Source: Galbibacter marinus
GTDB lineage: Bacteria; Bacteroidota; Bacteroidia; Flavobacteriales; Flavobacteriaceae
DNA length: 64,000 nucleotides
Direction of reading: 5' to 3'
Assembly (NCBI RefSeq): GCF_000300875.1
Contig: NZ_AMSG01000018.1
Span: forward strand, 1 to 64,000
Shown: positions 1 through 64,000 of the stretch, one piece after another
Layout of the letters: every line of letters starts with the position of its first letter
How positions within the stretch are numbered: position 1 is the stretch's first letter
The notes under the pieces: generated by a model
What the model saw: the letters and a program-made list of their open reading frames with translations, nothing else
What the model was told of the DNA's origin: nothing
Databases searched by the model: none
Position numbers and translations under genes: made by a program

Positions 1-316
1 GATCAATGGGTTTTACGCTCTGGTTTATAAACTTATCTATAACTTTCTTTTATTTACAATCACATTAGTTCCCCACTTTCTGCTTTTTGCGATTCACTGC
101 AGGTATCCTCTTTAGCCCTTTAATAAAGGTACACCTGGTACACTCTAATTGATTTTTTTGTATTATTGTATTTAAAACACCTCCCTTCAGCCATTATGTT
201 GTCGGGTATAACACCTGGTAAAGCGTATTTGATAATGGAACCAAACCACTAGAGATATGAATTACTAGGTCGGATTAAACAAAACATGCCCTTGTCTAAT
301 TGATCAATAATTTATC
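1..316. other. Non-coding stretch at window edge
   Basis: No convincing gene was found on either strand. The decamer acacctggta occurs twice (about 131 and 209). On the minus strand a short open stretch around 110-240 reads like protein but has no start and soon meets a stop, so it is not called. It presumably carries the promoter of the lipoprotein gene that follows; no clear TAnnTTTG box was recognised. Confidence 0.4.
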
Positions 317-973
317 ATGAAAGTATTTAGCCTACTATTATGTATTCTGCTAGTAATTAGCTGTAAAGAAGAAGATAATAAACCCCTTAATTCATTAGAA
401 AGAGTCGCATATGCTCATGGATTTGAGCATTGGGACAAGGTTGATGAAATCAAATTCACATTTAATGTGGATCGAGATACTACGCACTTTGAACGCAGTT
501 GGGAATGGCGTCCAAAGAAAAACGAGGTAACCCTAATTAAAGATGGCAAGAGGCTCGATTTTAATCGTGATCGAATTTTAAGCGATGCAGAATTAGCTGC
601 AGAAAAGAACTTTGTTAATGATGTCTACTGGTTACTTGCTCCATATAAACTCGTATGGGATGAGCATAAAACCTTCAGTGAACCGATAATGGATCTTGCT
701 CCTATTAGTCAGGATAGTTTACAGAAATTAACCATCGTCTATGATAGTTTAGACGTTGATACTCCAGGAGATGCATATGACTTCTATATCGACAATAACA
801 ACATGGTTAAAGAGTGGGTTTATAGAGAAGAAAATTCAACTTCCATGTGTATGATTACAACTTGGGAAAGTTATAAAGACTACCAAGGTTTAAAAATAGC
901 CACTATGCACCAAAATGAAAATGGTATTTTTAAATTGTATTTTACTGGTATTAAACTCAGTGTCTTGGAGTGA
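317..973 (+). CDS. Putative lipoprotein, DUF6503-like
   Basis: A 218-residue protein with a lipoprotein signal peptide: a short basic start, a hydrophobic core and the lipobox VISC with the lipidated Cys at residue 16. It is therefore expected to be anchored in a membrane facing the periplasm. The mature part is rich in aromatic and acidic residues, with a 'AHGFEHWDKV' segment followed by 'FTFNVDRD'. This resembles the flavobacterial DUF6503 lipoproteins as I remember them, whose function is unknown. It stands alone, 90 bases before the pirin gene on the same strand. The family assignment is from memory; the lipoprotein nature is seen directly. Confidence 0.7.
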   Translation: MKVFSLLLCILLVISCKEEDNKPLNSLERVAYAHGFEHWDKVDEIKFTFNVDRDTTHFERSWEWRPKKNEVTLIKDGKRLDFNRDRILSDAELAAEKNFVNDVYWLLAPYKLVWDEHKTFSEPIMDLAPISQDSLQKLTIVYDSLDVDTPGDAYDFYIDNNNMVKEWVYREENSTSMCMITTWESYKDYQGLKIATMHQNENGIFKLYFTGIKLSVLE

Positions 974-1001
974 AATTTAATACAATTGATTTTGGTTTGC
1001 G

Positions 1002-1009
1002 TAGGTTTG
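1002..1009 (+). promoter_or_regulatory. -7 promoter box before pirin gene
   Basis: TAGGTTTG matches the Bacteroidota -7 consensus TAnnTTTG. It would place the transcript start near 1014, about 50 bases before the pirin ATG at 1064. No good -33 TTTG at the usual spacing was seen, so this is a modest call. Confidence 0.4.
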
Positions 1010-1063
1010 TAGTCTGTAAGAAAAGTATGGATTCTACGTCTAATAGAGTTAAATGAAAATATC

Positions 1064-1777
1064 ATGACAACAATATTACATAAGGCAGACTCAAGAGGCC
1101 ACGCGAACCATGGATGGTTAGATTCTCATCACACTTTCAGCTTTGCTAATTATTATGACCCAAAGCGCATGAATTTTGGGGTTTTAAGAGTTCTTAATGA
1201 TGATGTAATTGCAGGCGGAAGAGGTTTTGGAAAACACCCACATGAAAACATGGAAATCATTTCTATACCACTATTTGGAGATCTAGAACATGAAGACAGC
1301 ATGGGTAACAAAGAGGTCATCAAAGAGGGTGATATTCAAGCCATGAGTGCAGGGACTGGTGTATTTCATAGTGAGTATAATAAAAACGAGGATAAGGAAG
1401 TACACTTACTTCAAATTTGGATACTTCCGAAAAAAAGAAATATTGATCCAACCTACAGTCAGATCAGTATGAAGTTAGAGGATAGAAAAAACAAGCTTCA
1501 GCAAATCGTTTCTCCTAATCAAGATGATGCAGGGGTTACAATCAATCAAAATGCGTGGTTTAATATCACAGAACTTGATAAGGGTAACAGCATCGAATAT
1601 AAGCTAAATGACAAAACAAATGGAGTTTATGCTTTTGTAATTGAAGGAGATGCAAGTGTAAATGACCAAAAGCTCAACAGGCGTGATGGTCTAGGTATTC
1701 ATGAAATAGAAACAATTGATATCAAAGCAGACAGCGATACAAAGGTTTTGATTATGGAAGTACCGATGACTTTTTAA
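1064..1777 (+). CDS. Pirin family protein (YhhW-type bicupin)
   Basis: A 237-residue bicupin. The N-terminal cupin has the pirin metal-site residues: His58 and His60 in 'GKHPHENME', and His102 and Glu104 in 'VFHSEYN'. These match the Fe-binding His/His/His/Glu set of human pirin and E. coli YhhW. Bacterial members can show quercetin 2,3-dioxygenase activity in vitro, but their physiological role is mostly unclear. No signal peptide, so cytoplasmic. Length fits the short YhhW subgroup. It is convergent with kynureninase, which ends about 100 bases downstream, and appears to be monocistronic with its own -7 box. The family is secure; the substrate is unknown. Confidence 0.9.
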   Translation: MTTILHKADSRGHANHGWLDSHHTFSFANYYDPKRMNFGVLRVLNDDVIAGGRGFGKHPHENMEIISIPLFGDLEHEDSMGNKEVIKEGDIQAMSAGTGVFHSEYNKNEDKEVHLLQIWILPKKRNIDPTYSQISMKLEDRKNKLQQIVSPNQDDAGVTINQNAWFNITELDKGNSIEYKLNDKTNGVYAFVIEGDASVNDQKLNRRDGLGIHEIETIDIKADSDTKVLIMEVPMTF

Positions 1778-1874
1778 TTTTTCGTTAATAGTGGTAAGGG
1801 TTGTAGTGTCTAGGAGCTCCTTTTATAAAAGAGTTGCAATGACAGTACAACCTTTATATTTTAATCGTAAATTT

Positions 1875-3140
1875 CTAAATTCCAGCTTTTAAAATTTGGC
1901 CAAATTCATATAAATCTTCAAAGGAATTATAAAATGGAACTGGCGCTAGGCGAATAACATTGGGTTCACGCCAATCGACAATGACACCATTATTCATTAA
2001 ATAGTCGAATAATTCTCTGCCTTTACCATGTACAAACAAAGAGAGCTGACACCCGCGATCTTTTGGCGTGATAATTTCTAAAGTCTTTTGATTTTTATTC
2101 TCGGAGTTTATGTCATCTAATATAAATTCCAAATAACCAGTCAGCGTCTTGCTCTTAGCATTCAATGCCTGCATCCCTACTTCTTCGAACATTTCCAAGG
2201 ATGCCAGATAAGGAGCCATGGTCATCACTGCAGGGTTACTAATCTGCCAGGCATCCGCATTTTCCATGGGCTCAAATTCAGGTTTCATCTGAAAACGAGT
2301 TTCTTTTTTTGTACCCCACCACCCTTCGAAACGCGCTATATCTTTACGATTGTGATACTTTTGATTAATAAATACTCCTGAGGCATTTCCAGGACCACTA
2401 TTCATGTATTTATAACTACACCACGCAGCAAAATCCACCTCCCAATTATGCAACTCCAAAGGAATGTTTCCAGCGGCATGGGCGAGATCCCAACCGACCA
2501 TAGCACCTGTTTGTTTTGCCGCCTTAGTAATTGTTTTAATATCAAATACTTGACCGTTGTAATAATTTACCCCTCCGATAAGCACTAGGGCGAGTTCATC
2601 TCTGTGTAATTCGATCTTTTCTAAAATATCCGATGTCCTCCAATGGTTCTCACCAGGGCGTTTTTTTAATACAATAAGAGCATCCTGTGGAGTTAATCCG
2701 TGGTTTCGAAGCTGACTTAAAAACATATACTGATCCGATGGAAATGCCTTTTCTTCACATATGATTTTATAACGCTTTTTGGTAGGTTGATAAAAACTAA
2801 CCATCAGCAGATGAAGGTTGACAGTTAGGGTGTTCATCACGGTAATTTCACTTGTTTGGGCACCGACCACCTTAGCCAATGGCGCTGCCAAACGCTGATG
2901 ATAATCCCACCATGGTTTGTCTGCATAAAAATGTCCTTCTACAGCCAAATTGCCCCAATCGTTTAATATTTCATCGAGAAAACCCCGGGTTCTCTTTGGC
3001 TGAAGCCCCAAGGAATTTCCCGTAAAATACAGTACGTTTTTATTGTTGAACTGTGGAAATATAAACTCCTGCTTATAGGATTGTAAAGTATCCTTAGAAT
3101 CCAGTAACTGCGCAAATTCCCTCGTATTTTTAAATTCCAT
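1875..3140 (-). CDS. kynU: Kynureninase
   Basis: A 421-residue PLP enzyme of aminotransferase fold type I, the usual kynureninase length. It cleaves L-kynurenine (or 3-hydroxykynurenine) to anthranilate (or 3-hydroxyanthranilate) and alanine in tryptophan breakdown. The PLP-binding lysine is expected to be Lys244 in 'CSYKYMNSGPG'. 'GWDLAHAAGN' (216-225) supplies the Asp that contacts the PLP ring nitrogen, and 'NSLGLQPK' (42-49) is the family N-terminal motif. The ATG at 3140 gives a complete N-terminus. No other kynurenine pathway gene lies beside it in this window, so it seems to be a stand-alone gene here. Confidence 0.95.
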   Translation of the reverse strand: MEFKNTREFAQLLDSKDTLQSYKQEFIFPQFNNKNVLYFTGNSLGLQPKRTRGFLDEILNDWGNLAVEGHFYADKPWWDYHQRLAAPLAKVVGAQTSEITVMNTLTVNLHLLMVSFYQPTKKRYKIICEEKAFPSDQYMFLSQLRNHGLTPQDALIVLKKRPGENHWRTSDILEKIELHRDELALVLIGGVNYYNGQVFDIKTITKAAKQTGAMVGWDLAHAAGNIPLELHNWEVDFAAWCSYKYMNSGPGNASGVFINQKYHNRKDIARFEGWWGTKKETRFQMKPEFEPMENADAWQISNPAVMTMAPYLASLEMFEEVGMQALNAKSKTLTGYLEFILDDINSENKNQKTLEIITPKDRGCQLSLFVHGKGRELFDYLMNNGVIVDWREPNVIRLAPVPFYNSFEDLYEFGQILKAGI

Positions 3141-3477
3141 ATTCTCTAATTGGTTTTAATTCTAATGGTGAACCATTACTTATTTGTACATGCCATAGGC
3201 ATGGTCTAACAAAGAACCCTGTACTGACATTCAAGTACAGGGATAGGACGATAATGACCTTCACAAATTTATCACAAAAAGATTAGTTTTCTTTTTAAGC
3301 TTACAGATAATTCCAACCTAAGAGCTAGGTGAGGATTCAAATATCAAGGAAATTATAGTCTTAAAAAACGAAAGTAATGTTTACAGATAGATAATGTATT
3401 TACCTTGATTTGTGGCTCAATGGCAAAGGCTCTTTTCTTAGAAATCGTATCTTTATCCAAATCAACATCCTTTTATT
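3141..3477. other. Intergenic region between divergent kynU and M15 peptidase
   Basis: 337 bases, AT-rich, between two divergently transcribed genes, so it should hold both promoters. I found no clear TAnnTTTG box, no strong hairpin and no open frame of note. Confidence 0.4.
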
Positions 3478-4191
3478 TTGAAAACCTATTTTCTCTTTTT
3501 TGTTAGTTGCTTAATTATAAGCCAAATGAACTGCATAGCGCAAGACAACTACTCCATAGAAGTTCTAACAGGTAAAACATCTCTAGCGCTATATGGAGAT
3601 GGAATTGGTTTACAAAAACAAGCCTATGATGCGTTTTTAAAAATGAAGGCAGATGCTAAAAAACAAGGAATTGAAATTCAAGTGGCCTCGGGACATCGCG
3701 ACTTTTCAAGGCAAAAATCAATATGGAATCGCAAATATAAAGCTTATACAGATCAAGGAATGAGTCCAATCCAGGCTATGGACAAAATCATTGAGTATTC
3801 CACTTATCCTGGAACCTCTAGACACCATTGGGGAACAGACATAGATATTATAGATGCTGCAGCTACCTATAGTGGCAATGTATTGGTTCCTGAAAAATAT
3901 CAAGGAGATGGCCCTTTTTGTAAGCTCAAAGAATGGATGGATGAAAACTCCCAAAAGTATGGGTTTTACCTTGTTTACACGGACAACCCTGATAGAAAAG
4001 GTTTTTATTATGAGCCATGGCATTATAGCTATAAACCTATTTCCAAACCTATGCTCGATGCTTATCGAAAACTCGATATTGCCCATATTATCAAATCCGA
4101 AGATCTGCTTGGCCGTAAGCATATGACAACTGATTTCATCAATAGCTATATCCAAGAGAATGTCCTAGGAATCAATCCTGATTTAAGATAA
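3478..4191 (+). CDS. M15 family D-alanyl-D-alanine carboxypeptidase (VanY-like)
   Basis: A 237-residue exported zinc peptidase of the VanY/DacB type, which trims terminal D-Ala from peptidoglycan stem peptides or precursors. The start is TTG at 3478. It is chosen because only this start includes the whole signal peptide (Lys2, hydrophobic 4-15, probable cut after 'CIAQ' near residue 22). The zinc site follows the family pattern SxHxxGxxxD: Ser114, His116, Gly119, Asp123. The third ligand is His182 in 'EPWHYSY'. It is convergent with the GH3-like gene, with 25 bases between the stops. Family secure; the precise cell-wall substrate is inferred. Confidence 0.9.
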   Translation: MKTYFLFFVSCLIISQMNCIAQDNYSIEVLTGKTSLALYGDGIGLQKQAYDAFLKMKADAKKQGIEIQVASGHRDFSRQKSIWNRKYKAYTDQGMSPIQAMDKIIEYSTYPGTSRHHWGTDIDIIDAAATYSGNVLVPEKYQGDGPFCKLKEWMDENSQKYGFYLVYTDNPDRKGFYYEPWHYSYKPISKPMLDAYRKLDIAHIIKSEDLLGRKHMTTDFINSYIQENVLGINPDLR

Positions 4192-4216
4192 AAAAACGAG
4201 TTAATTAAATACCCTA

Positions 4217-5737
4217 TTAATTTTGGGTGTTCATTTTTAATAGCTCCTCTAAATAATGTCTATTACTAGAGAGCCTAGGAATTTTATGTTGCCCTCCTAG
4301 CTTATCGTATTTCTTTAACCAGTCGTAAAATAAATCCTTTCTTCCAAGGTGTAGAATTGGCGGATTTAACGTCATATTATTATAACGCTTTGCCTCATAA
4401 TCAGAATTCACCGACTGCAAAGCCAAATCCAATTCCTTAGAGAAGACATCCAAGGACTCTGGCATTTTTCTAAATTCAATGATCCACTCATGACCCCCTT
4501 TGTCCCTGCCTTGCATAAAAACTGGTCCAGCAGTATAATCAATGATTTCAGCACCAGTGATTTTACAAGCTCTTTCTAAGGCTTCTTCGGCATTTTCAAT
4601 AATTAATTCTTCTCCGAAAACATTGATATGATGTTTGGTTCGTCCAGTGACTTTAATCCTGTAAGGATCCTTAGAGGTAAATCGTACTGTATCTCCTATA
4701 AGATAACGCCACAACCCAGCGTTGGTGGTAATTACTATAGCATAATTCGTATCCAAAGCTACCTCCCAAATGGGCAGTACTTTTTCATTTGGAGTACCAT
4801 AGGTATCCATAGGAATAAACTCATAGAAAATCCCGTAATCTAGCATCAGCAGAAGCTCATCAGAATCATTTCTATCCTGAATAGCAAAGAAGCCCTCTGA
4901 GGCATTATATATTTCGTAATAGCGGAAACTTTGACGCGGTAGTATTCGCTGGTATTGTTCCTTATAAGGGTGAAAGCTCACCCCTCCGTGAAAATAAACT
5001 TCGAGGTTTTCCCAGATTTCAAACAGGTTAGATTTCCCTGTGTCCTCTAAAATTTTATTTAAAAGCACGAGCATCCACGAAGGAACACCAGCCAAACTAG
5101 TTACATTTTCACTCACTGTTTCTTTAACTATGGCGGAGAGTTTATTTTCCCACTCGCTCATCAGAGAAACTTTGTTACTTGGGGTACTACTCATTTCCGC
5201 CCAAAATGGCATATTGTCAATGATTATAGCGGACAAATCACCAAAAAACGTTTGATTGCTTTGATACAATTCTTTACTCCCTCCTAAACGCAAGCTCTTC
5301 CCATCAAAGAGTCTGGATTCTTCGTTATTATTAAAATAAAGCGATAGCATGTCCTTACCTGCCTTGAAATGGCAATCCTCAAGGGACTCCGTACTCACTG
5401 GGATAAATTTGCTCTTAGCGTTGGTTGTACCACTACTTTTAGCAAACCATTTGATAGGTGTGGGCCAAAAGATGTTCGACTCCCCTTTTCTAGAACGCTC
5501 AATCATCGGCTCAATATCTTCGTAACGCACTATGGGCACACGATCGGCAAAGATTTTATACGAAGTGATTTCCGAGAATCCATATTGTTTTCCTAGCTCA
5601 GTTGCACTGGAGCGACTCAGTAAATGGTTAAGCACTTCAGTCTGTACCTCAGCAGGATATTTCAAGAACAATTCCATCTGATGGAACCGCTTCTTTAGAA
5701 ACCAGGAAGCAATGGAGTTAATTAGTGGAAATGACAT
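4217..5737 (-). CDS. GH3 auxin-responsive promoter family protein (acyl-adenylate ligase fold)
   Basis: About 506 residues, homologous over its length to the GH3 superfamily of the ANL adenylating-enzyme fold. In plants these conjugate amino acids to jasmonate or auxin; in Bacteroidota the substrate is unknown. An ATP-binding 'SSGTTNAKSKFIP' motif lies near residue 100, 'FRYYEIYNASEGFFAIQ' in the middle, and 'RTKHHINVFGEEL' near the start of the C-terminal domain. The ATG at 5737 (MSFPLINS) is preferred over an upstream one at 5767, which would add ten unconserved residues and run into the promoter region of the divergent neighbour. No signal peptide, so cytoplasmic. Confidence 0.88.
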   Translation of the reverse strand: MSFPLINSIASWFLKKRFHQMELFLKYPAEVQTEVLNHLLSRSSATELGKQYGFSEITSYKIFADRVPIVRYEDIEPMIERSRKGESNIFWPTPIKWFAKSSGTTNAKSKFIPVSTESLEDCHFKAGKDMLSLYFNNNEESRLFDGKSLRLGGSKELYQSNQTFFGDLSAIIIDNMPFWAEMSSTPSNKVSLMSEWENKLSAIVKETVSENVTSLAGVPSWMLVLLNKILEDTGKSNLFEIWENLEVYFHGGVSFHPYKEQYQRILPRQSFRYYEIYNASEGFFAIQDRNDSDELLLMLDYGIFYEFIPMDTYGTPNEKVLPIWEVALDTNYAIVITTNAGLWRYLIGDTVRFTSKDPYRIKVTGRTKHHINVFGEELIIENAEEALERACKITGAEIIDYTAGPVFMQGRDKGGHEWIIEFRKMPESLDVFSKELDLALQSVNSDYEAKRYNNMTLNPPILHLGRKDLFYDWLKKYDKLGGQHKIPRLSSNRHYLEELLKMNTQN

Positions 5738-5746
5738 ATTTTGATT

Positions 5747-5768
5747 TATATTTGCTAAAAATAGCAAA
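5747..5768 (+). promoter_or_regulatory. -7 box with overlapping inverted repeat between GH3-like and DUF2797 genes
   Basis: TATATTTG at 5747-5754 matches TAnnTTTG and would start a transcript near 5759, just before the DUF2797 ATG at 5776. A perfect inverted repeat, TTTGCTA-AAAA-TAGCAAA, covers 5751-5768 and overlaps the box. It lies between two divergent starts only 38 bases apart, so it could be an operator or an RNA hairpin at the very 5' end of the transcript. Confidence 0.45.
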
Positions 5769-5775
5769 AACTTTT

Positions 5776-6576
5776 ATGATGTTCGAAGGTGTACTGACCA
5801 AAATGCGTACAGAAAATTCCAAACCTGTTAATTATTACTTGGTTTTGGACACCAACTATATTAATTTCAATCAACTGCTCAATAAAACAATTGGCATAAA
5901 ATTTTTGAGATTTGAATGCTTAAACTGTCATTTGGACAAACCAATATACAGACAAGGGTTTTGTAGAAGTTGCTTTTTTGAAGCCCCTCAAGCTGCAGAT
6001 TGGATTATTCGACCTGAATTAAGCCAAGCTCATTTAGATGTAGAGGATCGAGATTTAGTCTATGAAAAAGAAATGCAGTTACAGCCACATATTGTATACT
6101 TGGCAAATTCTAGTAGCATTAAAGTCGGCGTAACTCGAAAAAATCAAGTTCCTACCCGATGGATTGATCAAGGTGCTCATGAGGCATTGGAGATTCTTGA
6201 AACACCCAATAGATATCTTGCAGGTATCGCAGAGGTAGCACTTAAGGACCATGTCTCGGATAAAACCAACTGGCGAAAAATGCTTCAGAACGACATAAAG
6301 GATGAGGACCTAAAGGCCTATGGCGCAGAATTAAAGAACTATTTACCAGAGGAAGTAAAACCTTATTTTATAGAAGATAATTCAGAGACCAATATCGAAT
6401 TTCCGGTAGAGGCCTACCCAGAGAAACCTAAAAGCTTAAACCTTCTTAAAACACCAGAATATCAAGGTGTCTTAAAGGGGATAAAAGGGCAATATTTAAT
6501 TTTTGAGGACCAAACCGTATTTAACATCAGATCAAATGAAGGCTTGGTTGTTGCAATCGAAGTGATTGTAAATTAA
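5776..6576 (+). CDS. DUF2797 domain-containing protein
   Basis: A protein of about 266 residues. Near the N-terminus there is a four-cysteine zinc-ribbon-like pair (CLNC ... CRSC). It is followed by a 'SIKVGVTR' segment and 'RWIDQGA', the conserved core of the DUF2797 family. The KVG-x-T plus downstream Arg pattern recalls GIY-YIG-like folds, but that is inference. Function unknown. ATG 5776 (or 5779) is chosen over 5725 because the -7 box at 5747-5754 lies downstream of the latter. It is divergent from the GH3-like gene and ends 38 bases before the convergent rpsU. Confidence 0.8.
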   Translation: MMFEGVLTKMRTENSKPVNYYLVLDTNYINFNQLLNKTIGIKFLRFECLNCHLDKPIYRQGFCRSCFFEAPQAADWIIRPELSQAHLDVEDRDLVYEKEMQLQPHIVYLANSSSIKVGVTRKNQVPTRWIDQGAHEALEILETPNRYLAGIAEVALKDHVSDKTNWRKMLQNDIKDEDLKAYGAELKNYLPEEVKPYFIEDNSETNIEFPVEAYPEKPKSLNLLKTPEYQGVLKGIKGQYLIFEDQTVFNIRSNEGLVVAIEVIVN

Positions 6577-6593
6577 GACTAAGGGTAGGTGGA

Positions 6594-6629
6594 ATAAAAA
6601 AAAGCTAGAGTGATTATTCCTCTAACTTT
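6594..6629 (-). terminator. Rho-independent terminator of rpsU
   Basis: On the minus strand a ten-pair stem, AAAGTTAGAG with CTCTAGCTTT (one G-U pair), has a nine-base loop and runs into eight Ts. Its 5' arm overlaps the last codons of rpsU. Confidence 0.8.
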
Positions 6630-6808
6630 CTTTGGTATTCTTGCTTGTAAATTGCTTTAGCAACCTGCACTCTACGCTCTTGTGACTTCTTAGTGAAGTG
6701 TTGATTATCACGTAGATTTCTAAGTTGTTGCGTTTTACGATATTTTTGTTTGTAACGTTTTAAGGCACGATCGATATTTTCGCCTTCTTTAATTGGTATT
6801 ATCAGCAT
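6614..6808 (-). CDS. rpsU: 30S ribosomal protein S21
   Basis: 64 residues, highly basic, beginning 'MLIIPIKEGENIDRALKRYK' and followed by the Arg/Lys-rich helix typical of S21 of the small ribosomal subunit. In Bacteroidota this protein has been linked to the way the ribosome hides the anti-Shine-Dalgarno sequence, which agrees with the absence of SD motifs in this window. It lies downstream of the cold-shock gene on the same strand, with a terminator hairpin between them, so it is probably mainly transcribed separately. Confidence 0.95.
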   Translation of the reverse strand: MLIIPIKEGENIDRALKRYKQKYRKTQQLRNLRDNQHFTKKSQERRVQVAKAIYKQEYQRKLEE

Positions 6809-6823
6809 ATTATATATTTGAAA

Positions 6824-6853
6824 TTAAAAAAACCATCTAGTTTATAGATGGTT
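6824..6853 (-). terminator. Rho-independent terminator of cold-shock gene
   Basis: A perfect nine-pair stem, AACCATCTA with TAGATGGTT, and a five-base loop. On the minus strand it is followed by a run of seven Ts. It sits between the cold-shock gene and rpsU. Confidence 0.85.
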
Positions 6854-6869
6854 CTCATTTGTTTTTGTC

Positions 6870-7064
6870 TTAGTCTATTACTTCAACGTTAACAGCGTTC
6901 ATTCCTTTTCTACCTCTTTCGGTATCAAATTTAACGCGGTCGTTTTCGTTGATGTTATCTATCAAACCACTTTCGTGTACGAAGATATCTTCTTTAGTGT
7001 CTTCTGTTGTGATAAATCCAAACCCTTTTGTTCTGTTGAAGAACTTAACTGTTCCTTCTTTCAT
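6870..7064 (-). CDS. Cold-shock domain protein (CspA family)
   Basis: A 64-residue single cold-shock domain that binds single-stranded nucleic acid as an RNA chaperone. RNP1 is seen as 'KGFGFI' and RNP2 as 'DIFVH'. The start is set at ATG 7064 (MKEGTVKFF), where the family begins; an upstream in-frame ATG at 7100 would add twelve unconserved residues. Cold-shock genes usually carry long 5' leaders, and the 300 bases upstream contain no other gene. A terminator follows directly. Confidence 0.93.
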   Translation of the reverse strand: MKEGTVKFFNRTKGFGFITTEDTKEDIFVHESGLIDNINENDRVKFDTERGRKGMNAVNVEVID

Positions 7065-7392
7065 ATTAAAATATTTAAAAAAATGTATAAAACTCGACAC
7101 CTATTAAACAACGATCAAACTGAAGTTGTCTTAGGTATCTATGGAATAAAGTCAAAAAAGATGAACTGAAAAATATCGGATGGATAAATAACACCAAATT
7201 TTATTAGGCTTCATAACACTGCTGCAAAGAAACGTCTTTATTTTAAATCTAACTATTTATTTTCCGATTATTTTAAAGCCAAAGAAGCACACAACTCATA
7301 TCTACTGCTTTGGTAGACCCAAAGACACTCCTAATGATGTAAAGATTACACTATCAGGCAATAAAAACCATATAAGATTTAAGCAAAAGTTG
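7065..7392. other. Intergenic region upstream of the cold-shock gene
   Basis: About 330 bases between divergent genes. It probably holds the cold-shock gene's promoter and leader. No exact -7 box was found on the minus strand; 'TAAAATTTG' (one base too long, near 7190) is the nearest. No other structure was recognised. Confidence 0.35.
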
Positions 7393-7400
7393 TATTTTTG
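7393..7400 (+). promoter_or_regulatory. -7 promoter box of ankyrin gene; decides its start
   Basis: TATTTTTG matches TAnnTTTG and predicts a transcript start near 7405. That is downstream of the first possible ATG (7403), so translation should start at the next in-frame ATG, 7442. Confidence 0.5.
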
Positions 7401-7441
7401 AAATGAAAGAAAAGAATTATAAAACAACATTGCAATCGATT

Positions 7442-7918
7442 ATGAAAACAGAAGAATTTTTTGAAGCCATTCGAACTGGTGACACCGCTAAGGTTACTGC
7501 ATTTTTAAAAGAAATCCCAACACTAACTAACCTTAAAGACTCTAGAGGATCAACACCTTTACTACTAGCCACCTATTATGGACACAAGGACGTTGCCCAA
7601 GCCATCTTAAGTTTTGATCCAGATGTCAACATCAAAGATGCCTCTGGCAATACCGCTCTAATGGGTGTGTGCTTTAAGGGCTATACAGAGATTGCAAAAT
7701 TATTGATCGACCATGGGGCTGAGGTTAATTTAGCCAATGGAAATAAAGGTACGGCCTTGATTTATGCAGCGACCTTTGGAAAAGCTGATATTGTGGAATT
7801 ACTACTTTCACATAATGCGGACCCCTCTTTAAAAGATGCTAATGGACTAACAGCCTTAGACCATGCTAGAATGCAAAAAATAACCGATGTTGTAAACATT
7901 TTAGAAAAGCACAATTAA
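7442..7918 (+). CDS. Ankyrin repeat protein
   Basis: A protein of about 158 residues made almost wholly of ankyrin repeats. Three or four units are visible by their 'GxTPLLLATYYGHKDVA', 'GNTALMGVCFKGYTEIA' and 'GTALIYAATFGKADIV' signatures, with a capping 'GLTALDHARMQ' at the end. Such proteins bind other proteins; the partner is unknown. No signal peptide. The start at 7442 (MKTEEFFEAI) is preferred over 7403 because the -7 box lies at 7393-7400. It is convergent with the Crp/Fnr regulator, with 20 bases between the stops. Confidence 0.85.
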   Translation: MKTEEFFEAIRTGDTAKVTAFLKEIPTLTNLKDSRGSTPLLLATYYGHKDVAQAILSFDPDVNIKDASGNTALMGVCFKGYTEIAKLLIDHGAEVNLANGNKGTALIYAATFGKADIVELLLSHNADPSLKDANGLTALDHARMQKITDVVNILEKHN

Positions 7919-7938
7919 ACTGCTTTCAAATAATTGGT

Positions 7939-8637
7939 TCACTCTTCTGCTATTTGCTTAAGTCTTTCTTTTTCAAGAATTCCAACATTTTTCCCTTTTA
8001 ACTCAATGAGTCCTTCCTTTGAGAAGTTAGCAAACATTCGAATCATTGATTCTGTAGCGGTCCCGATCAGATTCGCGTACTCTTCTCTGGAGAGCTTCAA
8101 ACTGAGATTTTTATCTTTATCCACTCCGAACTCCTCTTGTAATTCCAATAAAATGGTCGCAAACCTAGAACGTACGGTTTTATGAGCCATTCGAACGATT
8201 TGGTGATTGGCTAATTTAAGATCGTAACAAATATCGTTTATAATTTCACTAGAGAAATTGGAATTTTGTTTGAACACGGCTAGAATATCTGCTTTGGGGA
8301 TAAAACAAACCTGCATATCTTCTACGGCGATAGCACTTAAACTAACCGCATCATCGCTAACAATACTGCGCTGACCTAAAAGATCACCTCTTTTTATGAA
8401 TCGTACGATTTGATTTCTGCCATTGGAAGAAAGCTTGACTAATTTACAAACTCCAGACTTTATACAGTATACTCCCTTTAGGTGATCACCCTCATTGAAA
8501 ATATAAGATCCTTTCTTAATTGTCTGTCCCGTTTTACACGCGGACATATAAATTAACTCGGACTTATCAAGGGTTTTTAAAGCGCTAAATTTCCGCACAA
8601 TACACTGACTACATTTACTCATATCCAACTCCTGCAT
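7939..8637 (-). CDS. Crp/Fnr family transcriptional regulator, probable controller of the cbb3/hemN regulon
   Basis: About 230 residues: a cyclic-nucleotide-binding-like effector domain (30-145) and a C-terminal winged helix whose recognition region reads 'LIGTATESMIRMFANF'. Cysteines at 9 and 12 (CSQC), 34, 58 and 64 could bind a metal or Fe-S cluster. The spacing is not that of E. coli Fnr (CX2CX5C), so oxygen sensing is only an inference. It is transcribed away from ccoI, with a TGA-N6-TCA palindrome between them. Identical-geometry sites lie before ccoS and hemN, so it is the natural candidate regulator. ATG 8622 (MSKCSQC) is an alternative start. Confidence 0.88.
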   Translation of the reverse strand: MQELDMSKCSQCIVRKFSALKTLDKSELIYMSACKTGQTIKKGSYIFNEGDHLKGVYCIKSGVCKLVKLSSNGRNQIVRFIKRGDLLGQRSIVSDDAVSLSAIAVEDMQVCFIPKADILAVFKQNSNFSSEIINDICYDLKLANHQIVRMAHKTVRSRFATILLELQEEFGVDKDKNLSLKLSREEYANLIGTATESMIRMFANFSKEGLIELKGKNVGILEKERLKQIAEE

Positions 8638-8650
8638 AAGGCACCAATTT

Positions 8651-8695
8651 TATGACAAATATCATAAATTTTCCACACATCTTTGCTGAAATTTG
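8651..8695 (+). promoter_or_regulatory. Fnr-like operator and promoter of ccoI
   Basis: TATGACAAATATCATA (8651-8666) is an inverted repeat with core TGACAAATATCA, centred at 8658.5. The -7-like box GAAATTTG lies at 8688-8695. Centre to last G is 36.5 nt, which puts the palindrome near -41.5, the class II activator position. The same spacing is found at ccoS and hemN. Confidence 0.7.
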
Positions 8696-8715
8696 CACAT
8701 CTTTTAAGGGGAATT

Positions 8716-11085
8716 ATGGGTAAATCTTGTTTTCACTGTGGTATTGAGTTCGAGAATGAATCTTTTGTGGTTGACCAAAAGGATTTTTGTTGTATTGGAT
8801 GTAAAACGGTCTATGAAATCCTAAGTGAGCACGAGCTACATTCCTATTACGATATTGAAAAAAATCCAGGAATTTCTCCCTTGCAATTTGTTGGTAAATT
8901 TGATTATTTAGACAACAAAGACATTTCGGATCAGTTGTTGGAATTCGATGAAAATGGTATTCAGATCGTCAATTTATTTATCCCAAACATCCATTGTAGT
9001 TCATGTATATGGGTTTTAGAACAAGCCAATAAGCTCAACCTCCATATTAAAGATGCCCAGGTCACCTTTCCTAAGAAAACGGTTCGCTTGGTGTATAATT
9101 CCAGTTCACTATCCTTAAAAGAGCTCGTGGTACTATTAGCCTCAATTGGTTACCCCCCTAAAATTAATCTCGAAAACAAGAATACCGAAAAGCAAGTAAC
9201 CGATCGTAGTTTGCTCTATAAAATAGGAGTAGCTGGGTTTTCTTTCGGAAATGTCATGCTGCTTTCCTTCCCTGAATACTTTGAGGTAAGTGAGTTTTGG
9301 CTAGATCAATACAAACCTGTGTTTCGATGGCTTATGTTTGCCTTTTCTCTTCCTGTGGTATTTTATGCGGCATCGGATTATTTTATTTCAGCCTATAAAA
9401 GTTTAAAAAAGGGGATATTAAATATTGATCTCCCTATTGCTCTTGGTGTTTTTGTGTTGTTTACAAGAAGTACCTATGAAATTATTGCTCATACTGGTCA
9501 AGGTTTCTTTGACAGTTTAACAGGTTTGCTTTTCTTTTTGTTAGTGGGCAGGTATTTTCAGCAAAAAACGTATGCCTTTTTATCTTTCGAGCGTAGCTAT
9601 AAAAGTTATTTCCCCATTGGAGTCACGGTCATAAAAGATGGAATGGAAGAAAACATTCAGGTCAAAGATGTAAAAAAAGGAGATCGCATTCTCATTAGAA
9701 ATGAAGAGATAATTCCTGTGGATAGCATTCTTATGAAAGGCAATGCAGAGATTGATTACAGTTTTGTCACCGGTGAATCCAACCCCATTCACAAAGCCCT
9801 CGGTGATAAAATATATGCTGGCGGAAAACAAAAAGATCAGCCAATTGAAATCCAGGCAATACGAAGTGTTTCTCAAAGTTATCTCACCCAGCTTTGGAGT
9901 AAAGACTCCATGAAGAATCAGGAGAAATCTCAAGATTTTGCACTGACTAATAAAATCAGTAAGTATTTTACACTTGTGATCCTAATAGTGGCCTTCTCTA
10001 CTCTAGGCTTCTGGTTATGGTGGGACCCTGGATATGCTGCCTATGTCTTTTCTGCGGTTTTAATTATTGCTTGTCCCTGTGCCCTTGCCCTAGCTGAGCC
10101 TTTTACCCTTGGAAACCTTCTTCGTATTTACGGAAAGAGAGGATTTTATCTAAAAAATGGACAGGTTATAAATCGTATGGCAGAGATCAGCAGCATAATC
10201 TTTGATAAAACAGGAACCATAACGGCCAATGATCAAAGTAAAATCCATTATCACGGAATGGAACTCAATACTCATGAACAGGCGCTTTTAAAAAGTACCT
10301 TACGGGGATCAAATCACCCTTTGAGTAGGCAACTATACAATATGCTTCGATCTCAAAACATCCTTACCATGGATGATTTTAAGGAAACTGCAGGAAAGGG
10401 AATAGAGGCCACCTTTGAAAAGGACACCATAAAAGTTGGATCCGCCTCGTTTTTAAATCACAAAGCGGCCACCAAGGTAGAAAACACCAGTGTCCACATC
10501 AGCACTAACAACAACTACAAAGGAAAGTTTGTATTGCAAAACATGTATAGAGAGGGTGTATTTGAACTTTTCAAAAACCTGAGTAAACACTATGAAATAG
10601 CCATATTATCTGGAGATAATGCACAGGAGGAAGAGAATTTAACCAAGCGCTCTCCAAGTGGAACCAAAATGTTTTTCAATCAAAAGCCTGAAGATAAATA
10701 CAACTACATCAAAGACCATCAAAAAGAAGGTTCAAAAATGCTCATGATTGGCGATGGTTTAAATGATGCTGGCGCGCTCAAAGAAAGTCATGTCGGTATT
10801 GCAGTTTCTGAAAATGTGAATGTGTTTTCTCCTGCTTGTGATGCCATTTTAGATGCATCCAAACTCAAAGATCTCGACAAATACCTTCGTTTGAGCAAAA
10901 TGGGTGTGCATATTATTCACCTTAGCTTCGTGATTTCCTTTTTATATAATGTAATTGGATTATCCTTTGCAGTTACAGGAAATTTATCCCCTGTAGTTGC
11001 GGCAATTTTAATGCCTTTAAGTTCCATTAGTATTGTAGCATTTACCACCCTTAGCACCTATTATGTAAGCCGTAAGCTAACATGA
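8716..11085 (+). CDS. ccoI: Cu(+)-translocating P-type ATPase for cbb3 oxidase assembly (CcoI/FixI)
   Basis: About 789 residues. The order is: an N-terminal cysteine-rich metal-binding region (CFHCG, then CCIGC), a heavy-metal-associated domain with 'HCSSC', eight predicted membrane helices, TGES actuator loop 'VTGESNP', the metal motif CPC in 'ACPCALALAEP', phosphorylation motif 'DKTGT', 'SNHPLSRQL' and 'GDGLNDAGAL'. It belongs to the CopA2/FixI group, which moves copper outward for cytochrome oxidase assembly; this fits its place before ccoS and ccoNO. The start is ATG 8716 (MGKSCFHCG), because an earlier ATG at 8683 lies before the predicted transcript start. An Fnr-like operator precedes it. 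Confidence 0.95.
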   Translation: MGKSCFHCGIEFENESFVVDQKDFCCIGCKTVYEILSEHELHSYYDIEKNPGISPLQFVGKFDYLDNKDISDQLLEFDENGIQIVNLFIPNIHCSSCIWVLEQANKLNLHIKDAQVTFPKKTVRLVYNSSSLSLKELVVLLASIGYPPKINLENKNTEKQVTDRSLLYKIGVAGFSFGNVMLLSFPEYFEVSEFWLDQYKPVFRWLMFAFSLPVVFYAASDYFISAYKSLKKGILNIDLPIALGVFVLFTRSTYEIIAHTGQGFFDSLTGLLFFLLVGRYFQQKTYAFLSFERSYKSYFPIGVTVIKDGMEENIQVKDVKKGDRILIRNEEIIPVDSILMKGNAEIDYSFVTGESNPIHKALGDKIYAGGKQKDQPIEIQAIRSVSQSYLTQLWSKDSMKNQEKSQDFALTNKISKYFTLVILIVAFSTLGFWLWWDPGYAAYVFSAVLIIACPCALALAEPFTLGNLLRIYGKRGFYLKNGQVINRMAEISSIIFDKTGTITANDQSKIHYHGMELNTHEQALLKSTLRGSNHPLSRQLYNMLRSQNILTMDDFKETAGKGIEATFEKDTIKVGSASFLNHKAATKVENTSVHISTNNNYKGKFVLQNMYREGVFELFKNLSKHYEIAILSGDNAQEEENLTKRSPSGTKMFFNQKPEDKYNYIKDHQKEGSKMLMIGDGLNDAGALKESHVGIAVSENVNVFSPACDAILDASKLKDLDKYLRLSKMGVHIIHLSFVISFLYNVIGLSFAVTGNLSPVVAAILMPLSSISIVAFTTLSTYYVSRKLT

Positions 11086-11125
11086 CATTTATCATAATTT
11101 AAGTGCTTATGTCATCCTAATTTTG
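11082..11125 (+). promoter_or_regulatory. Fnr-like operator and promoter of ccoS-ccoNOQP
   Basis: ATGACATTTATCAT (11082-11095) overlaps the ccoI stop codon; its core TGACATTTATCA is centred at 11088.5. The -7 box TAATTTTG is at 11118-11125. Centre to last G is again 36.5 nt. This suggests a second, internal promoter driving the oxidase structural genes. Confidence 0.7.
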
Positions 11126-11147
11126 CAACGTAAAGAAAGCTATTGCT

Positions 11148-11333
11148 ATGAGTGTTATTTACATCCTAATATCCTTGAGTATCGTAATTGCGGTTGTCTT
11201 TTTCACTGCATTTATAATTGCGGTGAAAAATGGACAGTTTGACGATAGTCATACTCCTGCTATTCGAATTTTATTTGATAGCGAATCCAAGCAAAAGCAA
11301 ACAAATAAATACAATAAATCAAAGAATAAATAA
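11148..11333 (+). CDS. ccoS: cbb3-type cytochrome oxidase assembly protein CcoS
   Basis: 61 residues with one N-terminal membrane helix (about 4-26), followed by the family pattern 'AVKNGQFDD' and a polar tail. CcoS is needed for insertion of cofactors (haem and CuB) into the cbb3 oxidase. Its size and place between ccoI and ccoN are typical. Twelve bases separate it from the fused ccoNO gene. Confidence 0.92.
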   Translation: MSVIYILISLSIVIAVVFFTAFIIAVKNGQFDDSHTPAIRILFDSESKQKQTNKYNKSKNK

Positions 11334-11345
11334 CAGTGTTGAACT

Positions 11346-13556
11346 ATGGAAATAGAACAGTTTTACTATGACAATAAAATTGTCAAAAAATTCCTTTATG
11401 CGACCATGTTTTGGGGTCTTATTGGAATGGGTGTTGGGCTACTTCTGGCCTTTCTATTTATTTTCCCACAACTAACAGATGGTATTTCATGGCTGAGTTT
11501 TGGAAGGCTTCGTCCATTGCATACTAATGCAGTGGTTTTTGCTTTTGTTGGAAATGCCATTTTTGCCGGGGTTTATCATTCCTTACAGCGTTTATTAAAG
11601 GCTCGTATGGCTAGCGACTTTTTGAGTAACTTCAATTTCTGGGGTTGGCAACTCGTTATTCTAGCTGCTGCGATCACCTTACCACTTGGGTTTACTTCTT
11701 CCAAAGAGTACGCCGAGTTGGAATGGCCAATTGACATTCTTCTAGCCTTGGTTTGGCTTGCTTTTGGAGCTAATATGATCGCCACGATCTTAAAGAGAAG
11801 AACGCGTCACCTCTATGTAGCGATTTGGTTTTACTTGGGAACATTTGTAACCGTTACCGTACTACACATCTTTAACAACATAGAACTTCCTGTAAGTTTT
11901 ATGAAGAGCTATTCAGTATATGCTGGGGTTCAAGATGCACTGGTTCAATGGTGGTATGGGCATAATGCTGTGGCCTTCTTTTTAACCACACCCTTCTTAG
12001 GTCTGATGTATTATTATGTTCCTAAGGCGGCTAATAGACCTGTGTACTCCTATCGTTTATCCATTGTTCACTTCTGGTCACTTATATTTATTTATATCTG
12101 GGCTGGTCCTCACCACTTACTATATACCGCTTTACCCGAATGGGCCCAAAACCTTGGGGTGGCGTTTTCAGTGATGCTTCTTGCACCATCATGGGGAGGA
12201 ATGATCAACGGATTATTAACCCTTAGAGGTGCTTGGGATAAGGTAAGGGTTGACCCTGTTCTAAAATTCTTTGTAGTTGCAATTACAGGTTACGGAATGG
12301 CGACTTTTGAAGGTCCACTCTTATCGTTAAAAACTGTAAACGCTATTGGGCACTACACCGATTGGATTATCGCACACGTTCACGTTGGAGCCTTGGCTTG
12401 GAACGGGTTTTTAACCTTTGGTATGATTTATTACCTAGTTCCTAGATTATTTAAAACTAAACTGTATTCTACAAAGCTAGCTAATACACATTTCTGGTTA
12501 GGAACCCTTGGTATTATCCTATATGCGATCCCGCTTTATGTGGCTGGTTTTACCCAGGCTTCTATGTGGAATCAATTCAATCCTGACGGAACGCTGGTTT
12601 ACGGAAACTTCCTAGAGACAGTTACACAGATCATCCCTATGTATGCCATGAGAGCAGCTGGAGGATCTCTTTATCTTCTTGGAGCGATTATCGGAATCTA
12701 CAACGCTATTATCACCATCCGTAAGGGTGTAAAATTAGAAGACGAATTAGCCACGGCTCCACCACTGGTTCGTGTTTCGAAAAGAAAACTCTCTGGAGAG
12801 ACTTTCCACGGTTGGTTAGAGAGAAAACCTGTTCAGTTAACCATTTTAGCTACTATTGCAATTTTAATTGGTGGAATTGTTCAAATTGTGCCTACCCTTA
12901 TGGTAAAATCAAACATTCCTACCATTGCAAGTGTAAACCCATACACGCCGCTTGAACTTGAAGGACGAGATATTTACATCCGGGAAGGTTGTGTTTCTTG
13001 TCACTCTCAAATGATCCGCCCTTTTAGAAGTGAAGTGGAGCGTTATGGAGAGTACTCTAAAGCTGGAGAATATGTCTATGATCACCCATTTTTGTGGGGA
13101 AGTAAGAGAACTGGACCTGATTTACATCGTATCGGCGGGAAGTACAGTGACTCATGGCATTTCAACCATATGTACGACCCACAAAGCACCTCACCTGGAA
13201 GTATCATGCCAGCATACCAATGGTTAATTACCGATGAGCTCGATCGCTCCCATACAGAGACCAAAATGAAAGTCATGGTAAAACTTGGGGTGCCTTACTC
13301 CGAGCAAGAGATCGCCAATGCTTTTGAGCATATGGATGCTCAGGCTTCGAAAATAGAAGAGAATTTATATCAAGATCCTAGTTTTAAAGAATCCTATGAG
13401 GCAGATAAAAGAGCTGCCGCAGTTAAAGGGGAGGATTTTGTTGAAATGAAAAACCGTGAAATCGTCGCTCTTATTGCCTATCTACAGCGTTTGGGAACAG
13501 ATATAAGCATCGATTTTGATCAAGATAATCAACAGTCTAAAAACGAAACATTATGA
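11346..13556 (+). CDS. ccoNO: Fused cbb3 cytochrome c oxidase subunits I and II (CcoN-CcoO)
   Basis: 736 residues that join two subunits. Residues 1 to about 480 are CcoN, the haem-copper catalytic subunit with about twelve membrane helices and conserved His in 'HTNAVVFAF', 'WWYGHNAVAFF' and 'HVHVGALAWNGF'. From about 495 there is a further helix and CcoO, a membrane-anchored cytochrome c with one haem site, Cys549-Cys552-His553 (CVSCH), and 'QMIRPFRSE' after it. The enzyme reduces O2 to water with high affinity and pumps protons. The N-O fusion is known in Bacteroidota. The stop overlaps the ccoQ start (ATGA). Confidence 0.96.
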   Translation: MEIEQFYYDNKIVKKFLYATMFWGLIGMGVGLLLAFLFIFPQLTDGISWLSFGRLRPLHTNAVVFAFVGNAIFAGVYHSLQRLLKARMASDFLSNFNFWGWQLVILAAAITLPLGFTSSKEYAELEWPIDILLALVWLAFGANMIATILKRRTRHLYVAIWFYLGTFVTVTVLHIFNNIELPVSFMKSYSVYAGVQDALVQWWYGHNAVAFFLTTPFLGLMYYYVPKAANRPVYSYRLSIVHFWSLIFIYIWAGPHHLLYTALPEWAQNLGVAFSVMLLAPSWGGMINGLLTLRGAWDKVRVDPVLKFFVVAITGYGMATFEGPLLSLKTVNAIGHYTDWIIAHVHVGALAWNGFLTFGMIYYLVPRLFKTKLYSTKLANTHFWLGTLGIILYAIPLYVAGFTQASMWNQFNPDGTLVYGNFLETVTQIIPMYAMRAAGGSLYLLGAIIGIYNAIITIRKGVKLEDELATAPPLVRVSKRKLSGETFHGWLERKPVQLTILATIAILIGGIVQIVPTLMVKSNIPTIASVNPYTPLELEGRDIYIREGCVSCHSQMIRPFRSEVERYGEYSKAGEYVYDHPFLWGSKRTGPDLHRIGGKYSDSWHFNHMYDPQSTSPGSIMPAYQWLITDELDRSHTETKMKVMVKLGVPYSEQEIANAFEHMDAQASKIEENLYQDPSFKESYEADKRAAAVKGEDFVEMKNREIVALIAYLQRLGTDISIDFDQDNQQSKNETL

Positions 13557-13741
13557 TGAAGTTTGTCAAGAATTATATGGAATCCATTGATGGAGTTGCC
13601 ATATATCCGATCATCTCACTGCTTATTTTCTTTATATTCTTTGTCCTTCTTTTTTGGTGGGTAGCCACGGCTAAAAAAGATTATTTACAAAAAATGAGCC
13701 ATTTACCCTTGGATATAAACGATAAAACCGACGCAAAATGA
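13553..13741 (+). CDS. ccoQ: cbb3-type oxidase subunit CcoQ-like
   Basis: 62 residues with one membrane helix (about 18-38: 'YPIISLLIFFIFFVLLFWW') and a short charged tail. Size, helix and place between ccoNO and ccoP identify it as the CcoQ/FixQ subunit, which stabilises the oxidase complex. It overlaps the genes on both sides by four bases, so translation is probably coupled. ATG 13556 is an equally possible start. The sequence itself is too short and simple for more than position-supported naming. Confidence 0.8.
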   Translation: MMKFVKNYMESIDGVAIYPIISLLIFFIFFVLLFWWVATAKKDYLQKMSHLPLDINDKTDAK

Positions 13742-14610
13742 GAACATTCACATCCTATCTTAGAGTACTCTTTATTCTAACGATTGTTTTTATACTGGCA
13801 GAATACTTTATTGATTCTGGAGATATTCCAGCGTTTATAAAATATCCGCAAGTCTCCCTATTCTTAGGTCTATTTGCAGTGTTACTTATAGGCTTGGAGG
13901 TTATGATAGCTGCGATGAATTCAGTCACCAGAGCTATTTCTCCCCAAGTGGATTTAGAACATCAGAAGGAGAATGAATTTACTTGGTTTAAAAAGATAGT
14001 GGACAAACTCATGGATTCAGCTCCACTAGAAAAGGAGGCTGAAATCATTATGGACCACAATTACGATGGGATACAGGAGTTAGATAACACCTTACCTCCG
14101 TGGTGGAAATACGGCTTTTATGCCACCATAGTATTTGCGATCATTTACATGGTTCGCTTTGAAATATTAGGAGCGGATAATCAATACGTAGAACTCGAAA
14201 AAGAAGTTGCGGCGGCTACTATAGCTATTGAACAGTATAGGAAAACCGCTAAAGATCTTATCGATGCTGAGAATGTGGTTTTATTAACAGAGGCATCCGA
14301 TTTAAAAGCTGGAGAAGGTATTTATAACACTCTTTGTGTTGCTTGCCACCGAATGGATGGTGGAGGTGGTATAGGCCCTAACCTAACCGATGAGTATTGG
14401 ATTCTCGGAGGTGGTATTAAAAACATCTTTAATACTATCTCTGAAGGCGGCCGAAGTGGAAAAGGAATGGTCTCTTGGAAGCAATCCTTAAAGCCCTCAG
14501 AAATTCAACAAGTAGCAAGTTATGTAATGAGTCTTTCAGCTAACAATCCTGCGGATGGTAAAGCACCAGAAGGAGATATTTGGAATAATGATAGTGCAGC
14601 ATTAGAATAA
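13738..14610 (+). CDS. ccoP: cbb3-type oxidase subunit III, mono-haem form (CcoP)
   Basis: 290 residues. Two N-terminal membrane helices (about 8-22 and 38-62) precede the usual CcoP entry: 'LDNTLPPWWKYGFY' and a third helix (about 125-143). One cytochrome c domain follows, with CVACH at residues 200-204 and a late Met ligand candidate in 'GKGMVSWK'. Proteobacterial CcoP carries two haems c, whereas this one has a single CxxCH. The extra N-terminal helices are also unlike the classical subunit. It passes electrons to CcoNO. Confidence 0.93.
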   Translation: MRTFTSYLRVLFILTIVFILAEYFIDSGDIPAFIKYPQVSLFLGLFAVLLIGLEVMIAAMNSVTRAISPQVDLEHQKENEFTWFKKIVDKLMDSAPLEKEAEIIMDHNYDGIQELDNTLPPWWKYGFYATIVFAIIYMVRFEILGADNQYVELEKEVAAATIAIEQYRKTAKDLIDAENVVLLTEASDLKAGEGIYNTLCVACHRMDGGGGIGPNLTDEYWILGGGIKNIFNTISEGGRSGKGMVSWKQSLKPSEIQQVASYVMSLSANNPADGKAPEGDIWNNDSAALE

Positions 14611-14619
14611 TTCAATAAA

Positions 14620-16044
14620 ATGATGAGTACAGAAAAAGAAAGTTTTAGGGACACCATCGGAACCATCAATGAAGAAGGGAAAAGAGCATGGGTATTTCCC
14701 AAAAAACCTTCAGGAAAATTCTATACCTACCGAAAATATGTAAGTTACGTACTGTTACTTTTCTTAATCAGCGCTCCTTTTGTAAAGATCAACGGGAATC
14801 AGTTTTTGCTTTTTAATATCGTGGAGCGACGATTTAATATTTTTGGCTTTCCATTTTGGCCTCAAGACTTTTATCTATTTGTATTATCTATGGTTATTGG
14901 GGTGGTGTTCATCGGGTTTTTCACTGCCGCATTTGGAAGGATTTTTTGTGGGTGGATTTGTCCACAAACCATCTTTATGGAAATGGTCTTTAGGAGAATT
15001 GAGTATTGGATTGAAGGGGACCGAGGGGCACAAATAAGGCTAAATAAACAAAAATGGGACGCAGAAAAGATTCGTAAAAGAGTCCTTAAATGGATCGTGT
15101 TCTTTATAATATCCTTTCTGATTGCCAATGTGTTTTTGGCTTATTTAATTTCAAGTGACAAACTCTTAGCTTATATACAGAGTAATCCTTTAGATCAATT
15201 ATCCACCTTTATTTCTCTTCTGATTTTCACAGCGGTGTTCTATTTTATTTTCGCCTGGTTTCGTGAACAGGTATGTATCATTGCGTGTCCTTATGGACGA
15301 TTACAGGGAGTTTTACTCGATACCAAATCAATAGTTGTGGCCTATGACCACAAGAGAGGTGAGAGTGAAAAAGGACGAAAAAAATTCAAAAAAAATGAGG
15401 ATCGCAGTGCTTTAGGATATGGGGACTGTATTGATTGTATGCAATGCGTGAATGTATGCCCTACAGGAATTGATATTCGTAACGGAACACAGTTGGAATG
15501 TGTGAACTGTACTGCTTGTATTGACGCCTGCGATGATATTATGGATAAGGTAAATTATCCCAGGGGTCTGATTCGATATGCTAGTGAAGAAAACATTGAG
15601 AAAAAATTGCCTTTTAAATTCACACCAAGACTTAAAGGGTACTCAGCTGTTCTGGTCATTCTAACTGGTTTATTAATCGGCATGTTATTCTTAAGAAATG
15701 ATGTGGAAGCTTCTGTTTTAAGACTTCCAGGTCAGTTGTACCAAGAAAAAGGAGCGTTTACTATCAGTAATGTGTATACCTATAAGGTGATCAACAAAAC
15801 CGTTAACGCTATTGACAGTGTTCGCTTTGAGCTACTAGAGCCAAAAGGAAAGATATCCACTGTTGGAAATAACAGCTTTAAAATTGATAAAGAAGGACTT
15901 GCTGAAGGCACCCTCTTTATTGAAATTGATAAGGCATTGTTGGACAATGATAAGAATAAGGTAAAAATAGGAGTCTATAGTGGTGATGGTTTAATTGAAA
16001 CAACCACGACCACATTTTTAGGTCCTAGAAGTTTTAGTAATTAA
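14620..16044 (+). CDS. ccoG: cbb3 oxidase accessory ferredoxin protein (CcoG/FixG/RdxA)
   Basis: 474 residues (start ATG 14620 or 14623). Membrane helices lie at about 42-60, 85-110, 160-180 and 195-215, with the motif 'CGWICPQTIF' after the second and 'CIIACPYGRLQ' after the fourth. Two [4Fe-4S] ferredoxin motifs follow (CIDCMQCVNVCP, CVNCTACIDAC), then another helix and a C-terminal Ig-like FixG domain. CcoG is a cupric reductase that supplies Cu(I) for cbb3 assembly, as shown in Rhodobacter; this agrees with the copper ATPase upstream. It starts nine bases after ccoP. Confidence 0.94.
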   Translation: MMSTEKESFRDTIGTINEEGKRAWVFPKKPSGKFYTYRKYVSYVLLLFLISAPFVKINGNQFLLFNIVERRFNIFGFPFWPQDFYLFVLSMVIGVVFIGFFTAAFGRIFCGWICPQTIFMEMVFRRIEYWIEGDRGAQIRLNKQKWDAEKIRKRVLKWIVFFIISFLIANVFLAYLISSDKLLAYIQSNPLDQLSTFISLLIFTAVFYFIFAWFREQVCIIACPYGRLQGVLLDTKSIVVAYDHKRGESEKGRKKFKKNEDRSALGYGDCIDCMQCVNVCPTGIDIRNGTQLECVNCTACIDACDDIMDKVNYPRGLIRYASEENIEKKLPFKFTPRLKGYSAVLVILTGLLIGMLFLRNDVEASVLRLPGQLYQEKGAFTISNVYTYKVINKTVNAIDSVRFELLEPKGKISTVGNNSFKIDKEGLAEGTLFIEIDKALLDNDKNKVKIGVYSGDGLIETTTTTFLGPRSFSN

Positions 16045-16056
16045 AAAAATAACAAT

Positions 16057-16506
16057 ATGAAATTCAACTGGGGGACAGGAATCGTTATGGCCTTTGCTAT
16101 GTTTATAAGCTTTATAGGGTACTTGGTTATTAAAATGAATACCAATGAAATTTACCAACATGATTTGGTGACAGAAGATTATTATAAAAAGGAATTGGAT
16201 TTGCAGCAGAAAATCGACAATGCAGCTGCAGCGGCTACTATGGATTATAGCATTAAGGTCAAACAACGAGTAGAAGGCTTATTGATTGGGTTTCCAGAAA
16301 ATTTACGAGATGATCAAATCAAAGGTTCTGTTTACATGTACAATCCTTCTAATAAAAAACTGGATTTTACAACAGCAATAAAACTTGAAGGATCAAAAAT
16401 GCTTATACCCTCAAAGCACCTTTTAGAAGGACGTTGGGATATAGAGATTAACTGGGAGGTGAACCAGATACCGTATTATTTCAAAACTAAATTAATGTTA
16501 CAGTGA
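16057..16506 (+). CDS. ccoH: FixH/CcoH family protein
   Basis: 149 residues with one N-terminal membrane helix (about 4-24) and the family pattern 'YYKKELDLQQKID' soon after it, followed by a periplasmic beta domain. CcoH stays with the assembled cbb3 oxidase and aids its assembly. It lies 12 bases after ccoG, and its stop overlaps the GTG start of the next gene (GTGA), so the genes are one operon. Confidence 0.9.
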   Translation: MKFNWGTGIVMAFAMFISFIGYLVIKMNTNEIYQHDLVTEDYYKKELDLQQKIDNAAAAATMDYSIKVKQRVEGLLIGFPENLRDDQIKGSVYMYNPSNKKLDFTTAIKLEGSKMLIPSKHLLEGRWDIEINWEVNQIPYYFKTKLMLQ

Positions 16507-17210
16507 TTTTTTCAGGTTTCATATTGGGATTATTAGGAAGTCTGCACTGCGTAGGTATGTGTGGACCAATTGCATTTTTACTTCCATTGGATCATAAAAA
16601 TCCAGCTAAAAAATTAGGGCAGATTTTCCTATATCACTTTGGGCGCCTATTAACCTATGGGTCGCTCGGGGTATTATTTGGATGGTTGGGAAAAGGATTG
16701 TTTGTAGCTGATATGCAGCAGCGTTTATCTATTGTAATTGGTCTAATAATGATACTAGCGGCCCTTATTCCAATGAGGTTTCTTCGAGCAAGCAAAATAT
16801 CCCAATGGAGTTTTTCTTGGATGTCTAAAGCTAAAACAGCCCTTGGAAAACAGCTAAAGAAAAATAGAACCTCAGCCCTATTTTCCATTGGTATTTTAAA
16901 TGGGCTTCTACCCTGTGGTATGGTATATATGGGACTCTTTGGAGCTTTAGCTTTTGCTAGTCCTATTCAAAGTGGCCTGTATATGATTTTTTTTGGATTG
17001 GGTACATTGCCTCTTATGACTACCGCTGTTTATTTGGGAAATTTCTTATCGGTTTCCATGCGACAAAAAATAAGTAAAGCCATTCCGGTGGCCGTTGTGG
17101 TCATCGGGCTAATGTTTATTCTACGAGGCATGGGACTTGGAATACCCTATTTATCACCCTCGAATCTACAGCTTTTTATCAAAGCAGATCCAAGTTGTAT
17201 TGTACCTTAA
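16503..17210 (+). CDS. Sulfite exporter TauE/SafE-like membrane protein
   Basis: 235 residues, start GTG 16503 (four-base overlap with ccoH). Six predicted helices. The first two are preceded by 'GSLHCVGMCGPIAF', the metal-binding-like CxxxC motif of this DsbD/UreH-like family, and the repeat is seen as 'GLLPCGMVYMGLF'. Members at the end of cco operons are thought to help copper or redox supply for the oxidase, but this is context-based. The gene closes the operon and is convergent with hemN. Confidence 0.85.
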   Translation: MIFSGFILGLLGSLHCVGMCGPIAFLLPLDHKNPAKKLGQIFLYHFGRLLTYGSLGVLFGWLGKGLFVADMQQRLSIVIGLIMILAALIPMRFLRASKISQWSFSWMSKAKTALGKQLKKNRTSALFSIGILNGLLPCGMVYMGLFGALAFASPIQSGLYMIFFGLGTLPLMTTAVYLGNFLSVSMRQKISKAIPVAVVVIGLMFILRGMGLGIPYLSPSNLQLFIKADPSCIVP

Positions 17211-17235
17211 TTAAAAACATTCTTTAGCACCCCAA

Positions 17236-18594
17236 TTATACTGTCAAGGAAAACAGTTGGGTTTCAGGTTTACTTTTTCTCAAGTACACATCAAAGGCCA
17301 TACAAATGTTACGGATAAATGCTTTTCCAAGATCGCTCACCTGTATCCCATGATCGCTAAAGGTAAGTAGGCCATCATTTTTTAATTCCTGCAAAGAGTC
17401 AATAACCATATCTAATTCATCGAATTTCATGGCATCATCCTTCCAGCTTGTTTGAAATTGACACATCAGATTAAGTATATGACGACGCAGGGTCAAGTCA
17501 TAAGTGGATAATACGTGCCCTTTAATCACTGGTATCTCCCCTTGATCAACCAATTCTTTATAAGTATTGATGTCCTTTTCATTTTGAGCAAAAGCCGACC
17601 AGCTATCACTAATACTAGAAACCCCTAAACCGATCAAAAGATTGGTATTTTGCATAGTGTAACCCATAAAGTTCCTATGTAGCTCCCCTTGCTTCATCGC
17701 AATATACATGGGGTCTGTTTTAAGAGCGAAGTGATCCATTCCGATTTCCTGGTATCCAGCATCGGACAACAGTTTTTTTCCAAATTCATAGAGCTCTCGT
17801 TTCTCATCTCCATTTGGAATATCTTTCTCATCAAAACCTCTTTGTCCATTTCCTTTAATCCAAGGAACATGTGCATAGCTATAAAAAGCAATTCTATCGG
17901 GAAGAAGTTTAGCGGTCTTTACAATGTTATCTAAAATATGTTCTTTTTTTTGAAAAGGAAGTCCAAAAATAAGATCGTGACTCACTGAGCTATATCCTAT
18001 TTCTCTGGATTGTTCAGTAACTCGCTGTACGTTTTCAAAAGGTTGTATTCTATTAATAGCTTTTTGAACGCGCGGATTGTAATCTTGAACCCCATAACTC
18101 ACGCGTCGAAATCCAAGGTCATATAGCAGCTGTAGATGTTCTCTTTTAGTATTGTTAGGATGCCCTTCAAAACTGAATTCAACATCATTGCCTTGCTTGG
18201 CAATTTTAAAAATTCCGTCAATGAGCTCCTTTAAATTTTCAGGGGAAAAGAATGTGGGAGTTCCACCACCTAAGTGGATTTCTTTAACAATAGGGGTATC
18301 TGCAAAAAGATTCACATACAATTGCCATTCTTTAAGTAGGGATTCTATATAGGGGGTTTCCACCTGATGCCTTTTGGTGATGCGCTTATGACAACCACAA
18401 AAAGTGCAGAGGCTTTCACAAAATGGCAAATGGATATATAGGCTTAATTCTTTTTGATTCTCGGTAAAAGAACTCTTTAGGCATGTTTTCCACTTTTGCG
18501 AATCGAAGCTTGTTGAATCCCAGAACGGAACCGTCGGATAACTCGTGTATCGAGGCCCTGGAACGTTATACTTTTGAATTAGACTTGCACTCAT
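17236..18594 (-). CDS. hemN: Oxygen-independent coproporphyrinogen III oxidase
   Basis: 452 residues, the usual HemN length. It is a radical SAM enzyme that decarboxylates coproporphyrinogen III to protoporphyrinogen IX without O2. The cluster motif is Cys59-x3-Cys63-x2-Cys66-x-Cys68 (CESLCTFCGC), followed by 'GGGTPTF' and 'EFSFEGHPNNT'. The CGC form and the C-terminal HemN domain separate it from HemW-type haem chaperones. It is convergent with the cco operon and carries the same Fnr-like operator geometry upstream, so it is probably induced with cbb3 oxidase at low oxygen. Confidence 0.96.
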   Translation of the reverse strand: MSASLIQKYNVPGPRYTSYPTVPFWDSTSFDSQKWKTCLKSSFTENQKELSLYIHLPFCESLCTFCGCHKRITKRHQVETPYIESLLKEWQLYVNLFADTPIVKEIHLGGGTPTFFSPENLKELIDGIFKIAKQGNDVEFSFEGHPNNTKREHLQLLYDLGFRRVSYGVQDYNPRVQKAINRIQPFENVQRVTEQSREIGYSSVSHDLIFGLPFQKKEHILDNIVKTAKLLPDRIAFYSYAHVPWIKGNGQRGFDEKDIPNGDEKRELYEFGKKLLSDAGYQEIGMDHFALKTDPMYIAMKQGELHRNFMGYTMQNTNLLIGLGVSSISDSWSAFAQNEKDINTYKELVDQGEIPVIKGHVLSTYDLTLRRHILNLMCQFQTSWKDDAMKFDELDMVIDSLQELKNDGLLTFSDHGIQVSDLGKAFIRNICMAFDVYLRKSKPETQLFSLTV

Positions 18595-18614
18595 TTCCCT
18601 AGCATTTAATAGTA

Positions 18615-18657
18615 CAAAATTATCAAATCCGACAGTGCTAAAAGATGATAATTATCA
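18615..18657 (-). promoter_or_regulatory. Fnr-like operator and promoter of hemN
   Basis: TGATAATTATCA at 18646-18657 is a perfect 12-base palindrome centred at 18651.5. On the minus strand the -7 box TAATTTTG occupies 18622 down to 18615. Centre to last G is 36.5 nt, identical to the ccoI and ccoS promoters. The predicted start is near 18610, about 16 bases before the ATG. Confidence 0.75.
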
Positions 18658-18668
18658 GGTAATCAAAC

Positions 18669-18699
18669 AAAAAGGACTGCCCCTTAGAGCAGTCCCTTT
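18669..18699 (-). terminator. Rho-independent terminator of the susCD-like operon
   Basis: On the minus strand a stem GGACTGC/GCAGTCC, extended by A-T pairs, is followed by TTTTTG. It lies just after the SusD-like gene and just before the hemN promoter, so it separates the two units. Confidence 0.8.
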
Positions 18700-18725
18700 A
18701 GCAATCTAAAATTCAAACATTAACA

Positions 18726-20417
18726 TTATTTTGCCCACCACAATTTGGTAGCTTGATTATCTGGGCCTTGTTGACTTACGGCCTGAGCGTAATTCGGATT
18801 TGCTTGTGCCCCAGATCCATAACGAAGTCTTTGCGGATAATCACCATTAAGGGTCCCAAGTCCAAAAATAACAGGGTTTGAAACTCCTGCTGCTAAACTA
18901 GAAGGATATCCAGTATCGCGAACAATAGCCCAAGCTTCAAAGCCATCTGTATAGCTTGCCAACCAGCGTTGTAAGGCGATTTTTTCTAATTTTTCTTCTG
19001 TTGTACCTGTAGAAATATCCGCAATGGCACTATTTGAAATATAATTATTGGCATCCCCTTCAGAGATTTCCCATAATTTCATAGCCTCAATTATTCCTTT
19101 TGCCATAAGTTCTTGTGCATCTCCTGAGGTAATCCCACGAACAACTGCTTCTGCTTGTAAAAAGTAGGACTCAGCACTGCTAAGGATAATCTCAGGATAT
19201 CCAGTGGCTTTATCACCTCGTGGTTGTAGGATGGCGTCTCCTGGGGTACTGAACATTTCAAAGCGTACATAGGGCATAATATCAGCATTCAAACGTATTG
19301 GTTGACCGATATACTGTCCTGCTGGAAGGTCAATAATAATATCATCTCCATCTACAGTCAAGGTGTAATCCGCTTGGGCGGTAATTAAAGTAGATTCGAT
19401 AAAATCTACACGCTCTTGGTAGTTAGGATCTGTATATGAACCACCTTCTTTGATATTGGTAAACACAAAGGATCCACCAGGCGCAGGATTGGCATATACC
19501 GGAAGACGAGGATCATTGTTATCGTCCAACAAGTTTATAAACGGCTCACCCATGGTCCACTTCGACCCTAAACCTGCGAAATCATGCCAAACATCTCCAT
19601 AGGAAGAAGAAGTCCACTCGCTGATCACATAATCCTTACTCATAGTTACACTACCTGTGGTCGCATCCAATAGTGGTTGGTTTAAGGCTTGGTTAATCGT
19701 TGTCTGGGCAAAGTCAGCTCCAGGAGCACCCAAGGCTCTCATTCCTAAGCGCAGTTTTAAACTATTGGCCAGTGTTTTCCAAAGTTGAAGATCACCACCA
19801 CAGTACACATCGTTTTCTCCAACATCATCAATCCCTAAACCTGTACGCTCCGCGTCTCCAATGATAGTCATAGCCTGATCTAAATCCGCTATAATTCCTT
19901 TATAAATATCGATCTGTGCGTCGTATTTGGGCGTTAGGATTCCATCGACACCAGCCTCAGAAAATGGGACCATCCCAAAGGTATCGGTGTACATCTGGAA
20001 GTACAAGCTCTTCATTATCAAAGACATGGCAAACATATACTGGTTTTCAAATTCACCACCTTCTTTGGTAAAGTCTGCGAAGGCTTTAATATTTCCAAAA
20101 TAACCAGCTAACCATCCATAGGCTGCATCGGTATAGGCCACATCGTACTTATAGCCTAATTCACCAGCCCACCAGCCTTGATTAAAACCAAAGTCAACAT
20201 GTCCAGCATAACGATCAGAATTGATCAAATGTGCTCTCCAATACTCAAACCTGCTTGGAGCATATAACCCTACCTGAGAATTGGTTAAAAAGTATTTTGC
20301 ACTAACCTCATCAGAATCAAAACCCTGAGAGTCTCTATTAATTTCCTCAAAATCCTTTGTACAACCCACTGCAATAATGAGGCATAAAAGGCCTGTTATA
20401 TATGATAATTTTTTCAT
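18726..20417 (-). CDS. SusD/RagB-like outer membrane lipoprotein (SusD-like_2 type)
   Basis: About 563 residues. Lipoprotein signal with lipobox 'AVGC' (Cys19) from the ATG at 20417; an ATG at 20426 would add only three residues. Segments such as 'YFLTNSQVGLYAP' early, 'QMYTDTFGMVPFSEA' and 'SAESYFLQAEAVVRG' are typical of the SusD-like group that pairs with SusC-like porins (the SusD_2 subgroup as I recall it). It would bind the ligand at the cell surface and close the SusC barrel. It lies 11 bases after the SusC-like gene. The ligand is not deducible. Confidence 0.92.
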   Translation of the reverse strand: MKKLSYITGLLCLIIAVGCTKDFEEINRDSQGFDSDEVSAKYFLTNSQVGLYAPSRFEYWRAHLINSDRYAGHVDFGFNQGWWAGELGYKYDVAYTDAAYGWLAGYFGNIKAFADFTKEGGEFENQYMFAMSLIMKSLYFQMYTDTFGMVPFSEAGVDGILTPKYDAQIDIYKGIIADLDQAMTIIGDAERTGLGIDDVGENDVYCGGDLQLWKTLANSLKLRLGMRALGAPGADFAQTTINQALNQPLLDATTGSVTMSKDYVISEWTSSSYGDVWHDFAGLGSKWTMGEPFINLLDDNNDPRLPVYANPAPGGSFVFTNIKEGGSYTDPNYQERVDFIESTLITAQADYTLTVDGDDIIIDLPAGQYIGQPIRLNADIMPYVRFEMFSTPGDAILQPRGDKATGYPEIILSSAESYFLQAEAVVRGITSGDAQELMAKGIIEAMKLWEISEGDANNYISNSAIADISTGTTEEKLEKIALQRWLASYTDGFEAWAIVRDTGYPSSLAAGVSNPVIFGLGTLNGDYPQRLRYGSGAQANPNYAQAVSQQGPDNQATKLWWAK

Positions 20418-20428
20418 CGTGTACATTT

Positions 20429-23400
20429 TTAGAATTTTACATTTAAACTAAGTCCGATACTTTTGGTAGTAGGTAGTGCATAATACAATACTCCCTGTCC
20501 TAAGTTCGAGGTAGAATAAGAAGATTCTGGATCAAAGTTATCAGTCTCCTTATAGAAGAAGAATAGGTTACGACCCACTGCACTTAAAGAAAGGTCTGTA
20601 AAGAAGCTTTTATCTAAAAACCTAGCTGGTAAATTATAGGTTAAACTAAGTTCTCTCAAACGAACATTGGTTTGCGAGTACACATACTCGGAACCAACTC
20701 CACTGACAGATCCCCAATAATCCTGAGCAGAAATTCTAATTGAATTAGCAGAGAAATTACCCTCACCATCATCAATAACCCCTGGAACAACCACACCGTC
20801 CTCTCGGTATAGTAAAGAGCGCTCTGATACACCACTAGCATCTAAACCTGCATCGGTTGCAGAGAATACTTCACCACCGATTCTAAAGTCCACTAAAGCA
20901 TTCAAGGTAAAATCCTTGTATCGAAAGGTATTTGTAAATCCACCAGTTAAATCAGGCTGATAATTACCCATTTTAATACGCTCAGCGGTTGCTTGAGGAC
21001 GTCCTTCAGCTGTCAATATAAGTTCACCTGCTTCATTTCGAAGCCAATCTGTAGTGTAAATATCACCATAACCATCACCGACTTCAGCCCTTACATCTAC
21101 TATACCACTATTACTTGAACTAAAGGTAAAGTTGTCCTGGCCATCAATAAGACTTACTAATTCATTTTCATTTTTTGCTATATTAAAGGAAGTATTCCAT
21201 GTGAAGTTCTCGTTATCAACTGGCGTTCCACCAACTAATAATTCAAATCCTTTGTTGGTAATCTCCCCTACGTTCTCTCTAAAGAACCCATATCCTGTTC
21301 CTGGATCTACTGGGACATCAAAAATTAAATCCTTACTACTGATTTGGTAATACGCGAAATCAGCATAAAGTCGATTTCTAAAAGCTTGTAATTCCAACCC
21401 TACTTCCTGCGAGGTAACGTCTTCAGGTCTAAGGCTTTCGCTGAATTTAATATTCTCACGTGTTATCTGAGTATTTCCTAGGTAGCCATTTGCAGCTACT
21501 TTAAAAACATTGACGATTTGCTGAGAATCTGTATCATTACCTACGCTTGCGGTACTTGCCTTTAGTTTTAAAAGATCGATATTGGCATCTTCTAAATTAA
21601 AAATCTCATTGAGCAGCACACTTACACTTGCCGAAGAATAGAAATAGGATTGATTTTCTTTTGGAAGCGTAGAAGACCAATCATTTCTTGCCGTTAAATC
21701 TAAATAAACCATATCATTATATGAAAAGGATGCTGAACCATATAGGGAATTCACTCGCTTTTCAACTTTATCGGTTTGATAGGCTGTTAATTGGGTTCCA
21801 TCTGTATTATCTAGAAAATAACGACCAGGTATTTTAAAATCAAATCCGTTGGTTCCACTTGATTTATAAGTGGAGTGCCTCATATTACCACCAGCATTAG
21901 CGGCAATATTAAATTTAGAACCGATGTCTTTGTTGAACATCAATAAGAAATCATAGTTGGTCTCAGTATTGTCATTTTGGCTAAAACGGATTCTACCATC
22001 GTAAAAAAAGTGATGACCCGTAGCCTCATAACCTTCTGTCTCTACAGAAATCGCATCAGTACCTACCCTTGCAAAAGCAGACAACCAGTCGTTGAATTGA
22101 TAGTTTAATTTCGCAAATCCTGTAATTCTGGTTCTAAAATCGGCATTGTGGTCATTTTGCAACATCCAGTATGGGTTTCCTCCATTAGATGTTGGTGCAA
22201 TAACAGAATAAGGTCTAGTTGGATCTAAAGGATTGGTTAGATCTTGATAGGTCTTTAAATCATTGATGTTCACATTTCTTACCAGAGGCCAAACATAAGC
22301 CACTACTCCTTCAGTACCTTGAGCTGGCCTGTTGTTGGCTTCTTGCTTAAAATAAGTTACCTTGGCATCTAGTGATAATTTATCAGAAAGATTCGCTGTT
22401 CCTCTTAGGTTAAAGTTGTTTCGTTTAACACCGGAATTAGGCAATATGGATTCCAAGTCCGAATTTGTGTATGAGAAGTACACGGTAGCTTTGTCTGAAC
22501 CAGCATTTAAAGCGATCGTATTGATGTAACTAGAACCTGTTTCAAAAAAATCTTTAACATTATTAGGTTGTGCAGAATAGGGTCGCATCTCACCATTGTA
22601 TGCCAGTCGCATTGAACCGTCAAAACGCGGTCCCCATGAGCTGTGACTCTTTACTGTACTAACGCGTGAATTTAAATCAGCCGATTGGTCAATTTGTGGG
22701 AAGTTACCATCAGTTCCACGACCGTATTGGTTTTGGTAATTCGGCAAAACTAATGGAGTATCGAAGGTCACACTTGATGTATAAGAAATCCCCAAACCTT
22801 TGGTTTGACGTCCACTTTTGGTGGTGATGATAATCACCCCATTACTTGCTCTAGATCCATAAAGGGCAGCTGCATTTGGTCCTTTTAAAATGGACATGCT
22901 CGCGATATCATCTGGATTAATATCAGAAATCCCATTCCCCATATCAGGAATAGAATATTCAGAACCATTAGAAGACTGTAATGCGGTATTGTCGATAGGA
23001 ACCCCATCGACCACATAAAGCGGTTGGTTATTCCCTGTAATGGAATTGTTCCCTCGAATTACTACCCGAGTTCCACCTCCGACTCCAGAGGTTGATTTGG
23101 AAACTACCACCCCAGCCACCTTACCAGCTAGAGAACTGGCAACGTTAGATTCCTTTACTAAAGAAACGCTTTCTCCATCAACCTCAGTAACCGAATATCC
23201 TAAAGATTTACGTTTTCTTGTAAGTCCTAAGGAGGTGACCACCACCTCATCGAGTTGTTGGGTGTCTGCGCTAAGGGAAATTGAGAAAGAGTTTCTTCCC
23301 GCCACAGAAACCTCCTGTGTGCTAAACCCGATCATAGAGATTTCTAGAACGGCTTGTTCTGAAACTTGATCTAAGGTAAAATTACCGTCAAAATCTGTCG

Positions 23401-23563
23401 AGGTCCCTAAATTTGTTCCTTTAATTGCTACTGTAGCACCAGGTAAGGGAAGACCATCCTCTTGACTTGTTACCGTACCAGAAATGCTTTTTTCTTGAGC
23501 ATTGAGCTGAATACTGAATAACAGCCAGGAAAACATCGTAAAAAATAAAAGTCTCTTACGCAT
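20429..23563 (-). CDS. SusC/RagA-like TonB-dependent outer membrane transporter
   Basis: 1044 residues. Signal peptide (cut near 'LNAQ', residue 22), then a carboxypeptidase-regulatory-like domain (about 24-110), a TonB box-like 'LDEVVVTSLG', the plug domain with 'GVPIDNTALQ' and 'ILKGPNAAALYGSRASNGVI', and a 22-strand barrel ending in an aromatic-poor 'LSLNVKF'. The plug motifs are diagnostic of SusC. Together with the SusD-like protein it imports a glycan or peptide with energy from TonB-ExbBD. No ECF sigma/anti-sigma pair or hybrid regulator lies beside it. Confidence 0.95.
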   Translation of the reverse strand: MRKRLLFFTMFSWLLFSIQLNAQEKSISGTVTSQEDGLPLPGATVAIKGTNLGTSTDFDGNFTLDQVSEQAVLEISMIGFSTQEVSVAGRNSFSISLSADTQQLDEVVVTSLGLTRKRKSLGYSVTEVDGESVSLVKESNVASSLAGKVAGVVVSKSTSGVGGGTRVVIRGNNSITGNNQPLYVVDGVPIDNTALQSSNGSEYSIPDMGNGISDINPDDIASMSILKGPNAAALYGSRASNGVIIITTKSGRQTKGLGISYTSSVTFDTPLVLPNYQNQYGRGTDGNFPQIDQSADLNSRVSTVKSHSSWGPRFDGSMRLAYNGEMRPYSAQPNNVKDFFETGSSYINTIALNAGSDKATVYFSYTNSDLESILPNSGVKRNNFNLRGTANLSDKLSLDAKVTYFKQEANNRPAQGTEGVVAYVWPLVRNVNINDLKTYQDLTNPLDPTRPYSVIAPTSNGGNPYWMLQNDHNADFRTRITGFAKLNYQFNDWLSAFARVGTDAISVETEGYEATGHHFFYDGRIRFSQNDNTETNYDFLLMFNKDIGSKFNIAANAGGNMRHSTYKSSGTNGFDFKIPGRYFLDNTDGTQLTAYQTDKVEKRVNSLYGSASFSYNDMVYLDLTARNDWSSTLPKENQSYFYSSASVSVLLNEIFNLEDANIDLLKLKASTASVGNDTDSQQIVNVFKVAANGYLGNTQITRENIKFSESLRPEDVTSQEVGLELQAFRNRLYADFAYYQISSKDLIFDVPVDPGTGYGFFRENVGEITNKGFELLVGGTPVDNENFTWNTSFNIAKNENELVSLIDGQDNFTFSSSNSGIVDVRAEVGDGYGDIYTTDWLRNEAGELILTAEGRPQATAERIKMGNYQPDLTGGFTNTFRYKDFTLNALVDFRIGGEVFSATDAGLDASGVSERSLLYREDGVVVPGVIDDGEGNFSANSIRISAQDYWGSVSGVGSEYVYSQTNVRLRELSLTYNLPARFLDKSFFTDLSLSAVGRNLFFFYKETDNFDPESSYSTSNLGQGVLYYALPTTKSIGLSLNVKF

Positions 23564-23890
23564 AAAATTGAAGTTTAAGTTAGTTTTTATATTTAATTGT
23601 TGCTAGCCTTATATAAATAAGGATAATATAGTCTACATAAATGTTAAAAAATACTTAATGGTTTCTAAATTATTTCGACCAACAACAGGGCTTTGAAAAC
23701 AAACGACAACAAATGCCATACAAAGCCATTTAAAAATCACATAAATGGTTTTAGTAATACTAAATTCGGGACTTTAAAAGTTTTATTTTTAACTGATTTT
23801 GAGGTGATTTAAAGTAAATTTTACATTTAATATTTGTATCCAGTTAAAATGGCATTGCGATTTAATTCTCCTAAGTGTGTAATGTTTTAA
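23564..23890. other. Intergenic region upstream of the SusC-like gene
   Basis: 327 AT-rich bases between two genes on the minus strand. It should carry the susC promoter. No exact TAnnTTTG box was seen on that strand and no strong terminator for the preceding gene. Confidence 0.35.
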
Positions 23891-25000
23891 TTATTGGGAC
23901 ACCTTAATGGCAGAAAGCTGTTCTTTTGTTAAGGCTCCCCCGTCAAAAAATGAAATTCCCTTGGCGCCATTTTCCTTAGCTAGCTCAATGGCTTGTTCTA
24001 ACTCTTGAGCAGTCATTGGAGGAACAAAAATTCCGGTATGTAATTCTGTAGGTCTTCCTTTAAGATCTGCAACTCCTTGCCCAGTGGCATATCCTATCCA
24101 ATCAATCTCTTCGTTATAGAAATTGTGATAGATCATAGGAAGAACGATATCGATATTCCATTTATCCCAGCGCTGACGTACCATATGATCGGCCATTTCT
24201 GGATACGGAAACACCGCAGCGCTTAATTTCTTTCCATGTTTGTGAACAATCTCATAAGCATCATTCACAACTGCTTTAATTTGATTTAATCGAAATTGCT
24301 TCCACTCCATATCAATGGCTGGGTTTGAAAAATCACGTGGGTTTTTATGATGGATTTTCTCAAACTTCTCAACACATACATCACAATAGCAAAAATCAAA
24401 TTCTGGGAGTTCCGTATCCTGGGTTAAATCATACTTTGGCAATAGACCCACAGGCAGGAAAATATCAGAGTACCGGATGTAATCCAAATGTACTGTGGCT
24501 ATCCCGTCTACTTTAGCCAGCTGTTCTACTAAATTTAGCACATGCTCCCGAGCTGGTTTTCTAGTGGGACATAGCCACTGGTAGTAATCCACATAAGGTC
24601 TTGTGTCGAAACAGGAGTTTCCATCACCACTCACCGCATACCACTCGGGATGTTGTAAGGCGATCGAATCTCCAGGGCGATTCATGGCCATAATCCAAGC
24701 ATGAACCTCCAATCCTTGGTCTTTGGCTATCGGAGTTAGCCTTTGTAATAACTGTGGATCTGTGTGGGTATTAATCAGGACAGCATCAATGCCGTGAGAT
24801 TTATATTTTGTAAATTCTGCTACATAAGAGGAATCACTTCTCTTTTGGTCCGCGGTAATCCAAGTCCAATATTTAAATTCTTTTTGATCGATACGCTCTG
24901 TCTTTTGGGTAAGATCAGCTTCTATAGTTTTAGACTGCTTTTCTTGACAGCCGAGTAAAATCAAGGCCGTTAATAGATACAATGCGTGGTTAGTTTTCAT
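23891..25000 (-). CDS. Lipoprotein with GHL10-type glycoside hydrolase-like TIM barrel
   Basis: 369 residues. Lipobox 'LLGC' (Cys18). From about 40 on it looks like a (beta/alpha)8 barrel of the 'glycosyl hydrolase-like 10' type: 'GIDAVLINTHTDPQLL' early, 'VDGIATVHLDYIRYSD' in the middle, 'KKLSAAVFPYPEMAD' and 'IDIVLPMIYHNFYNEE' later, and 'GAKGISFFDGG' at the end. Asp in 'HLDYIRY' is a candidate catalytic acid. A cysteine pair in 'FCYCDVC' is an unusual insertion. It lies 14 bases after the CBM9-like gene. The substrate is unknown; an enzyme role is inference from fold and from the SusCD-like neighbour. Confidence 0.75.
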   Translation of the reverse strand: MKTNHALYLLTALILLGCQEKQSKTIEADLTQKTERIDQKEFKYWTWITADQKRSDSSYVAEFTKYKSHGIDAVLINTHTDPQLLQRLTPIAKDQGLEVHAWIMAMNRPGDSIALQHPEWYAVSGDGNSCFDTRPYVDYYQWLCPTRKPAREHVLNLVEQLAKVDGIATVHLDYIRYSDIFLPVGLLPKYDLTQDTELPEFDFCYCDVCVEKFEKIHHKNPRDFSNPAIDMEWKQFRLNQIKAVVNDAYEIVHKHGKKLSAAVFPYPEMADHMVRQRWDKWNIDIVLPMIYHNFYNEEIDWIGYATGQGVADLKGRPTELHTGIFVPPMTAQELEQAIELAKENGAKGISFFDGGALTKEQLSAIKVSQ

Positions 25001-25014
25001 GATTTTTAAAAATT

Positions 25015-26088
25015 TTAGCGTTTAGTTTTAGTTGTAAAATATCCATCTTCGCGAATGATCAGAAGATTCGAAGTAAAGGGACTTTTAACAGTTATATTAT
25101 ATCCCGTATCGTGCAATTGTAATTCTGGTTGCAAAAGTGCTCCTTCTACTCTTAGGGTTTCTAATTCCAAGTCTGATATACTAGATGCCCAGTGCTGGTG
25201 ATTATGATAATAAGCATTTTGTGCCCTATAGAGCTTGTACATTTCCCATTTTATTTTCTCATCCTTTGGGATCTGAAAATCCTTGTGTCCCGTTTTAGAT
25301 ATTGAGTTAGATGAAAAATACACGTATCCCCAATGTTCGGGCTCGTGCATATTGACTACGCCTTGTGGTGACCAAACCCAATTGAATTCATCTAGGTACT
25401 TTCCTGCAGAATCTCTTTTACGAGTATAGCGGTTTTGCTCTAGCTCAAATTGCCATTGCACTCTGGAGAAATTTATTCGCCAAAAGTTATCCTCTGGAAT
25501 CGGACCCCCTCCTTCTCTTAGGGCCTCCCATGGAATGGCCAACTCTAGACTCCATGAGGTATCAACATCGGTTGCATCATTTAAGGTTCCTTGATAGGAT
25601 ACCGCAGAGATAAGGCCTTTAATATCCCAGTGATCTAGCACTTTACCACCTTCTCTGTAGGGTTTGGTTAAAAACAAATCCCACAGGGTATTTAAGGCAT
25701 TAATTTCAAGCTCCATATAATTATGAGTATCTCCATCGGGATCAATAAAGATTTCAAAATCATTATTGTAAAAGATAACCGTATCGCGTTTTTTTAAAGT
25801 TCCCCAAATGTGAGGCTCCTCCATTTGCACATACACATAGAGGTAATTTGTATCCCAAAGCATTTTTAATTGGGTATTGTAGAGAGGCCTTTCATGCCCT
25901 TTAATATCTACAAATTCACTTGACCAAGGGGCAAGCTCCCACGACTTCTCCTTAGCAAGGCCGTCAATGGTAATAGAGTCGCTCACCGTATAGGCTGTGT
26001 AGGTTTTAGGGGTAATGGATTGTGCACTAATCTCAAGAGAAAAGCATGCTAATAAAGCAATTAGGACAAAAAGGGAGTGTTGGTGCAT
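25015..26088 (-). CDS. Exported protein with carbohydrate-binding family 9-like domain
   Basis: 357 residues. Signal peptide cut near residue 22 ('EISAQS'). The rest matches the CBM9-like domain found in many Bacteroidota exported proteins: 'DSITIDGLAKEKSWELAPWS', then 'LKMLWDTNYLYVYVQMEEPH' and 'DFEIFIDPDGDTHNYMELE', a probable Ca-binding, beta-sandwich fold. 'WRINFSRVQW' and 'WVWSPQGVVNMHEPEHWG' are also typical. It forms an operon with the GHL10-like lipoprotein. Such proteins are thought to bind sugar chains; which sugar is not shown here. Confidence 0.85.
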   Translation of the reverse strand: MHQHSLFVLIALLACFSLEISAQSITPKTYTAYTVSDSITIDGLAKEKSWELAPWSSEFVDIKGHERPLYNTQLKMLWDTNYLYVYVQMEEPHIWGTLKKRDTVIFYNNDFEIFIDPDGDTHNYMELEINALNTLWDLFLTKPYREGGKVLDHWDIKGLISAVSYQGTLNDATDVDTSWSLELAIPWEALREGGGPIPEDNFWRINFSRVQWQFELEQNRYTRKRDSAGKYLDEFNWVWSPQGVVNMHEPEHWGYVYFSSNSISKTGHKDFQIPKDEKIKWEMYKLYRAQNAYYHNHQHWASSISDLELETLRVEGALLQPELQLHDTGYNITVKSPFTSNLLIIREDGYFTTKTKR

Positions 26089-26116
26089 TGGCTAAAATGG
26101 TATGTTGTGAATGTTA

Positions 26117-26159
26117 AAAGGACAGTAATTGAAAACAAATTCAACAATTACTGTCCTTT
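26117..26159 (-). terminator. Strong 15-bp hairpin between AsmA and CBM9-like genes
   Basis: AAAGGACAGTAATTG (26117-26131) pairs perfectly with CAATTACTGTCCTTT (26145-26159) around a 13-base loop. On the minus strand it is followed by TTTTAAC. It most likely ends the AsmA transcript. It sits only 29 bases before the CBM9-like ATG, so it could also act in that gene's leader. Confidence 0.7.
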
Positions 26160-26265
26160 AAATATTCTTATAATAATCCAAATAACTAAATTATTTAGAC
26201 CATCAACGGCCATGAGCATCCAAACACCTACAAAATGAAGATGTTCAGCACATTACCATTTTTTT

Positions 26266-28962
26266 TTAGTTCACCGTATCCTTATCTTTTTTACCTAGAA
26301 GCCCTTGAAGTAGCTTTCCTGCAGTGTTTTTAATTTGATCGTTTTTAGAAGTTTGTACCGTATCACTTGTGGCCGTGGAGGTACTATCAGCGGTTTTACT
26401 TCCCCCTAGAATACCACCTAAGGCTTCTTTTAATTTATCACTTCCTTTACCGATCAGTTTTTGTTTTTGTTGCTCGATAAGTTGTTTGGTAAGTTCACTC
26501 GCCATCGACCCAAGATCCGTTGAGATGGTAGGATTGGTATAGGATCCTCCGATAGTTGCAGTTACTGGCACGGCCATATTTTCTGCATTGGGATCATTTA
26601 GTTGTGCTAAGACCTTAGAGACATCCTCTCCTAAATACTTTGCAGGAACATCAAAGCTCACATTATAGGCCATGGATTTATCAAATCCATGAGATCCTGC
26701 TACTTCCACATCGATGTCTTTCACTTTAAAGGAGAATGGTTTTACATTGACTTTCCCATTATCAAATGTAAGGGACGCCTTTACATCTCTGGTATTTTCC
26801 TCAGTAGCCTTTAAAAAATCAACCTTTTGACTCAAGACACTTAAGAGTTTCCCCTTTTCAGGATCCACTCCACTAATTAGAGCCTCGGCAAGGGCATTAC
26901 CTGAGATCGACAATAAGTTTGGCGTAAAATCCGAATTCAAATTTCCTTTTATATCAAAGGAAGAATTTAAAGTCCCTGTTAGGGCATCGGCAATAGGCGC
27001 TACTGCTTGTAATATCTCCAAGCCTTGGAAGGATTGCGCAATACTAAAGTTATTCATCCCAAGATCCAGATTAAAAGCAGGCACTGCTTCTTTGGTTGAA
27101 ACAGACCCATTTAAAGCCAGCAAACCACCAAATATACTAGAGGTTACATTTTTTAAAGATACAGTCTGATCTCTTATAACCAATGTTCCGGAAACATCCT
27201 TTAATGTCAGGTTATCGTAAATAACATTGTTAGCCTTGGCATTTATAGTTGCATCTAGAAAAGATGGGATTTTGATCTCCTCTTCAGAGCTTTGTCCTGC
27301 GGGTTGCTCTGTTTTAGGAGGGCTTTGCGTCTCTGAGCTAGACTCTGAGGAAGTTTCTTCTTCGCTAGAGGCCATCATAAAATCATTAATAGCAAAGGTG
27401 TTGGAATGTAAATCAAAGTTCCCTTTCAAAGTTTCCTTATTAAACATATATCCCAACAAATTTTCGATGGCTCCTGTAGCAGAAAGGTCGGTTTGTCCAG
27501 TCTTTGCTACAAAACTATTCAGTTTCACGTCCCCAGCAGAAAATGCCAACGCGGCGTTGTCAATGGCTACAGGATTTTTGAGTTCCTCGGAGCTGTACTC
27601 AAATCCTTTTAAGGATAAAGTTCCATTATTTTTAGTATTCTGATATTGACCCTTTTCGATAGAATTCATATCAAAATTGGTGTTTATATTGGCATCTAAA
27701 ATTCCTTTTAGAGGTGCATCCAAATCAAATGGATAAGCCTGGGAAAGATTCGCTAGATTAATTCGCCCCTTTAAGCCTGCATCAACTAGTGGATTATCCA
27801 TGATGTTTTTTATTTGTGCCTGTGCGCTAAAAACATCCTGAGCTATCTGAAAATCCAATTTATTAATAGCAACATAGGTATTTTCTACAATCCCTGTCTC
27901 ATTGGCTATTCTGGCATCTATATTGATATTTTTAACCGCCTCAGGCAGGTCTGGATACTTAAAAGAAGCATTGTCTGAAGCTATTGAAATATCAAAACTT
28001 GGAATATGATCTTGGTCAATGACACCACTTAATTCTCCAACAATACTAAAATCACCTGTGGTTTCTACATTAGATATATCCTTTGAGTATTCCTTTGGAA
28101 TAACGGCTAGGAAATTTTTAAAATCTGTAGAAGGTGTTTTAAAATTAATATCCACTTGCTGGTTATCCTCATTCACTTGTACAAAGCCGTCAAACACCAA
28201 TTCAAGTTGATTAATAATAGCTTTGTTATCTAAAAAGGTGTATTTATTTTGATCTAAATCCACTCCGATCACCGCATCAAGCTTCAGTGGATTTTTATCC
28301 AAATAGTTCACACTGTCCATTTCAAAGGATATAAGGGTGGAGGTCTGGGTGTCTAACTCTGATATGCTAGTGGATAAATCTCCCTTACCTGAATGATTAA
28401 ACTCATCGAGTTCAAAATACATCTTTCCTGGCTGGTCGTAATACGTTATCTTAGAATCTGTAATCTGATAACGCTCCACAGAAAATGAAACGGCCTGATC
28501 GCTTTGCGGAGCTGTTTCGTCTTGCTGATCTTGCGGTTTAGATGGGCCTTTCGCATCTGATTCTTTGGCTATATCGTAGTTTACATTTCCATTTTCATCA
28601 GTTAGAATGTTTACCACCGCCCCGTCAATTTCAAAACTATTGATACTATATGGCTCACCAGCTTTATTGAAGATTTGCATAAAAGGAACGCTTAAATGCG
28701 CTTTATCGGCATATACCAAGGTATCTCCTTCAAAAGGGGCATTGTTAATGATACTCAACTCCTCAATCCCTACTGAAACATTTGGGAAGTTTCTAAGAAA
28801 ACTAATGTTGGCCTCCGCAAATTCAAATTTTGCATTAATATTCTCATTTACCGTTTGTTTCACTATTTTAATGATCTTCCCCTGAAATAAAAATGGGGCG
28901 ATCAGTAATAAAACAACAATCACAGCGATTGTTATAGTGGATATTTTTAGAATCTTTTTCAT
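26266..28962 (-). CDS. AsmA family protein
   Basis: 898 residues. One N-terminal membrane helix (about 7-28), then a long periplasmic region beginning 'NINAKFEFAEANISFLRNFPNVSVGIEELS', typical of the AsmA/DUF748 group related to bridge-type lipid transporters (AsmA, TamB). A low-complexity Ser/Glu/Gln stretch around 530-560 splits it, and 'LLSISGNALAEALISGV' and 'NVKPFSFKVKDIDVEVAG' are the C-terminal AsmA-like block. A Lys/Gly-rich tail ends it. Its role in outer membrane lipid balance is inferred from the family. It stands alone, with a strong terminator after it. Confidence 0.9.
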   Translation of the reverse strand: MKKILKISTITIAVIVVLLLIAPFLFQGKIIKIVKQTVNENINAKFEFAEANISFLRNFPNVSVGIEELSIINNAPFEGDTLVYADKAHLSVPFMQIFNKAGEPYSINSFEIDGAVVNILTDENGNVNYDIAKESDAKGPSKPQDQQDETAPQSDQAVSFSVERYQITDSKITYYDQPGKMYFELDEFNHSGKGDLSTSISELDTQTSTLISFEMDSVNYLDKNPLKLDAVIGVDLDQNKYTFLDNKAIINQLELVFDGFVQVNEDNQQVDINFKTPSTDFKNFLAVIPKEYSKDISNVETTGDFSIVGELSGVIDQDHIPSFDISIASDNASFKYPDLPEAVKNINIDARIANETGIVENTYVAINKLDFQIAQDVFSAQAQIKNIMDNPLVDAGLKGRINLANLSQAYPFDLDAPLKGILDANINTNFDMNSIEKGQYQNTKNNGTLSLKGFEYSSEELKNPVAIDNAALAFSAGDVKLNSFVAKTGQTDLSATGAIENLLGYMFNKETLKGNFDLHSNTFAINDFMMASSEEETSSESSSETQSPPKTEQPAGQSSEEEIKIPSFLDATINAKANNVIYDNLTLKDVSGTLVIRDQTVSLKNVTSSIFGGLLALNGSVSTKEAVPAFNLDLGMNNFSIAQSFQGLEILQAVAPIADALTGTLNSSFDIKGNLNSDFTPNLLSISGNALAEALISGVDPEKGKLLSVLSQKVDFLKATEENTRDVKASLTFDNGKVNVKPFSFKVKDIDVEVAGSHGFDKSMAYNVSFDVPAKYLGEDVSKVLAQLNDPNAENMAVPVTATIGGSYTNPTISTDLGSMASELTKQLIEQQKQKLIGKGSDKLKEALGGILGGSKTADSTSTATSDTVQTSKNDQIKNTAGKLLQGLLGKKDKDTVN

Positions 28963-29410
28963 TTGTAACTTTTTTGGGGATTCGTTTCAGTTTACACAAA
29001 TTTGCAGCATTTCCCCTACAATGCCTTAGAATTTAATAAAAATTTAATGTTTCGTCTTATATACGAATAGAATACGGCTATAGATTAGCTTGTAACTGGA
29101 ATAATCCATAACCCTGAGTTTACAAATTCAATCTAACCTCTCTCCTACCAACTTCCAGTAAATAACAGCTAAGGATATCACACAATATTTTGCCCTGTTT
29201 CTCCTTAAGATACCCTTGCTATTAATATGATTTATCGTAGGATACGAGCTTATGAACAATAAGGGGTTTTAACTGTTAATATCGTTATTAACCAAAGAGG
29301 CTACTGGATTGTTAATTAGTAATTTATTAAAAAGGACAATTTTATCTTATTATTTATAAATTTGTGAAACACCAATAAATAATAATGGCAAATCAATAGT
29401 TAAAAGTCCA
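28963..29410. other. Intergenic region between divergent AsmA and nrdD genes
   Basis: 448 bases, AT-rich, with no open frame worth calling. It holds the nrdD promoter at its right end (box at 29357-29364). I searched it by eye for the TGA-N6-TCA palindrome found before ccoI, ccoS and hemN and did not find one. Confidence 0.45.
29357..29364 (+). promoter_or_regulatory. -7 promoter box of the nrdD operon
   Basis: TAAATTTG matches TAnnTTTG and would start a transcript near 29369, 42 bases before the nrdD ATG. No good -33 box or known operator was recognised upstream. Confidence 0.5.
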
Positions 29411-31525
29411 ATGAAAAACGTAGTTGTTAAAAGGTCAGGTGCCTATGTGCCTTTGGAAGGTTATAAAATACTCATCGCTTTGGATAAAGCCTTTAGTAGC
29501 GTTCAACAGACCACCGATACGAAGGTCTATAATCGACTTATGCGTAAAATAGAGCAAAAAACCGTACTATCGGTGGAAGATATTCAGGATTCCATTGAAA
29601 GAGAACTTTTTGATGCTGGATATTTTGAAGTTTTGCGTTCTTTTACCCTGTACCGTTACACTCGTAAAATGCAACGAGAAAACAGTGCTGGTTTTAATCC
29701 CTTCACCACCTATGTGGACAGCACTCAGTCAGTAGCTGAATATATCGAACAAACCGATTGGAGAATTAACGCCAATGCAAACACCTCCTACTCCAACGCA
29801 GGACTTGTCAACAATGCTGCGGGGAAATTAATCGCCAATTATTGGCTGGACCAAGTTTATTCCAAAATAGAAGGCCAGGCACACCGTTGTGGAGATTTAC
29901 ATATACATGATCTGGATTGTTTGACAGGTTATTGTGCTGGATGGAGCTTAAGGGTACTGCTTGATGAGGGTTTTAATGGTGTACGGGGTCGCGTGGAAAG
30001 TCGTCCTCCAAATCACCTTAGGGAGGCGCTGGGGCAAATGGCTAACTTTCTAGGAATTCTACAAAGTGAATGGGCAGGAGCTCAGGCATTTAGTTCCTTT
30101 GACACTTATTTAGCTCCCTATGTTTTTAAAGATCAACTTTGCTTCGAAGAAATATTAAAGGCGGTGCGTAGCTTTGTCTACAACCTCAACGTTCCGGCAC
30201 GTTGGGGTCAATCACCCTTTACTAACATTACTTTGGATTGGGTGGTTCCTGAGGATTTAAAAACGCAAATTCCTACCCGCCAAGGCAAACACTTGTTTGA
30301 AGGGGTAGATAATCAAATATTATTGGAACTAGCTAAGGAAAGAGGCGCAGAGGATCTTTCTGAGTTAAGGTATGAACATTTTAGCCACGAAATGCAATTG
30401 ATAAATAGAGCCTATTACCAAGTCATGACTGAGGGAGATGCCTCTGGGCAGCCATTTACCTTCCCTATTCCAACAGTGAATATTACAGAAGACTTTGATT
30501 GGCATGGTCCTAACACAGATATTTTGTTTGAAAATACCGCAAAAATAGGCTCGTCTTACTTTCAAAATTTTATAGGAAGTCAGTATGTGTTAAACGATAA
30601 AGGAGAGCGTGTTCCTAATCCAAACGCCTATGCTCCTAATGCCGTAAGAAGCATGTGTTGTAGACTTCAACTGGACCTTCGTGAACTTTTAAAGCGCGGA
30701 AATGGTCTTTTTGGAAGCGCCGAAATGACAGGTAGTCTTGGTGTAGTAACTCTTAATATGGCTAGGTTAGGTTTTTTATACCCTGGTAAGAAACAAGCAT
30801 TATTTCAGGCCATGGATCATTTATTGGATTTAGCCAAGTCAACACTGGAGAAAAAACGGGTATTTGTCCAACAGATGTTTGATCGGGGCTTATATCCTTA
30901 TACGCGTCGTTATTTGACTCATTTTAGAAATCATTTTTCCACCATTGGCGTCAATGGGATGAATGAAATGGTGAGAAACTTCACAAAGGATCGTCACGAT
31001 TTAACCGATCACTTTGGACATGAAATGGCCCTAGAGATCCTCGATCATATACGTAAGCGTTTACAAACATTTCAAAAAGAGACTGGGAATTTGTACAATC
31101 TTGAAGCCACCCCGGCTGAAGGTACAACCTATAGATTTGCAAAGGAAGATTTAAAACGATATCCAAATATTATACAGGCGGGGACACCCGAAAATCCGTA
31201 TTACACCAATAGCTCACAATTGCCTGTAGATTATACCGAGGATCCTTTTGAAGCTTTACTAATGCAGGATGAATTACAATGTAAGTATACAGGGGGAACG
31301 GTGCTTCATTTGTACATGAATGAAAAAATCAGTTCTCTGGAGTCTTGCCGTGAGTTTGTAAAAACTGTTCTGACAAAATTTAAACTCCCTTACATCACTC
31401 TCACCCCTGTTTTTAGTATATGTCCAGTACATGGGTATCTAAATGGAGAACATGAATATTGTCCGCAGTGTGATCAGGTACTTTTGGATAAAATGGAGTC
31501 GGAATTGGAAGTATTGACAAAATAA
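29411..31525 (+). CDS. nrdD: Anaerobic (class III) ribonucleotide reductase, catalytic chain lacking the glycyl radical domain
   Basis: 704 residues. An N-terminal ATP-cone (about 3-90) is followed by the ten-stranded NrdD barrel. Seen motifs are 'HRCGDLHIHDLDCLTGYCAGW', a double cysteine Cys416-Cys417 in 'RSMCCRLQLD' (one of them probably the thiyl radical site), and a zinc motif with Cys671, Cys684 and Cys687 (CPVHGY ... CPQCD). In other NrdD proteins the glycyl radical domain follows directly. Here the chain stops 17 residues after the last zinc cysteine, and that domain is a separate ORF at 31607-31768. The enzyme makes deoxynucleotides without oxygen. Confidence 0.93.
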   Translation: MKNVVVKRSGAYVPLEGYKILIALDKAFSSVQQTTDTKVYNRLMRKIEQKTVLSVEDIQDSIERELFDAGYFEVLRSFTLYRYTRKMQRENSAGFNPFTTYVDSTQSVAEYIEQTDWRINANANTSYSNAGLVNNAAGKLIANYWLDQVYSKIEGQAHRCGDLHIHDLDCLTGYCAGWSLRVLLDEGFNGVRGRVESRPPNHLREALGQMANFLGILQSEWAGAQAFSSFDTYLAPYVFKDQLCFEEILKAVRSFVYNLNVPARWGQSPFTNITLDWVVPEDLKTQIPTRQGKHLFEGVDNQILLELAKERGAEDLSELRYEHFSHEMQLINRAYYQVMTEGDASGQPFTFPIPTVNITEDFDWHGPNTDILFENTAKIGSSYFQNFIGSQYVLNDKGERVPNPNAYAPNAVRSMCCRLQLDLRELLKRGNGLFGSAEMTGSLGVVTLNMARLGFLYPGKKQALFQAMDHLLDLAKSTLEKKRVFVQQMFDRGLYPYTRRYLTHFRNHFSTIGVNGMNEMVRNFTKDRHDLTDHFGHEMALEILDHIRKRLQTFQKETGNLYNLEATPAEGTTYRFAKEDLKRYPNIIQAGTPENPYYTNSSQLPVDYTEDPFEALLMQDELQCKYTGGTVLHLYMNEKISSLESCREFVKTVLTKFKLPYITLTPVFSICPVHGYLNGEHEYCPQCDQVLLDKMESELEVLTK

Positions 31526-31572
31526 GAGATAAGGCATCTTCTATGGAATTTCGAAAACTAGATATACTAACT

Positions 31573-31590
31573 GTCTGAGAGGAATCAGAC
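31573..31590 (+). other. Small stem-loop between nrdD core and glycyl radical ORF
   Basis: GTCTGA pairs with TCAGAC around the loop GAGGAA. A six-pair stem without a following T-run is unlikely to be a terminator. It lies in the 81-base spacer within the operon and could affect mRNA processing or the relative yield of the two chains. Confidence 0.35.
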
Positions 31591-31606
31591 CTTAAATTTT
31601 AAAATA

Positions 31607-31768
31607 ATGAAAACAGTCCTACAAAAAGATTTAAGCTCCTTAAATGAATTACGAACCAAGTGTTTGGTATATACCAGAGTAATGGGATACCACAGACCTG
31701 TTGAAAGTTTTAATATCGGAAAAAAAGGTGAACACAAGCAACGTAAACATTTTAGAGAGAACTGCTAA
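31607..31768 (+). CDS. Separate glycyl radical domain of anaerobic ribonucleotide reductase
   Basis: A 53-residue ORF with its own ATG. Residues 16-49 match the C-terminal domain that normally ends NrdD: 'RTKCLVYTRVMGYHRPVES', then 'FNIGKKGEHKQRKHF'. Gly27 in RVMGYHRP is the expected glycyl radical residue. Residues 1-15 are unlike the family and may form the new N-terminus. It lies 81 bases after the stop of the catalytic chain and overlaps nrdG in another frame. The 81-base spacer does not simply read through, so a single sequencing error cannot explain the split. By analogy to the YfiD/GrcA spare part of pyruvate formate-lyase, it should dock on the 704-residue chain and be activated by NrdG. 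Confidence 0.85.
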   Translation: MKTVLQKDLSSLNELRTKCLVYTRVMGYHRPVESFNIGKKGEHKQRKHFRENC

Positions 31769-32438
31769 AAGCATTTACTCAATTACCCCCTTTACCCTAC
31801 TTGATTTCCCAGGGCATCCAGCCTGCATTTTTTGGTTTAGCGGTTGTAACATGAGGTGTTCATATTGTTATAACCCTGATATCGTTTTAGGCAAAGGTAC
31901 CCTTAGGTATAAAGATGCCCTGGGATTTCTAAAAACTCGAATTGATTTGTTAAATGGGGTGGTGATGAGTGGTGGTGAATGCACCTTACACACTCATTTT
32001 ATAGAATTTGTTACTTCGGTAAGAAAGTTGGGCTTTTTAGTTAAAGTGGATACCAATGGCAGTAAGACAGAAGTGCTTGATTCTTTGCTTAGCGATAAAT
32101 TAATAGATTATGTGGCCTTGGATTTTAAGGCCATGCCTGATAAAGAAATCGCTATAACTGGTGGAAGGTTTTTTAAGGAATTCTCTGCTACTTTAGAGCT
32201 TTTGCTCTTAAATGATATACCATTCGAGGTTCGAACTACTGTACACCAGAGTCTTCTCACCTCAGCTGATATCATAACGATGAGTGAATTTTTAAATCAA
32301 AAACTGTATAAGGGAGTGTATTACTTGCAAAATTTTAAAAGTGGCGTTCCTACCTTGGGAAATATCAAATCAAATAGAGCTTCCATAGACCTTATGGCCT
32401 TAGAAAGCTCTAAGATTCCTATTGTGATTAGAAACTAA
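31728..32438 (+). CDS. nrdG: Anaerobic ribonucleotide reductase activating protein (radical SAM)
   Basis: About 236 residues. Radical SAM motif CNMRCSYC (CX3CX2C) soon after 'TPFTLLDFPGHPACIFWFSG', then 'VVMSGGECTLH' and 'VKVDTNGSK', matching NrdG and other glycyl-radical activases. It makes the glycyl radical, here presumably on the 53-residue partner. There is no ATG before the conserved region. GTG 31728 and TTG 31701 are the in-frame candidates, and both overlap the glycyl ORF (by 41 or 68 bases), so coupled translation is likely. The partner gene directly upstream makes NrdG the best of the activase names. Confidence 0.88.
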   Translation: MNTSNVNILERTAKSIYSITPFTLLDFPGHPACIFWFSGCNMRCSYCYNPDIVLGKGTLRYKDALGFLKTRIDLLNGVVMSGGECTLHTHFIEFVTSVRKLGFLVKVDTNGSKTEVLDSLLSDKLIDYVALDFKAMPDKEIAITGGRFFKEFSATLELLLLNDIPFEVRTTVHQSLLTSADIITMSEFLNQKLYKGVYYLQNFKSGVPTLGNIKSNRASIDLMALESSKIPIVIRN

Positions 32439-32471
32439 ATTTTTAGATCGAAAATAAATTGGGTTACCTCA

Positions 32472-34235
32472 TTAATGTATGGTGATCTCAAAAGGCAATC
32501 TTGCTTGTACGCCTTTTTTGGTACCAACTGCTTTTAATTGCTGCATTACCTTATAAAATTCTTCTCCCAGTTCTTCTTTTAACAGTTCTTCCTTGGTTTG
32601 TGCAAAGCCAAAACCAGACAACCCTCTGAGGAGTTCCTCAATTGAGGTCTCATATACCGGGTAGTTTTCAATGCTATAGGTGCTAATACCAGTGGAACTA
32701 ACGGCGTACTGAATCGCATCGTCAAGACCGCCTATCTCGTCTACCAAACCTTTCTCTAAAGCTTGTTCACCTGTCCAAACTCGGCCTTGAGCTACTGCAT
32801 CCACCTCTGAGATAGACATAGATCTACCTTGAGCTACTTTTTTTAAGAATGTTTGATAAAAGTCCTCAATACCCGTTTTCATATAGTCTTTGAAGTCTTC
32901 CGATGCTGGCTCAAAAACGCTATAAGCAGTAGAGTTTTTATTGGTATTGACTTGTTCGGCATTAATTCCCCAATTTTCCGCCAAATTACTCACATTTGGT
33001 ATGGTAGCAAAGACCCCTATTGATCCCGTTATAGTACTTGGTTCAGCAAATATTTTATCACCAGCAACAGCCATATAATATCCTCCAGATGCTGCCAAAT
33101 CTCCCATTGATATGATCACTGGTTTTATTTCTTTTGTCACTTGGATTTCTCTCCAAATAATATCTGAGGTGATGGCCATTCCACCAGGTGAATTAATTCG
33201 GAGTACGATGGCTTTAATGCGCTCATCTTCTCTAGCTTTTTTAAGGGACTTAAACATGATGTCTTGTCCGATGTAATTGTCATTTCCTTTTCCATAGCCT
33301 ATCTCCCCTTGAGCATAGATTATGGCGATTCTATCATTCTCCTTCTTTTTTAATATTTTGGAGGCATACTCTGCGTAATCCAAAATATTAATATGGTCTA
33401 AATCTTGGTCTGAAGAAAGCCCTAATTGCTGCTTAATTGAACTTATATATTGATCCATATAGGCAAGACCATCGACAAAATTATTTTCAAGTGCAAGCTC
33501 TGGGGTTCTAGTGGCCAAATTATCCGCATAGGTATTGAGCTCTTGTTTTGTCATAGATCTACTTTCTCCGATGTCCTCTAAGTATGTATCCCATACAGAG
33601 AGTAGCAATTCTGAAATTTGTTGTCTGTTTTCAGGACTCATGGTGTTGGACAGAAAGGGCTCAACAGCGCTTTTGTATTTCCCGTGTCTTATCACCTCCA
33701 TTTTTATTCCTGAATTTTCTTGAAGTTCTTTAAAAAACAATACTTCAGAGGAAAGTCCACGAAAATCTAATGTTCCAGTAGGGTTTAAAAATACAGAATC
33801 TGCAACAGAGGCTAAATAATAATCTTTTTGCATGTACATATCACCATAGGCATAAACAAACTTCCCAGATTCTTTAAACTCTAATATAGCATCTCTGATC
33901 GATTTTGTGGTAGCTGCACCCGTGGTTAGAAAAGAACTGTGAATACTAATTCCTTTTATTTTATGATCTTCAGCTGCATTTTTTATGGCAAATAAAACAT
34001 TATTCACCCCATTGTACTCCTCAAACTGATAGTCCAAATCCGTAAACTTGTATTTACCTCCGTAGTCCTTTAGTGGCTGATCGAAGGCAATCTCTAGTAT
34101 GGAATTGTCTTTTACAATAATTGGTTGTTCAGCACTTCCAGCTATGGTAGCGATTATAAGGAAAAACATAAATGCAATTCCAAAAGCAATTAGGGTCCCT
34201 AAAATTGCTGCTAATAAATTTCTTAAAAACTTCAT
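32472..34235 (-). CDS. sppA: Signal peptide peptidase SppA, 67-kDa type
   Basis: About 587 residues from ATG 34235 (MKFLRNLL), with one N-terminal membrane helix (8-30) and two tandem ClpP-like S49 domains, the long E. coli-like form. The general-base Lys is expected in 'RHGKYKSAVEP' of the first domain and the nucleophile Ser in 'GDLAASGGYYMA' of the second. It digests leftover signal peptides in the membrane. A longer reading from 34286 is rejected because the promoter at 34257-34287 lies inside it. It is convergent with nrdG. Confidence 0.94.
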   Translation of the reverse strand: MKFLRNLLAAILGTLIAFGIAFMFFLIIATIAGSAEQPIIVKDNSILEIAFDQPLKDYGGKYKFTDLDYQFEEYNGVNNVLFAIKNAAEDHKIKGISIHSSFLTTGAATTKSIRDAILEFKESGKFVYAYGDMYMQKDYYLASVADSVFLNPTGTLDFRGLSSEVLFFKELQENSGIKMEVIRHGKYKSAVEPFLSNTMSPENRQQISELLLSVWDTYLEDIGESRSMTKQELNTYADNLATRTPELALENNFVDGLAYMDQYISSIKQQLGLSSDQDLDHINILDYAEYASKILKKKENDRIAIIYAQGEIGYGKGNDNYIGQDIMFKSLKKAREDERIKAIVLRINSPGGMAITSDIIWREIQVTKEIKPVIISMGDLAASGGYYMAVAGDKIFAEPSTITGSIGVFATIPNVSNLAENWGINAEQVNTNKNSTAYSVFEPASEDFKDYMKTGIEDFYQTFLKKVAQGRSMSISEVDAVAQGRVWTGEQALEKGLVDEIGGLDDAIQYAVSSTGISTYSIENYPVYETSIEELLRGLSGFGFAQTKEELLKEELGEEFYKVMQQLKAVGTKKGVQARLPFEITIH

Positions 34236-34256
34236 ATTTTTTTTCTCAATGATAGT

Positions 34257-34287
34257 CAAAGATAATTGCCTACACCCAAAAAACAAA
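34257..34287 (-). promoter_or_regulatory. Promoter of sppA
   Basis: On the minus strand the -33 box TTTG (34287-34284) is separated by 19 bases from the -7 box TATCTTTG (34264-34257). This is a full match to the Bacteroidota promoter. The start would be near 34252, 17 bases before the ATG at 34235. Confidence 0.65.
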
Positions 34288-34382
34288 CAATTCTATCACA
34301 TTAAATGGTTATAGAATTAAGCGATTGTTTATAATTTTTTTTCAAAGCACCATTTTTAATGACCCTTCTTTTGTTTCTTTGC

Positions 34383-35519
34383 ATGGTGGAACATTTAATC
34401 AAACGCGCATATCTGTCAGTAGGAAGTAATTTAGGAGATCGCCAAGCAAATTTGCAAACAGCCATCGAACTTCTAAATGAAAAAGCAGGAAATATTGTCT
34501 GCTGCTCTTCTGTTTACCAAACTCCTGCTTGGGGTTTTAAAAGTGATGATTTCTATAATATCTGTTTAGGTATAGATACGCCCTTCACTCCCAAAGAATT
34601 ACTGGATTGTATGCTGAGTATTGAAGCCACTCTGGGTAGAACACGTGATCCCAATGCTGAACATTATGCAGCACGAACCATAGATTTAGACATCCTATTC
34701 TATCACGATTACATCATTGAAGATGAACAATTAATAGTTCCTCACCCTTCAATGCAGCTTAGGCGATTTGTATTGGAACCCTTAGCTCAGATTATACCAG
34801 GTAAAATACATCCTGTTTTAAATAAAACTGTAAGTGAATTATTGGAGCAGTGCGAAGATCAAAGTGGGATTGAAAAAACGGACCTTCAACTCCAATTCCA
34901 AAAAAACAATTTCTCAAAATTTAGATTTATTGCCATTGAAGGTAACATTGGTGCCGGCAAAACTACCTTGGCTACAAAAATTGCCGAGGATTTTAACGGA
35001 CAGCTTATTTTAGAACGTTTTGCGGATAACCCTTTCCTTCCCAAATTCTATGAGGATCAAAATCGTTATGCTTTTACTTTGGAGATGTCTTTTTTAGCGG
35101 ATCGTTACCAGCAATTTACAAGCGATACCTCTAAGCCGAACTTGTTCAACAATTTCATGATTAGTGACTACGACATCTTTAAATCCTTGATTTTTGCTAA
35201 TGTCACCTTGCAAAAGGAAGAGTTTGACTTATACCGTAAGCTCTTTAACATCATGTATAAAGAAGTAGTTAAGCCAGATATCTACGTGTATTTATTTCAA
35301 AGTCATGAGCGCCTTTTAGAAAATATTAAAAAGCGTGGTCGTGAGTATGAACAACAAATAGATCCTAGTTATTTAAAAAGTATAAACTCTGCCTACTTAC
35401 AGTTTATAAAATCTCATCCAGAAATAAACCCTATCATCATAGATGTCACGGAGTTAGATTTTGTGGAACACCAGAGAGACTATCAGTTTATCATCGATAA
35501 AATCCACCAAAACGGTTAA
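34383..35519 (+). CDS. folK: Fusion of FolK pyrophosphokinase and deoxynucleoside kinase
   Basis: About 378 residues from ATG 34383 (MVEHLIKRAYLSVGSN). Residues 1 to about 160 are 2-amino-4-hydroxy-6-hydroxymethyldihydropteridine pyrophosphokinase (folate synthesis), with 'SVGSNLGDR' and 'ARTIDLDILFY'. Residues from about 180 to the end are a deoxynucleoside kinase: P-loop 'GNIGAGKTTLA', 'DRYQQF' and the lid 'KKRGREYEQ'. The two activities are unrelated except through thymidylate and DNA precursor supply. I recall such fusions in Bacteroidota. It stands alone and has a strong terminator. Confidence 0.93.
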   Translation: MVEHLIKRAYLSVGSNLGDRQANLQTAIELLNEKAGNIVCCSSVYQTPAWGFKSDDFYNICLGIDTPFTPKELLDCMLSIEATLGRTRDPNAEHYAARTIDLDILFYHDYIIEDEQLIVPHPSMQLRRFVLEPLAQIIPGKIHPVLNKTVSELLEQCEDQSGIEKTDLQLQFQKNNFSKFRFIAIEGNIGAGKTTLATKIAEDFNGQLILERFADNPFLPKFYEDQNRYAFTLEMSFLADRYQQFTSDTSKPNLFNNFMISDYDIFKSLIFANVTLQKEEFDLYRKLFNIMYKEVVKPDIYVYLFQSHERLLENIKKRGREYEQQIDPSYLKSINSAYLQFIKSHPEINPIIIDVTELDFVEHQRDYQFIIDKIHQNG

Positions 35520-35639
35520 GACCTCTTGGACATTTTTAGAATTTTTTAAGAAATATTTTGGTTTATTGCTTATTCTTCACTTAATTCGTGGGGCAATTTT
35601 ATAGTAGGAAACTAGCTAACTTTACTTAATATATTTCTT

Positions 35640-35667
35640 GGGATTCGTTTAACGGGTCCCTTTTTTT
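35640..35667 (+). terminator. Rho-independent terminator of the folK fusion gene
   Basis: GGGATTCGT pairs with ACGGGTCCC (two G-U pairs) around a TTA loop, followed by seven Ts. It ends at the stop of the convergent methyltransferase gene. Confidence 0.8.
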
Positions 35668-36196
35668 AGCGCGATAATTTTGCAAACAGATCCCAGATAA
35701 CAACTCCAGCACTTACAGAGATATTTAAAGAATGTTTTGTTCCAAATTGAGGTATTTCAACAACGTGATCAGTCTTACTTACAATTTCTTGCTGTACTCC
35801 TTTGACTTCATTCCCAAATACAACGGCGTACCTGTTAGTAGGCTCCACTTCAAATTGATCTAACATGGTCGCATTTTCTGCTTGTTCTATAGATACGGTA
35901 ATTACTCCTTTTTCTTTTAAAGCATCTATGACTTGAGCTGTATTCTCCACATATTCCCAATCCACACTCTGCGTTGCACCGAGTGCAGTTTTATGTATGT
36001 CTTTATGAGGTGGTGTTGCGGTAATCCCACACAGGTAAATTTTTTCAATTAAAAATGCGTCTGCTGTACGGAAGACAGAACCGATATTATTTAAACTCCT
36101 GATATTATCTAGTACTATTGTAATAGGGGTTTTTGGAGCTTTTTTAAAAGCTTCTACTTCTAGTCTATTTAACTCGCTGTTTTTTAACTTTCGCAT
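35666..36196 (-). CDS. TrmH/SpoU family RNA 2'-O-methyltransferase
   Basis: About 176 residues, a single SpoU-type SPOUT domain without the N-terminal substrate-binding extension. All three motifs are present: 'NIRSLNNIGSVFRTADAF', 'YAVVFGNEVKGVQQ' and 'IPQFGTKHSLNISVSAGV'. It would add a 2'-O-methyl group to a tRNA or rRNA ribose with SAM. The exact RNA target cannot be told from the sequence. ATG 36196 (MRKLKNSEL) is chosen over 36226, whose extra residues are hydrophobic and unlike the family. Confidence 0.92.
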   Translation of the reverse strand: MRKLKNSELNRLEVEAFKKAPKTPITIVLDNIRSLNNIGSVFRTADAFLIEKIYLCGITATPPHKDIHKTALGATQSVDWEYVENTAQVIDALKEKGVITVSIEQAENATMLDQFEVEPTNRYAVVFGNEVKGVQQEIVSKTDHVVEIPQFGTKHSLNISVSAGVVIWDLFAKLSR

Positions 36197-36399
36197 TAAT
36201 CTCAATTTTAGGGCAAAAATAACCAAATATCACCCGGAAAGGCAAATGGTCTTCTAAAAAGGGAATTAAAATGATCACCTTAAATTATATGGGATTATTT
36301 GAAAGTGATATTTTTAAAGATTGTACTTAAAACTTCCCTTAGAAATGGAATTTCAGCATAAAAAATAATACTTTCGTCAAAGAACATAAAAAACATATT

Positions 36400-39003
36400 T
36401 TGGCAGCTTCTAAAACTAAAAAAGTAACTCCTTTAATGAATCAATACAATAGCATTAAGGCAAAGTATCCTGACGCCTTACTATTGTTTAGAGTTGGTGA
36501 TTTTTATGAAACCTTCGGCGAAGATGCCGTTGTGTCCGCCAAAATATTAGGAATTGTTCAAACGCATCGGAATAATGGAGGTGACAGAACCGAGCTAGCA
36601 GGTTTCCCCCACCATTCGTTAAATACGTATTTACCTAAATTGGTAAAGGCTGGTAAACGGGTGGCTATTTGTGATCAATTAGAAGATCCAAAGCTCACTA
36701 AAAAAATTGTAAAAAGAGGGGTTACTGAACTCGTCACCCCTGGGGTGGCACTTAATGATGATATTCTTGCTGCTAAATCCAATAATTTCCTTTGTGCTAT
36801 TCACTATGATAAAAAGCAATTAGGAATTTCTTTTTTAGATATCTCTACGGGAGAATACCTCGCAACTGAAGGTTCTAAGGATTATATCTCTAAATTACTT
36901 CAAAACTTTTCTCCAAGTGAGGTGTTGGTTTCTAAGAAATTCAAAACACAATTCAGAGCGGACTTCACAAAAGAATTACATGCATTTTTTGTAGAGGACT
37001 GGGTGTTCCAAGAAGATTATGCCAACGAGACCTTAAATGAGCACTTTCAAACTAAATCACTCAAAGGCTTTGGGGTTGATCAGCTAAAATATGGGATTAT
37101 CGCTTCGGGCGCGATCCTATATTATCTCTCTGAGACACAAAATAAAAAATTAGACCATATCACTTCTATTTCACCTATTGCCCAGGAGCAGTATGTGTGG
37201 ATGGATCGTTTTACAATCAGAAACCTAGAACTTTACAACACTGGACACGCTAATGCGGTTAGTTTATTGGATGTAATTGATAAAACAATTTCGCCAATGG
37301 GTGGTAGACTGCTCAAAAGATGGCTAGCACTCCCTCTTAAAAATATCCATGATATTAAACAAAGGCATCAAATTGTAAGTTTCTTTAAAAATGATCAAAA
37401 TCTAAGGAACTGGTTTCGGGAGCAAATTAAACAAATCAGTGATTTAGAGCGCTTGATATCTAAAATTGCCACTGGAAAAATAAGCCCGAGAGAAGTGGTT
37501 TATTTAAAAAATTCTTTAGATGCTATAGAGCCAATAAAAAATGCTATTGATCAAAGTGAAAACGAGAATCTAATTGCACTTGGAGCTCAAATAAATGTAT
37601 GTAAAGCACTTCGTGATCGTATTAAGCAAACAATACATCCAGAGGCCCCTACCAACATTTCAAAGGGAAGTACTATTGCAAAAGGGTTCTCTGAGGAGCT
37701 CGATGAATTACGTGGGTTAGCCTATTCTGGCAAGGACTACCTTGATAATATGCTTAAGAGGGAGACTCAAAACACAGGGATTAGCTCACTTAAAATCGGC
37801 AGTAATAATGTGTTTGGATATTATATTGAGGTAAGGAATTCTCACAAGGATAAGGTCCCAGAACATTGGATACGAAAACAAACTTTAGTAAATGCCGAGC
37901 GCTACATCACCGAGGAATTAAAAGAGTATGAGGCTAAGATTTTAGGTGCAGAAGAAAAAATTGCAAGCTTGGAACTTCAATTATTTAACCAATTAGTTCT
38001 TTGGATGCATTCTTACATACAACAGGTGCAAAAAAACGCCTCTATCATAGCTCAATTGGATTGCTTATGTGGCTTTGCTCAACTTGCACAGGAAAACAAT
38101 TATAATCATCCTGAATTGGATGAAAGTTTTGATATAGATATTGTAAACGGGAGGCACCCAGTTATTGAAAAACAATTGAATCCTGGGGAGTCTTATATTG
38201 CAAATAGTACTTTTTTAGATAGAAAGGATCAGCAGATTATTATGATTACTGGACCTAACATGAGTGGTAAATCTGCGATATTAAGGCAAACAGCGCTTAT
38301 CGTTTTGTTGGCGCAAATGGGAAGTTTTGTTCCTGCTGAAAAAGCGCGCATCGGTATTATTGACAAAATCTTTACACGTGTTGGAGCAAGTGATAACATT
38401 TCTCTTGGGGAATCCACATTTATGGTGGAGATGAACGAAACTGCCTCTATATTAAATAATAGTTCGCAACGAAGTTTAATTCTATTAGATGAAATTGGAA
38501 GAGGAACTAGCACCTATGATGGTATTTCTATTGCGTGGGCCATTGCGCAGTACATCCATGAGCATCCGCATAGGGCTAAGACATTATTTGCAACCCACTA
38601 TCACGAACTTAATGAGATGAGTTCTACATTTGACAGAATAAAAAATTACAATGTATCTGTAAAAGAACTCAAAGACAATGTATTGTTTTTAAGAAAATTA
38701 GAGCCAGGAGGTAGCCACCATAGTTTTGGTATTCATGTAGCTAAGATGGCTGGTATGCCGCAACAGGTGATTCACCAGGCGAATAAGATCTTAAAACAGT
38801 TGGAGAAATCTCATAGTAGTGATGAGTTGACAGATAAACTTAAAACGACCCAACAAGACATGCAATTGAGTTTCTTTAATCTCGATGATCCTTTATTGGA
38901 AGAGATTAAAGAAGAAATATTAGGAACAGATATCGACACCCTAACCCCTGTTGAGGCGCTGATGAAATTAAATGAGATTAAAAGAATGCTGGGAAAGAGT
39001 TAG
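36400..39003 (+). CDS. mutS: DNA mismatch repair protein MutS
   Basis: 867 residues, start TTG 36400 (LAASKTKKVTPLMNQY), since the conserved N-terminus begins only a few residues later and no ATG is available. The mismatch-recognition Phe-x-Glu is 'GDFYETFG'. The Walker A is 'GPNMSGKSAIL', Walker B 'LILLDEIGRGTSTYDG', and the signature 'NETASILNNSS' lies between. Full length for MutS1. It recognises base mismatches and recruits MutL. A tRNA pair follows on the same strand with its own promoter. Confidence 0.97.
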   Translation: MAASKTKKVTPLMNQYNSIKAKYPDALLLFRVGDFYETFGEDAVVSAKILGIVQTHRNNGGDRTELAGFPHHSLNTYLPKLVKAGKRVAICDQLEDPKLTKKIVKRGVTELVTPGVALNDDILAAKSNNFLCAIHYDKKQLGISFLDISTGEYLATEGSKDYISKLLQNFSPSEVLVSKKFKTQFRADFTKELHAFFVEDWVFQEDYANETLNEHFQTKSLKGFGVDQLKYGIIASGAILYYLSETQNKKLDHITSISPIAQEQYVWMDRFTIRNLELYNTGHANAVSLLDVIDKTISPMGGRLLKRWLALPLKNIHDIKQRHQIVSFFKNDQNLRNWFREQIKQISDLERLISKIATGKISPREVVYLKNSLDAIEPIKNAIDQSENENLIALGAQINVCKALRDRIKQTIHPEAPTNISKGSTIAKGFSEELDELRGLAYSGKDYLDNMLKRETQNTGISSLKIGSNNVFGYYIEVRNSHKDKVPEHWIRKQTLVNAERYITEELKEYEAKILGAEEKIASLELQLFNQLVLWMHSYIQQVQKNASIIAQLDCLCGFAQLAQENNYNHPELDESFDIDIVNGRHPVIEKQLNPGESYIANSTFLDRKDQQIIMITGPNMSGKSAILRQTALIVLLAQMGSFVPAEKARIGIIDKIFTRVGASDNISLGESTFMVEMNETASILNNSSQRSLILLDEIGRGTSTYDGISIAWAIAQYIHEHPHRAKTLFATHYHELNEMSSTFDRIKNYNVSVKELKDNVLFLRKLEPGGSHHSFGIHVAKMAGMPQQVIHQANKILKQLEKSHSSDELTDKLKTTQQDMQLSFFNLDDPLLEEIKEEILGTDIDTLTPVEALMKLNEIKRMLGKS

Positions 39004-39048
39004 TTAAACTCTGAAAAAAATGAAATCCATTCTTTTTCAAATAAATGC

Positions 39049-39078
39049 TTTGCTTTTTGAAGAATTGTATTAAATTTG
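39049..39078 (+). promoter_or_regulatory. Promoter of the tRNA-Gly-tRNA-Leu unit
   Basis: -33 box TTTG (39049-39052), an 18-base spacer and -7 box TAAATTTG (39071-39078). A complete Bacteroidota-type promoter 60 bases before the tRNA. Confidence 0.7.
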
Positions 39079-39137
39079 CATCCGCATTGAAGAAAATATA
39101 AGCCTACAAACTTATATTGACAACGTTCATAAAAATC

Positions 39138-39210
39138 GCGAAAATAGCTCAGTTGGTAGAGCGCAACCTTGCCAAGGTTGAGGTCGCGGGTTCGAATCCC
39201 GTTTTTCGCT
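39138..39210 (+). tRNA. tRNA-Gly(GCC)
   Basis: 73 bases with a full cloverleaf: acceptor GCGAAAA/TTTTCGC, D arm with 'AGCTCAGTTGGTAGAGC', anticodon stem CAACC/GGTTG with GCC at 39171-39173, and T arm GCGGG-TTCGAAT-CCCGT. The discriminator is T. No CCA is encoded. Confidence 0.96.
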
Positions 39211-39235
39211 CAGGCATACCAATATAATATATTTT

Positions 39236-39321
39236 GCTCGAGTGGTGGAATTGGTAGACACGCTGGACTTAAAATCCAGTGGGCAGTAATGTCCGTGCGG
39301 GTTCAAGTCCCGCCTCGAGTA
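39236..39321 (+). tRNA. tRNA-Leu(TAA)
   Basis: 86 bases, class II with a long variable arm (about 39278-39297). Acceptor GCTCGAG/CTCGAGT with discriminator A, anticodon stem CTGGA/TCCAG with TAA at 39270-39272, and T arm GCGGG-TTCAAGT-CCCGC. It lies 25 bases after tRNA-Gly, in the same transcript. Confidence 0.96.
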
Positions 39322-39324
39322 CAG

Positions 39325-39361
39325 AAAACCCCTGTAGAACATTGTTTTTACAGGGGTTTTT
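39325..39361 (+). terminator. Rho-independent terminator of the tRNA unit
   Basis: AAAACCCCTGTA pairs with TACAGGGGTTTT and runs into a further T. It starts three bases after tRNA-Leu. Confidence 0.9.
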
Positions 39362-39665
39362 GATTTTCAGATAACAAAAAGGTGGTAGATTTTTGATTGA
39401 TTTCAAAAATCTTATTTTATAGCTTTCCAATAGCCTTACAGAATTCCTCTCTTTCCAAAAAAATCACTTTAACCTAATGCTGGGTAGTTTTAAATTTTTT
39501 AACTAGGGCGCCTATGACTCTATTGCTAACTCTTAAAATATAGTAGCTTCTTTAGCAATAATATGTTATAGACACAAACTGTTTAAGGTTTTGGTTCTTG
39601 TATTTCATTTAATTGAGCAGAGCTAGACTGGGATTTTAGGTTAGAGAGTGAGCGAATATTGGAGT
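39362..39665. other. Intergenic region after the tRNA terminator
   Basis: About 300 AT-rich bases between the tRNA terminator and the end of the AlbA_2 gene. No gene, hairpin or repeat was recognised. As the junction between a tRNA and an accessory stretch it is a plausible integration border, but no direct repeat of the tRNA 3' end was noticed. Confidence 0.35.
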
Positions 39666-41177
39666 TTATTTAATTTCCCCTCCCCTTTTTGTCAACCTAT
39701 ACTTTTGCTTACTGCTTTTGGGTTTATCAGGGATAGTCATTTCAATTAATTCCGTCTCAAGGGCAGGTTGTAAATAATTTTCCCGGAAATTTTTCCTATC
39801 CGATAAGCTGAGTAATTCTTGTAATTCCAGTCTATTATGCTCTCCTGTAATAACCTTTAACAGACTTTTTACTTGGGGGGTGACTTGGGGGGTGACTTGG
39901 GGGGTGACTTGTTCGCTTTCCCAATCTTCCATATGTACTTCAGGGTGTATGGGTAGCCTAACCAACACATAAGTTCTTTCATCTGTTTCAAAAATTGGAT
40001 TAGGAGAACCGTTATTAGCCATGGCATTGTATATAGTAGGAACACCTGTTCCACGCCCTTCTGTAAGGTGTAGTTCTTTTAAAAAATCGCCAATTCTTCT
40101 GTTTCTGTATTCCCTGGCAATGATTTGTTTTTGTGTTGAAAGAATTTTAGCATTCACTGGAGGAATTGGCCCTGGATGACTTAATACGGTTATTTCATTT
40201 GGAAACACTTGAACCTCTATCGGTGATCCCAATTCATAACTTTTGTGATATACCGCATTCGATAAAGTTTCCTCTATAGCTTCAAAAGGGTAGTTGTAGA
40301 AACGATCGGATTCTGCTTTTTCTTTACGCTTAATCACACTCTCTTTTATGACATTCACTTTTATATAGGCAAGAGCATCCCGCAATTGAAGTTGAATAGG
40401 TCCTTCAAAATTAATTTCTTCAAACTGTTTTCCTGTTAAATCTTTATGTAACACAAGCTCAATCCTAGTTCTGGTAAAAAAGTGCTCCGGTTTTTTACAG
40501 AACATTAAAAGTCCCACATTTACTGGTCTAATATCTTCATTAGGCCCTTTAGCTATTAGCATGGTGCGGCAAAGATCAGGGAAACTCATTTTAGTGCTTT
40601 CTGAAAACAAACTGCTTTTCACTTCCTGCAAATGCGCTTGAATCAACCCTAGATCAAGATCATTAATAGAAGCTTGGTTGTTTAATCGGTCATCAAAAGG
40701 GATACGAGCTGCTAACTCTTGGAGTCTTCTCAAATTTTCTCCCTGGGCTTTGACACTACTGGAAGCAATCCTAACATAAGAAAAACGACTTGCCCCTTTC
40801 CCTAAGCTTTCAGGTACGTAATAAGGCCTATGATCTCCTGCTGGACACCAAATCACTAAAATATACCGACCATCTAAAAGAAATGGTTGAGTAATAGGGA
40901 AATAATTAGGGGAAAATTTATGCCCTAACCGTATAATTTCCTTTTGAATTGGATCTAATTTATTTTGATTCAATCCTTTAGCAGGAAATATCGGCTGTCC
41001 TTCATTTTCTTCGACACCAATAACAATGTAACCACCACCCCAATTGTGCAAATCGTTGGCAAAAGCACACATAGAACGGATAACCACTTCAGGATTCCAA
41101 CCTTTTTTAAATTCTAGTCGTTCCCATTCAATGGTTTTACCATGAACTAATTCTTCAATATTTATTGGTAATGCCAT
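39666..41177 (-). CDS. AlbA_2 (Schlafen-like) domain protein with ATPase-like domain and winged helix
   Basis: 503 residues. The N-terminal AlbA_2/divergent AAA-like domain (about 10-140) begins 'EWERLEFKKGWNPEV' and includes 'FANDLHNWGGGYIVIGVEE'. A middle region ends in a GHKL-type ATPase-like block, 'FEAIEETLSNAVYHKSYE' (N box), with 'HLTEGRGTGVPTIYNAM' further on. A TPQV repeat linker (about 422-435) leads to a C-terminal winged helix and 'YRLTKRG'. Proteins of this build are annotated as transcriptional regulators or RecG-like; their function is poorly known. They are common in accessory DNA, which agrees with the neighbours here (Phd, Fic). Confidence 0.85.
   Translation of the reverse strand: MALPINIEELVHGKTIEWERLEFKKGWNPEVVIRSMCAFANDLHNWGGGYIVIGVEENEGQPIFPAKGLNQNKLDPIQKEIIRLGHKFSPNYFPITQPFLLDGRYILVIWCPAGDHRPYYVPESLGKGASRFSYVRIASSSVKAQGENLRRLQELAARIPFDDRLNNQASINDLDLGLIQAHLQEVKSSLFSESTKMSFPDLCRTMLIAKGPNEDIRPVNVGLLMFCKKPEHFFTRTRIELVLHKDLTGKQFEEINFEGPIQLQLRDALAYIKVNVIKESVIKRKEKAESDRFYNYPFEAIEETLSNAVYHKSYELGSPIEVQVFPNEITVLSHPGPIPPVNAKILSTQKQIIAREYRNRRIGDFLKELHLTEGRGTGVPTIYNAMANNGSPNPIFETDERTYVLVRLPIHPEVHMEDWESEQVTPQVTPQVTPQVKSLLKVITGEHNRLELQELLSLSDRKNFRENYLQPALETELIEMTIPDKPKSSKQKYRLTKRGGEIK
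39871..39911. repeat. 12-bp tandem repeat coding for TPQV units
   Basis: The unit acttggggggtg occurs three times with a partial fourth, fully identical at the DNA level. It encodes TPQV repeats in the linker of the AlbA_2 protein. Gain or loss of a unit would keep the frame and change linker length. Confidence 0.9.
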
Positions 41178-41373
41178 ATCAGATAACTTTCATTGATTGA
41201 TTGTTTGAATAATTGCGTTAAAAATGTGAATATCAGATTACAGATCTTTTAAAATCAACTTGACGAAATAAAACGAACAAAGATTTTCCTTAGGTTCACT
41301 TGGACTGGTAAAATTTAATTTGTTACCTATGATTAACAATACGTTACTGTTCACAGAGAATCAGGTAATTCCC

Positions 41374-41613
41374 TCAATTCTTCTTTAGTTTTGATTTTTT
41401 GGTGCCATATTCAACTTTAGCTTCCTGAACCGCCATTTGTATTTTCTTTTCCATCTCTGGAGAAATCTGTAAATCATTAGAATGGATAGGTGTAAGAATA
41501 TAAGCTTGTTTCTTTCCTCGTTTAATTATAACCTTTTCTCCCTTGTCCGCAAGTTCGAAATAAGCTCTTTGTTTTTCTCTAAACTCACGACTTGTAATTT
41601 CTATGACTTTCAT
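41374..41613 (-). CDS. Phd/YefM-like antitoxin, no toxin adjacent
   Basis: 79 residues. The N-terminal half 'EITSREFREKQRAYFELADKGEKVIIKRGKKQAYILTP' (shortened here to its key parts: SREF, DKGEKVIIKRGKK, AYIL) is the DNA-binding fold of Phd/YefM antitoxins, and the basic tail would neutralise a toxin. Such genes usually precede a RelE- or Doc-type toxin on the same strand. Downstream here is only the AlbA_2 gene, 200 bases away. A Fic/Doc-family gene lies upstream on the same strand, but it is frameshifted. It may therefore be an orphan remnant or act in trans. Confidence 0.7.
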   Translation of the reverse strand: MKVIEITSREFREKQRAYFELADKGEKVIIKRGKKQAYILTPIHSNDLQISPEMEKKIQMAVQEAKVEYGTKKSKLKKN

Positions 41614-41989
41614 AATTCAATTATTTTATTTGTGTACACAAAATGGTTCACAAATATAATAATGATTATCGATTCAGAACATTGGAAAGGAGAAAAATTT
41701 TATCCTACTTTGAGATTGAGACAATCTAAGGAGGAATCTAAGTAACAATACAACAAGTTGATCGTATTTGCGGCGAAATCCATATTACGAATAATGAAAA
41801 ATATGATACAGCTTTAAACACTAATAGTACATTAAACATTAAGATTTAGAGGCTTTCCTATTAACATTAGAGGAGGCTCTGGCTCTCCCATTGGAGCAAA
41901 GAAAATATTAAAACATAATTATGAAGAATCGGAAACTTTCAAAATAAATATTGCAATCAAGCCCAGAGTCACTGTTAGATGTATTCAAA
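41614..41989. other. Accessory intergenic stretch with coding debris
   Basis: On the plus strand three short open pieces in shifting frames read like real protein: one ending at 41745 ('LRLRQSKEESK'), one at 41742-41849 ('VDRICGEIHITNNEKYDTA') and one at 41836-42006 ('RGFPINIRGGSGSPIGAKK'). None has a good start. I think this is a decayed gene of unknown family; it could be chance. Confidence 0.25.
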
Positions 41990-42798
41990 TTACAAGATCA
42001 TCCTGAATCCTTTACCTTTATCATTCAATTTATTGATCCTTATTTGATTAAGCATAGTTTCATTTAGCTTCTTCTTTATATAATTCAAAATTAAGTAGGG
42101 TTGGCTTTCAAGATACTGTTCGATAAGGAGGGAATTATAATTCTTGTTCTTATCTTCATACACAAACAAAAGATAACCCTCTTTCATTGTTAAAAAATTA
42201 GTCAATAGTCGACCTGTTCTTTTGTTACCCTCCACAAAAGGTTGGTGCAGCCATAGTTCCTGTGCCAAAAAAGCTGATCTCTCAAATACATCTTTTTCAG
42301 TGCGACGGATAGATTCAATGAGATTACTCATATTTTGACTCACATTGTCTGGATTGCTCAATGGCTCTTGACGAAGTAATTCTTTATTTCCTTGACTTAT
42401 TCTAATAAGGTTTTGGCTCCTTTTAATCTCCCCTTCCTCTTGACCTTTGTTTTTTGCATCAAAATAAGAATCGTCATCTTTCCATAATGAGCCAATCACT
42501 AACCAATTTAATTCAAGGATCAGAGAAATGCTTAAATGCTCATCACATCTTACTGCTTTAAGTATGCGGGTCAATGCTTTATACATACCTTTTTGTTCGA
42601 GAATATCTGAGGTTCTGATGTTGTTGTTCCCAGTAATTGTATTGGAAGATAACAGCTGGGTTGTTTGAGAAAGTGTTAGCTTATTACCTTCTAATTTATT
42701 GGTGCATATACATATCGGTACATAAGTGCTCTCTCTTCTTCTAGTGAGAGAACTGTGTCAATGGCCTTGAATTCAGTATATGTTTTTTTTAAATCCAT
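41990..42798 (-). pseudogene. Fic family AMP-transferase, frameshifted
   Basis: The conserved part reads as one frame from about 42735 to 41990. It includes the class II inhibitory motif TNKLEG (T-x3-E-G, codons near 42703-42689) and the Fic core HQPFVEGNKRTGR. There is no ATG before this motif. The only good start, ATG 42798 (MDLKKTYTEFKAID), lies in another frame and stops at 42691, so one base is missing or two are extra around 42700-42735. An internal ATG at 42586 gives a 198-residue product without the inhibitory helix. The core also has Gln between the His and PF (normally HPF). Fic proteins AMPylate target proteins; this one is probably inactive or altered. Confidence 0.7.
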
Positions 42799-42935
42799 AA
42801 TAATATCTTAATGCTCATTTAGCAGGATTTAGAAGCAGCTTAATTTTAACATAAAAGGTAACTAAAAGAAATTTAATTTATCAAGTAAAGTGAATATAAT
42901 CTGATTTACTTCTATCACCTATATGATAACGGGGA

Positions 42936-44354
42936 TCAGACCCCTCTGTAATATTCTAAAACTCGCACCCTTAATAAATATTCATATTTAGAATTTGCTA
43001 GATTAATCATTGCATTGTCCATGTTATTTTTACTGGTCAGGTATTCCACAATATTTGAAACTCCATTGTTAAACCTAATTTCATTAATTCTAAAAGACTC
43101 ATCAAACGCCTCTGATTGCTCTTGATAAATATAATATCGCTTCAAAGCTGATTCCATCTGTAAATATGCATGTTCAATTGCATTCTTAAACTCGCGCTTC
43201 GTATTTAGTAAATCCAATTTTGTCTCTTCGAGCTTTATTTTCCCCAAGGCTACATTATTTTTGGACTCAAACCCATTGAGCAAAGGGATCGTCACAGCAA
43301 TACCAAAGGAGGTGTAAACGTTATTTTTGAGTTGATCCATATAATCAATTTCCTCTCCATAAAATAAAGTTTCATTTTCCATTACTGGATAATTAACATC
43401 ATCAATAGTTATAAACCCTCCAGTTTCAACAAGAGAAGTACCCTTTTCAGAAAATAACTGTGCAGCACTTGAATAGTTGGTATTTAATTGACCAAATAAA
43501 GATACCTCGGGAACATAGCCAGATTGTGCTACTTTCACCTCCATTTTTGCAGCATTCAACCTAGACGCCTTCGCTTTGAATGTAGCTAGATTCGCTAAGG
43601 CTTCTTTGTAAACCTCTTCAGAGGTGTACTGATAGTGCCTGATATCATCCTTAATATGCATGTTTACAAATTCTGCTTCAATATGGGGTTCCATATTTAA
43701 TAAAAGAAATAAATTCAGTTTAGCTTCCTCAAGGTTATTATTTGCATTTATAACATTGGTCATATCTGAGGCTAACTGTCCTTTCATGTCCATATAATCG
43801 GCTGGATTTCCTACCTCTTCTTCATAAAGTGACTTTAATCTCTTTAATTGATTTTTTGTTGTTTCTAATCGTGAATTAGCCAATTGTAATAAATCTTTAC
43901 TACTGAGTATTTGAAGGTAATTTAACGTCACCTCTAAAATTAAATTTTGCTTTTGCTCTTCCACTTCCATTTTAGCAGCATTCAATTCATATTTTTGACT
44001 ACGAATAGTATTTAAAAGTTTAAAACCGTTGAAAATGGTGAGATTAAGATTCAGTCCAGCGTTAGAGAATGTCAACTTTTGATCTACGTAATCGTTAGTA
44101 TACGGATCGATGCTACGTCCGTTACTAACACCTAAATTATAATTACCATTTAGTGTAGGGAGCATTTGGGATTTAGATTGTTTAAAACTTACAGATGAAG
44201 CGTCTTTTGACAACCTTGATCTCTTTAAATCAAGATTATTATCCAAAGCCATTTCAAGGCATTGCTCTAATGTTAGAGTTAATTCTGTGTTCTGCTGAGC
44301 AAAACATAATACGCTAGCTAAAAGATATATAAGTACAGTTATTATCTTAATCAT
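42936..44354 (-). CDS. TolC family outer membrane efflux protein
   Basis: 472 residues. Signal peptide (hydrophobic 4-18, cut near 'CFAQQ'), then two outer-membrane efflux (OEP) repeats rich in heptad coiled coil. 'LTLEQCLEMALDNNLDLKRSRL' at the start, 'NGRSIDPYTNDYVDQ' and 'FNGVSNIVEYLTSKNN' near the end are family features. It forms the outer membrane channel of a tripartite exporter. It is the last gene of the minus-strand efflux cluster, 94 bases after the second ATPase. Confidence 0.93.
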   Translation of the reverse strand: MIKIITVLIYLLASVLCFAQQNTELTLTLEQCLEMALDNNLDLKRSRLSKDASSVSFKQSKSQMLPTLNGNYNLGVSNGRSIDPYTNDYVDQKLTFSNAGLNLNLTIFNGFKLLNTIRSQKYELNAAKMEVEEQKQNLILEVTLNYLQILSSKDLLQLANSRLETTKNQLKRLKSLYEEEVGNPADYMDMKGQLASDMTNVINANNNLEEAKLNLFLLLNMEPHIEAEFVNMHIKDDIRHYQYTSEEVYKEALANLATFKAKASRLNAAKMEVKVAQSGYVPEVSLFGQLNTNYSSAAQLFSEKGTSLVETGGFITIDDVNYPVMENETLFYGEEIDYMDQLKNNVYTSFGIAVTIPLLNGFESKNNVALGKIKLEETKLDLLNTKREFKNAIEHAYLQMESALKRYYIYQEQSEAFDESFRINEIRFNNGVSNIVEYLTSKNNMDNAMINLANSKYEYLLRVRVLEYYRGV

Positions 44355-44448
44355 AATTGAATTTGATTGTTTAAAAAAGTAAAAAAGAGTACTCTTCTGC
44401 TGCTATTATAGCACAAGTAATCAAAAGGTTTAATCTAATTTTAGGCTG

Positions 44449-45120
44449 CTATTTTCTATTAATTATTCTCCCGTCTAAAAGCTCAATAATTTGAGTGCCG
44501 TAGTCAGCATTTTTTTCAGAATGTGTTACCTGAACAATAGTGACGCCTTCTTGGTTTAGTTGTTTAAAAATTTCCATAATTTCTTCTCCCTGCTTAGAAT
44601 TCAGATTTCCAGTAGGCTCATCCGCTAGAAGTAATTTTGGGTTACCTATTAGAGCACGAGCAACTCCAACTAATTGCTGTTGTCCACCACTTAGTTGAGC
44701 TGGAAACAAATCTTTTTTACCTACAATATTAAAACGATCCAACATATCCGAAACAAGTGCTTTCCGCTCTGAGGATTTAAATTTTTTGTAGAGCAGTGGA
44801 GTTTCAATATTCTCATATACAGTGAGTTCATCAATGAGGTGATAGGCTTGAAAAACAAAACCGATGTTTTCCTTAAATAAGTGCGATCTCATTTTTCCCT
44901 TTAATTGGTGTATAGGTTCCCCGTTAAAATAATATTCCCCTTCATCAAAAGTATCTATCATACCTAAAACATTAAGCAAGGTAGACTTCCCAGAGCCAGA
45001 AGGTCCCATAACGGATATAAAAGCGCCCTTTTCTACCTTTAGGTTTACATCCTTGAGCATGTAAAATCTATTCCCGCCTGAATTCACCCATTTAAATATA
45101 TTTTTAAGTTCTAACAACAT
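44449..45120 (-). CDS. ABC transporter ATPase (MacB/LolD type), variant motifs
   Basis: 223 residues, one nucleotide-binding domain. Walker A 'GPSGSGKSTLL', Q-loop 'VFQAYHLIDELT', signature 'LSGGQQQLVGVARAL', Walker B 'LLLADEP' with 'TGNLNS' and H-loop 'VTHSE'. Compared with its paralogue at 52409 the signature has LVG for RVA, and the D-loop has Asn for Asp (NLNS not NLDS). Walker residues are intact, so it should bind ATP, but coupling may differ. It lies 17 bases after a permease gene. Confidence 0.93.
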   Translation of the reverse strand: MLLELKNIFKWVNSGGNRFYMLKDVNLKVEKGAFISVMGPSGSGKSTLLNVLGMIDTFDEGEYYFNGEPIHQLKGKMRSHLFKENIGFVFQAYHLIDELTVYENIETPLLYKKFKSSERKALVSDMLDRFNIVGKKDLFPAQLSGGQQQLVGVARALIGNPKLLLADEPTGNLNSKQGEEIMEIFKQLNQEGVTIVQVTHSEKNADYGTQIIELLDGRIINRK

Positions 45121-45137
45121 GATTTGTTTGATTTTAA

Positions 45138-47543
45138 TTATTCGTTTCTTAGGCTATTAATTGGATTTGCTAATGCTGTTTTGATAGCTTGGAAAGCTAC
45201 AGTTATCAATGCGATAATTACCACTAATGTTGCCGTTATAACAAACATTTTCCAGCCTATATCAATGCGATACGGATAATTTTCCAACCAGGTATTTGAC
45301 GCCATCCAAGCAATAGGAATAGCAATTGCAAGCGCAATTGCCACTAATTTTAAAAAATCCAATGAAAGTATGTTCATGACATCACTCACTGAAGCCCCTA
45401 ACACCTTACGTATCCCAATCTCTTTAGTCCGTTTTTCGGATGACAAGACTGTTAATCCAAACAACCCAATACAAGAAATAAAAATGGTAAGCAGGGCGCC
45501 AAATAGTAGTATTTTTCTCCATTTAGCTTCTGCTTGATAGGCTTCCTTATTCACATCGTCCTTAAATACGTAGGAATAAGGACTAAGTGGAAATATTTTC
45601 TTAAAAGATTCTTCTATGTGTTTTAAACTCTGAGTAGCAGAATTGGGTTTGATTTTTATGTCAAAATTGTCAAAAGAAATGTTGCTTATCATAGTAAATA
45701 ACTGTGGTTCAATTTTCTGATTCAATGACAAGAAATGATAATCTTTAATCACACCAATTACCTGGTAAATTTCATTCTGGTTATAAAAGAAATTAACAGT
45801 TTGTCCTATAGGATTTTCCCAATTGGCTTTTTCCACAAATGCCTGGTTTACCATGATATTCTTTGAAGCATCCATAGGGTGATCTGGAGAAAAATTTCTT
45901 CCTTTGACAATTGGAATTTTTAGCTCTGGAAAGTAAGATTCATCGATCACTGCGTAACTAAAGTTAATTTCCTCCTCATTTGCAAGTTTAGCCATGGTCC
46001 ATAAATGGCCCACATTGTTAGGTGCTACTGAAACAATATTAACATCTGTAAGCAGCTCATTTTTGAAAAGTTTTGCTTTGTCTTTACTGATATAACCTTT
46101 TGATATACTAATTATATTACTATCATCATAGCCTAAGTCAGCGTTTGTCAAATAGTTGAATTGCCTATATATAGTGAATGTTGCTATAATTAAGAATGAA
46201 GCAAGTGAAAACTGTAAAACGACCAAGAATCTTTGAAGGTAGTTTTTCCCTCCAATGTTAAAACGACTATACAAAATCTCAACTGGATTGTATTTTGAAA
46301 GTACTAAAGCAGGATAAAAGCCAGCTGATAAAGCGGTAAATAGAAATAAACCTAGATATGCCAGGATCAATCTAAAATCGAGTAAATACGAAAATGAGAG
46401 CGCCTTATTTGAGAGTTCGTTAAACACAGGTAATACTAGTAGAACAACAATAATAGCCATTGCAAAAGCCATAAAGCAAAGTAAAAAAGATTCCCCTAAA
46501 AACTGTATAATAAGTTGTTTTCGATCACCTCCAACTACCTTACGGATTCCAATTTCTTTAGCGCGTTTAATTGATCTGGCTATTGTTAGGTTTATAAAAT
46601 TAATACAAGCTATTATGAGCACAAAAAGTGCAATTCCTGAAAGTATATAAGAATACATTGGATTCCCTGCATTACTCAATCCATTTTGCGCTGGACGTTC
46701 TGTATCAAGGTGTAACGTGGAATAGGGCTGCAACAAATAGGAACCCATGGTGGCATCTTGACCTCCTCCATACCGCTCTATCATTGATTTAAACGCTCCC
46801 GAAGCATCCTTTTCATAAAATGCTTGCATTTGTTCTTCTATATCGGTTTTATCCGAATATGGATTTAATACCACAAAGGTGTTTAAAAAATAGCTATACC
46901 AGTTAAGATCATTGTTAGCATCTTCTACAGAGACCTTAAAGGGTAGTAGCACATCAAATTGAATAGAAGAATTCTGAGGACTATTTTTTGCTATTGCAGT
47001 CACTTTAAAAGGGGTAAATATACTGTCTTGACGGATCATAACCGTTTCCCCATAAACATTCAAGCGTCCAAATTGCTTCTCTGCAAAATCTTCCGAAACT
47101 ATTATTGAATTAGGATTTTTTAAACAGGTTTTTGGATTGCCCTCCAAAAGAGGAAAACTGAAAATGGAGAAAAAGGTCGAGTCAACTCTTAATACTTTTT
47201 GCGAATAAATAGCACCATCTTTCTTTATATCTTCTGCTCCTCCTTGGATTCGTACAAAAGATTCAATACCTGCTACATTTTGCTTAAATCTAGGGCCCTG
47301 AAGGTATCCAGAATTTCCGTTTTTATGTAGCTTTCCATTAATCGTTTTCTCCTGTGTTACCCTATAGATGTTATTCACATTTTCATGAAACATATCAAAG
47401 CTAACCTCGTCCTTAACATATAAAAGGATGAGCATTGCACAGCTAAGCCCTAAACTTAATCCCAGTATATTAATAAGGGAATAAACCTTATTGCGTCGTA
47501 AATTTCTCCAAGCTATTTTAAGATAATTTCTGATCATTGCCAT
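45138..47543 (-). CDS. MacB-like ABC permease, two FtsX domains
   Basis: 801 residues. N-terminal helix (about 20-42) after 'NYLKIAWRNLRRNK', a large periplasmic MacB_PCD-like domain (about 50-250), a first FtsX three-helix domain (about 295-420) preceded by the coupling motif 'RAKEIGIRKVVGG', a second periplasmic part, and a second FtsX domain (about 680-795) with 'RTKEIGIRKVLGAS', ending 'NPINSLRNE'. Such long permeases are typical in Bacteroidota and are thought to expel peptides or lipophilic compounds by mechanotransmission. Substrate unknown. Confidence 0.93.
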   Translation of the reverse strand: MAMIRNYLKIAWRNLRRNKVYSLINILGLSLGLSCAMLILLYVKDEVSFDMFHENVNNIYRVTQEKTINGKLHKNGNSGYLQGPRFKQNVAGIESFVRIQGGAEDIKKDGAIYSQKVLRVDSTFFSIFSFPLLEGNPKTCLKNPNSIIVSEDFAEKQFGRLNVYGETVMIRQDSIFTPFKVTAIAKNSPQNSSIQFDVLLPFKVSVEDANNDLNWYSYFLNTFVVLNPYSDKTDIEEQMQAFYEKDASGAFKSMIERYGGGQDATMGSYLLQPYSTLHLDTERPAQNGLSNAGNPMYSYILSGIALFVLIIACINFINLTIARSIKRAKEIGIRKVVGGDRKQLIIQFLGESFLLCFMAFAMAIIVVLLVLPVFNELSNKALSFSYLLDFRLILAYLGLFLFTALSAGFYPALVLSKYNPVEILYSRFNIGGKNYLQRFLVVLQFSLASFLIIATFTIYRQFNYLTNADLGYDDSNIISISKGYISKDKAKLFKNELLTDVNIVSVAPNNVGHLWTMAKLANEEEINFSYAVIDESYFPELKIPIVKGRNFSPDHPMDASKNIMVNQAFVEKANWENPIGQTVNFFYNQNEIYQVIGVIKDYHFLSLNQKIEPQLFTMISNISFDNFDIKIKPNSATQSLKHIEESFKKIFPLSPYSYVFKDDVNKEAYQAEAKWRKILLFGALLTIFISCIGLFGLTVLSSEKRTKEIGIRKVLGASVSDVMNILSLDFLKLVAIALAIAIPIAWMASNTWLENYPYRIDIGWKMFVITATLVVIIALITVAFQAIKTALANPINSLRNE

Positions 47544-47548
47544 TTGTT

Positions 47549-49969
47549 TTATTCGGTTTGTAGGCTTTTAATAGGATTTTGGAGTGCCGACCTGATGGTT
47601 CTTCCCCCAATAGTTGCAATGGAAATAAGCAATACAAGCACCCCTGCAAAGAGAAATGTCCATATGCTTAATTCGATTCGAAAAACATAGGTTTGTAACC
47701 AATTGGAACAGACCCACCAAGCTATAGGAGCGCTAATTAAAAAGGCTAACATTACCAATACTATAAATTGTTTGACTAGTAGAAATGTTATAGTAGAGAC
47801 ACTTGCCCCGACTACCTTTCTAATACCAATTTCCTTTTTTCTTTGTTCAACCATTAGCAATGACATGGCAAACAATCCAACACAGCTTAAAATAATGGCC
47901 AGTATGGATCCACTTCCAATCATTGATGCCATAAGGCGTTCATTAATTAGAGTTCGGTCAATATTCTCATCTAGATAGGAGCCTAGAAATTCAACATTAG
48001 GTTCTATTTTGTTCCAAGCTTTTTTTACCTCATCCATTGAACTTAAAAGATGTGTTGAAGCAACTTTAATATATACATTACTCATATCACCTTTAGGCTG
48101 AAGAAAAATCGTTAGTGGTTTTATAGTTGAATTGAATCCCTGATAATTAAAGTTTTTAACCACACCTATTACTGAATATCGAATAGTTTCACTGAGAAAT
48201 ATTTGAGTCTGTAGAGGATCCTTTTCCTCGAGTTGAAGTGCCATTGCTTGGTTGATAATCAACCCTAAACTATCACTTTTAAATTGTCGGCTAAAAGAAC
48301 GGCCTTCTAAAAGTTCTATATCTAATGTCTGAATATAATCATAATCCACACTTAGGATATTAGTATCTACACGCCGTCCTTTATAAACAAAACCAATTTC
48401 GCTTTCATGAGATGAACCATCTTTCCCTAACCCTAAAATATTGTTGGACGCCGAAATACTAATAATTCCAGGGGTATCGCTCAGTTCATTTCGCAATAAT
48501 TGGATGGCCTGACTATCTTCCCGTTTCCCGTTTAGTGGAAATGCAATGACTTGTTCTTTATTAAAGCCAATATCTTTGCTACGCATGTATTCCAGTTGAT
48601 CCCTTAGCACAAGTGTTCCACTGATAAGCAAAACTGTTATTGCAAATTGAAGTATCATCAGGCCATCACTTATATAGTTTTTATCTGTTGGCTTTAGTTT
48701 ACCTTTTAAACTTTGTATTGTATTATGCTTAGTCATGACTAAGGATGGATAACCCCCTGCAATAAAAGTGATGATAAGCAATAGCATCAAATAAATAATT
48801 ATCACAAATGGGCTCAGTGTATTACTAAAGGAGGCAGATGTTCTAAAAGTAGTCTGAAATGGTTCTAGTAACATGCTAGCCAGTAATACTCCCAAAATCA
48901 AAGCACAACTATAGACCAATATACTCTCACCCCAAAATTGGAAAAACAAATGTGTATTACTTGCTCCCAATGTTTTTCTCATACCAATTTCCTGTAATCT
49001 CTTCGTGCATTTAGCTATACTCATATTTATAAAATTCGCACTTGCAATAAAAAGTATTAGAAGAGCAATTCCCAAAACTAGGTATGGATACACACGACTT
49101 ACTTTCGCATTTCCGTTTACTTCAGTAGTAAAGTGAAGATCCTTTAGGGATAATAACTTTTGTTGTATATATTGACCGTTTTGGTCTGCTTGGACTCCAC
49201 TCTTTTTATAATCCTCTATAAACCCTTTAAAATGCAATGCTGTAAATGCCCTAGTGGATTTTTCAAATTGGGATGGATCAATACCATTTGAAAGTTGTAA
49301 ATAAACCGAATGATTTGAATTACTCCAATTGCCCACATTATTTGCATATATGGCATCAGATTGGTGCTTGAAGTTTATGGCAAGGTCAAATTGTATACTA
49401 CTTTGTTCAGGGATATTTTCAAGAATTGAAGAAATTGTAAACGGCCTTTTTTCACCTTGAATCATTAGGTATACAGTCTGACCCAATGCTTTTTCATTTC
49501 CAAATAAAATAGATGCGGCTTTTTTGGTAATAACAAGAGTTGATTTATCCGTGAGTAGCTGCGCTTTATCTCCTTGGTTGAATGGAAAACTGAAAATGGA
49601 AAAGAAATCGGGATCCACATAGGCTGCCCCCATTGACAGCTCCTTATCTCCTTTTATCACAAGTACCTTTGATCCATTATACCTACTTATCTTTTCCACC
49701 CCAGGTACTTCTTCCTGAAGTGAACTCGCAAAAGGAATTGGTTTTGAATCATGGGATTTCGGACCATCAGAAGTCTGAACTGTGGCATAAATTTGATAAG
49801 TGCTAGCCGCATTTTTGTGAAAACGGTCAAAAGAAAGCTCGAAAAGCGCATAGAGACTTAATAACAAAGCAATTGCAAAAGCCACCGAAAGGCTCACGAT
49901 GTTAATTCCGGAGAATATTTTATCCTTCAAAAGACTCCTCCACGCTATTTTAAGATAATTTCTAACCAT
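47549..49969 (-). CDS. MacB-like ABC permease, two FtsX domains
   Basis: 806 residues, same layout as its two neighbours: N-terminal helix after 'NYLKIAWRSLLKDKI', periplasmic domains, first coupling motif 'RLQEIGMRKTLGAS' and second 'KKEIGIRKVVGAS', and tail 'NPIKSLQTE'. It is clearly homologous to but well diverged from the other two, so the three are old paralogues and not a recent duplication. It is separated from them by 5 and 21 bases in one operon. Confidence 0.93.
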   Translation of the reverse strand: MVRNYLKIAWRSLLKDKIFSGINIVSLSVAFAIALLLSLYALFELSFDRFHKNAASTYQIYATVQTSDGPKSHDSKPIPFASSLQEEVPGVEKISRYNGSKVLVIKGDKELSMGAAYVDPDFFSIFSFPFNQGDKAQLLTDKSTLVITKKAASILFGNEKALGQTVYLMIQGEKRPFTISSILENIPEQSSIQFDLAINFKHQSDAIYANNVGNWSNSNHSVYLQLSNGIDPSQFEKSTRAFTALHFKGFIEDYKKSGVQADQNGQYIQQKLLSLKDLHFTTEVNGNAKVSRVYPYLVLGIALLILFIASANFINMSIAKCTKRLQEIGMRKTLGASNTHLFFQFWGESILVYSCALILGVLLASMLLEPFQTTFRTSASFSNTLSPFVIIIYLMLLLIITFIAGGYPSLVMTKHNTIQSLKGKLKPTDKNYISDGLMILQFAITVLLISGTLVLRDQLEYMRSKDIGFNKEQVIAFPLNGKREDSQAIQLLRNELSDTPGIISISASNNILGLGKDGSSHESEIGFVYKGRRVDTNILSVDYDYIQTLDIELLEGRSFSRQFKSDSLGLIINQAMALQLEEKDPLQTQIFLSETIRYSVIGVVKNFNYQGFNSTIKPLTIFLQPKGDMSNVYIKVASTHLLSSMDEVKKAWNKIEPNVEFLGSYLDENIDRTLINERLMASMIGSGSILAIILSCVGLFAMSLLMVEQRKKEIGIRKVVGASVSTITFLLVKQFIVLVMLAFLISAPIAWWVCSNWLQTYVFRIELSIWTFLFAGVLVLLISIATIGGRTIRSALQNPIKSLQTE

Positions 49970-49990
49970 ACTGATGTACTTTTTGATACT

Positions 49991-52381
49991 TTAATCATTT
50001 CTTAAACTTTTAATAGGATTAGCACTCGCTGCCTTTATGGATCGAAATCCTACAGTTATAGCTGTGATAGAAAGTGCAATTAACCCAGAGGCGGCAAACA
50101 TCCACCATTTAATGTCAATCCGGTAAGCAAAATTTTGTAACCATGAATCCATCACATACCATGCAATTGGAAATGCAATGACGCATGACAATAACACTAG
50201 CTTTATGAATTGTTTTGAAAGTAAATACGTAATCGTTCCTGTCCCAGCACCTAAAACCTTTCGGATTCCTATTTCTTTAACCCGTTTCCTTGCATTCAAA
50301 GAAATAAGACCAAACATCCCCATACAGGTAATAATAATGGTTATAAAAGCAACATAGTTTACGGTATTAAGTATGCCATTTAAAAGTTTGTACTGTGAAC
50401 TCACACGTGCGTTCATCGGTTCATAATTAAACTCATGTCGCGATGCTATATCATCAAATGCCCCTTTTAAATTATTTATAACCAAATCTTCCTTACCTGG
50501 AGTAATTTTTATGCTTAAGTAACTATTGTTATATCCTAACCCTCTCTTACCTCCATAATAATGTAAAATAGGCTCAATATCATTTTGCATATCTTGGTAA
50601 TGAAAATCCTCTAATAGTCCTATCACATTATAGGTTTCTTCTTTCCCTCCTTTTTCTACTACCTTCTTATTGGCAATACTACTCCAACCAAACGATTCCA
50701 TTGCTTTTCTGTTGATGATAACCGACTTGCTCTCAGAGGCGTCTCGAAGCTCATCAAAATCTCGTCCTTCAATGAGTGAAATCCCGAATGTTTCTGCATA
50801 ACCCTGCCCTGCATGGCCTTTTCGTATGCCCAATTCTACTTTTGACACAGGGTCATAGAAATTATTATAATTGTATCTATAGGACGTTGGAATTACCTCG
50901 GTAGTTGAAAAACTTTGAACATATGGATTGTTTTTTAATTCTTCCAATGCTACGGCTATTCTTGAATTTGCCGCTTCTTTATCTTTATAATCTAAATTCA
51001 GTTTAACAATACTCACACCCTCCGGATTATACCCCAGCGGAACATTATTCATATATTGAATTTGATTTTTTAAAACCAGTGCCACACAAATAAAAACTAT
51101 AGCCAGTGCAAACTGAATTGTAATAAATGTATTCCGCACAAAAAAGCTTTTGTTTGTGTTCTGACTTTTCCCTTTAAGGGATAGAATAATTGGCATACTG
51201 ATAATATTCAGTATCGGTATTATTCCTACAATAACGGTTATTAATATGCCCGAAAGAACATAAAGTATTACGATGGGGTAATCAGAAGTTAAATCAAAAT
51301 GGATACTCCCAAACCTTGATCCATAAATGGTATTCATAGCAGGTAAAAGGACTTGTATAAACAGAATCCCAGCAATTATCAAAGAAGTAAACACAAGCAT
51401 TGCGTTTTCGATGCAAAACTGTGCTATTAAACTTCGTTTTCCACTTCCGACAATCTTACGTACCGCCAATTCCTTTTTGCGGTTGTATATGACAGAAGTG
51501 TTTAGATTGAGAAGGTTGATGATTACAATAATAAGGACAAATACAATTGTAGCAATAGATCCTTTAATGATCGTATCAACCGTAGGATTGTAATCCTCAC
51601 GATAGTTTAGGAAAGAAGCTAGAGCTATTCTCTCCAGCCCTTTTGTGCTCTCATAATTCCTCATTACAATTTCCCAGATATCTCCTTCTAACTTATTGAT
51701 ATCGGTATCTTTCTTTAACCTGATATAGTTGTACGAAAAAGAATTATACCAATTCGCTCCCTGTTTAAAATCAGATGTTGACTCTAATAAGGCTGTTGGT
51801 AATAACACTTCAAATTTTAATGAAGAATAAGGATTTAATGATTTAAAAACTCCTTGAATAGTCACATTAAGACTATCATCTAATGTTATATTTTGGCCAA
51901 TTGGATTTAAATCTCCAAACAACTGCTTCGAAACTTCGTCAGAAATAACAATTTCATATTTTCCTTGGAGTGCCGTTTTGGGATTTCCGTATTTCAAGGG
52001 GAGTGTAAAAACCTTAAAAAAACTTGTATCTACATATTTGGTGTTTTTCTGTAATTCCTTATTCTCAACCTTCAGCCAAGGCCAATTCCATCCTTGTATA
52101 TGTGTTGCTGCAGCTACATCAGGGGAAGTATGTATTATTTCACCTAAAAGCGGGTAAGTAGTTTGGTCAATTTCATCCCCGTTAGCCAAAACTGTTTTAA
52201 GTGTGTACAGTTCTTCTTTTTTCTCTATGAACGAGTCAGCATCGTAATAAGAATACACCCCAAACCCTAAGGTCATAATACTAGCCAAACCAACGGTAAG
52301 ACCTATAATATTTAAACTAGTAGGAAGTTTGTTTTTCAACAAATGGCGGAAGGCTACTTTTATATAATTTACAATCATCAT
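49991..52381 (-). CDS. MacB-like ABC permease, two FtsX domains
   Basis: 796 residues. N-terminal helix after 'NYIKVAFRHLLKNKL', first coupling motif 'RKKELAVRKIVGSG', second 'RVKEIGIRKVLGAG', and tail 'NPIKSLRND'. The first motif departs most from the EIGxRK norm (ELAVRK). It is the first permease after the canonical ATPase (27 bases), so it may be that ATPase's main partner; this is inference from order. Confidence 0.93.
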   Translation of the reverse strand: MMIVNYIKVAFRHLLKNKLPTSLNIIGLTVGLASIMTLGFGVYSYYDADSFIEKKEELYTLKTVLANGDEIDQTTYPLLGEIIHTSPDVAAATHIQGWNWPWLKVENKELQKNTKYVDTSFFKVFTLPLKYGNPKTALQGKYEIVISDEVSKQLFGDLNPIGQNITLDDSLNVTIQGVFKSLNPYSSLKFEVLLPTALLESTSDFKQGANWYNSFSYNYIRLKKDTDINKLEGDIWEIVMRNYESTKGLERIALASFLNYREDYNPTVDTIIKGSIATIVFVLIIVIINLLNLNTSVIYNRKKELAVRKIVGSGKRSLIAQFCIENAMLVFTSLIIAGILFIQVLLPAMNTIYGSRFGSIHFDLTSDYPIVILYVLSGILITVIVGIIPILNIISMPIILSLKGKSQNTNKSFFVRNTFITIQFALAIVFICVALVLKNQIQYMNNVPLGYNPEGVSIVKLNLDYKDKEAANSRIAVALEELKNNPYVQSFSTTEVIPTSYRYNYNNFYDPVSKVELGIRKGHAGQGYAETFGISLIEGRDFDELRDASESKSVIINRKAMESFGWSSIANKKVVEKGGKEETYNVIGLLEDFHYQDMQNDIEPILHYYGGKRGLGYNNSYLSIKITPGKEDLVINNLKGAFDDIASRHEFNYEPMNARVSSQYKLLNGILNTVNYVAFITIIITCMGMFGLISLNARKRVKEIGIRKVLGAGTGTITYLLSKQFIKLVLLSCVIAFPIAWYVMDSWLQNFAYRIDIKWWMFAASGLIALSITAITVGFRSIKAASANPIKSLRND

Positions 52382-52408
52382 TTATCCTTTTAATTTAGAC
52401 CTTTAACT

Positions 52409-53086
52409 CTATACCAGTACATTTTCTGTTACTTTCTCACCGTCCAACATTCTGATAATTCTATGACTAAATTTAGCATCGTGTTCACTGTGAGTAACCA
52501 TTACGATTGTGGTTCCTTGTTCGTTCAAGGCTGTTAAAAGATCCATCACTTCATTACCATTACTACTATCTAAATTACCAGTAGGCTCATCCGCTAGAAT
52601 TAACTTAGGATTGTTCACTACAGCCCTAGCTACTGCAACACGCTGCTGTTGTCCTCCTGAGAGTTGTTGAGGAAAATGCTTGCGTCGATGCATAATTTGC
52701 ATTTTTTCCAAAACTTCATGAACTCGTTTTTTCCTTTCTGAAGGTTTTACACCAGTATAGATTAAAGGAAGTTCAACATTTTCAAAAACAGTTAATTCGT
52801 CTATGAGATTAAAGCTTTGAAATACAAACCCAATATTATGTTTCCTCAAGTTCGCTCGCTTACGTTCATTAAAACCTGAAACTTCAATTCCATTAAATAT
52901 AAAACTACCATTATCCGGGTCATCCAAGAGTCCCAGAATATTTAACAAGGTTGATTTACCACAACCAGAAGGCCCCATTACGGCTACAAACTCTCCTTCT
53001 TTTACTTCAAAAGAAAGTTTGTTTAAGGCAATTGTTTGCACTTCTTCGGTACGATAGTATTTTTCTAAATCGGTAATTTTTATCAT
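52409..53086 (-). CDS. ABC transporter ATPase (MacB/LolD type), canonical
   Basis: 225 residues. Walker A '[11 protein letters not shown]', Q-loop '[12 protein letters not shown]', signature '[15 protein letters not shown]', Walker B 'LILADEP', D-loop 'TGNLDS' and H-loop 'VTHSE', all canonical. It powers the FtsX-type permeases encoded after it. It lies 34 bases after the adaptor gene. The second ATPase of the cluster (44449) differs in signature and D-loop. Confidence 0.95.
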
Positions 53087-53120
53087 AATTCTATTATTGT
53101 GTACATTCTAATTGATACAG

Positions 53121-54371
53121 TTAATTTAATATAAGTTCTTGGATTTCTCCATAATTATCATATCCTGAAGTAATAACCTTATCTCCTGGATTTAACCCAT
53201 CTATAACTTCATAAAACTCAGTATTCTGGTTTCCTAACTGGATGGATTGTCTATAAGCAGTTGTTTGATCCTTATTTAGTTTAAATATCCAATTCCCCCC
53301 TGTTTGCTGGAAAAACCCACCTTTCGGGATTAACAGAGCCTGTTTTTCTTGACTAAGTGCTACACGAATTTGAAGTGTCTGTCCTCTTCTAATTCCAGCA
53401 GGCACCTCAGCTTGAAAATGCATATCCACCAGAAAACGACCGTTTATCACCTGAGTATAAACTTTTTTAATTTCCAATGTATAGGTTTTTCCACTAAAAT
53501 TAAAGGTCCCAATTTGTCCTGCATAAATCCTAGCGATATAATGTTCATCAACCTCAACTCGAACCTTATAACCACTCAGAACATCAATTTGTCCAAGCCG
53601 CTCCCCTTTGGTTTTAGACTGACCAATTTCAGCGTCAAGTGAGGTTAATTGACCATCTACGGGTGCTCTCACTATCAAATCACCTACTTTTTTCCGCATC
53701 AACTCAAGTGCAGTGCGAGTTCGTTGGTATGAGTCTTGTGCTTGAGAAAATTCTTGATTTGTAGCAATTGAATCTTGAGCTACTACCTGTTGAGCTAATT
53801 CTAACCGTTGTTTTTGATAATTGTATTCATTTTCAGAAGCTATTAGGTCCTGTCTTCCGATCGCATCTTTATCATAAAGTTTTTGATTCAAATTGTAAAC
53901 GCGCTTTGCTTCGATAAGTTTATTTTTAACATCCGTTAGTTGATTTAACCTGTTAATTGTATTTTGTCTCGCTGAATTCTGCTGAATCTGCATCTGGGTA
54001 AGCAGGTTGTAAACAGCGGTTTCTTGATTCACTAGGCTTAGCTCCAAATCAGTATTAGAAAGCCGAAGGATTGGTTCACCTTTTTTCATAATAGCTCCAT
54101 CTTCAACAAACTTTTCTTCCACTCGTCCACCTTCTACTGCATCCAAATAAATTGTTGTAATAGGCAGAACTATCCCATTTACGGGAATATCTTCTTGAAA
54201 AACTCCTTGGACAGCCTCACTTATTGTAAGTCGTTCGTTCTCAACATTCAACTTTGAAGGACCAGAAGATGAAACAATAACGAAAACTACAAATGCAATA
54301 AAAAGGACTATGGTCGTTAAAATAAAAATCCTTGATGTGGTAAATCTTTTCTTCTCTAATGGAATATCCAT
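53121..54371 (-). CDS. HlyD/MacA-type periplasmic adaptor protein
   Basis: 416 residues. One N-terminal membrane helix (about 15-33), a lipoyl-like domain halved by a long coiled coil (about 110-215, 'LTQMQIQQNSARQNTINRLN' and on), then beta-barrel and membrane-proximal domains ending 'GLNPGDKVITSGYDNYGEI'. Such adaptors join an inner-membrane ABC permease to TolC. It is the first gene of the efflux operon and is divergent from the sigma-54 regulator. A possible -24/-12 promoter lies just upstream. Confidence 0.93.
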   Translation of the reverse strand: MDIPLEKKRFTTSRIFILTTIVLFIAFVVFVIVSSSGPSKLNVENERLTISEAVQGVFQEDIPVNGIVLPITTIYLDAVEGGRVEEKFVEDGAIMKKGEPILRLSNTDLELSLVNQETAVYNLLTQMQIQQNSARQNTINRLNQLTDVKNKLIEAKRVYNLNQKLYDKDAIGRQDLIASENEYNYQKQRLELAQQVVAQDSIATNQEFSQAQDSYQRTRTALELMRKKVGDLIVRAPVDGQLTSLDAEIGQSKTKGERLGQIDVLSGYKVRVEVDEHYIARIYAGQIGTFNFSGKTYTLEIKKVYTQVINGRFLVDMHFQAEVPAGIRRGQTLQIRVALSQEKQALLIPKGGFFQQTGGNWIFKLNKDQTTAYRQSIQLGNQNTEFYEVIDGLNPGDKVITSGYDNYGEIQELILN

Positions 54372-54402
54372 ATCATTAATTCAATTATGCACAAACAAAT
54401 AA

Positions 54403-54418
54403 GACATAAGTGTGCCAA
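54403..54418 (-). promoter_or_regulatory. Possible sigma-54 promoter of the efflux operon
   Basis: On the minus strand TTGGCACA (54418-54411) is a perfect -24 element. The -12 position reads TGTC where TTGC is expected, so half the promoter is imperfect. It would start the transcript about 20 bases before the adaptor ATG. The divergent neighbour encodes a sigma-54 activator, which raises the odds. CGTATGTACG at 54489-54498 (CGTA-TG-TACG) could be an upstream activator site. Confidence 0.4.
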
Positions 54419-54579
54419 AAGATTAAACAGGTCATTTCCAGCGCATTAACAATTTAAAAAAGAATGAAGGTGTTCGATAACAGTACAACGTATGTACGAA
54501 AACAATACGGATTTTACACTTGTGAAATAAACTCCTGTACCACTTTTAGCAAGCCACATAATATTGTAATATTGTAGTG

Positions 54580-55923
54580 ATGCAATTAAATAAATCTAAA
54601 ATATTAGTCTTAGATGACGATAACGACGTTCTTATAGCACTACGTTTGTTATTAAAATCAAAAGTTAAAGAGGTTGTAACGGAGAAAAACCCAAATAACA
54701 TCATGTCGCTTTTTGAAAAGCACAATTTTGACATCGTTATTCTCGATATGAACTTTAACAGTCTGGTAAATACTGGTAACGAGGGTATTTTCTGGCTAAC
54801 AAAAATAAAACAAATCAGCCCTGATACTTGTGTGATTTTAATTACCGCTTATGGCGATATTGACCTTGCCGTTAGATCATTAAAAGAAGGAGCGTCAGAT
54901 TTTTTAATGAAACCATGGGAAAATGAACGTATTATCCAAACCTTAAAAGAACTTAGCGATAAACAAGGCAAGAAATACTCCTCAAAATCATTTAAAACTG
55001 ACCAAGGGAAAATTATTGGTGAAAGCGGGGTAATGAAAAACGTTTTTTTAAAGCTAGAAAAAATTGCACCTACTGATGCCAATGTTTTATTACTGGGTGA
55101 AAACGGAACAGGCAAAGATCTCATCGCTAAAGCCATTCACGAAAATTCATTGCGTAAAGACAAACCATTTGTAAAGGTCGATGTTGGTGCGTTGACAACA
55201 TCCTTATTCGAAAGTGAATTATTTGGTTATAAAAAGGGAGCATTTACAGATGCCAGGGAGGATCGAAAAGGTAGATTTGAGACTGCATCAGGAGGAACAC
55301 TTTTTTTAGATGAAATCGGGAATATTTCACTCCAACAACAAGCCAGGCTATTAACCGTACTTCAAAATAGGCAAATTACACCCCTTGGTTCAAATGAGCC
55401 TATAAACATAGATATAAGACTCATATGTGCTACTAATTTAGAATTAGAAGTTCTGGCTGATCAAGCGAGATTCCGAAAAGATTTAATCTACCGGATCAAT
55501 ACCGTCGAACTCACTATTCCTCCACTCAGAGAACGAGGTAGTGATGTGAAGGTTTTAGCTCGTCATTTTACAAAACTATATACCGACAAGTATTTCAAAG
55601 ATGATTTCCATTTGGATAAAAGTTTTTTTGAAAAACTAACAAACTATAAATTCCCTGGCAATGTAAGGGAATTACAGTATACCTTGGAGAGAGCAGTCAT
55701 CATGGCTGAAAATCAAATATTAAGTGCAGAAAACCTCATGTTTTCCCCTATTGAGAGATATCATAATGACAATTCCACAACGGGTGTTACTTTAGAGTCC
55801 GTAGAGAAAAATACCATTTTAAAGGTCATAGAGAAGAACAATGGTAATATCTCACAATCAGCAAAGGATTTAGGGATTACAAGGGCGGCATTGTATAGAA
55901 GACTCCATAAGTATGGTTTATAA
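54580..55923 (+). CDS. Sigma-54-dependent response regulator (NtrC family)
   Basis: About 447 residues from ATG 54580 (a GTG at 54577 is also possible). Receiver domain (about 7-125) with 'LVLDDDND' and the phosphate-accepting Asp in 'VILDMNFN', then an AAA+ sigma-54 activator domain: Walker A 'GENGTGKDLIA', 'ESELFGYKKGAFTDA' containing the sigma-54 contact GAFTDA, and Walker B 'GGTLFLDEIGN'. A Fis-type helix-turn-helix ends it ('AKDLGITRAALYRRLHKYG'). With the kinase that overlaps it by 11 bases it should control the divergent efflux operon. Confidence 0.95.
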   Translation: MQLNKSKILVLDDDNDVLIALRLLLKSKVKEVVTEKNPNNIMSLFEKHNFDIVILDMNFNSLVNTGNEGIFWLTKIKQISPDTCVILITAYGDIDLAVRSLKEGASDFLMKPWENERIIQTLKELSDKQGKKYSSKSFKTDQGKIIGESGVMKNVFLKLEKIAPTDANVLLLGENGTGKDLIAKAIHENSLRKDKPFVKVDVGALTTSLFESELFGYKKGAFTDAREDRKGRFETASGGTLFLDEIGNISLQQQARLLTVLQNRQITPLGSNEPINIDIRLICATNLELEVLADQARFRKDLIYRINTVELTIPPLRERGSDVKVLARHFTKLYTDKYFKDDFHLDKSFFEKLTNYKFPGNVRELQYTLERAVIMAENQILSAENLMFSPIERYHNDNSTTGVTLESVEKNTILKVIEKNNGNISQSAKDLGITRAALYRRLHKYGL

Positions 55924-57256
55924 AAGCTTTAAAATTACATTTATCTTAAGGATTCTCATCCTTTTTACTTTTCAATTGGTCTTAGCCTATGGCATAGCAA
56001 TGGCAAGCACATATTTGATTGTAATAGGTGTTGTTCTCAGTTGTATCACTTCCTATAGTTTATTTAAATTCATCACAAAACGTTTTCATACATTAGATGA
56101 TTTTTTTGATGCTGTGAAATATCGCGATTTTTCTAGGTGGTACTCTGAAAATAATGGCCCTGACGACATGCGCCGTTTACATCAAGGATTTAATGAAGTA
56201 AACAAAACCGTTAAAGATATTAATAGCGAAAAAGAAACCCAGTATCTATACCTACAAAAAATTCTTGAAATTGTCCAGGTTGGTATTATTGCCTTTGAAA
56301 TAGAAACAGGAAAAGTTCTATGGTTAAATGAGTCTTTAAAAGAGATGCTCGATATTCCTTCAATTAAAAACATTAGTTTTATAAAGAGCCGAAGAAAGGA
56401 TTTGTATGACAATCTATTCATTGCGAGCCAAATTAAGGAGCAGACCATCACATTGAAGGTAAGAAATCAAAAAAACAAAATGTTAGTTTCCAGCTCGATC
56501 TTCCAAGTTGCTCCCAATACATTTCGATTAGTAGTTTTACAAAACATTGATGATACCCTTAATAAAAATGAATCTGAAGCATGGAAAAAATTATTGAGTG
56601 TTATGACCCACGAAATCATGAATTCTATTGCTCCTATTAGTTCATTGGCGGAAACCTTAAAGGATAATATTCAAAGCTCTCTAGGTTTCCCGGAATTAGA
56701 ACCTTTAAATACTGAGGATCTTTATGAGGGTATTGAAAGTATTAGAAAGAGGAGTGATGGACTCATGAAATTCGCCAAAACCTACCGTAGTTTAAACAAA
56801 ATCACTGAATTAAATTCTAACCTAACAAAAGTTGAAACTGTTTTTCAAAATTTAAACAGATTGATGTCACCTTCTTTAGAAGCAAAAGGAGTTTCTATAG
56901 AATTTGAGATAGAGCCATCAGATCTTTCGTTGGAAATGGATTCGTATTTAATCGAACAAGTCTTAATTAACCTGATCATAAATGCAGTGGATGCCTGTAT
57001 AAATGTATCAAAACCAATGGTTAAAATCTATGCAATTCAAACCCTAAACGGTAATACTATCATTAAAGTCAAAGACAATGGAAATGGGATTCCTGAAGAA
57101 ATTGTAGACTCGATATTCGTGCCCTTTTTCAGCACTAAAAAAAATGGAAGTGGAATTGGTTTAAGTCTTTGCAAGCAGATAATGTTATTACACAAGGGGA
57201 AAATTCAAGTTCAAAGCACATTAGAAACAGGCTCTACTTTTAGCTTAGTATTTTGA
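55913..57256 (+). CDS. Sensor histidine kinase (NtrB/AtoS-like)
   Basis: 447 residues. Two N-terminal membrane helices (about 8-28 and 31-50) with almost no periplasmic loop, so it likely senses in the membrane or cytoplasm. A PAS-like region (about 110-215) with 'IEVETGKVLWLNE'-type sequence, then the H box 'VMTHEIMNSIAPIS', N box 'LINLIINAVDAC', G1 'VKDNGNGIPEE' and 'GSGIGLSLCKQI'. The PAS plus compact kinase build resembles NtrB-type partners of sigma-54 activators. It overlaps the regulator gene. Confidence 0.93.
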   Translation: MVYKSFKITFILRILILFTFQLVLAYGIAMASTYLIVIGVVLSCITSYSLFKFITKRFHTLDDFFDAVKYRDFSRWYSENNGPDDMRRLHQGFNEVNKTVKDINSEKETQYLYLQKILEIVQVGIIAFEIETGKVLWLNESLKEMLDIPSIKNISFIKSRRKDLYDNLFIASQIKEQTITLKVRNQKNKMLVSSSIFQVAPNTFRLVVLQNIDDTLNKNESEAWKKLLSVMTHEIMNSIAPISSLAETLKDNIQSSLGFPELEPLNTEDLYEGIESIRKRSDGLMKFAKTYRSLNKITELNSNLTKVETVFQNLNRLMSPSLEAKGVSIEFEIEPSDLSLEMDSYLIEQVLINLIINAVDACINVSKPMVKIYAIQTLNGNTIIKVKDNGNGIPEEIVDSIFVPFFSTKKNGSGIGLSLCKQIMLLHKGKIQVQSTLETGSTFSLVF

Positions 57257-57550
57257 TTAAAACAACTTCAGGCGTTCTACAATGACTAACGTAACTTTAT
57301 AAAATACCTGAAATCCTACATCTAATAAGGGATCATCTTTTTGTAATTAAAAGGATAGGGATCTCGGTATTTTTATGGTTGATAGTCATGATGCTTTCTA
57401 GATTGTATTGTAGGTCACTCATATGGATTGAAATCATGTTTTTTACTCAAAACAAACTCATTCTTAATTCTTGGAAAATCCAATTACATTTTTAATTATA
57501 ATTAACACTATAATGGTAATTATTCGTTATATTTACATATAATCATCATT
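57257..57550. promoter_or_regulatory. Upstream region of hipBA with palindrome
   Basis: 294 AT-rich bases. TTAATTATAATTAA at 57492-57505 is a perfect 14-base palindrome 46 bases before the hipB ATG, a position suited to a HipB operator. In such AT-rich sequence this could be chance. 'TATATTTA' near 57527 resembles a -7 box but lacks the last G. Confidence 0.3.
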
Positions 57551-57859
57551 ATGACATCACTTATTACACCAACAAAAGCACGGCTAAAAATAGCTCAAAA
57601 TATGAGAGATTTACGTCTAGAAAAAGGGCTAACTCAAGAAGGTTTGTCCATGCGTTCAGGGGTTAGTTTGTCTTCTTTACGAAAGTTTGAGCAAAAAGGA
57701 GCTATTTCCCTTGAATCTTTTCTTAAGCTAGCCATGGTTCTGGGTAATTTAGAAAAGTTTATAAAGGCAACTGAACCTTTAGAAAATAAGTTTTCGTCCA
57801 TAGATGACGTATTGAAAAATAAAGAAAACAAAAAGCCTGAAAGAGGGTGGCGCAAATGA
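57551..57859 (+). CDS. hipB: HipB-like antitoxin, XRE family
   Basis: 102 residues. A helix-turn-helix XRE domain (about 13-70): 'IAQNMRDLRLEKGLTQEGLSMRSGVSLSSLRKFEQKG', given here by its key parts MRDLRLEKGLTQ and SGVSLSSLRKFE. Position directly before hipA, with a four-base overlap (ATGA), marks it as the antitoxin and autorepressor of a HipBA module. The basic C-terminal tail (NKKPERGWRK) is unlike E. coli HipB. Confidence 0.88.
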   Translation: MTSLITPTKARLKIAQNMRDLRLEKGLTQEGLSMRSGVSLSSLRKFEQKGAISLESFLKLAMVLGNLEKFIKATEPLENKFSSIDDVLKNKENKKPERGWRK

Positions 57860-59085
57860 TGAAGTACGTTTCAACAAACGAATTAAAAGTAGGGTTAGAT
57901 TTTAACCAGAATATCATCCCCGTGGGACGTTTGGCTTGGCGAGATTACCAAATATACTTCGAATATGACCAGGATTTCATTGTTCAAGGTTTAGAAATAT
58001 CTCCTTTAAAACTACCATTAGGGTCGGGTTTACAGGTTTTTAATTATCGTCCTTTTGAGGGGTTACCAGGTGTTTTTAATGACAGTCTTCCAGACGGTTG
58101 GGGTCGATTACTTTTTGAAAGATACGTTAGAACCCAAAATTTATTACCAGAAGATTTTACCCCTTTAGACCGTTTGGCTCATGTAGGTAAGTCTGGGCTT
58201 GGTGCATTGGTATATGAACCCGATCACAGCGATGATAATACGCAAGGAGAAGGGATTGATCTGGATTTACTATCGCAGCAAACCCACGAGATAATGGAAG
58301 GAGAAGCAGACGAAGTTTTAAAAGAGCTTATCAATCTGAATGGATCTTCTGCTGGTGCCCGTCCCAAAGCACTCATAGGCTTAGACAACACCAAGGGTCG
58401 TATAATTTCAGGAAAACATAATCTTCCTGAAAATTATGAGCATTGGATAGTGAAATTTGCTAATAGTACGGATGGTGTTGATGCGGGTGCGGTTGAGTAT
58501 GTTTATGCACTTATGGCTAAAATGGCTAGCGTTGAGATGATGCCTGTCAATTTGTTTGAGTCCTCAATAGGGGCGGGGTATTTTGCAACAAAACGTTTTG
58601 ATCGAATGGGTAATCAAAGGTTTCATATGCATACCGCAAGCGGTTTGTTGCATTCCGATTTTAGAATATCATCATTAGATTATGAAGATTTAATAACCCT
58701 GACTGGTGTTTTAACCAAAGATATACGCGAAGTTGAAAAAATGTATCGCCTTGCTGTATTCAATGTGCTTTCACACAATCGTGATGACCACAGTAAGAAC
58801 TTCTCCTTTCTAATGGATAACAAAGGGGAATGGAAGCTATCTCCCGCTTACGATTTAACGTTCTCCTCTGGCCCGAGAGGTCAGCAAAGTACAATGGTAA
58901 TGGGAGAGGGACAAACTCCTAGTACAGATCATTTAGTCCAATTGGGCATAGTAGCTAATTTAGAGCGCAATAAAATTGATGCTATTATCCAGCAAACCAA
59001 ATATGCGCTCAATCACTGGGAGGTCTTAGCCGCAAATCATGGAGTAACGAAAGCCAATATCAAATTGATAAAATCCAGAATATAG
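57856..59085 (+). CDS. hipA: HipA family serine/threonine kinase toxin
   Basis: About 409 residues from ATG 57856 (overlap ATGA with hipB; a GTG at 57847 is possible). HipN domain at the N-terminus ('LPGVFNDSLPDGWGRLLFER'), a Gly-rich loop in 'GSSAGARPKALIG', catalytic loop 'HNRDDHSKNFSF', and metal-binding 'YDLTFS' near 325. E. coli HipA phosphorylates glutamyl-tRNA synthetase and causes persistence. All key residues seem present, so this copy is likely active, restrained by HipB. A stand-alone toxin-antitoxin module next to the efflux cluster. Confidence 0.93.
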   Translation: MMKYVSTNELKVGLDFNQNIIPVGRLAWRDYQIYFEYDQDFIVQGLEISPLKLPLGSGLQVFNYRPFEGLPGVFNDSLPDGWGRLLFERYVRTQNLLPEDFTPLDRLAHVGKSGLGALVYEPDHSDDNTQGEGIDLDLLSQQTHEIMEGEADEVLKELINLNGSSAGARPKALIGLDNTKGRIISGKHNLPENYEHWIVKFANSTDGVDAGAVEYVYALMAKMASVEMMPVNLFESSIGAGYFATKRFDRMGNQRFHMHTASGLLHSDFRISSLDYEDLITLTGVLTKDIREVEKMYRLAVFNVLSHNRDDHSKNFSFLMDNKGEWKLSPAYDLTFSSGPRGQQSTMVMGEGQTPSTDHLVQLGIVANLERNKIDAIIQQTKYALNHWEVLAANHGVTKANIKLIKSRI

Positions 59086-59398
59086 TAAATCAGAAGGATC
59101 AAATTTCACTGGCAATTTTATCTAAATGTTCTGTAGCTAAAGAACGACTGCTTTATCCAGTAATGACCATACGACCACTATTACATGTAGGAAAATAGAC
59201 CATTCCTATTAAAATCCATTTTTATTTAATGTCTGCTTTGCATGCGAAGCGGTATGGGAAAGTTCTTTACAACGTGTAATAGTTGATTTTATTAAATCGA
59301 ACTTTATCTCTAAAGTGAGTCCTATGATATCAGCAACAACACAAGACTCACAGAATTTGGAAATGTAAACCTACATTGGATTTACCAATAATCGCGTA
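59086..59398. other. Intergenic region after hipA
   Basis: 313 bases. A short minus-strand open piece near 59105-59155 ('SLATEHLDKIASE') reads like the end of a gene but has no upstream continuation. No terminator, repeat or other gene was recognised. Confidence 0.3.
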
Positions 59399-60415
59399 TT
59401 AATGCTCAATAATCAAGGAAGTTTTCAATTTGACTATTGCTATTTGTTGATTTGTATAATCAGAAATAAATATGCGATCTCCTAATTGTTCTACTGCTAT
59501 GATTTCCCCAAAAGGATTATCGCCCATAACGTCGTAAGCACTGACCTTGGGATCAAAATCTTTTTGCATGAATTTCTCTTTGGGATAGAGTCTTAAATAA
59601 TAATCTTCTCCTATCTTTTCTGAAGTAATAGCCCAATCCTCTGTAAATTTAACGGACAACGGCTTTACACCGTCATTAGGACTGTAAATCGGAGTGATTG
59701 GAGTGGTAAAAGATGCTTCTGCTCCTGATAAAATAGCATCGACATTGTAATACAGAAAGGCCTCTGCATTTCTTCCAGCAACAACTAAATCACCATTCTC
59801 AACATCCATTGAATATTCTTCTGTTGCCCCTGTTACTGTATTGAGTTTTGCAATAGGCTCTAGATCCCAATTACTGTTTTGGGTGATTTGTGTAACATCA
59901 AAAACTTTGATAGAGTTTTCTTTTTCTTTTACAAACATCAGTCCGTCTGCTACCGTTACCCCGAAAACATGAACAAAAGTTTGCCACCACTGACCATTAC
60001 CAACAACACTGATTCCAGAATTTGTATTCTTATCTAACACAAACAACCTTGAGTCTCTGCTTCCTATATAAATTCTACTACTGTCTACAGCAATAGAAGT
60101 AAGGTTGCTAAATTCAATAGTTGTTTCACCTTTAGTAAAGGAGTTGATCGTTTTTAAATGTTGAAGGCTTTGTGCATTAAAAACCTCTAATACATCGCCA
60201 TTACATACGTATAGCTTATCGTCCAAAATAGCTATCCCTTTTGGCTGAAGTAGACCGCTTCCATCTGCAATTTGCTTTGCTGTAACTTCTGTGTCATAAC
60301 TTATATAGTGATACTGGTGTTCTTTGGCGATGTCGCTCTCCTTAGAACAGCTTACTAAGATTAAAAAAAGTAGAAAAGCTACCATATAACTATGGCATAA
60401 TCTGATTAATTCCAT
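59399..60415 (-). CDS. Lipoprotein with beta-propeller-like repeats, partner of the metzincin-like lipoprotein
   Basis: 338 residues. Lipobox 'LVSC' (Cys23) after a hydrophobic stretch. The mature part shows repeating strands of propeller type: 'LQPKGIAILDDKLYVCNGD', 'FSNLTSIAVDSSRIYIGSRD', 'VFGVTVADGLMFVKEK' and 'EQLGDRIFISDYTNQQIAIV'. I do not recognise a named family. Its start overlaps the end of the upstream metallopeptidase-like gene by ten bases, so the two are translated together and both are membrane-anchored; a joint role on the cell surface or in the periplasm is likely. Confidence 0.7.
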   Translation of the reverse strand: MELIRLCHSYMVAFLLFLILVSCSKESDIAKEHQYHYISYDTEVTAKQIADGSGLLQPKGIAILDDKLYVCNGDVLEVFNAQSLQHLKTINSFTKGETTIEFSNLTSIAVDSSRIYIGSRDSRLFVLDKNTNSGISVVGNGQWWQTFVHVFGVTVADGLMFVKEKENSIKVFDVTQITQNSNWDLEPIAKLNTVTGATEEYSMDVENGDLVVAGRNAEAFLYYNVDAILSGAEASFTTPITPIYSPNDGVKPLSVKFTEDWAITSEKIGEDYYLRLYPKEKFMQKDFDPKVSAYDVMGDNPFGEIIAVEQLGDRIFISDYTNQQIAIVKLKTSLIIEH

Positions 60416-61638
60416 GTTCCTTTTCCGTTATATTTTAGATAGAATGGGTTATCCTCCTTTATTTCGAATACTGGCTTATTATATTCCCTAGAGAGGTGGG
60501 CTGTTTTAGTCCAACCTTGAAGTATTTGTGGATCGATAAATGGCAGATCCTCTAAGTATATTAAATATTTGTAGAAATTCGCTAACATTTCTTGTTGTCC
60601 CCCACCTTCTCCACTATTGGCTAAATTACTAGAATGTCCAAAACCAATATGGTGAGAATATTCATGTGACCATACAGAAAGATCACCTATCCAATGTCCA
60701 TACACATAACCTGACTCCCATTGAGAAGCCAATTGTCCACCCCCCAATGCAGCGTCGCCACCGACCATAGCCATATAAAGGGTCCTGTCATCAAGGTAAT
60801 TCCAATAAATTTGTTCTATTTGCTCTTTAGTATAATAGTCGTATTGCCCTGATTCATCTACCTCATTACCATGCCAATCCTTTGCTCCATCGATCCCAGA
60901 TCCCTTAGTAGCTGCTTGTTCTTTTTTATAGACATCAAAGTTGATAAACGTCTGATAATAAATTGGGTGGCTTAGTGCATAGGAATAGTTAATGATTAAG
61001 GTAATAGCTTCCTTGGCTAAAACTGGATTCATTGGTAAAAATTTTCCTAGTTCATTAATATGAAAACCGTCGTGAAATTGTACTAGGTGTGAAGACTTAA
61101 TTCTTTGAAATTTAGCAAATAAAGGATCACTAGATTCTACTGTAAACTCGATTTCACCACTCGAGAAACCGTCAATTTTATTAATTGTTATTATTTTCCC
61201 ATCCTCCAATTGATAGTCATTGGTGATAGATACCAATGGTATTTGATGCACGGAACGATGAAAAGCGGGAATTTCAGAAAAATGATAAACAACAAATCTT
61301 TGATCGTAGCTGTCCAACTTAGCAAATACCTTCACATCTTTGAGACCAACTGGTGAATAAAGAGATATTTGGATAGAATCCTTTCCTTTTTGTATCACCT
61401 GTAATGGCTGGTCTACCCTAAACCAACGATCCTGTTTATTATACATCAATGAGGGATCTTCATCATCCTCAAACATTGTCATAGGATGATTTCCAGGGGG
61501 TAGATTCGTAGCATCTATGCTTGTTAAAAAATTGTCGTTGTAAGTTAAAGTGTCATCACCTTTACTGCAGCTAGAATTTAGTAAAAGATAAGAACATAGC
61601 ACACCTATTGATAGGCCTCTAAAAAGCTTAAAATTCAT
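60406..61638 (-). CDS. Putative zinc metallopeptidase lipoprotein (metzincin-type motif)
   Basis: 410 residues. Lipobox 'LNSSC' (Cys24). Residues 325-335 read HEYSHHIGFGH, an exact HExxHxxGxxH zinc motif with His325, His329 and His335 as ligands and Glu326 as the general base. It is preceded by 'GHWIGDLSVWS' and followed by a glycine-rich loop 'SGEGGGQQEM', in which the Met may be the Met-turn residue typical of metzincins. I do not recognise the family otherwise. The N-terminal 200 residues may be a pro- or binding domain. It forms an operon with the propeller-like lipoprotein. Confidence 0.72.
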   Translation of the reverse strand: MNFKLFRGLSIGVLCSYLLLNSSCSKGDDTLTYNDNFLTSIDATNLPPGNHPMTMFEDDEDPSLMYNKQDRWFRVDQPLQVIQKGKDSIQISLYSPVGLKDVKVFAKLDSYDQRFVVYHFSEIPAFHRSVHQIPLVSITNDYQLEDGKIITINKIDGFSSGEIEFTVESSDPLFAKFQRIKSSHLVQFHDGFHINELGKFLPMNPVLAKEAITLIINYSYALSHPIYYQTFINFDVYKKEQAATKGSGIDGAKDWHGNEVDESGQYDYYTKEQIEQIYWNYLDDRTLYMAMVGGDAALGGGQLASQWESGYVYGHWIGDLSVWSHEYSHHIGFGHSSNLANSGEGGGQQEMLANFYKYLIYLEDLPFIDPQILQGWTKTAHLSREYNKPVFEIKEDNPFYLKYNGKGTWN

Positions 61639-61793
61639 TGTTATTGATAATAAATGGGGTTTAAACTATGATTTTATGGAGTATAAATACTCTAATTTAT
61701 AAAAATCTTAAGCGAAGTTAAATTAATTATTCAATTAAAAAAACTATTATTTTAAATCTAAAAAGACAAAACTTGCAAGTGACTAGTTACGAA

Positions 61794-62207
61794 TTACCTA
61801 GCCCTTGAATTTCTCATAGCACGAAGCTTTTTAATTTTCGGATCATTCAAAAGTCTTTCATATTGCTGACTTTCCATAGCGAATATAGCTAGCTTTCCTT
61901 GGCTATTGGCATGGATTCCGAAACCGTAAGTTTTTGGCAGAGGGGAGGCTCTAAGACAAGCCCTACCTTTTGAAAAAAAATCCGATTTCATCTGTGGATA
62001 TGTTTCTTGGGATATATTATTCCGCTCTGCAAACACTTTAAACAGTAGCTCATCAGAGGTATATAAGTAAGGATTATTTACAAGTAAATCATATTGCAAT
62101 GTTGCAACAGTTGCTTTATTGGCCCGTAATGGTGGCTTGGTACCACAACTCACCTTAGTATCTTCGGACACAAGAATAAATGAATCGAAATAGTTTGTCG
62201 TATGCAT
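61794..62207 (-). CDS. DUF6157-like small protein
   Basis: 137 residues, no signal peptide. Beginning 'MHTTNYFDSFILVSEDTKV' and later 'VATLQYDLLVNNPYLYTSDELLF', it resembles the DUF6157 family as I remember it, of unknown function. 'RACLRASPLPKTYGFGIH' in the C-terminal half would be the conserved core. It is monocistronic, between the lipoprotein pair and the PorP operon. Confidence 0.75.
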   Translation of the reverse strand: MHTTNYFDSFILVSEDTKVSCGTKPPLRANKATVATLQYDLLVNNPYLYTSDELLFKVFAERNNISQETYPQMKSDFFSKGRACLRASPLPKTYGFGIHANSQGKLAIFAMESQQYERLLNDPKIKKLRAMRNSRAR

Positions 62208-62311
62208 TTTATACTTCTTTGTACAATGTTATTTAAGACCATCTCCAATGATTATTCATCATAAAAATACAATTTTCTCAAAAATATACTACTCACAACT
62301 GCACATCAAAG

Positions 62312-63226
62312 TCACAAATCAAATCCCTTAAATACATAGGACAACACCATTCCATGGCCATTTCCAAGAAGGGAATCTTTAAATCCTACATTGTACTGAT
62401 AAATGAATCTAAAATGCTTAAACAGATATATTCCTGCCATAAAATTCACTGAAGTTGTACTTCGATACCCAATACCTACTTCAAACTTATTCTCAAAACT
62501 CGTTGCGAGGTTTAGATCAATTTGCATTGGTGCACCTTGTTCATGTTTTAAAAGAATATTAGGTTTGATTATGATCTTATCAAATTTATTGAGTAAAAAA
62601 CTATAGCCCATATAGCCGTACACTGGATTAGATAGTTTCAAATTATCGAGTGAAGCCAATCGATCTCCAAGAATATTCGGTGCAGAGATGCCCACGTAAA
62701 AGTTTCGGCGATTGTAAAGAAAGCCCACGCCAATAGTTGGAATAGTTTCATTTATATTTTCTGCAAACAAAGGATCATCAGAAATCCCCAAATCAACAAG
62801 ATTTTCTTGGTATTGATCAATACCCGCAGTTAGCCCAAAGGACAATACGTGCTGATGGTAAATCTGCCAATTAGGGCGATTTGATTTATGATCAAAAAAC
62901 ACTCTATAAGAATATGCGACATAAGCATTGGTACTAGTTGTTACGCCAATTTCATCCCTTGAAATCGCCGCTCCTATTCCCATTTTCCTATTTGAAATTG
63001 GAGTATGAAAATTTAAAGACAAATGCTTAGGACTACCCTCGATATCATTTGAAAATGAATAATTACTTAAGTTTACTTCTGCTCCATTTCCCATCCCTGT
63101 ATATGCGGAATTAATCACCATAGGATTATAGTTATACTCCGAGAATAAAGCTGTTTGTTGTCCAAAGATCGACAATGGACTGAATAATAAAACCAATCCA
63201 ATAATGGCATGTTGTTTACTAATCAT
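62312..63226 (-). CDS. PorP/SprF family type IX secretion membrane protein
   Basis: 304 residues. Signal peptide cut near residue 23 ('IFGQQ'), followed at once by the family hallmark 'ALFSEYNYNPMVINSAYTG'. The rest is an outer membrane beta-barrel with 'ISRDEIGVTTSTNAYVAYSYR' and 'FYVGISAPNILGD'. In flavobacteria these proteins pair with a secreted protein that has a type B T9SS C-terminal domain and help it reach the cell surface (SprF with SprB). Just such a gene lies one base upstream. Confidence 0.93.
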   Translation of the reverse strand: MISKQHAIIGLVLLFSPLSIFGQQTALFSEYNYNPMVINSAYTGMGNGAEVNLSNYSFSNDIEGSPKHLSLNFHTPISNRKMGIGAAISRDEIGVTTSTNAYVAYSYRVFFDHKSNRPNWQIYHQHVLSFGLTAGIDQYQENLVDLGISDDPLFAENINETIPTIGVGFLYNRRNFYVGISAPNILGDRLASLDNLKLSNPVYGYMGYSFLLNKFDKIIIKPNILLKHEQGAPMQIDLNLATSFENKFEVGIGYRSTTSVNFMAGIYLFKHFRFIYQYNVGFKDSLLGNGHGMVLSYVFKGFDL

Positions 63227-63227
63227 A

Positions 63228-64000
63228 CTATCGTTTTAAAACTATAAACCCTTTAGTTGTAGTTGAGTTCCCAAGGGAGTTAATATCTATTTTAAAAAAG
63301 TAGGTCCCACTTGGTAATTTCCCACCTCCCATTACAGTATTTTTATTTGCAATTCCATGGAATGAAACACCTTGATTGTCGTACCCCTGAACTTGGAACA
63401 CCATATCTCCCCACCTGTTAAACACCGCAACCATATTATCTGGATAATTCTCAATTCCCTCTATCACCCAAAAATCATTTATAGAATCCCCATTGGGTGA
63501 AATTCCATATTGGGTGGTTCCCATTATAGGATTATCAGTAAATACTTCGGTAGTAAATTGTACCTCTGAGCAATTGGCCGCCTCACCGGCATCATTATAT
63601 GGAGTTACCCTTACATAAATAGTAGTATCCTCTGAAAAGCCACTTGGAGGCGAGTAAGTAGTTACATTTCCAACATCCAGATTATCCGTAATATCAATTC
63701 CTCCAGAAATAGTTCCTATAGATATTCGATAACCAGTGGCTTCTGTAACAGCATCCCATTGTAATATCGCATTTAGAGCAACATCAGATTCACCATCGAT
63801 TGGACTTATAAGCTGCGCACATGGTGGGGCTTCTAATAACTTTTCAGTTGTAAATTGTTCTTCTGAGCAAGTAGTCGCCTCCCCAGCTTCATTATATGGG
63901 GTAACGCTCACATAAATAGCAGTATCCTCTGGAAAGTCACTTGGAGGCGAGTAGCTAGTTACATTTCCAACATCCAGATTATCCGTAATATCAATTCCTC
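63228..64000 (-). CDS. T9SS cargo protein with type B (gliding motility-associated) C-terminal domain, 5' end outside window
   Basis: Partial: the frame is open to the window edge, so only the C-terminal 257 or so residues are seen. Fibronectin type III-like repeats of about 99 residues ('VRVTPYNDAGEAANCSEVQF') are followed by a C-terminal sorting domain: 'YGISPNGDSINDFWVIEGIE', 'VAVFNRWGDMVF', 'GTYFFKID' and the last 'GFIVLKR'. This domain directs outer membrane passage by the type IX system. The protein is likely a surface adhesin, exported with the help of the PorP/SprF protein next to it. Confidence 0.9.
   Translation of the reverse strand, partial: GIDITDNLDVGNVTSYSPPSDFPEDTAIYVSVTPYNEAGEATTCSEEQFTTEKLLEAPPCAQLISPIDGESDVALNAILQWDAVTEATGYRISIGTISGGIDITDNLDVGNVTTYSPPSGFSEDTTIYVRVTPYNDAGEAANCSEVQFTTEVFTDNPIMGTTQYGISPNGDSINDFWVIEGIENYPDNMVAVFNRWGDMVFQVQGYDNQGVSFHGIANKNTVMGGGKLPSGTYFFKIDINSLGNSTTTKGFIVLKR
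63565..64000. repeat. 297-bp near-identical DNA repeats coding fibronectin type III units
   Basis: The stretch beginning about 63565 recurs about 297 bases on, with long runs of identity (for example gttacatttccaacatccag at 63661 and 63958). The period equals 99 codons, one repeat unit. The array continues beyond the window. Confidence 0.85.

Follow-up and report, generated by a model that had tools for sequence, protein, structure and literature searches.

Class III ribonucleotide reductases are regarded as enzymes in which the radical glycine is fixed in the catalytic chain and cleavage by O2 destroys the enzyme. The window (the whole 64,000 nt stretch of Galbibacter marinus DNA that was analysed) carries an nrdD gene that ends ahead of the glycyl-radical loop, and a short ORF downstream that encodes this loop. 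Is this a working reductase made of two polypeptides or the remains of a broken gene, and if it works, does the separation serve any purpose? The features are as follows:

29411..31525, + strand: nrdD catalytic chain, an NrdD without the glycyl-radical loop, 704 aa, TAA stop
29420..29668, + strand: ATP-cone, residues 4–86 (PF03477, E 1e-13)
30653..30664, + strand: finger loop MCCR (Met415 Cys416 Cys417 Arg418), candidate thiyl-radical site, from alignment
31421..31471, + strand: predicted zinc site Cys671-His674-Cys684-Cys687, retained by the catalytic chain, from sequence
31526..31606, no strand: gap of 81 bases between nrdD and the small ORF
31607..31768, + strand: separate glycyl-radical peptide, 53 aa, with the core RTKCLVYTRVMGYHRPVESFNIGKKGEHKQRKHF (PF13597 match, phrog_4132, pN/pS 0.06)
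31661..31663, + strand: Cys19 of the small chain, eight residues N-terminal of the radical glycine, from conservation
31685..31687, + strand: Gly27, predicted glycyl-radical residue (RVMGY), from alignment to the NRDD C-terminus
31701..32438, + strand: nrdG2, radical-SAM activase, putative start (TIGR02495, E 8e-54)

The large chain is homologous to class III NrdD, scoring 394.7 bits against TIGR02487 (cut-off 326.35), and in profile searches it matched positions 2–528 of the 562 of Pfam NRDD (E 3e-157) and 3–649 of the 684 of NF006126. The MCCR motif is unvaried across the 10 rows of the large-chain alignment (A1), and both it and the C..H..C..C of the zinc site are preserved in 102/102 split chains examined, that is, the 103 described below minus one contig fragment, set aside for its length. 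Zinc binding by these C-terminal residues is established for NrdD. The first-pass annotation had reported an NrdD of 704 residues that stops 17 residues beyond a zinc motif of Cys671, Cys684 and Cys687; the length and the 17 residues from Cys687 to the end agree with 29411–31525, and the three cysteines stand, but the motif was incomplete, as His674 also belongs to it. The 81-base gap, the separate ATG-started ORF of 53 residues and the nrdG gene after it, also reported there, were all located. The gap holds two further in-frame stops (TAG and TAA) beyond the TAA that closes nrdD, and a perfect 6-bp hairpin read by eye (31573–31578/31585–31590). The nrdG2 frame overlaps the small ORF, and an nrdG adjoining the NrdD genes is the neighbour expected of a class III system. 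On the meaning of finger-loop motifs, section 9 of PMC9669993 indicates that NrdD of the MCCR type may use formate or thioredoxin.

The 53-mer matched positions 532–562 of 562 of NRDD (E 4e-7), the sole Pfam family matched at E<=1, and 649–683 of 684 of NF006126. Since the two chains match adjoining profile stretches, the zinc site lies on one side of the border between them and the glycyl loop on the other, and RVMGY stands on an ORF of its own and not in the chain that holds the catalytic part. No solved structure was matched by the 53-mer at E<=1; a natural fusion of the two parts (L124, see below) aligns with the NrdD of T. maritima (4coi) across the glycyl loop. Cys19 is present in 94/94 distinct cores from split loci and in 55/55 distinct cores from viral orphans (see below), is replaced by Pro in L166 and so is not universal to split types, and judged by position would lie near the zinc site.

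Both parts are conserved, occur together and adjoin nrdG, and a search of the genome found no other NrdD. From the sequences, and in agreement with the first-pass annotation, we read the locus as a working two-polypeptide class III (anaerobic) ribonucleotide reductase, with a probability of roughly 0.9.

Further evidence comes from relatives. A scan of named genomes was read for the best 80 of 589 relatives (72–80% identity): a separate small ORF is found at the same border in 79 of the 80, none is fused, and the 80th (L122) ends at a contig end. Directly 3' of the small ORF lies nrdG in 77 of these 79 split loci, its match starting -31 to +17 nt from the small-ORF stop, and the two loci without an nrdG match both stop shortly beyond the small ORF. 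A wider survey of 119 loci, which left out three copies of the window (L001, L002 and L020), gave 103 split, 14 fused and two unreadable, the latter being L122 and L142 (catalytic ORF unparsed, small ORF present). Over the 103 split loci, the 34-codon core of the small ORF occurs in 94 distinct DNA versions and 37 protein versions, with a pN/pS of 0.06; RVMGY is present in 94/94 distinct cores, while the remaining two forward frames contain stops in 92/94 and 89/94.

These data bear directly on the possibility that this isolate has lost NrdD to a stop mutation, the 53-mer being a remnant of its end. The ATG-started small ORF does share the frame of nrdD in the window, with stops between them, and no real NrdD occurs in six genomes of the same genus, one being without a match and five having weak matches below cut-off (E 0.03–0.3). 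A remnant would not be expected to recur at the same border in the 79 relatives, with other frames and gaps, nor to show the low pN/pS and invariant RVMGY of the core. The first-pass annotation had named two findings that would point to decay, a split confined to this isolate and a second full-length NrdD, and had asked whether the borders are conserved. The relatives settle the first and the last in favor of two chains; searches for a second NrdD were negative both in the window's genome (3.57 Mb, listed as 100% complete) and in all 40 split genomes searched (0/40). NrdD is present as two pieces in 39 of the 40, and as one match across one TAA in the other (G475). A pseudogene, or a small ORF beside a second NrdD, is excluded by this conservation together with the single NrdD in 40/40 genomes, and we regard decay as having a practically negligible probability.

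The distribution of the operon is uneven. When 395 genomes of the phylum were searched for the small gene by way of phrog_4132, it turned up in 10/10 of those that have this catalytic chain, one of them the window's own genome, and in 0/385 of the remainder, 12 of which have more distant NrdDs. Genus g51 has NrdD in 52 of 150 genomes, 51 with both pieces and none intact, the 52nd having the small piece alone at a contig start. Another order has 4 split among 12 NrdD-bearing genomes (148 searched), the other 8 being intact with open frames of 617–672 aa, and a further order has 13 split among 14 (151 searched). The search that covered the six same-genus genomes also took in 59 other relatives, three of which have an intact NrdD (open frames 598–630 aa); the operon is thus exceptional within the window's genus and patchy within the family. 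Some genomes recur across more than one of these searches.

Could the two ORFs be joined during translation, by frameshifting, stop read-through or bypassing, to give one chain after all? Relative to nrdD, the small ORF is in frame +1, 0 or +2 in 79, 15 and 9 of the 103 split loci, and its start, counted from the last ATG ahead of the motif, ranges from -44 to +631 nt relative to the stop of nrdD. The predominance of +1 and the overlap of the ORFs in many loci, by up to 44 nt, speak for such joining. However, three different frames are used, several in-frame stops lie between the ORFs in the window, the small ORF of L045 is still intact beyond a gap of 631 nt, and on one viral contig (L208) nrdG stands between the large and small genes. 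Gap lengths and frames rule out frameshifting or read-through as a general route, and joining of the chains is very unlikely.

With the 53-mer as query, 28 plasmid records were found, and 18 loci were fetched. The order large gene then small gene is present in 12 of the 18 (L147–L150, L154–L160 and L163), the split loci belonging to Pseudomonadota and Campylobacterota (Sulfuricurvum, Cupriavidus, Bradyrhizobium, Paracoccus, Azospira, Aquabacterium, Shinella, Sulfuricystis, Thiothrix and Cereibacter), although the Thiothrix locus (L154) has an interrupted large chain. Fused chains occur in three (Acidiphilium, Acidithiobacillus and Actinomyces), Geoalkalibacter (L164) has a longer chain that matches over the loop to position 719 of the fused query, although the motif search did not find the loop there, and on two Allochromatium plasmids (L151, L165) the small gene has no large chain nearby. 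Whether such a split is described in flavobacteria had been left as a question by the first-pass annotation; these plasmids show that it is not confined to them. RefSeq calls the small CDS nrdD in ten plasmid records, so databases already know it as NrdD-like. The nrdD of Cupriavidus necator H16 plasmid pHG1 is among the split ones (L148), and a passage of PMC2864759, citing Siedow 1999, reports NrdDG as essential for complete denitrification in H16; the genetics cited there concern nrdD and nrdG and not the small ORF alone. For strain CH34, the same paper gives NrdDG as Rmet_5137 and Rmet_5139, 5138 going unmentioned there; from gene order, Rmet_5138 is taken as the small gene of CH34.

A scan of viral contigs with NrdD gave 45 loci. 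The loop is in frame with the zinc site in 31, separate small ORFs are found in eight (L166, L197–L200, L206, L208 and L209), three (L167, L194 and L168) have a large chain with no loop found within the stretch examined, and three (L204, L207 and L210) end early. The large chains of L167, L194 and L168, like the interrupted one of L154, count against the two-chain reading.

Fused forms also occur among the split ones. In the genome G808 (locus L124) both parts are in one chain, running ...CPDCEDTKCLVYTRVMGYHRPVESF..., and in trees this chain nests among the split chains of its own genus. An AU test rejected a clade of the 25 Bacteroidota split chains without L124 (p 0.014), a post hoc test, since the group was named once the tree had been seen. 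L124 as an ancestral fused form was accordingly discarded, the trees and this test placing it inside the split clade; we read L124 as a natural re-fusion. Two genes and one gene thus encode the same enzyme. Re-fusion is rare, with one clear case within about 100 Bacteroidota chains in a tree where L122 was labelled split though its end is unseen. In a broader tree of 66 rows, which left out L163 (like L158) and L166 (a fragment, too short) and in which L164 was labelled fused from its match across the loop, with the motif not read, the fused Acidiphilium/Acidithiobacillus and Actinomyces chains fall among proteobacterial split ones, a placement that is not firm. That such fused and re-fused forms exist indicates that detachment is dispensable. 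The same tree needs six changes, and the viral contigs L197–L200 form a clade separate from the cellular split clade (100/100). A single origin of all splits was rejected on these two grounds, and the split probably arose more than once.

The main rival to any purpose for the split is that a neutral break occurred in a flexible linker and was kept because the pieces reassemble, and we give this about an even chance. The break point is indeed variable, lying 9–28 residues past the last zinc Cys (median 17) in the split chains examined, and the re-fusion in L124 speaks for such an account too. There are precedents as well: phage ribonucleotide reductase genes are split by introns, inteins and endonucleases (parts of PMC3653736 and PMC2988022), the latter describing the NrdA of phage Aeh1 as fully functional in its split state. 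On the other hand, re-fusion is rare, the split is found in more than one phylum, and the radical peptides that stand alone on viral contigs hint at a part that can be exchanged, points that do not amount to proof of selection for the split.

The free-standing peptides were found when viral contigs were scanned with the small peptides (A4) and the best 80 of 244 relatives were taken. Of these, 68 are orphans in that neither a catalytic chain nor nrdG was found within the stretch examined (67 by script, plus L254, which had been called fused merely through a long open frame); the others comprise eight at a locus edge, three with a large chain and one unparsed. When 50 of the 68 orphan records (18 left out) were searched whole, the small piece was recovered in 50/50 and a catalytic stretch in 0/50; one record (G928) has a second weak match over 27 profile positions. 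Several of the orphans are near-copies of one another. In 55/55 distinct versions of the orphan core, Arg, Cys, RVMGY, RP, N.GK, E and R are conserved; pN/pS is 0.26. Phage genes flank 10 of the 22 orphans whose neighbours were examined, on one or both sides: holin, endolysin or tail lysozyme in seven, and portal, terminase or head genes in three. The neighbours of the remaining 12 are of unknown or no families, with one metallo-phosphoesterase.

Of ten small proteins compared with PHROGs, nine, including the 53-mer of the window, match phrog_4132, a profile of 179 positions to which no function is assigned there and which the small proteins cover at about 94–163; the exception, L198, matches solely the NrdD family phrog_487. 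The viral copies would give phrog_4132 a function.

As similar small pieces stand alone on viral sequences, the fragile radical part may be exchangeable. We tentatively suggest, at odds somewhat short of even, that the free-standing peptides are a mobile, exchangeable part, with cells keeping a replaceable loop, and phages and plasmids carrying phrog_4132 orphans that supply or repair the host enzyme in the course of infection under low O2 or NO. Against this suggestion, the viral records could be fragmentary, and a set of 50,697 isolate phage records (INPHARED) yielded no orphan small peptide, the one match to the 53-mer being a fused chain.

How the two chains could work together may be sketched from known NrdD. 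The large chain would supply the ATP-cone, barrel, MCCR finger loop and zinc site, and the 53-residue peptide the glycyl-radical loop and C-terminal tail, docking beside the zinc site with Gly27 within the barrel near Cys416/Cys417. NrdG would form the radical on the peptide while it is outside the barrel, and the radical peptide would then re-enter and catalysis begin. The NrdD glycyl domain is described in part of PMC12662201 as flipping out for NrdG and then returning; with the loop on a separate chain, docking would replace flipping. Once cleaved by O2 or quenched by NO, a peptide might be exchanged for a new one, and because the loop is not tethered the swap could proceed without rebuilding the 704-residue chain. 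Replacement of the small chain after oxygen damage, as proposed in the first-pass annotation by analogy with pyruvate formate-lyase, is a hypothesis that we hold to be possible though rather less than evenly likely, made more plausible by the free-standing copies on viral contigs. In the NrdD of P. copri (PcNrdD), the zinc site and Gly711 lie together in a single C-terminal domain, disordered in the presence of dATP (a section of PMC11226230); the border in the window falls inside the domain corresponding to it.

Compared with canonical NrdD (P. copri 8P23, T. maritima 4COI and phage T4 1H78), the window enzyme has the homologous chain, ATP-cone, finger-loop cysteines, zinc site, glycyl loop sequence and nrdG partner in common, and differs in having the glycyl loop and tail on a polypeptide of their own, with the zinc site left on the catalytic chain. 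Small free-standing glycyl-radical proteins are known as the spare parts of pyruvate formate-lyase, YfiD/GrcA and the phage T4 protein Y06I, the latter providing a phage-borne version as well; the sections of PMC8683613 concerned give spare parts as validated for YfiD and Y06I only, and as possible for other glycyl-radical enzymes. The window peptide is of another family (NRDD and not Gly_radical PF01228, which has no match in the window's genome at E<=1). Neither GrcA nor another glycyl-radical enzyme that might serve as partner was found in this genome at E<=1, so that in contrast to YfiD/GrcA no large enzyme with its own glycyl domain accompanies the peptide, the one NrdD being without the glycine. 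As the large chain has no radical glycine, the peptide should be obligatory and not merely a repair part. A class I NrdA, its open frame 597 aa long, is encoded in the genome as well.

Reductases divided over two genes and reassembled are likewise known from the split class II NrdJa/NrdJb (PMC9669993) and the genes-in-pieces NrdA of phage Aeh1 (PMC2988022), but as far as the relevant parts of these papers go, they are of other classes, have other break points and include no radical-glycine peptide. Part of PMC3653736 reports phage nrdD genes divided by introns or inteins, or by breaks that go unexplained, and does not mention a separate glycyl-radical protein. No description of a two-chain NrdD with a separate glycyl-radical peptide was found in the open-licence literature.

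A natural two-chain form would mean that the radical loop can be a separate subunit, and a peptide of 53 residues makes it possible to exchange, label or mutate the loop. The question of spare parts beyond pyruvate formate-lyase, raised in a section of PMC8683613, becomes testable, and if the exchange suggested above is true it would be the first such system outside that enzyme. A survey that discards sequences of <400 residues, as a passage of PMC9531940 describes, would overlook the small chain and take the large one for an ordinary NrdD.

An aerobic link of the split was considered and set aside: COX1 is present in 28/28 split genomes (two of which, G458 and G767, look like one genome) but tracks phylogeny and so proves nothing alone, being found also in the re-fused G808 and in 4/11 fused outgroup genomes. 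Finally, a neighbour resembling NO reductase, a name that is itself inferred, since 20 of 23 such neighbours share 25–38% identity with a query that has no NCBIfam match, is found in 23 of the 80 loci (best 80 of 589 relatives) and in 22 of the 69 longer ones.

Among viral contigs, NrdD glycyl-radical peptides were found as free-standing proteins of the family phrog_4132 in L211-L290, which represent the best 80 of 244 relatives, and some of their genes are adjoined by holin/endolysin or head genes. Several of these viral orphans, encoded without a catalytic chain or activase gene found in the same stretch (L263, L273, L279, L280 and L285), carry a Cys-rich N-terminal extension immediately ahead of the radical loop, and this may be a zinc knuckle of the orphan's own. 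The small gene is also present on Allochromatium plasmids (L151, 3965-4174; L165, 2460-2645), where neither a catalytic chain nor an activase was found near it; in L151 it is preceded by a CHAP-domain gene.

In L197-L200, a viral clade apart from the cellular split chains, the break has left phage-type pieces whose new ends, C-terminal on the large chain and N-terminal on the small one, both appear by eye to be Lys/Glu-rich and helix-like; the two ends could form a docking coiled coil. An additional ORF, RNase H-like by eye, lies between the large and small pieces in L198 and L200. On the viral contig L208, nrdG (5502-6134) is placed between the two genes. The catalytic chain itself is broken into several pieces in the viral contigs L209, L206 and L167 and in the Thiothrix plasmid L154. 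In L045 (about 6128-6758), 631 nt of sequence, repeat-like by eye, separate the nrdD stop codon from the small ORF.

A phage NrdD from human faecal material (L162) is extended at its C-terminus by a segment that, judged by eye, resembles thioredoxin. A split NrdD of flavobacterial type occurs in a record titled Bifidobacterium breve MAG (L067), which is probably a mislabelled bin.

Elsewhere in the window, the following features were identified, the first being a low-oxygen respiration set:

8716-16041, cluster for a cytochrome cbb3 oxidase, including a metal ATPase, the CcoN/CcoO fusion of the next entry and a FixG-like component
11346-13553, fused CcoN/CcoO, part of this cluster
34359-35516, single ORF of 386 aa with HPPK (folate) and deoxynucleoside kinase domains
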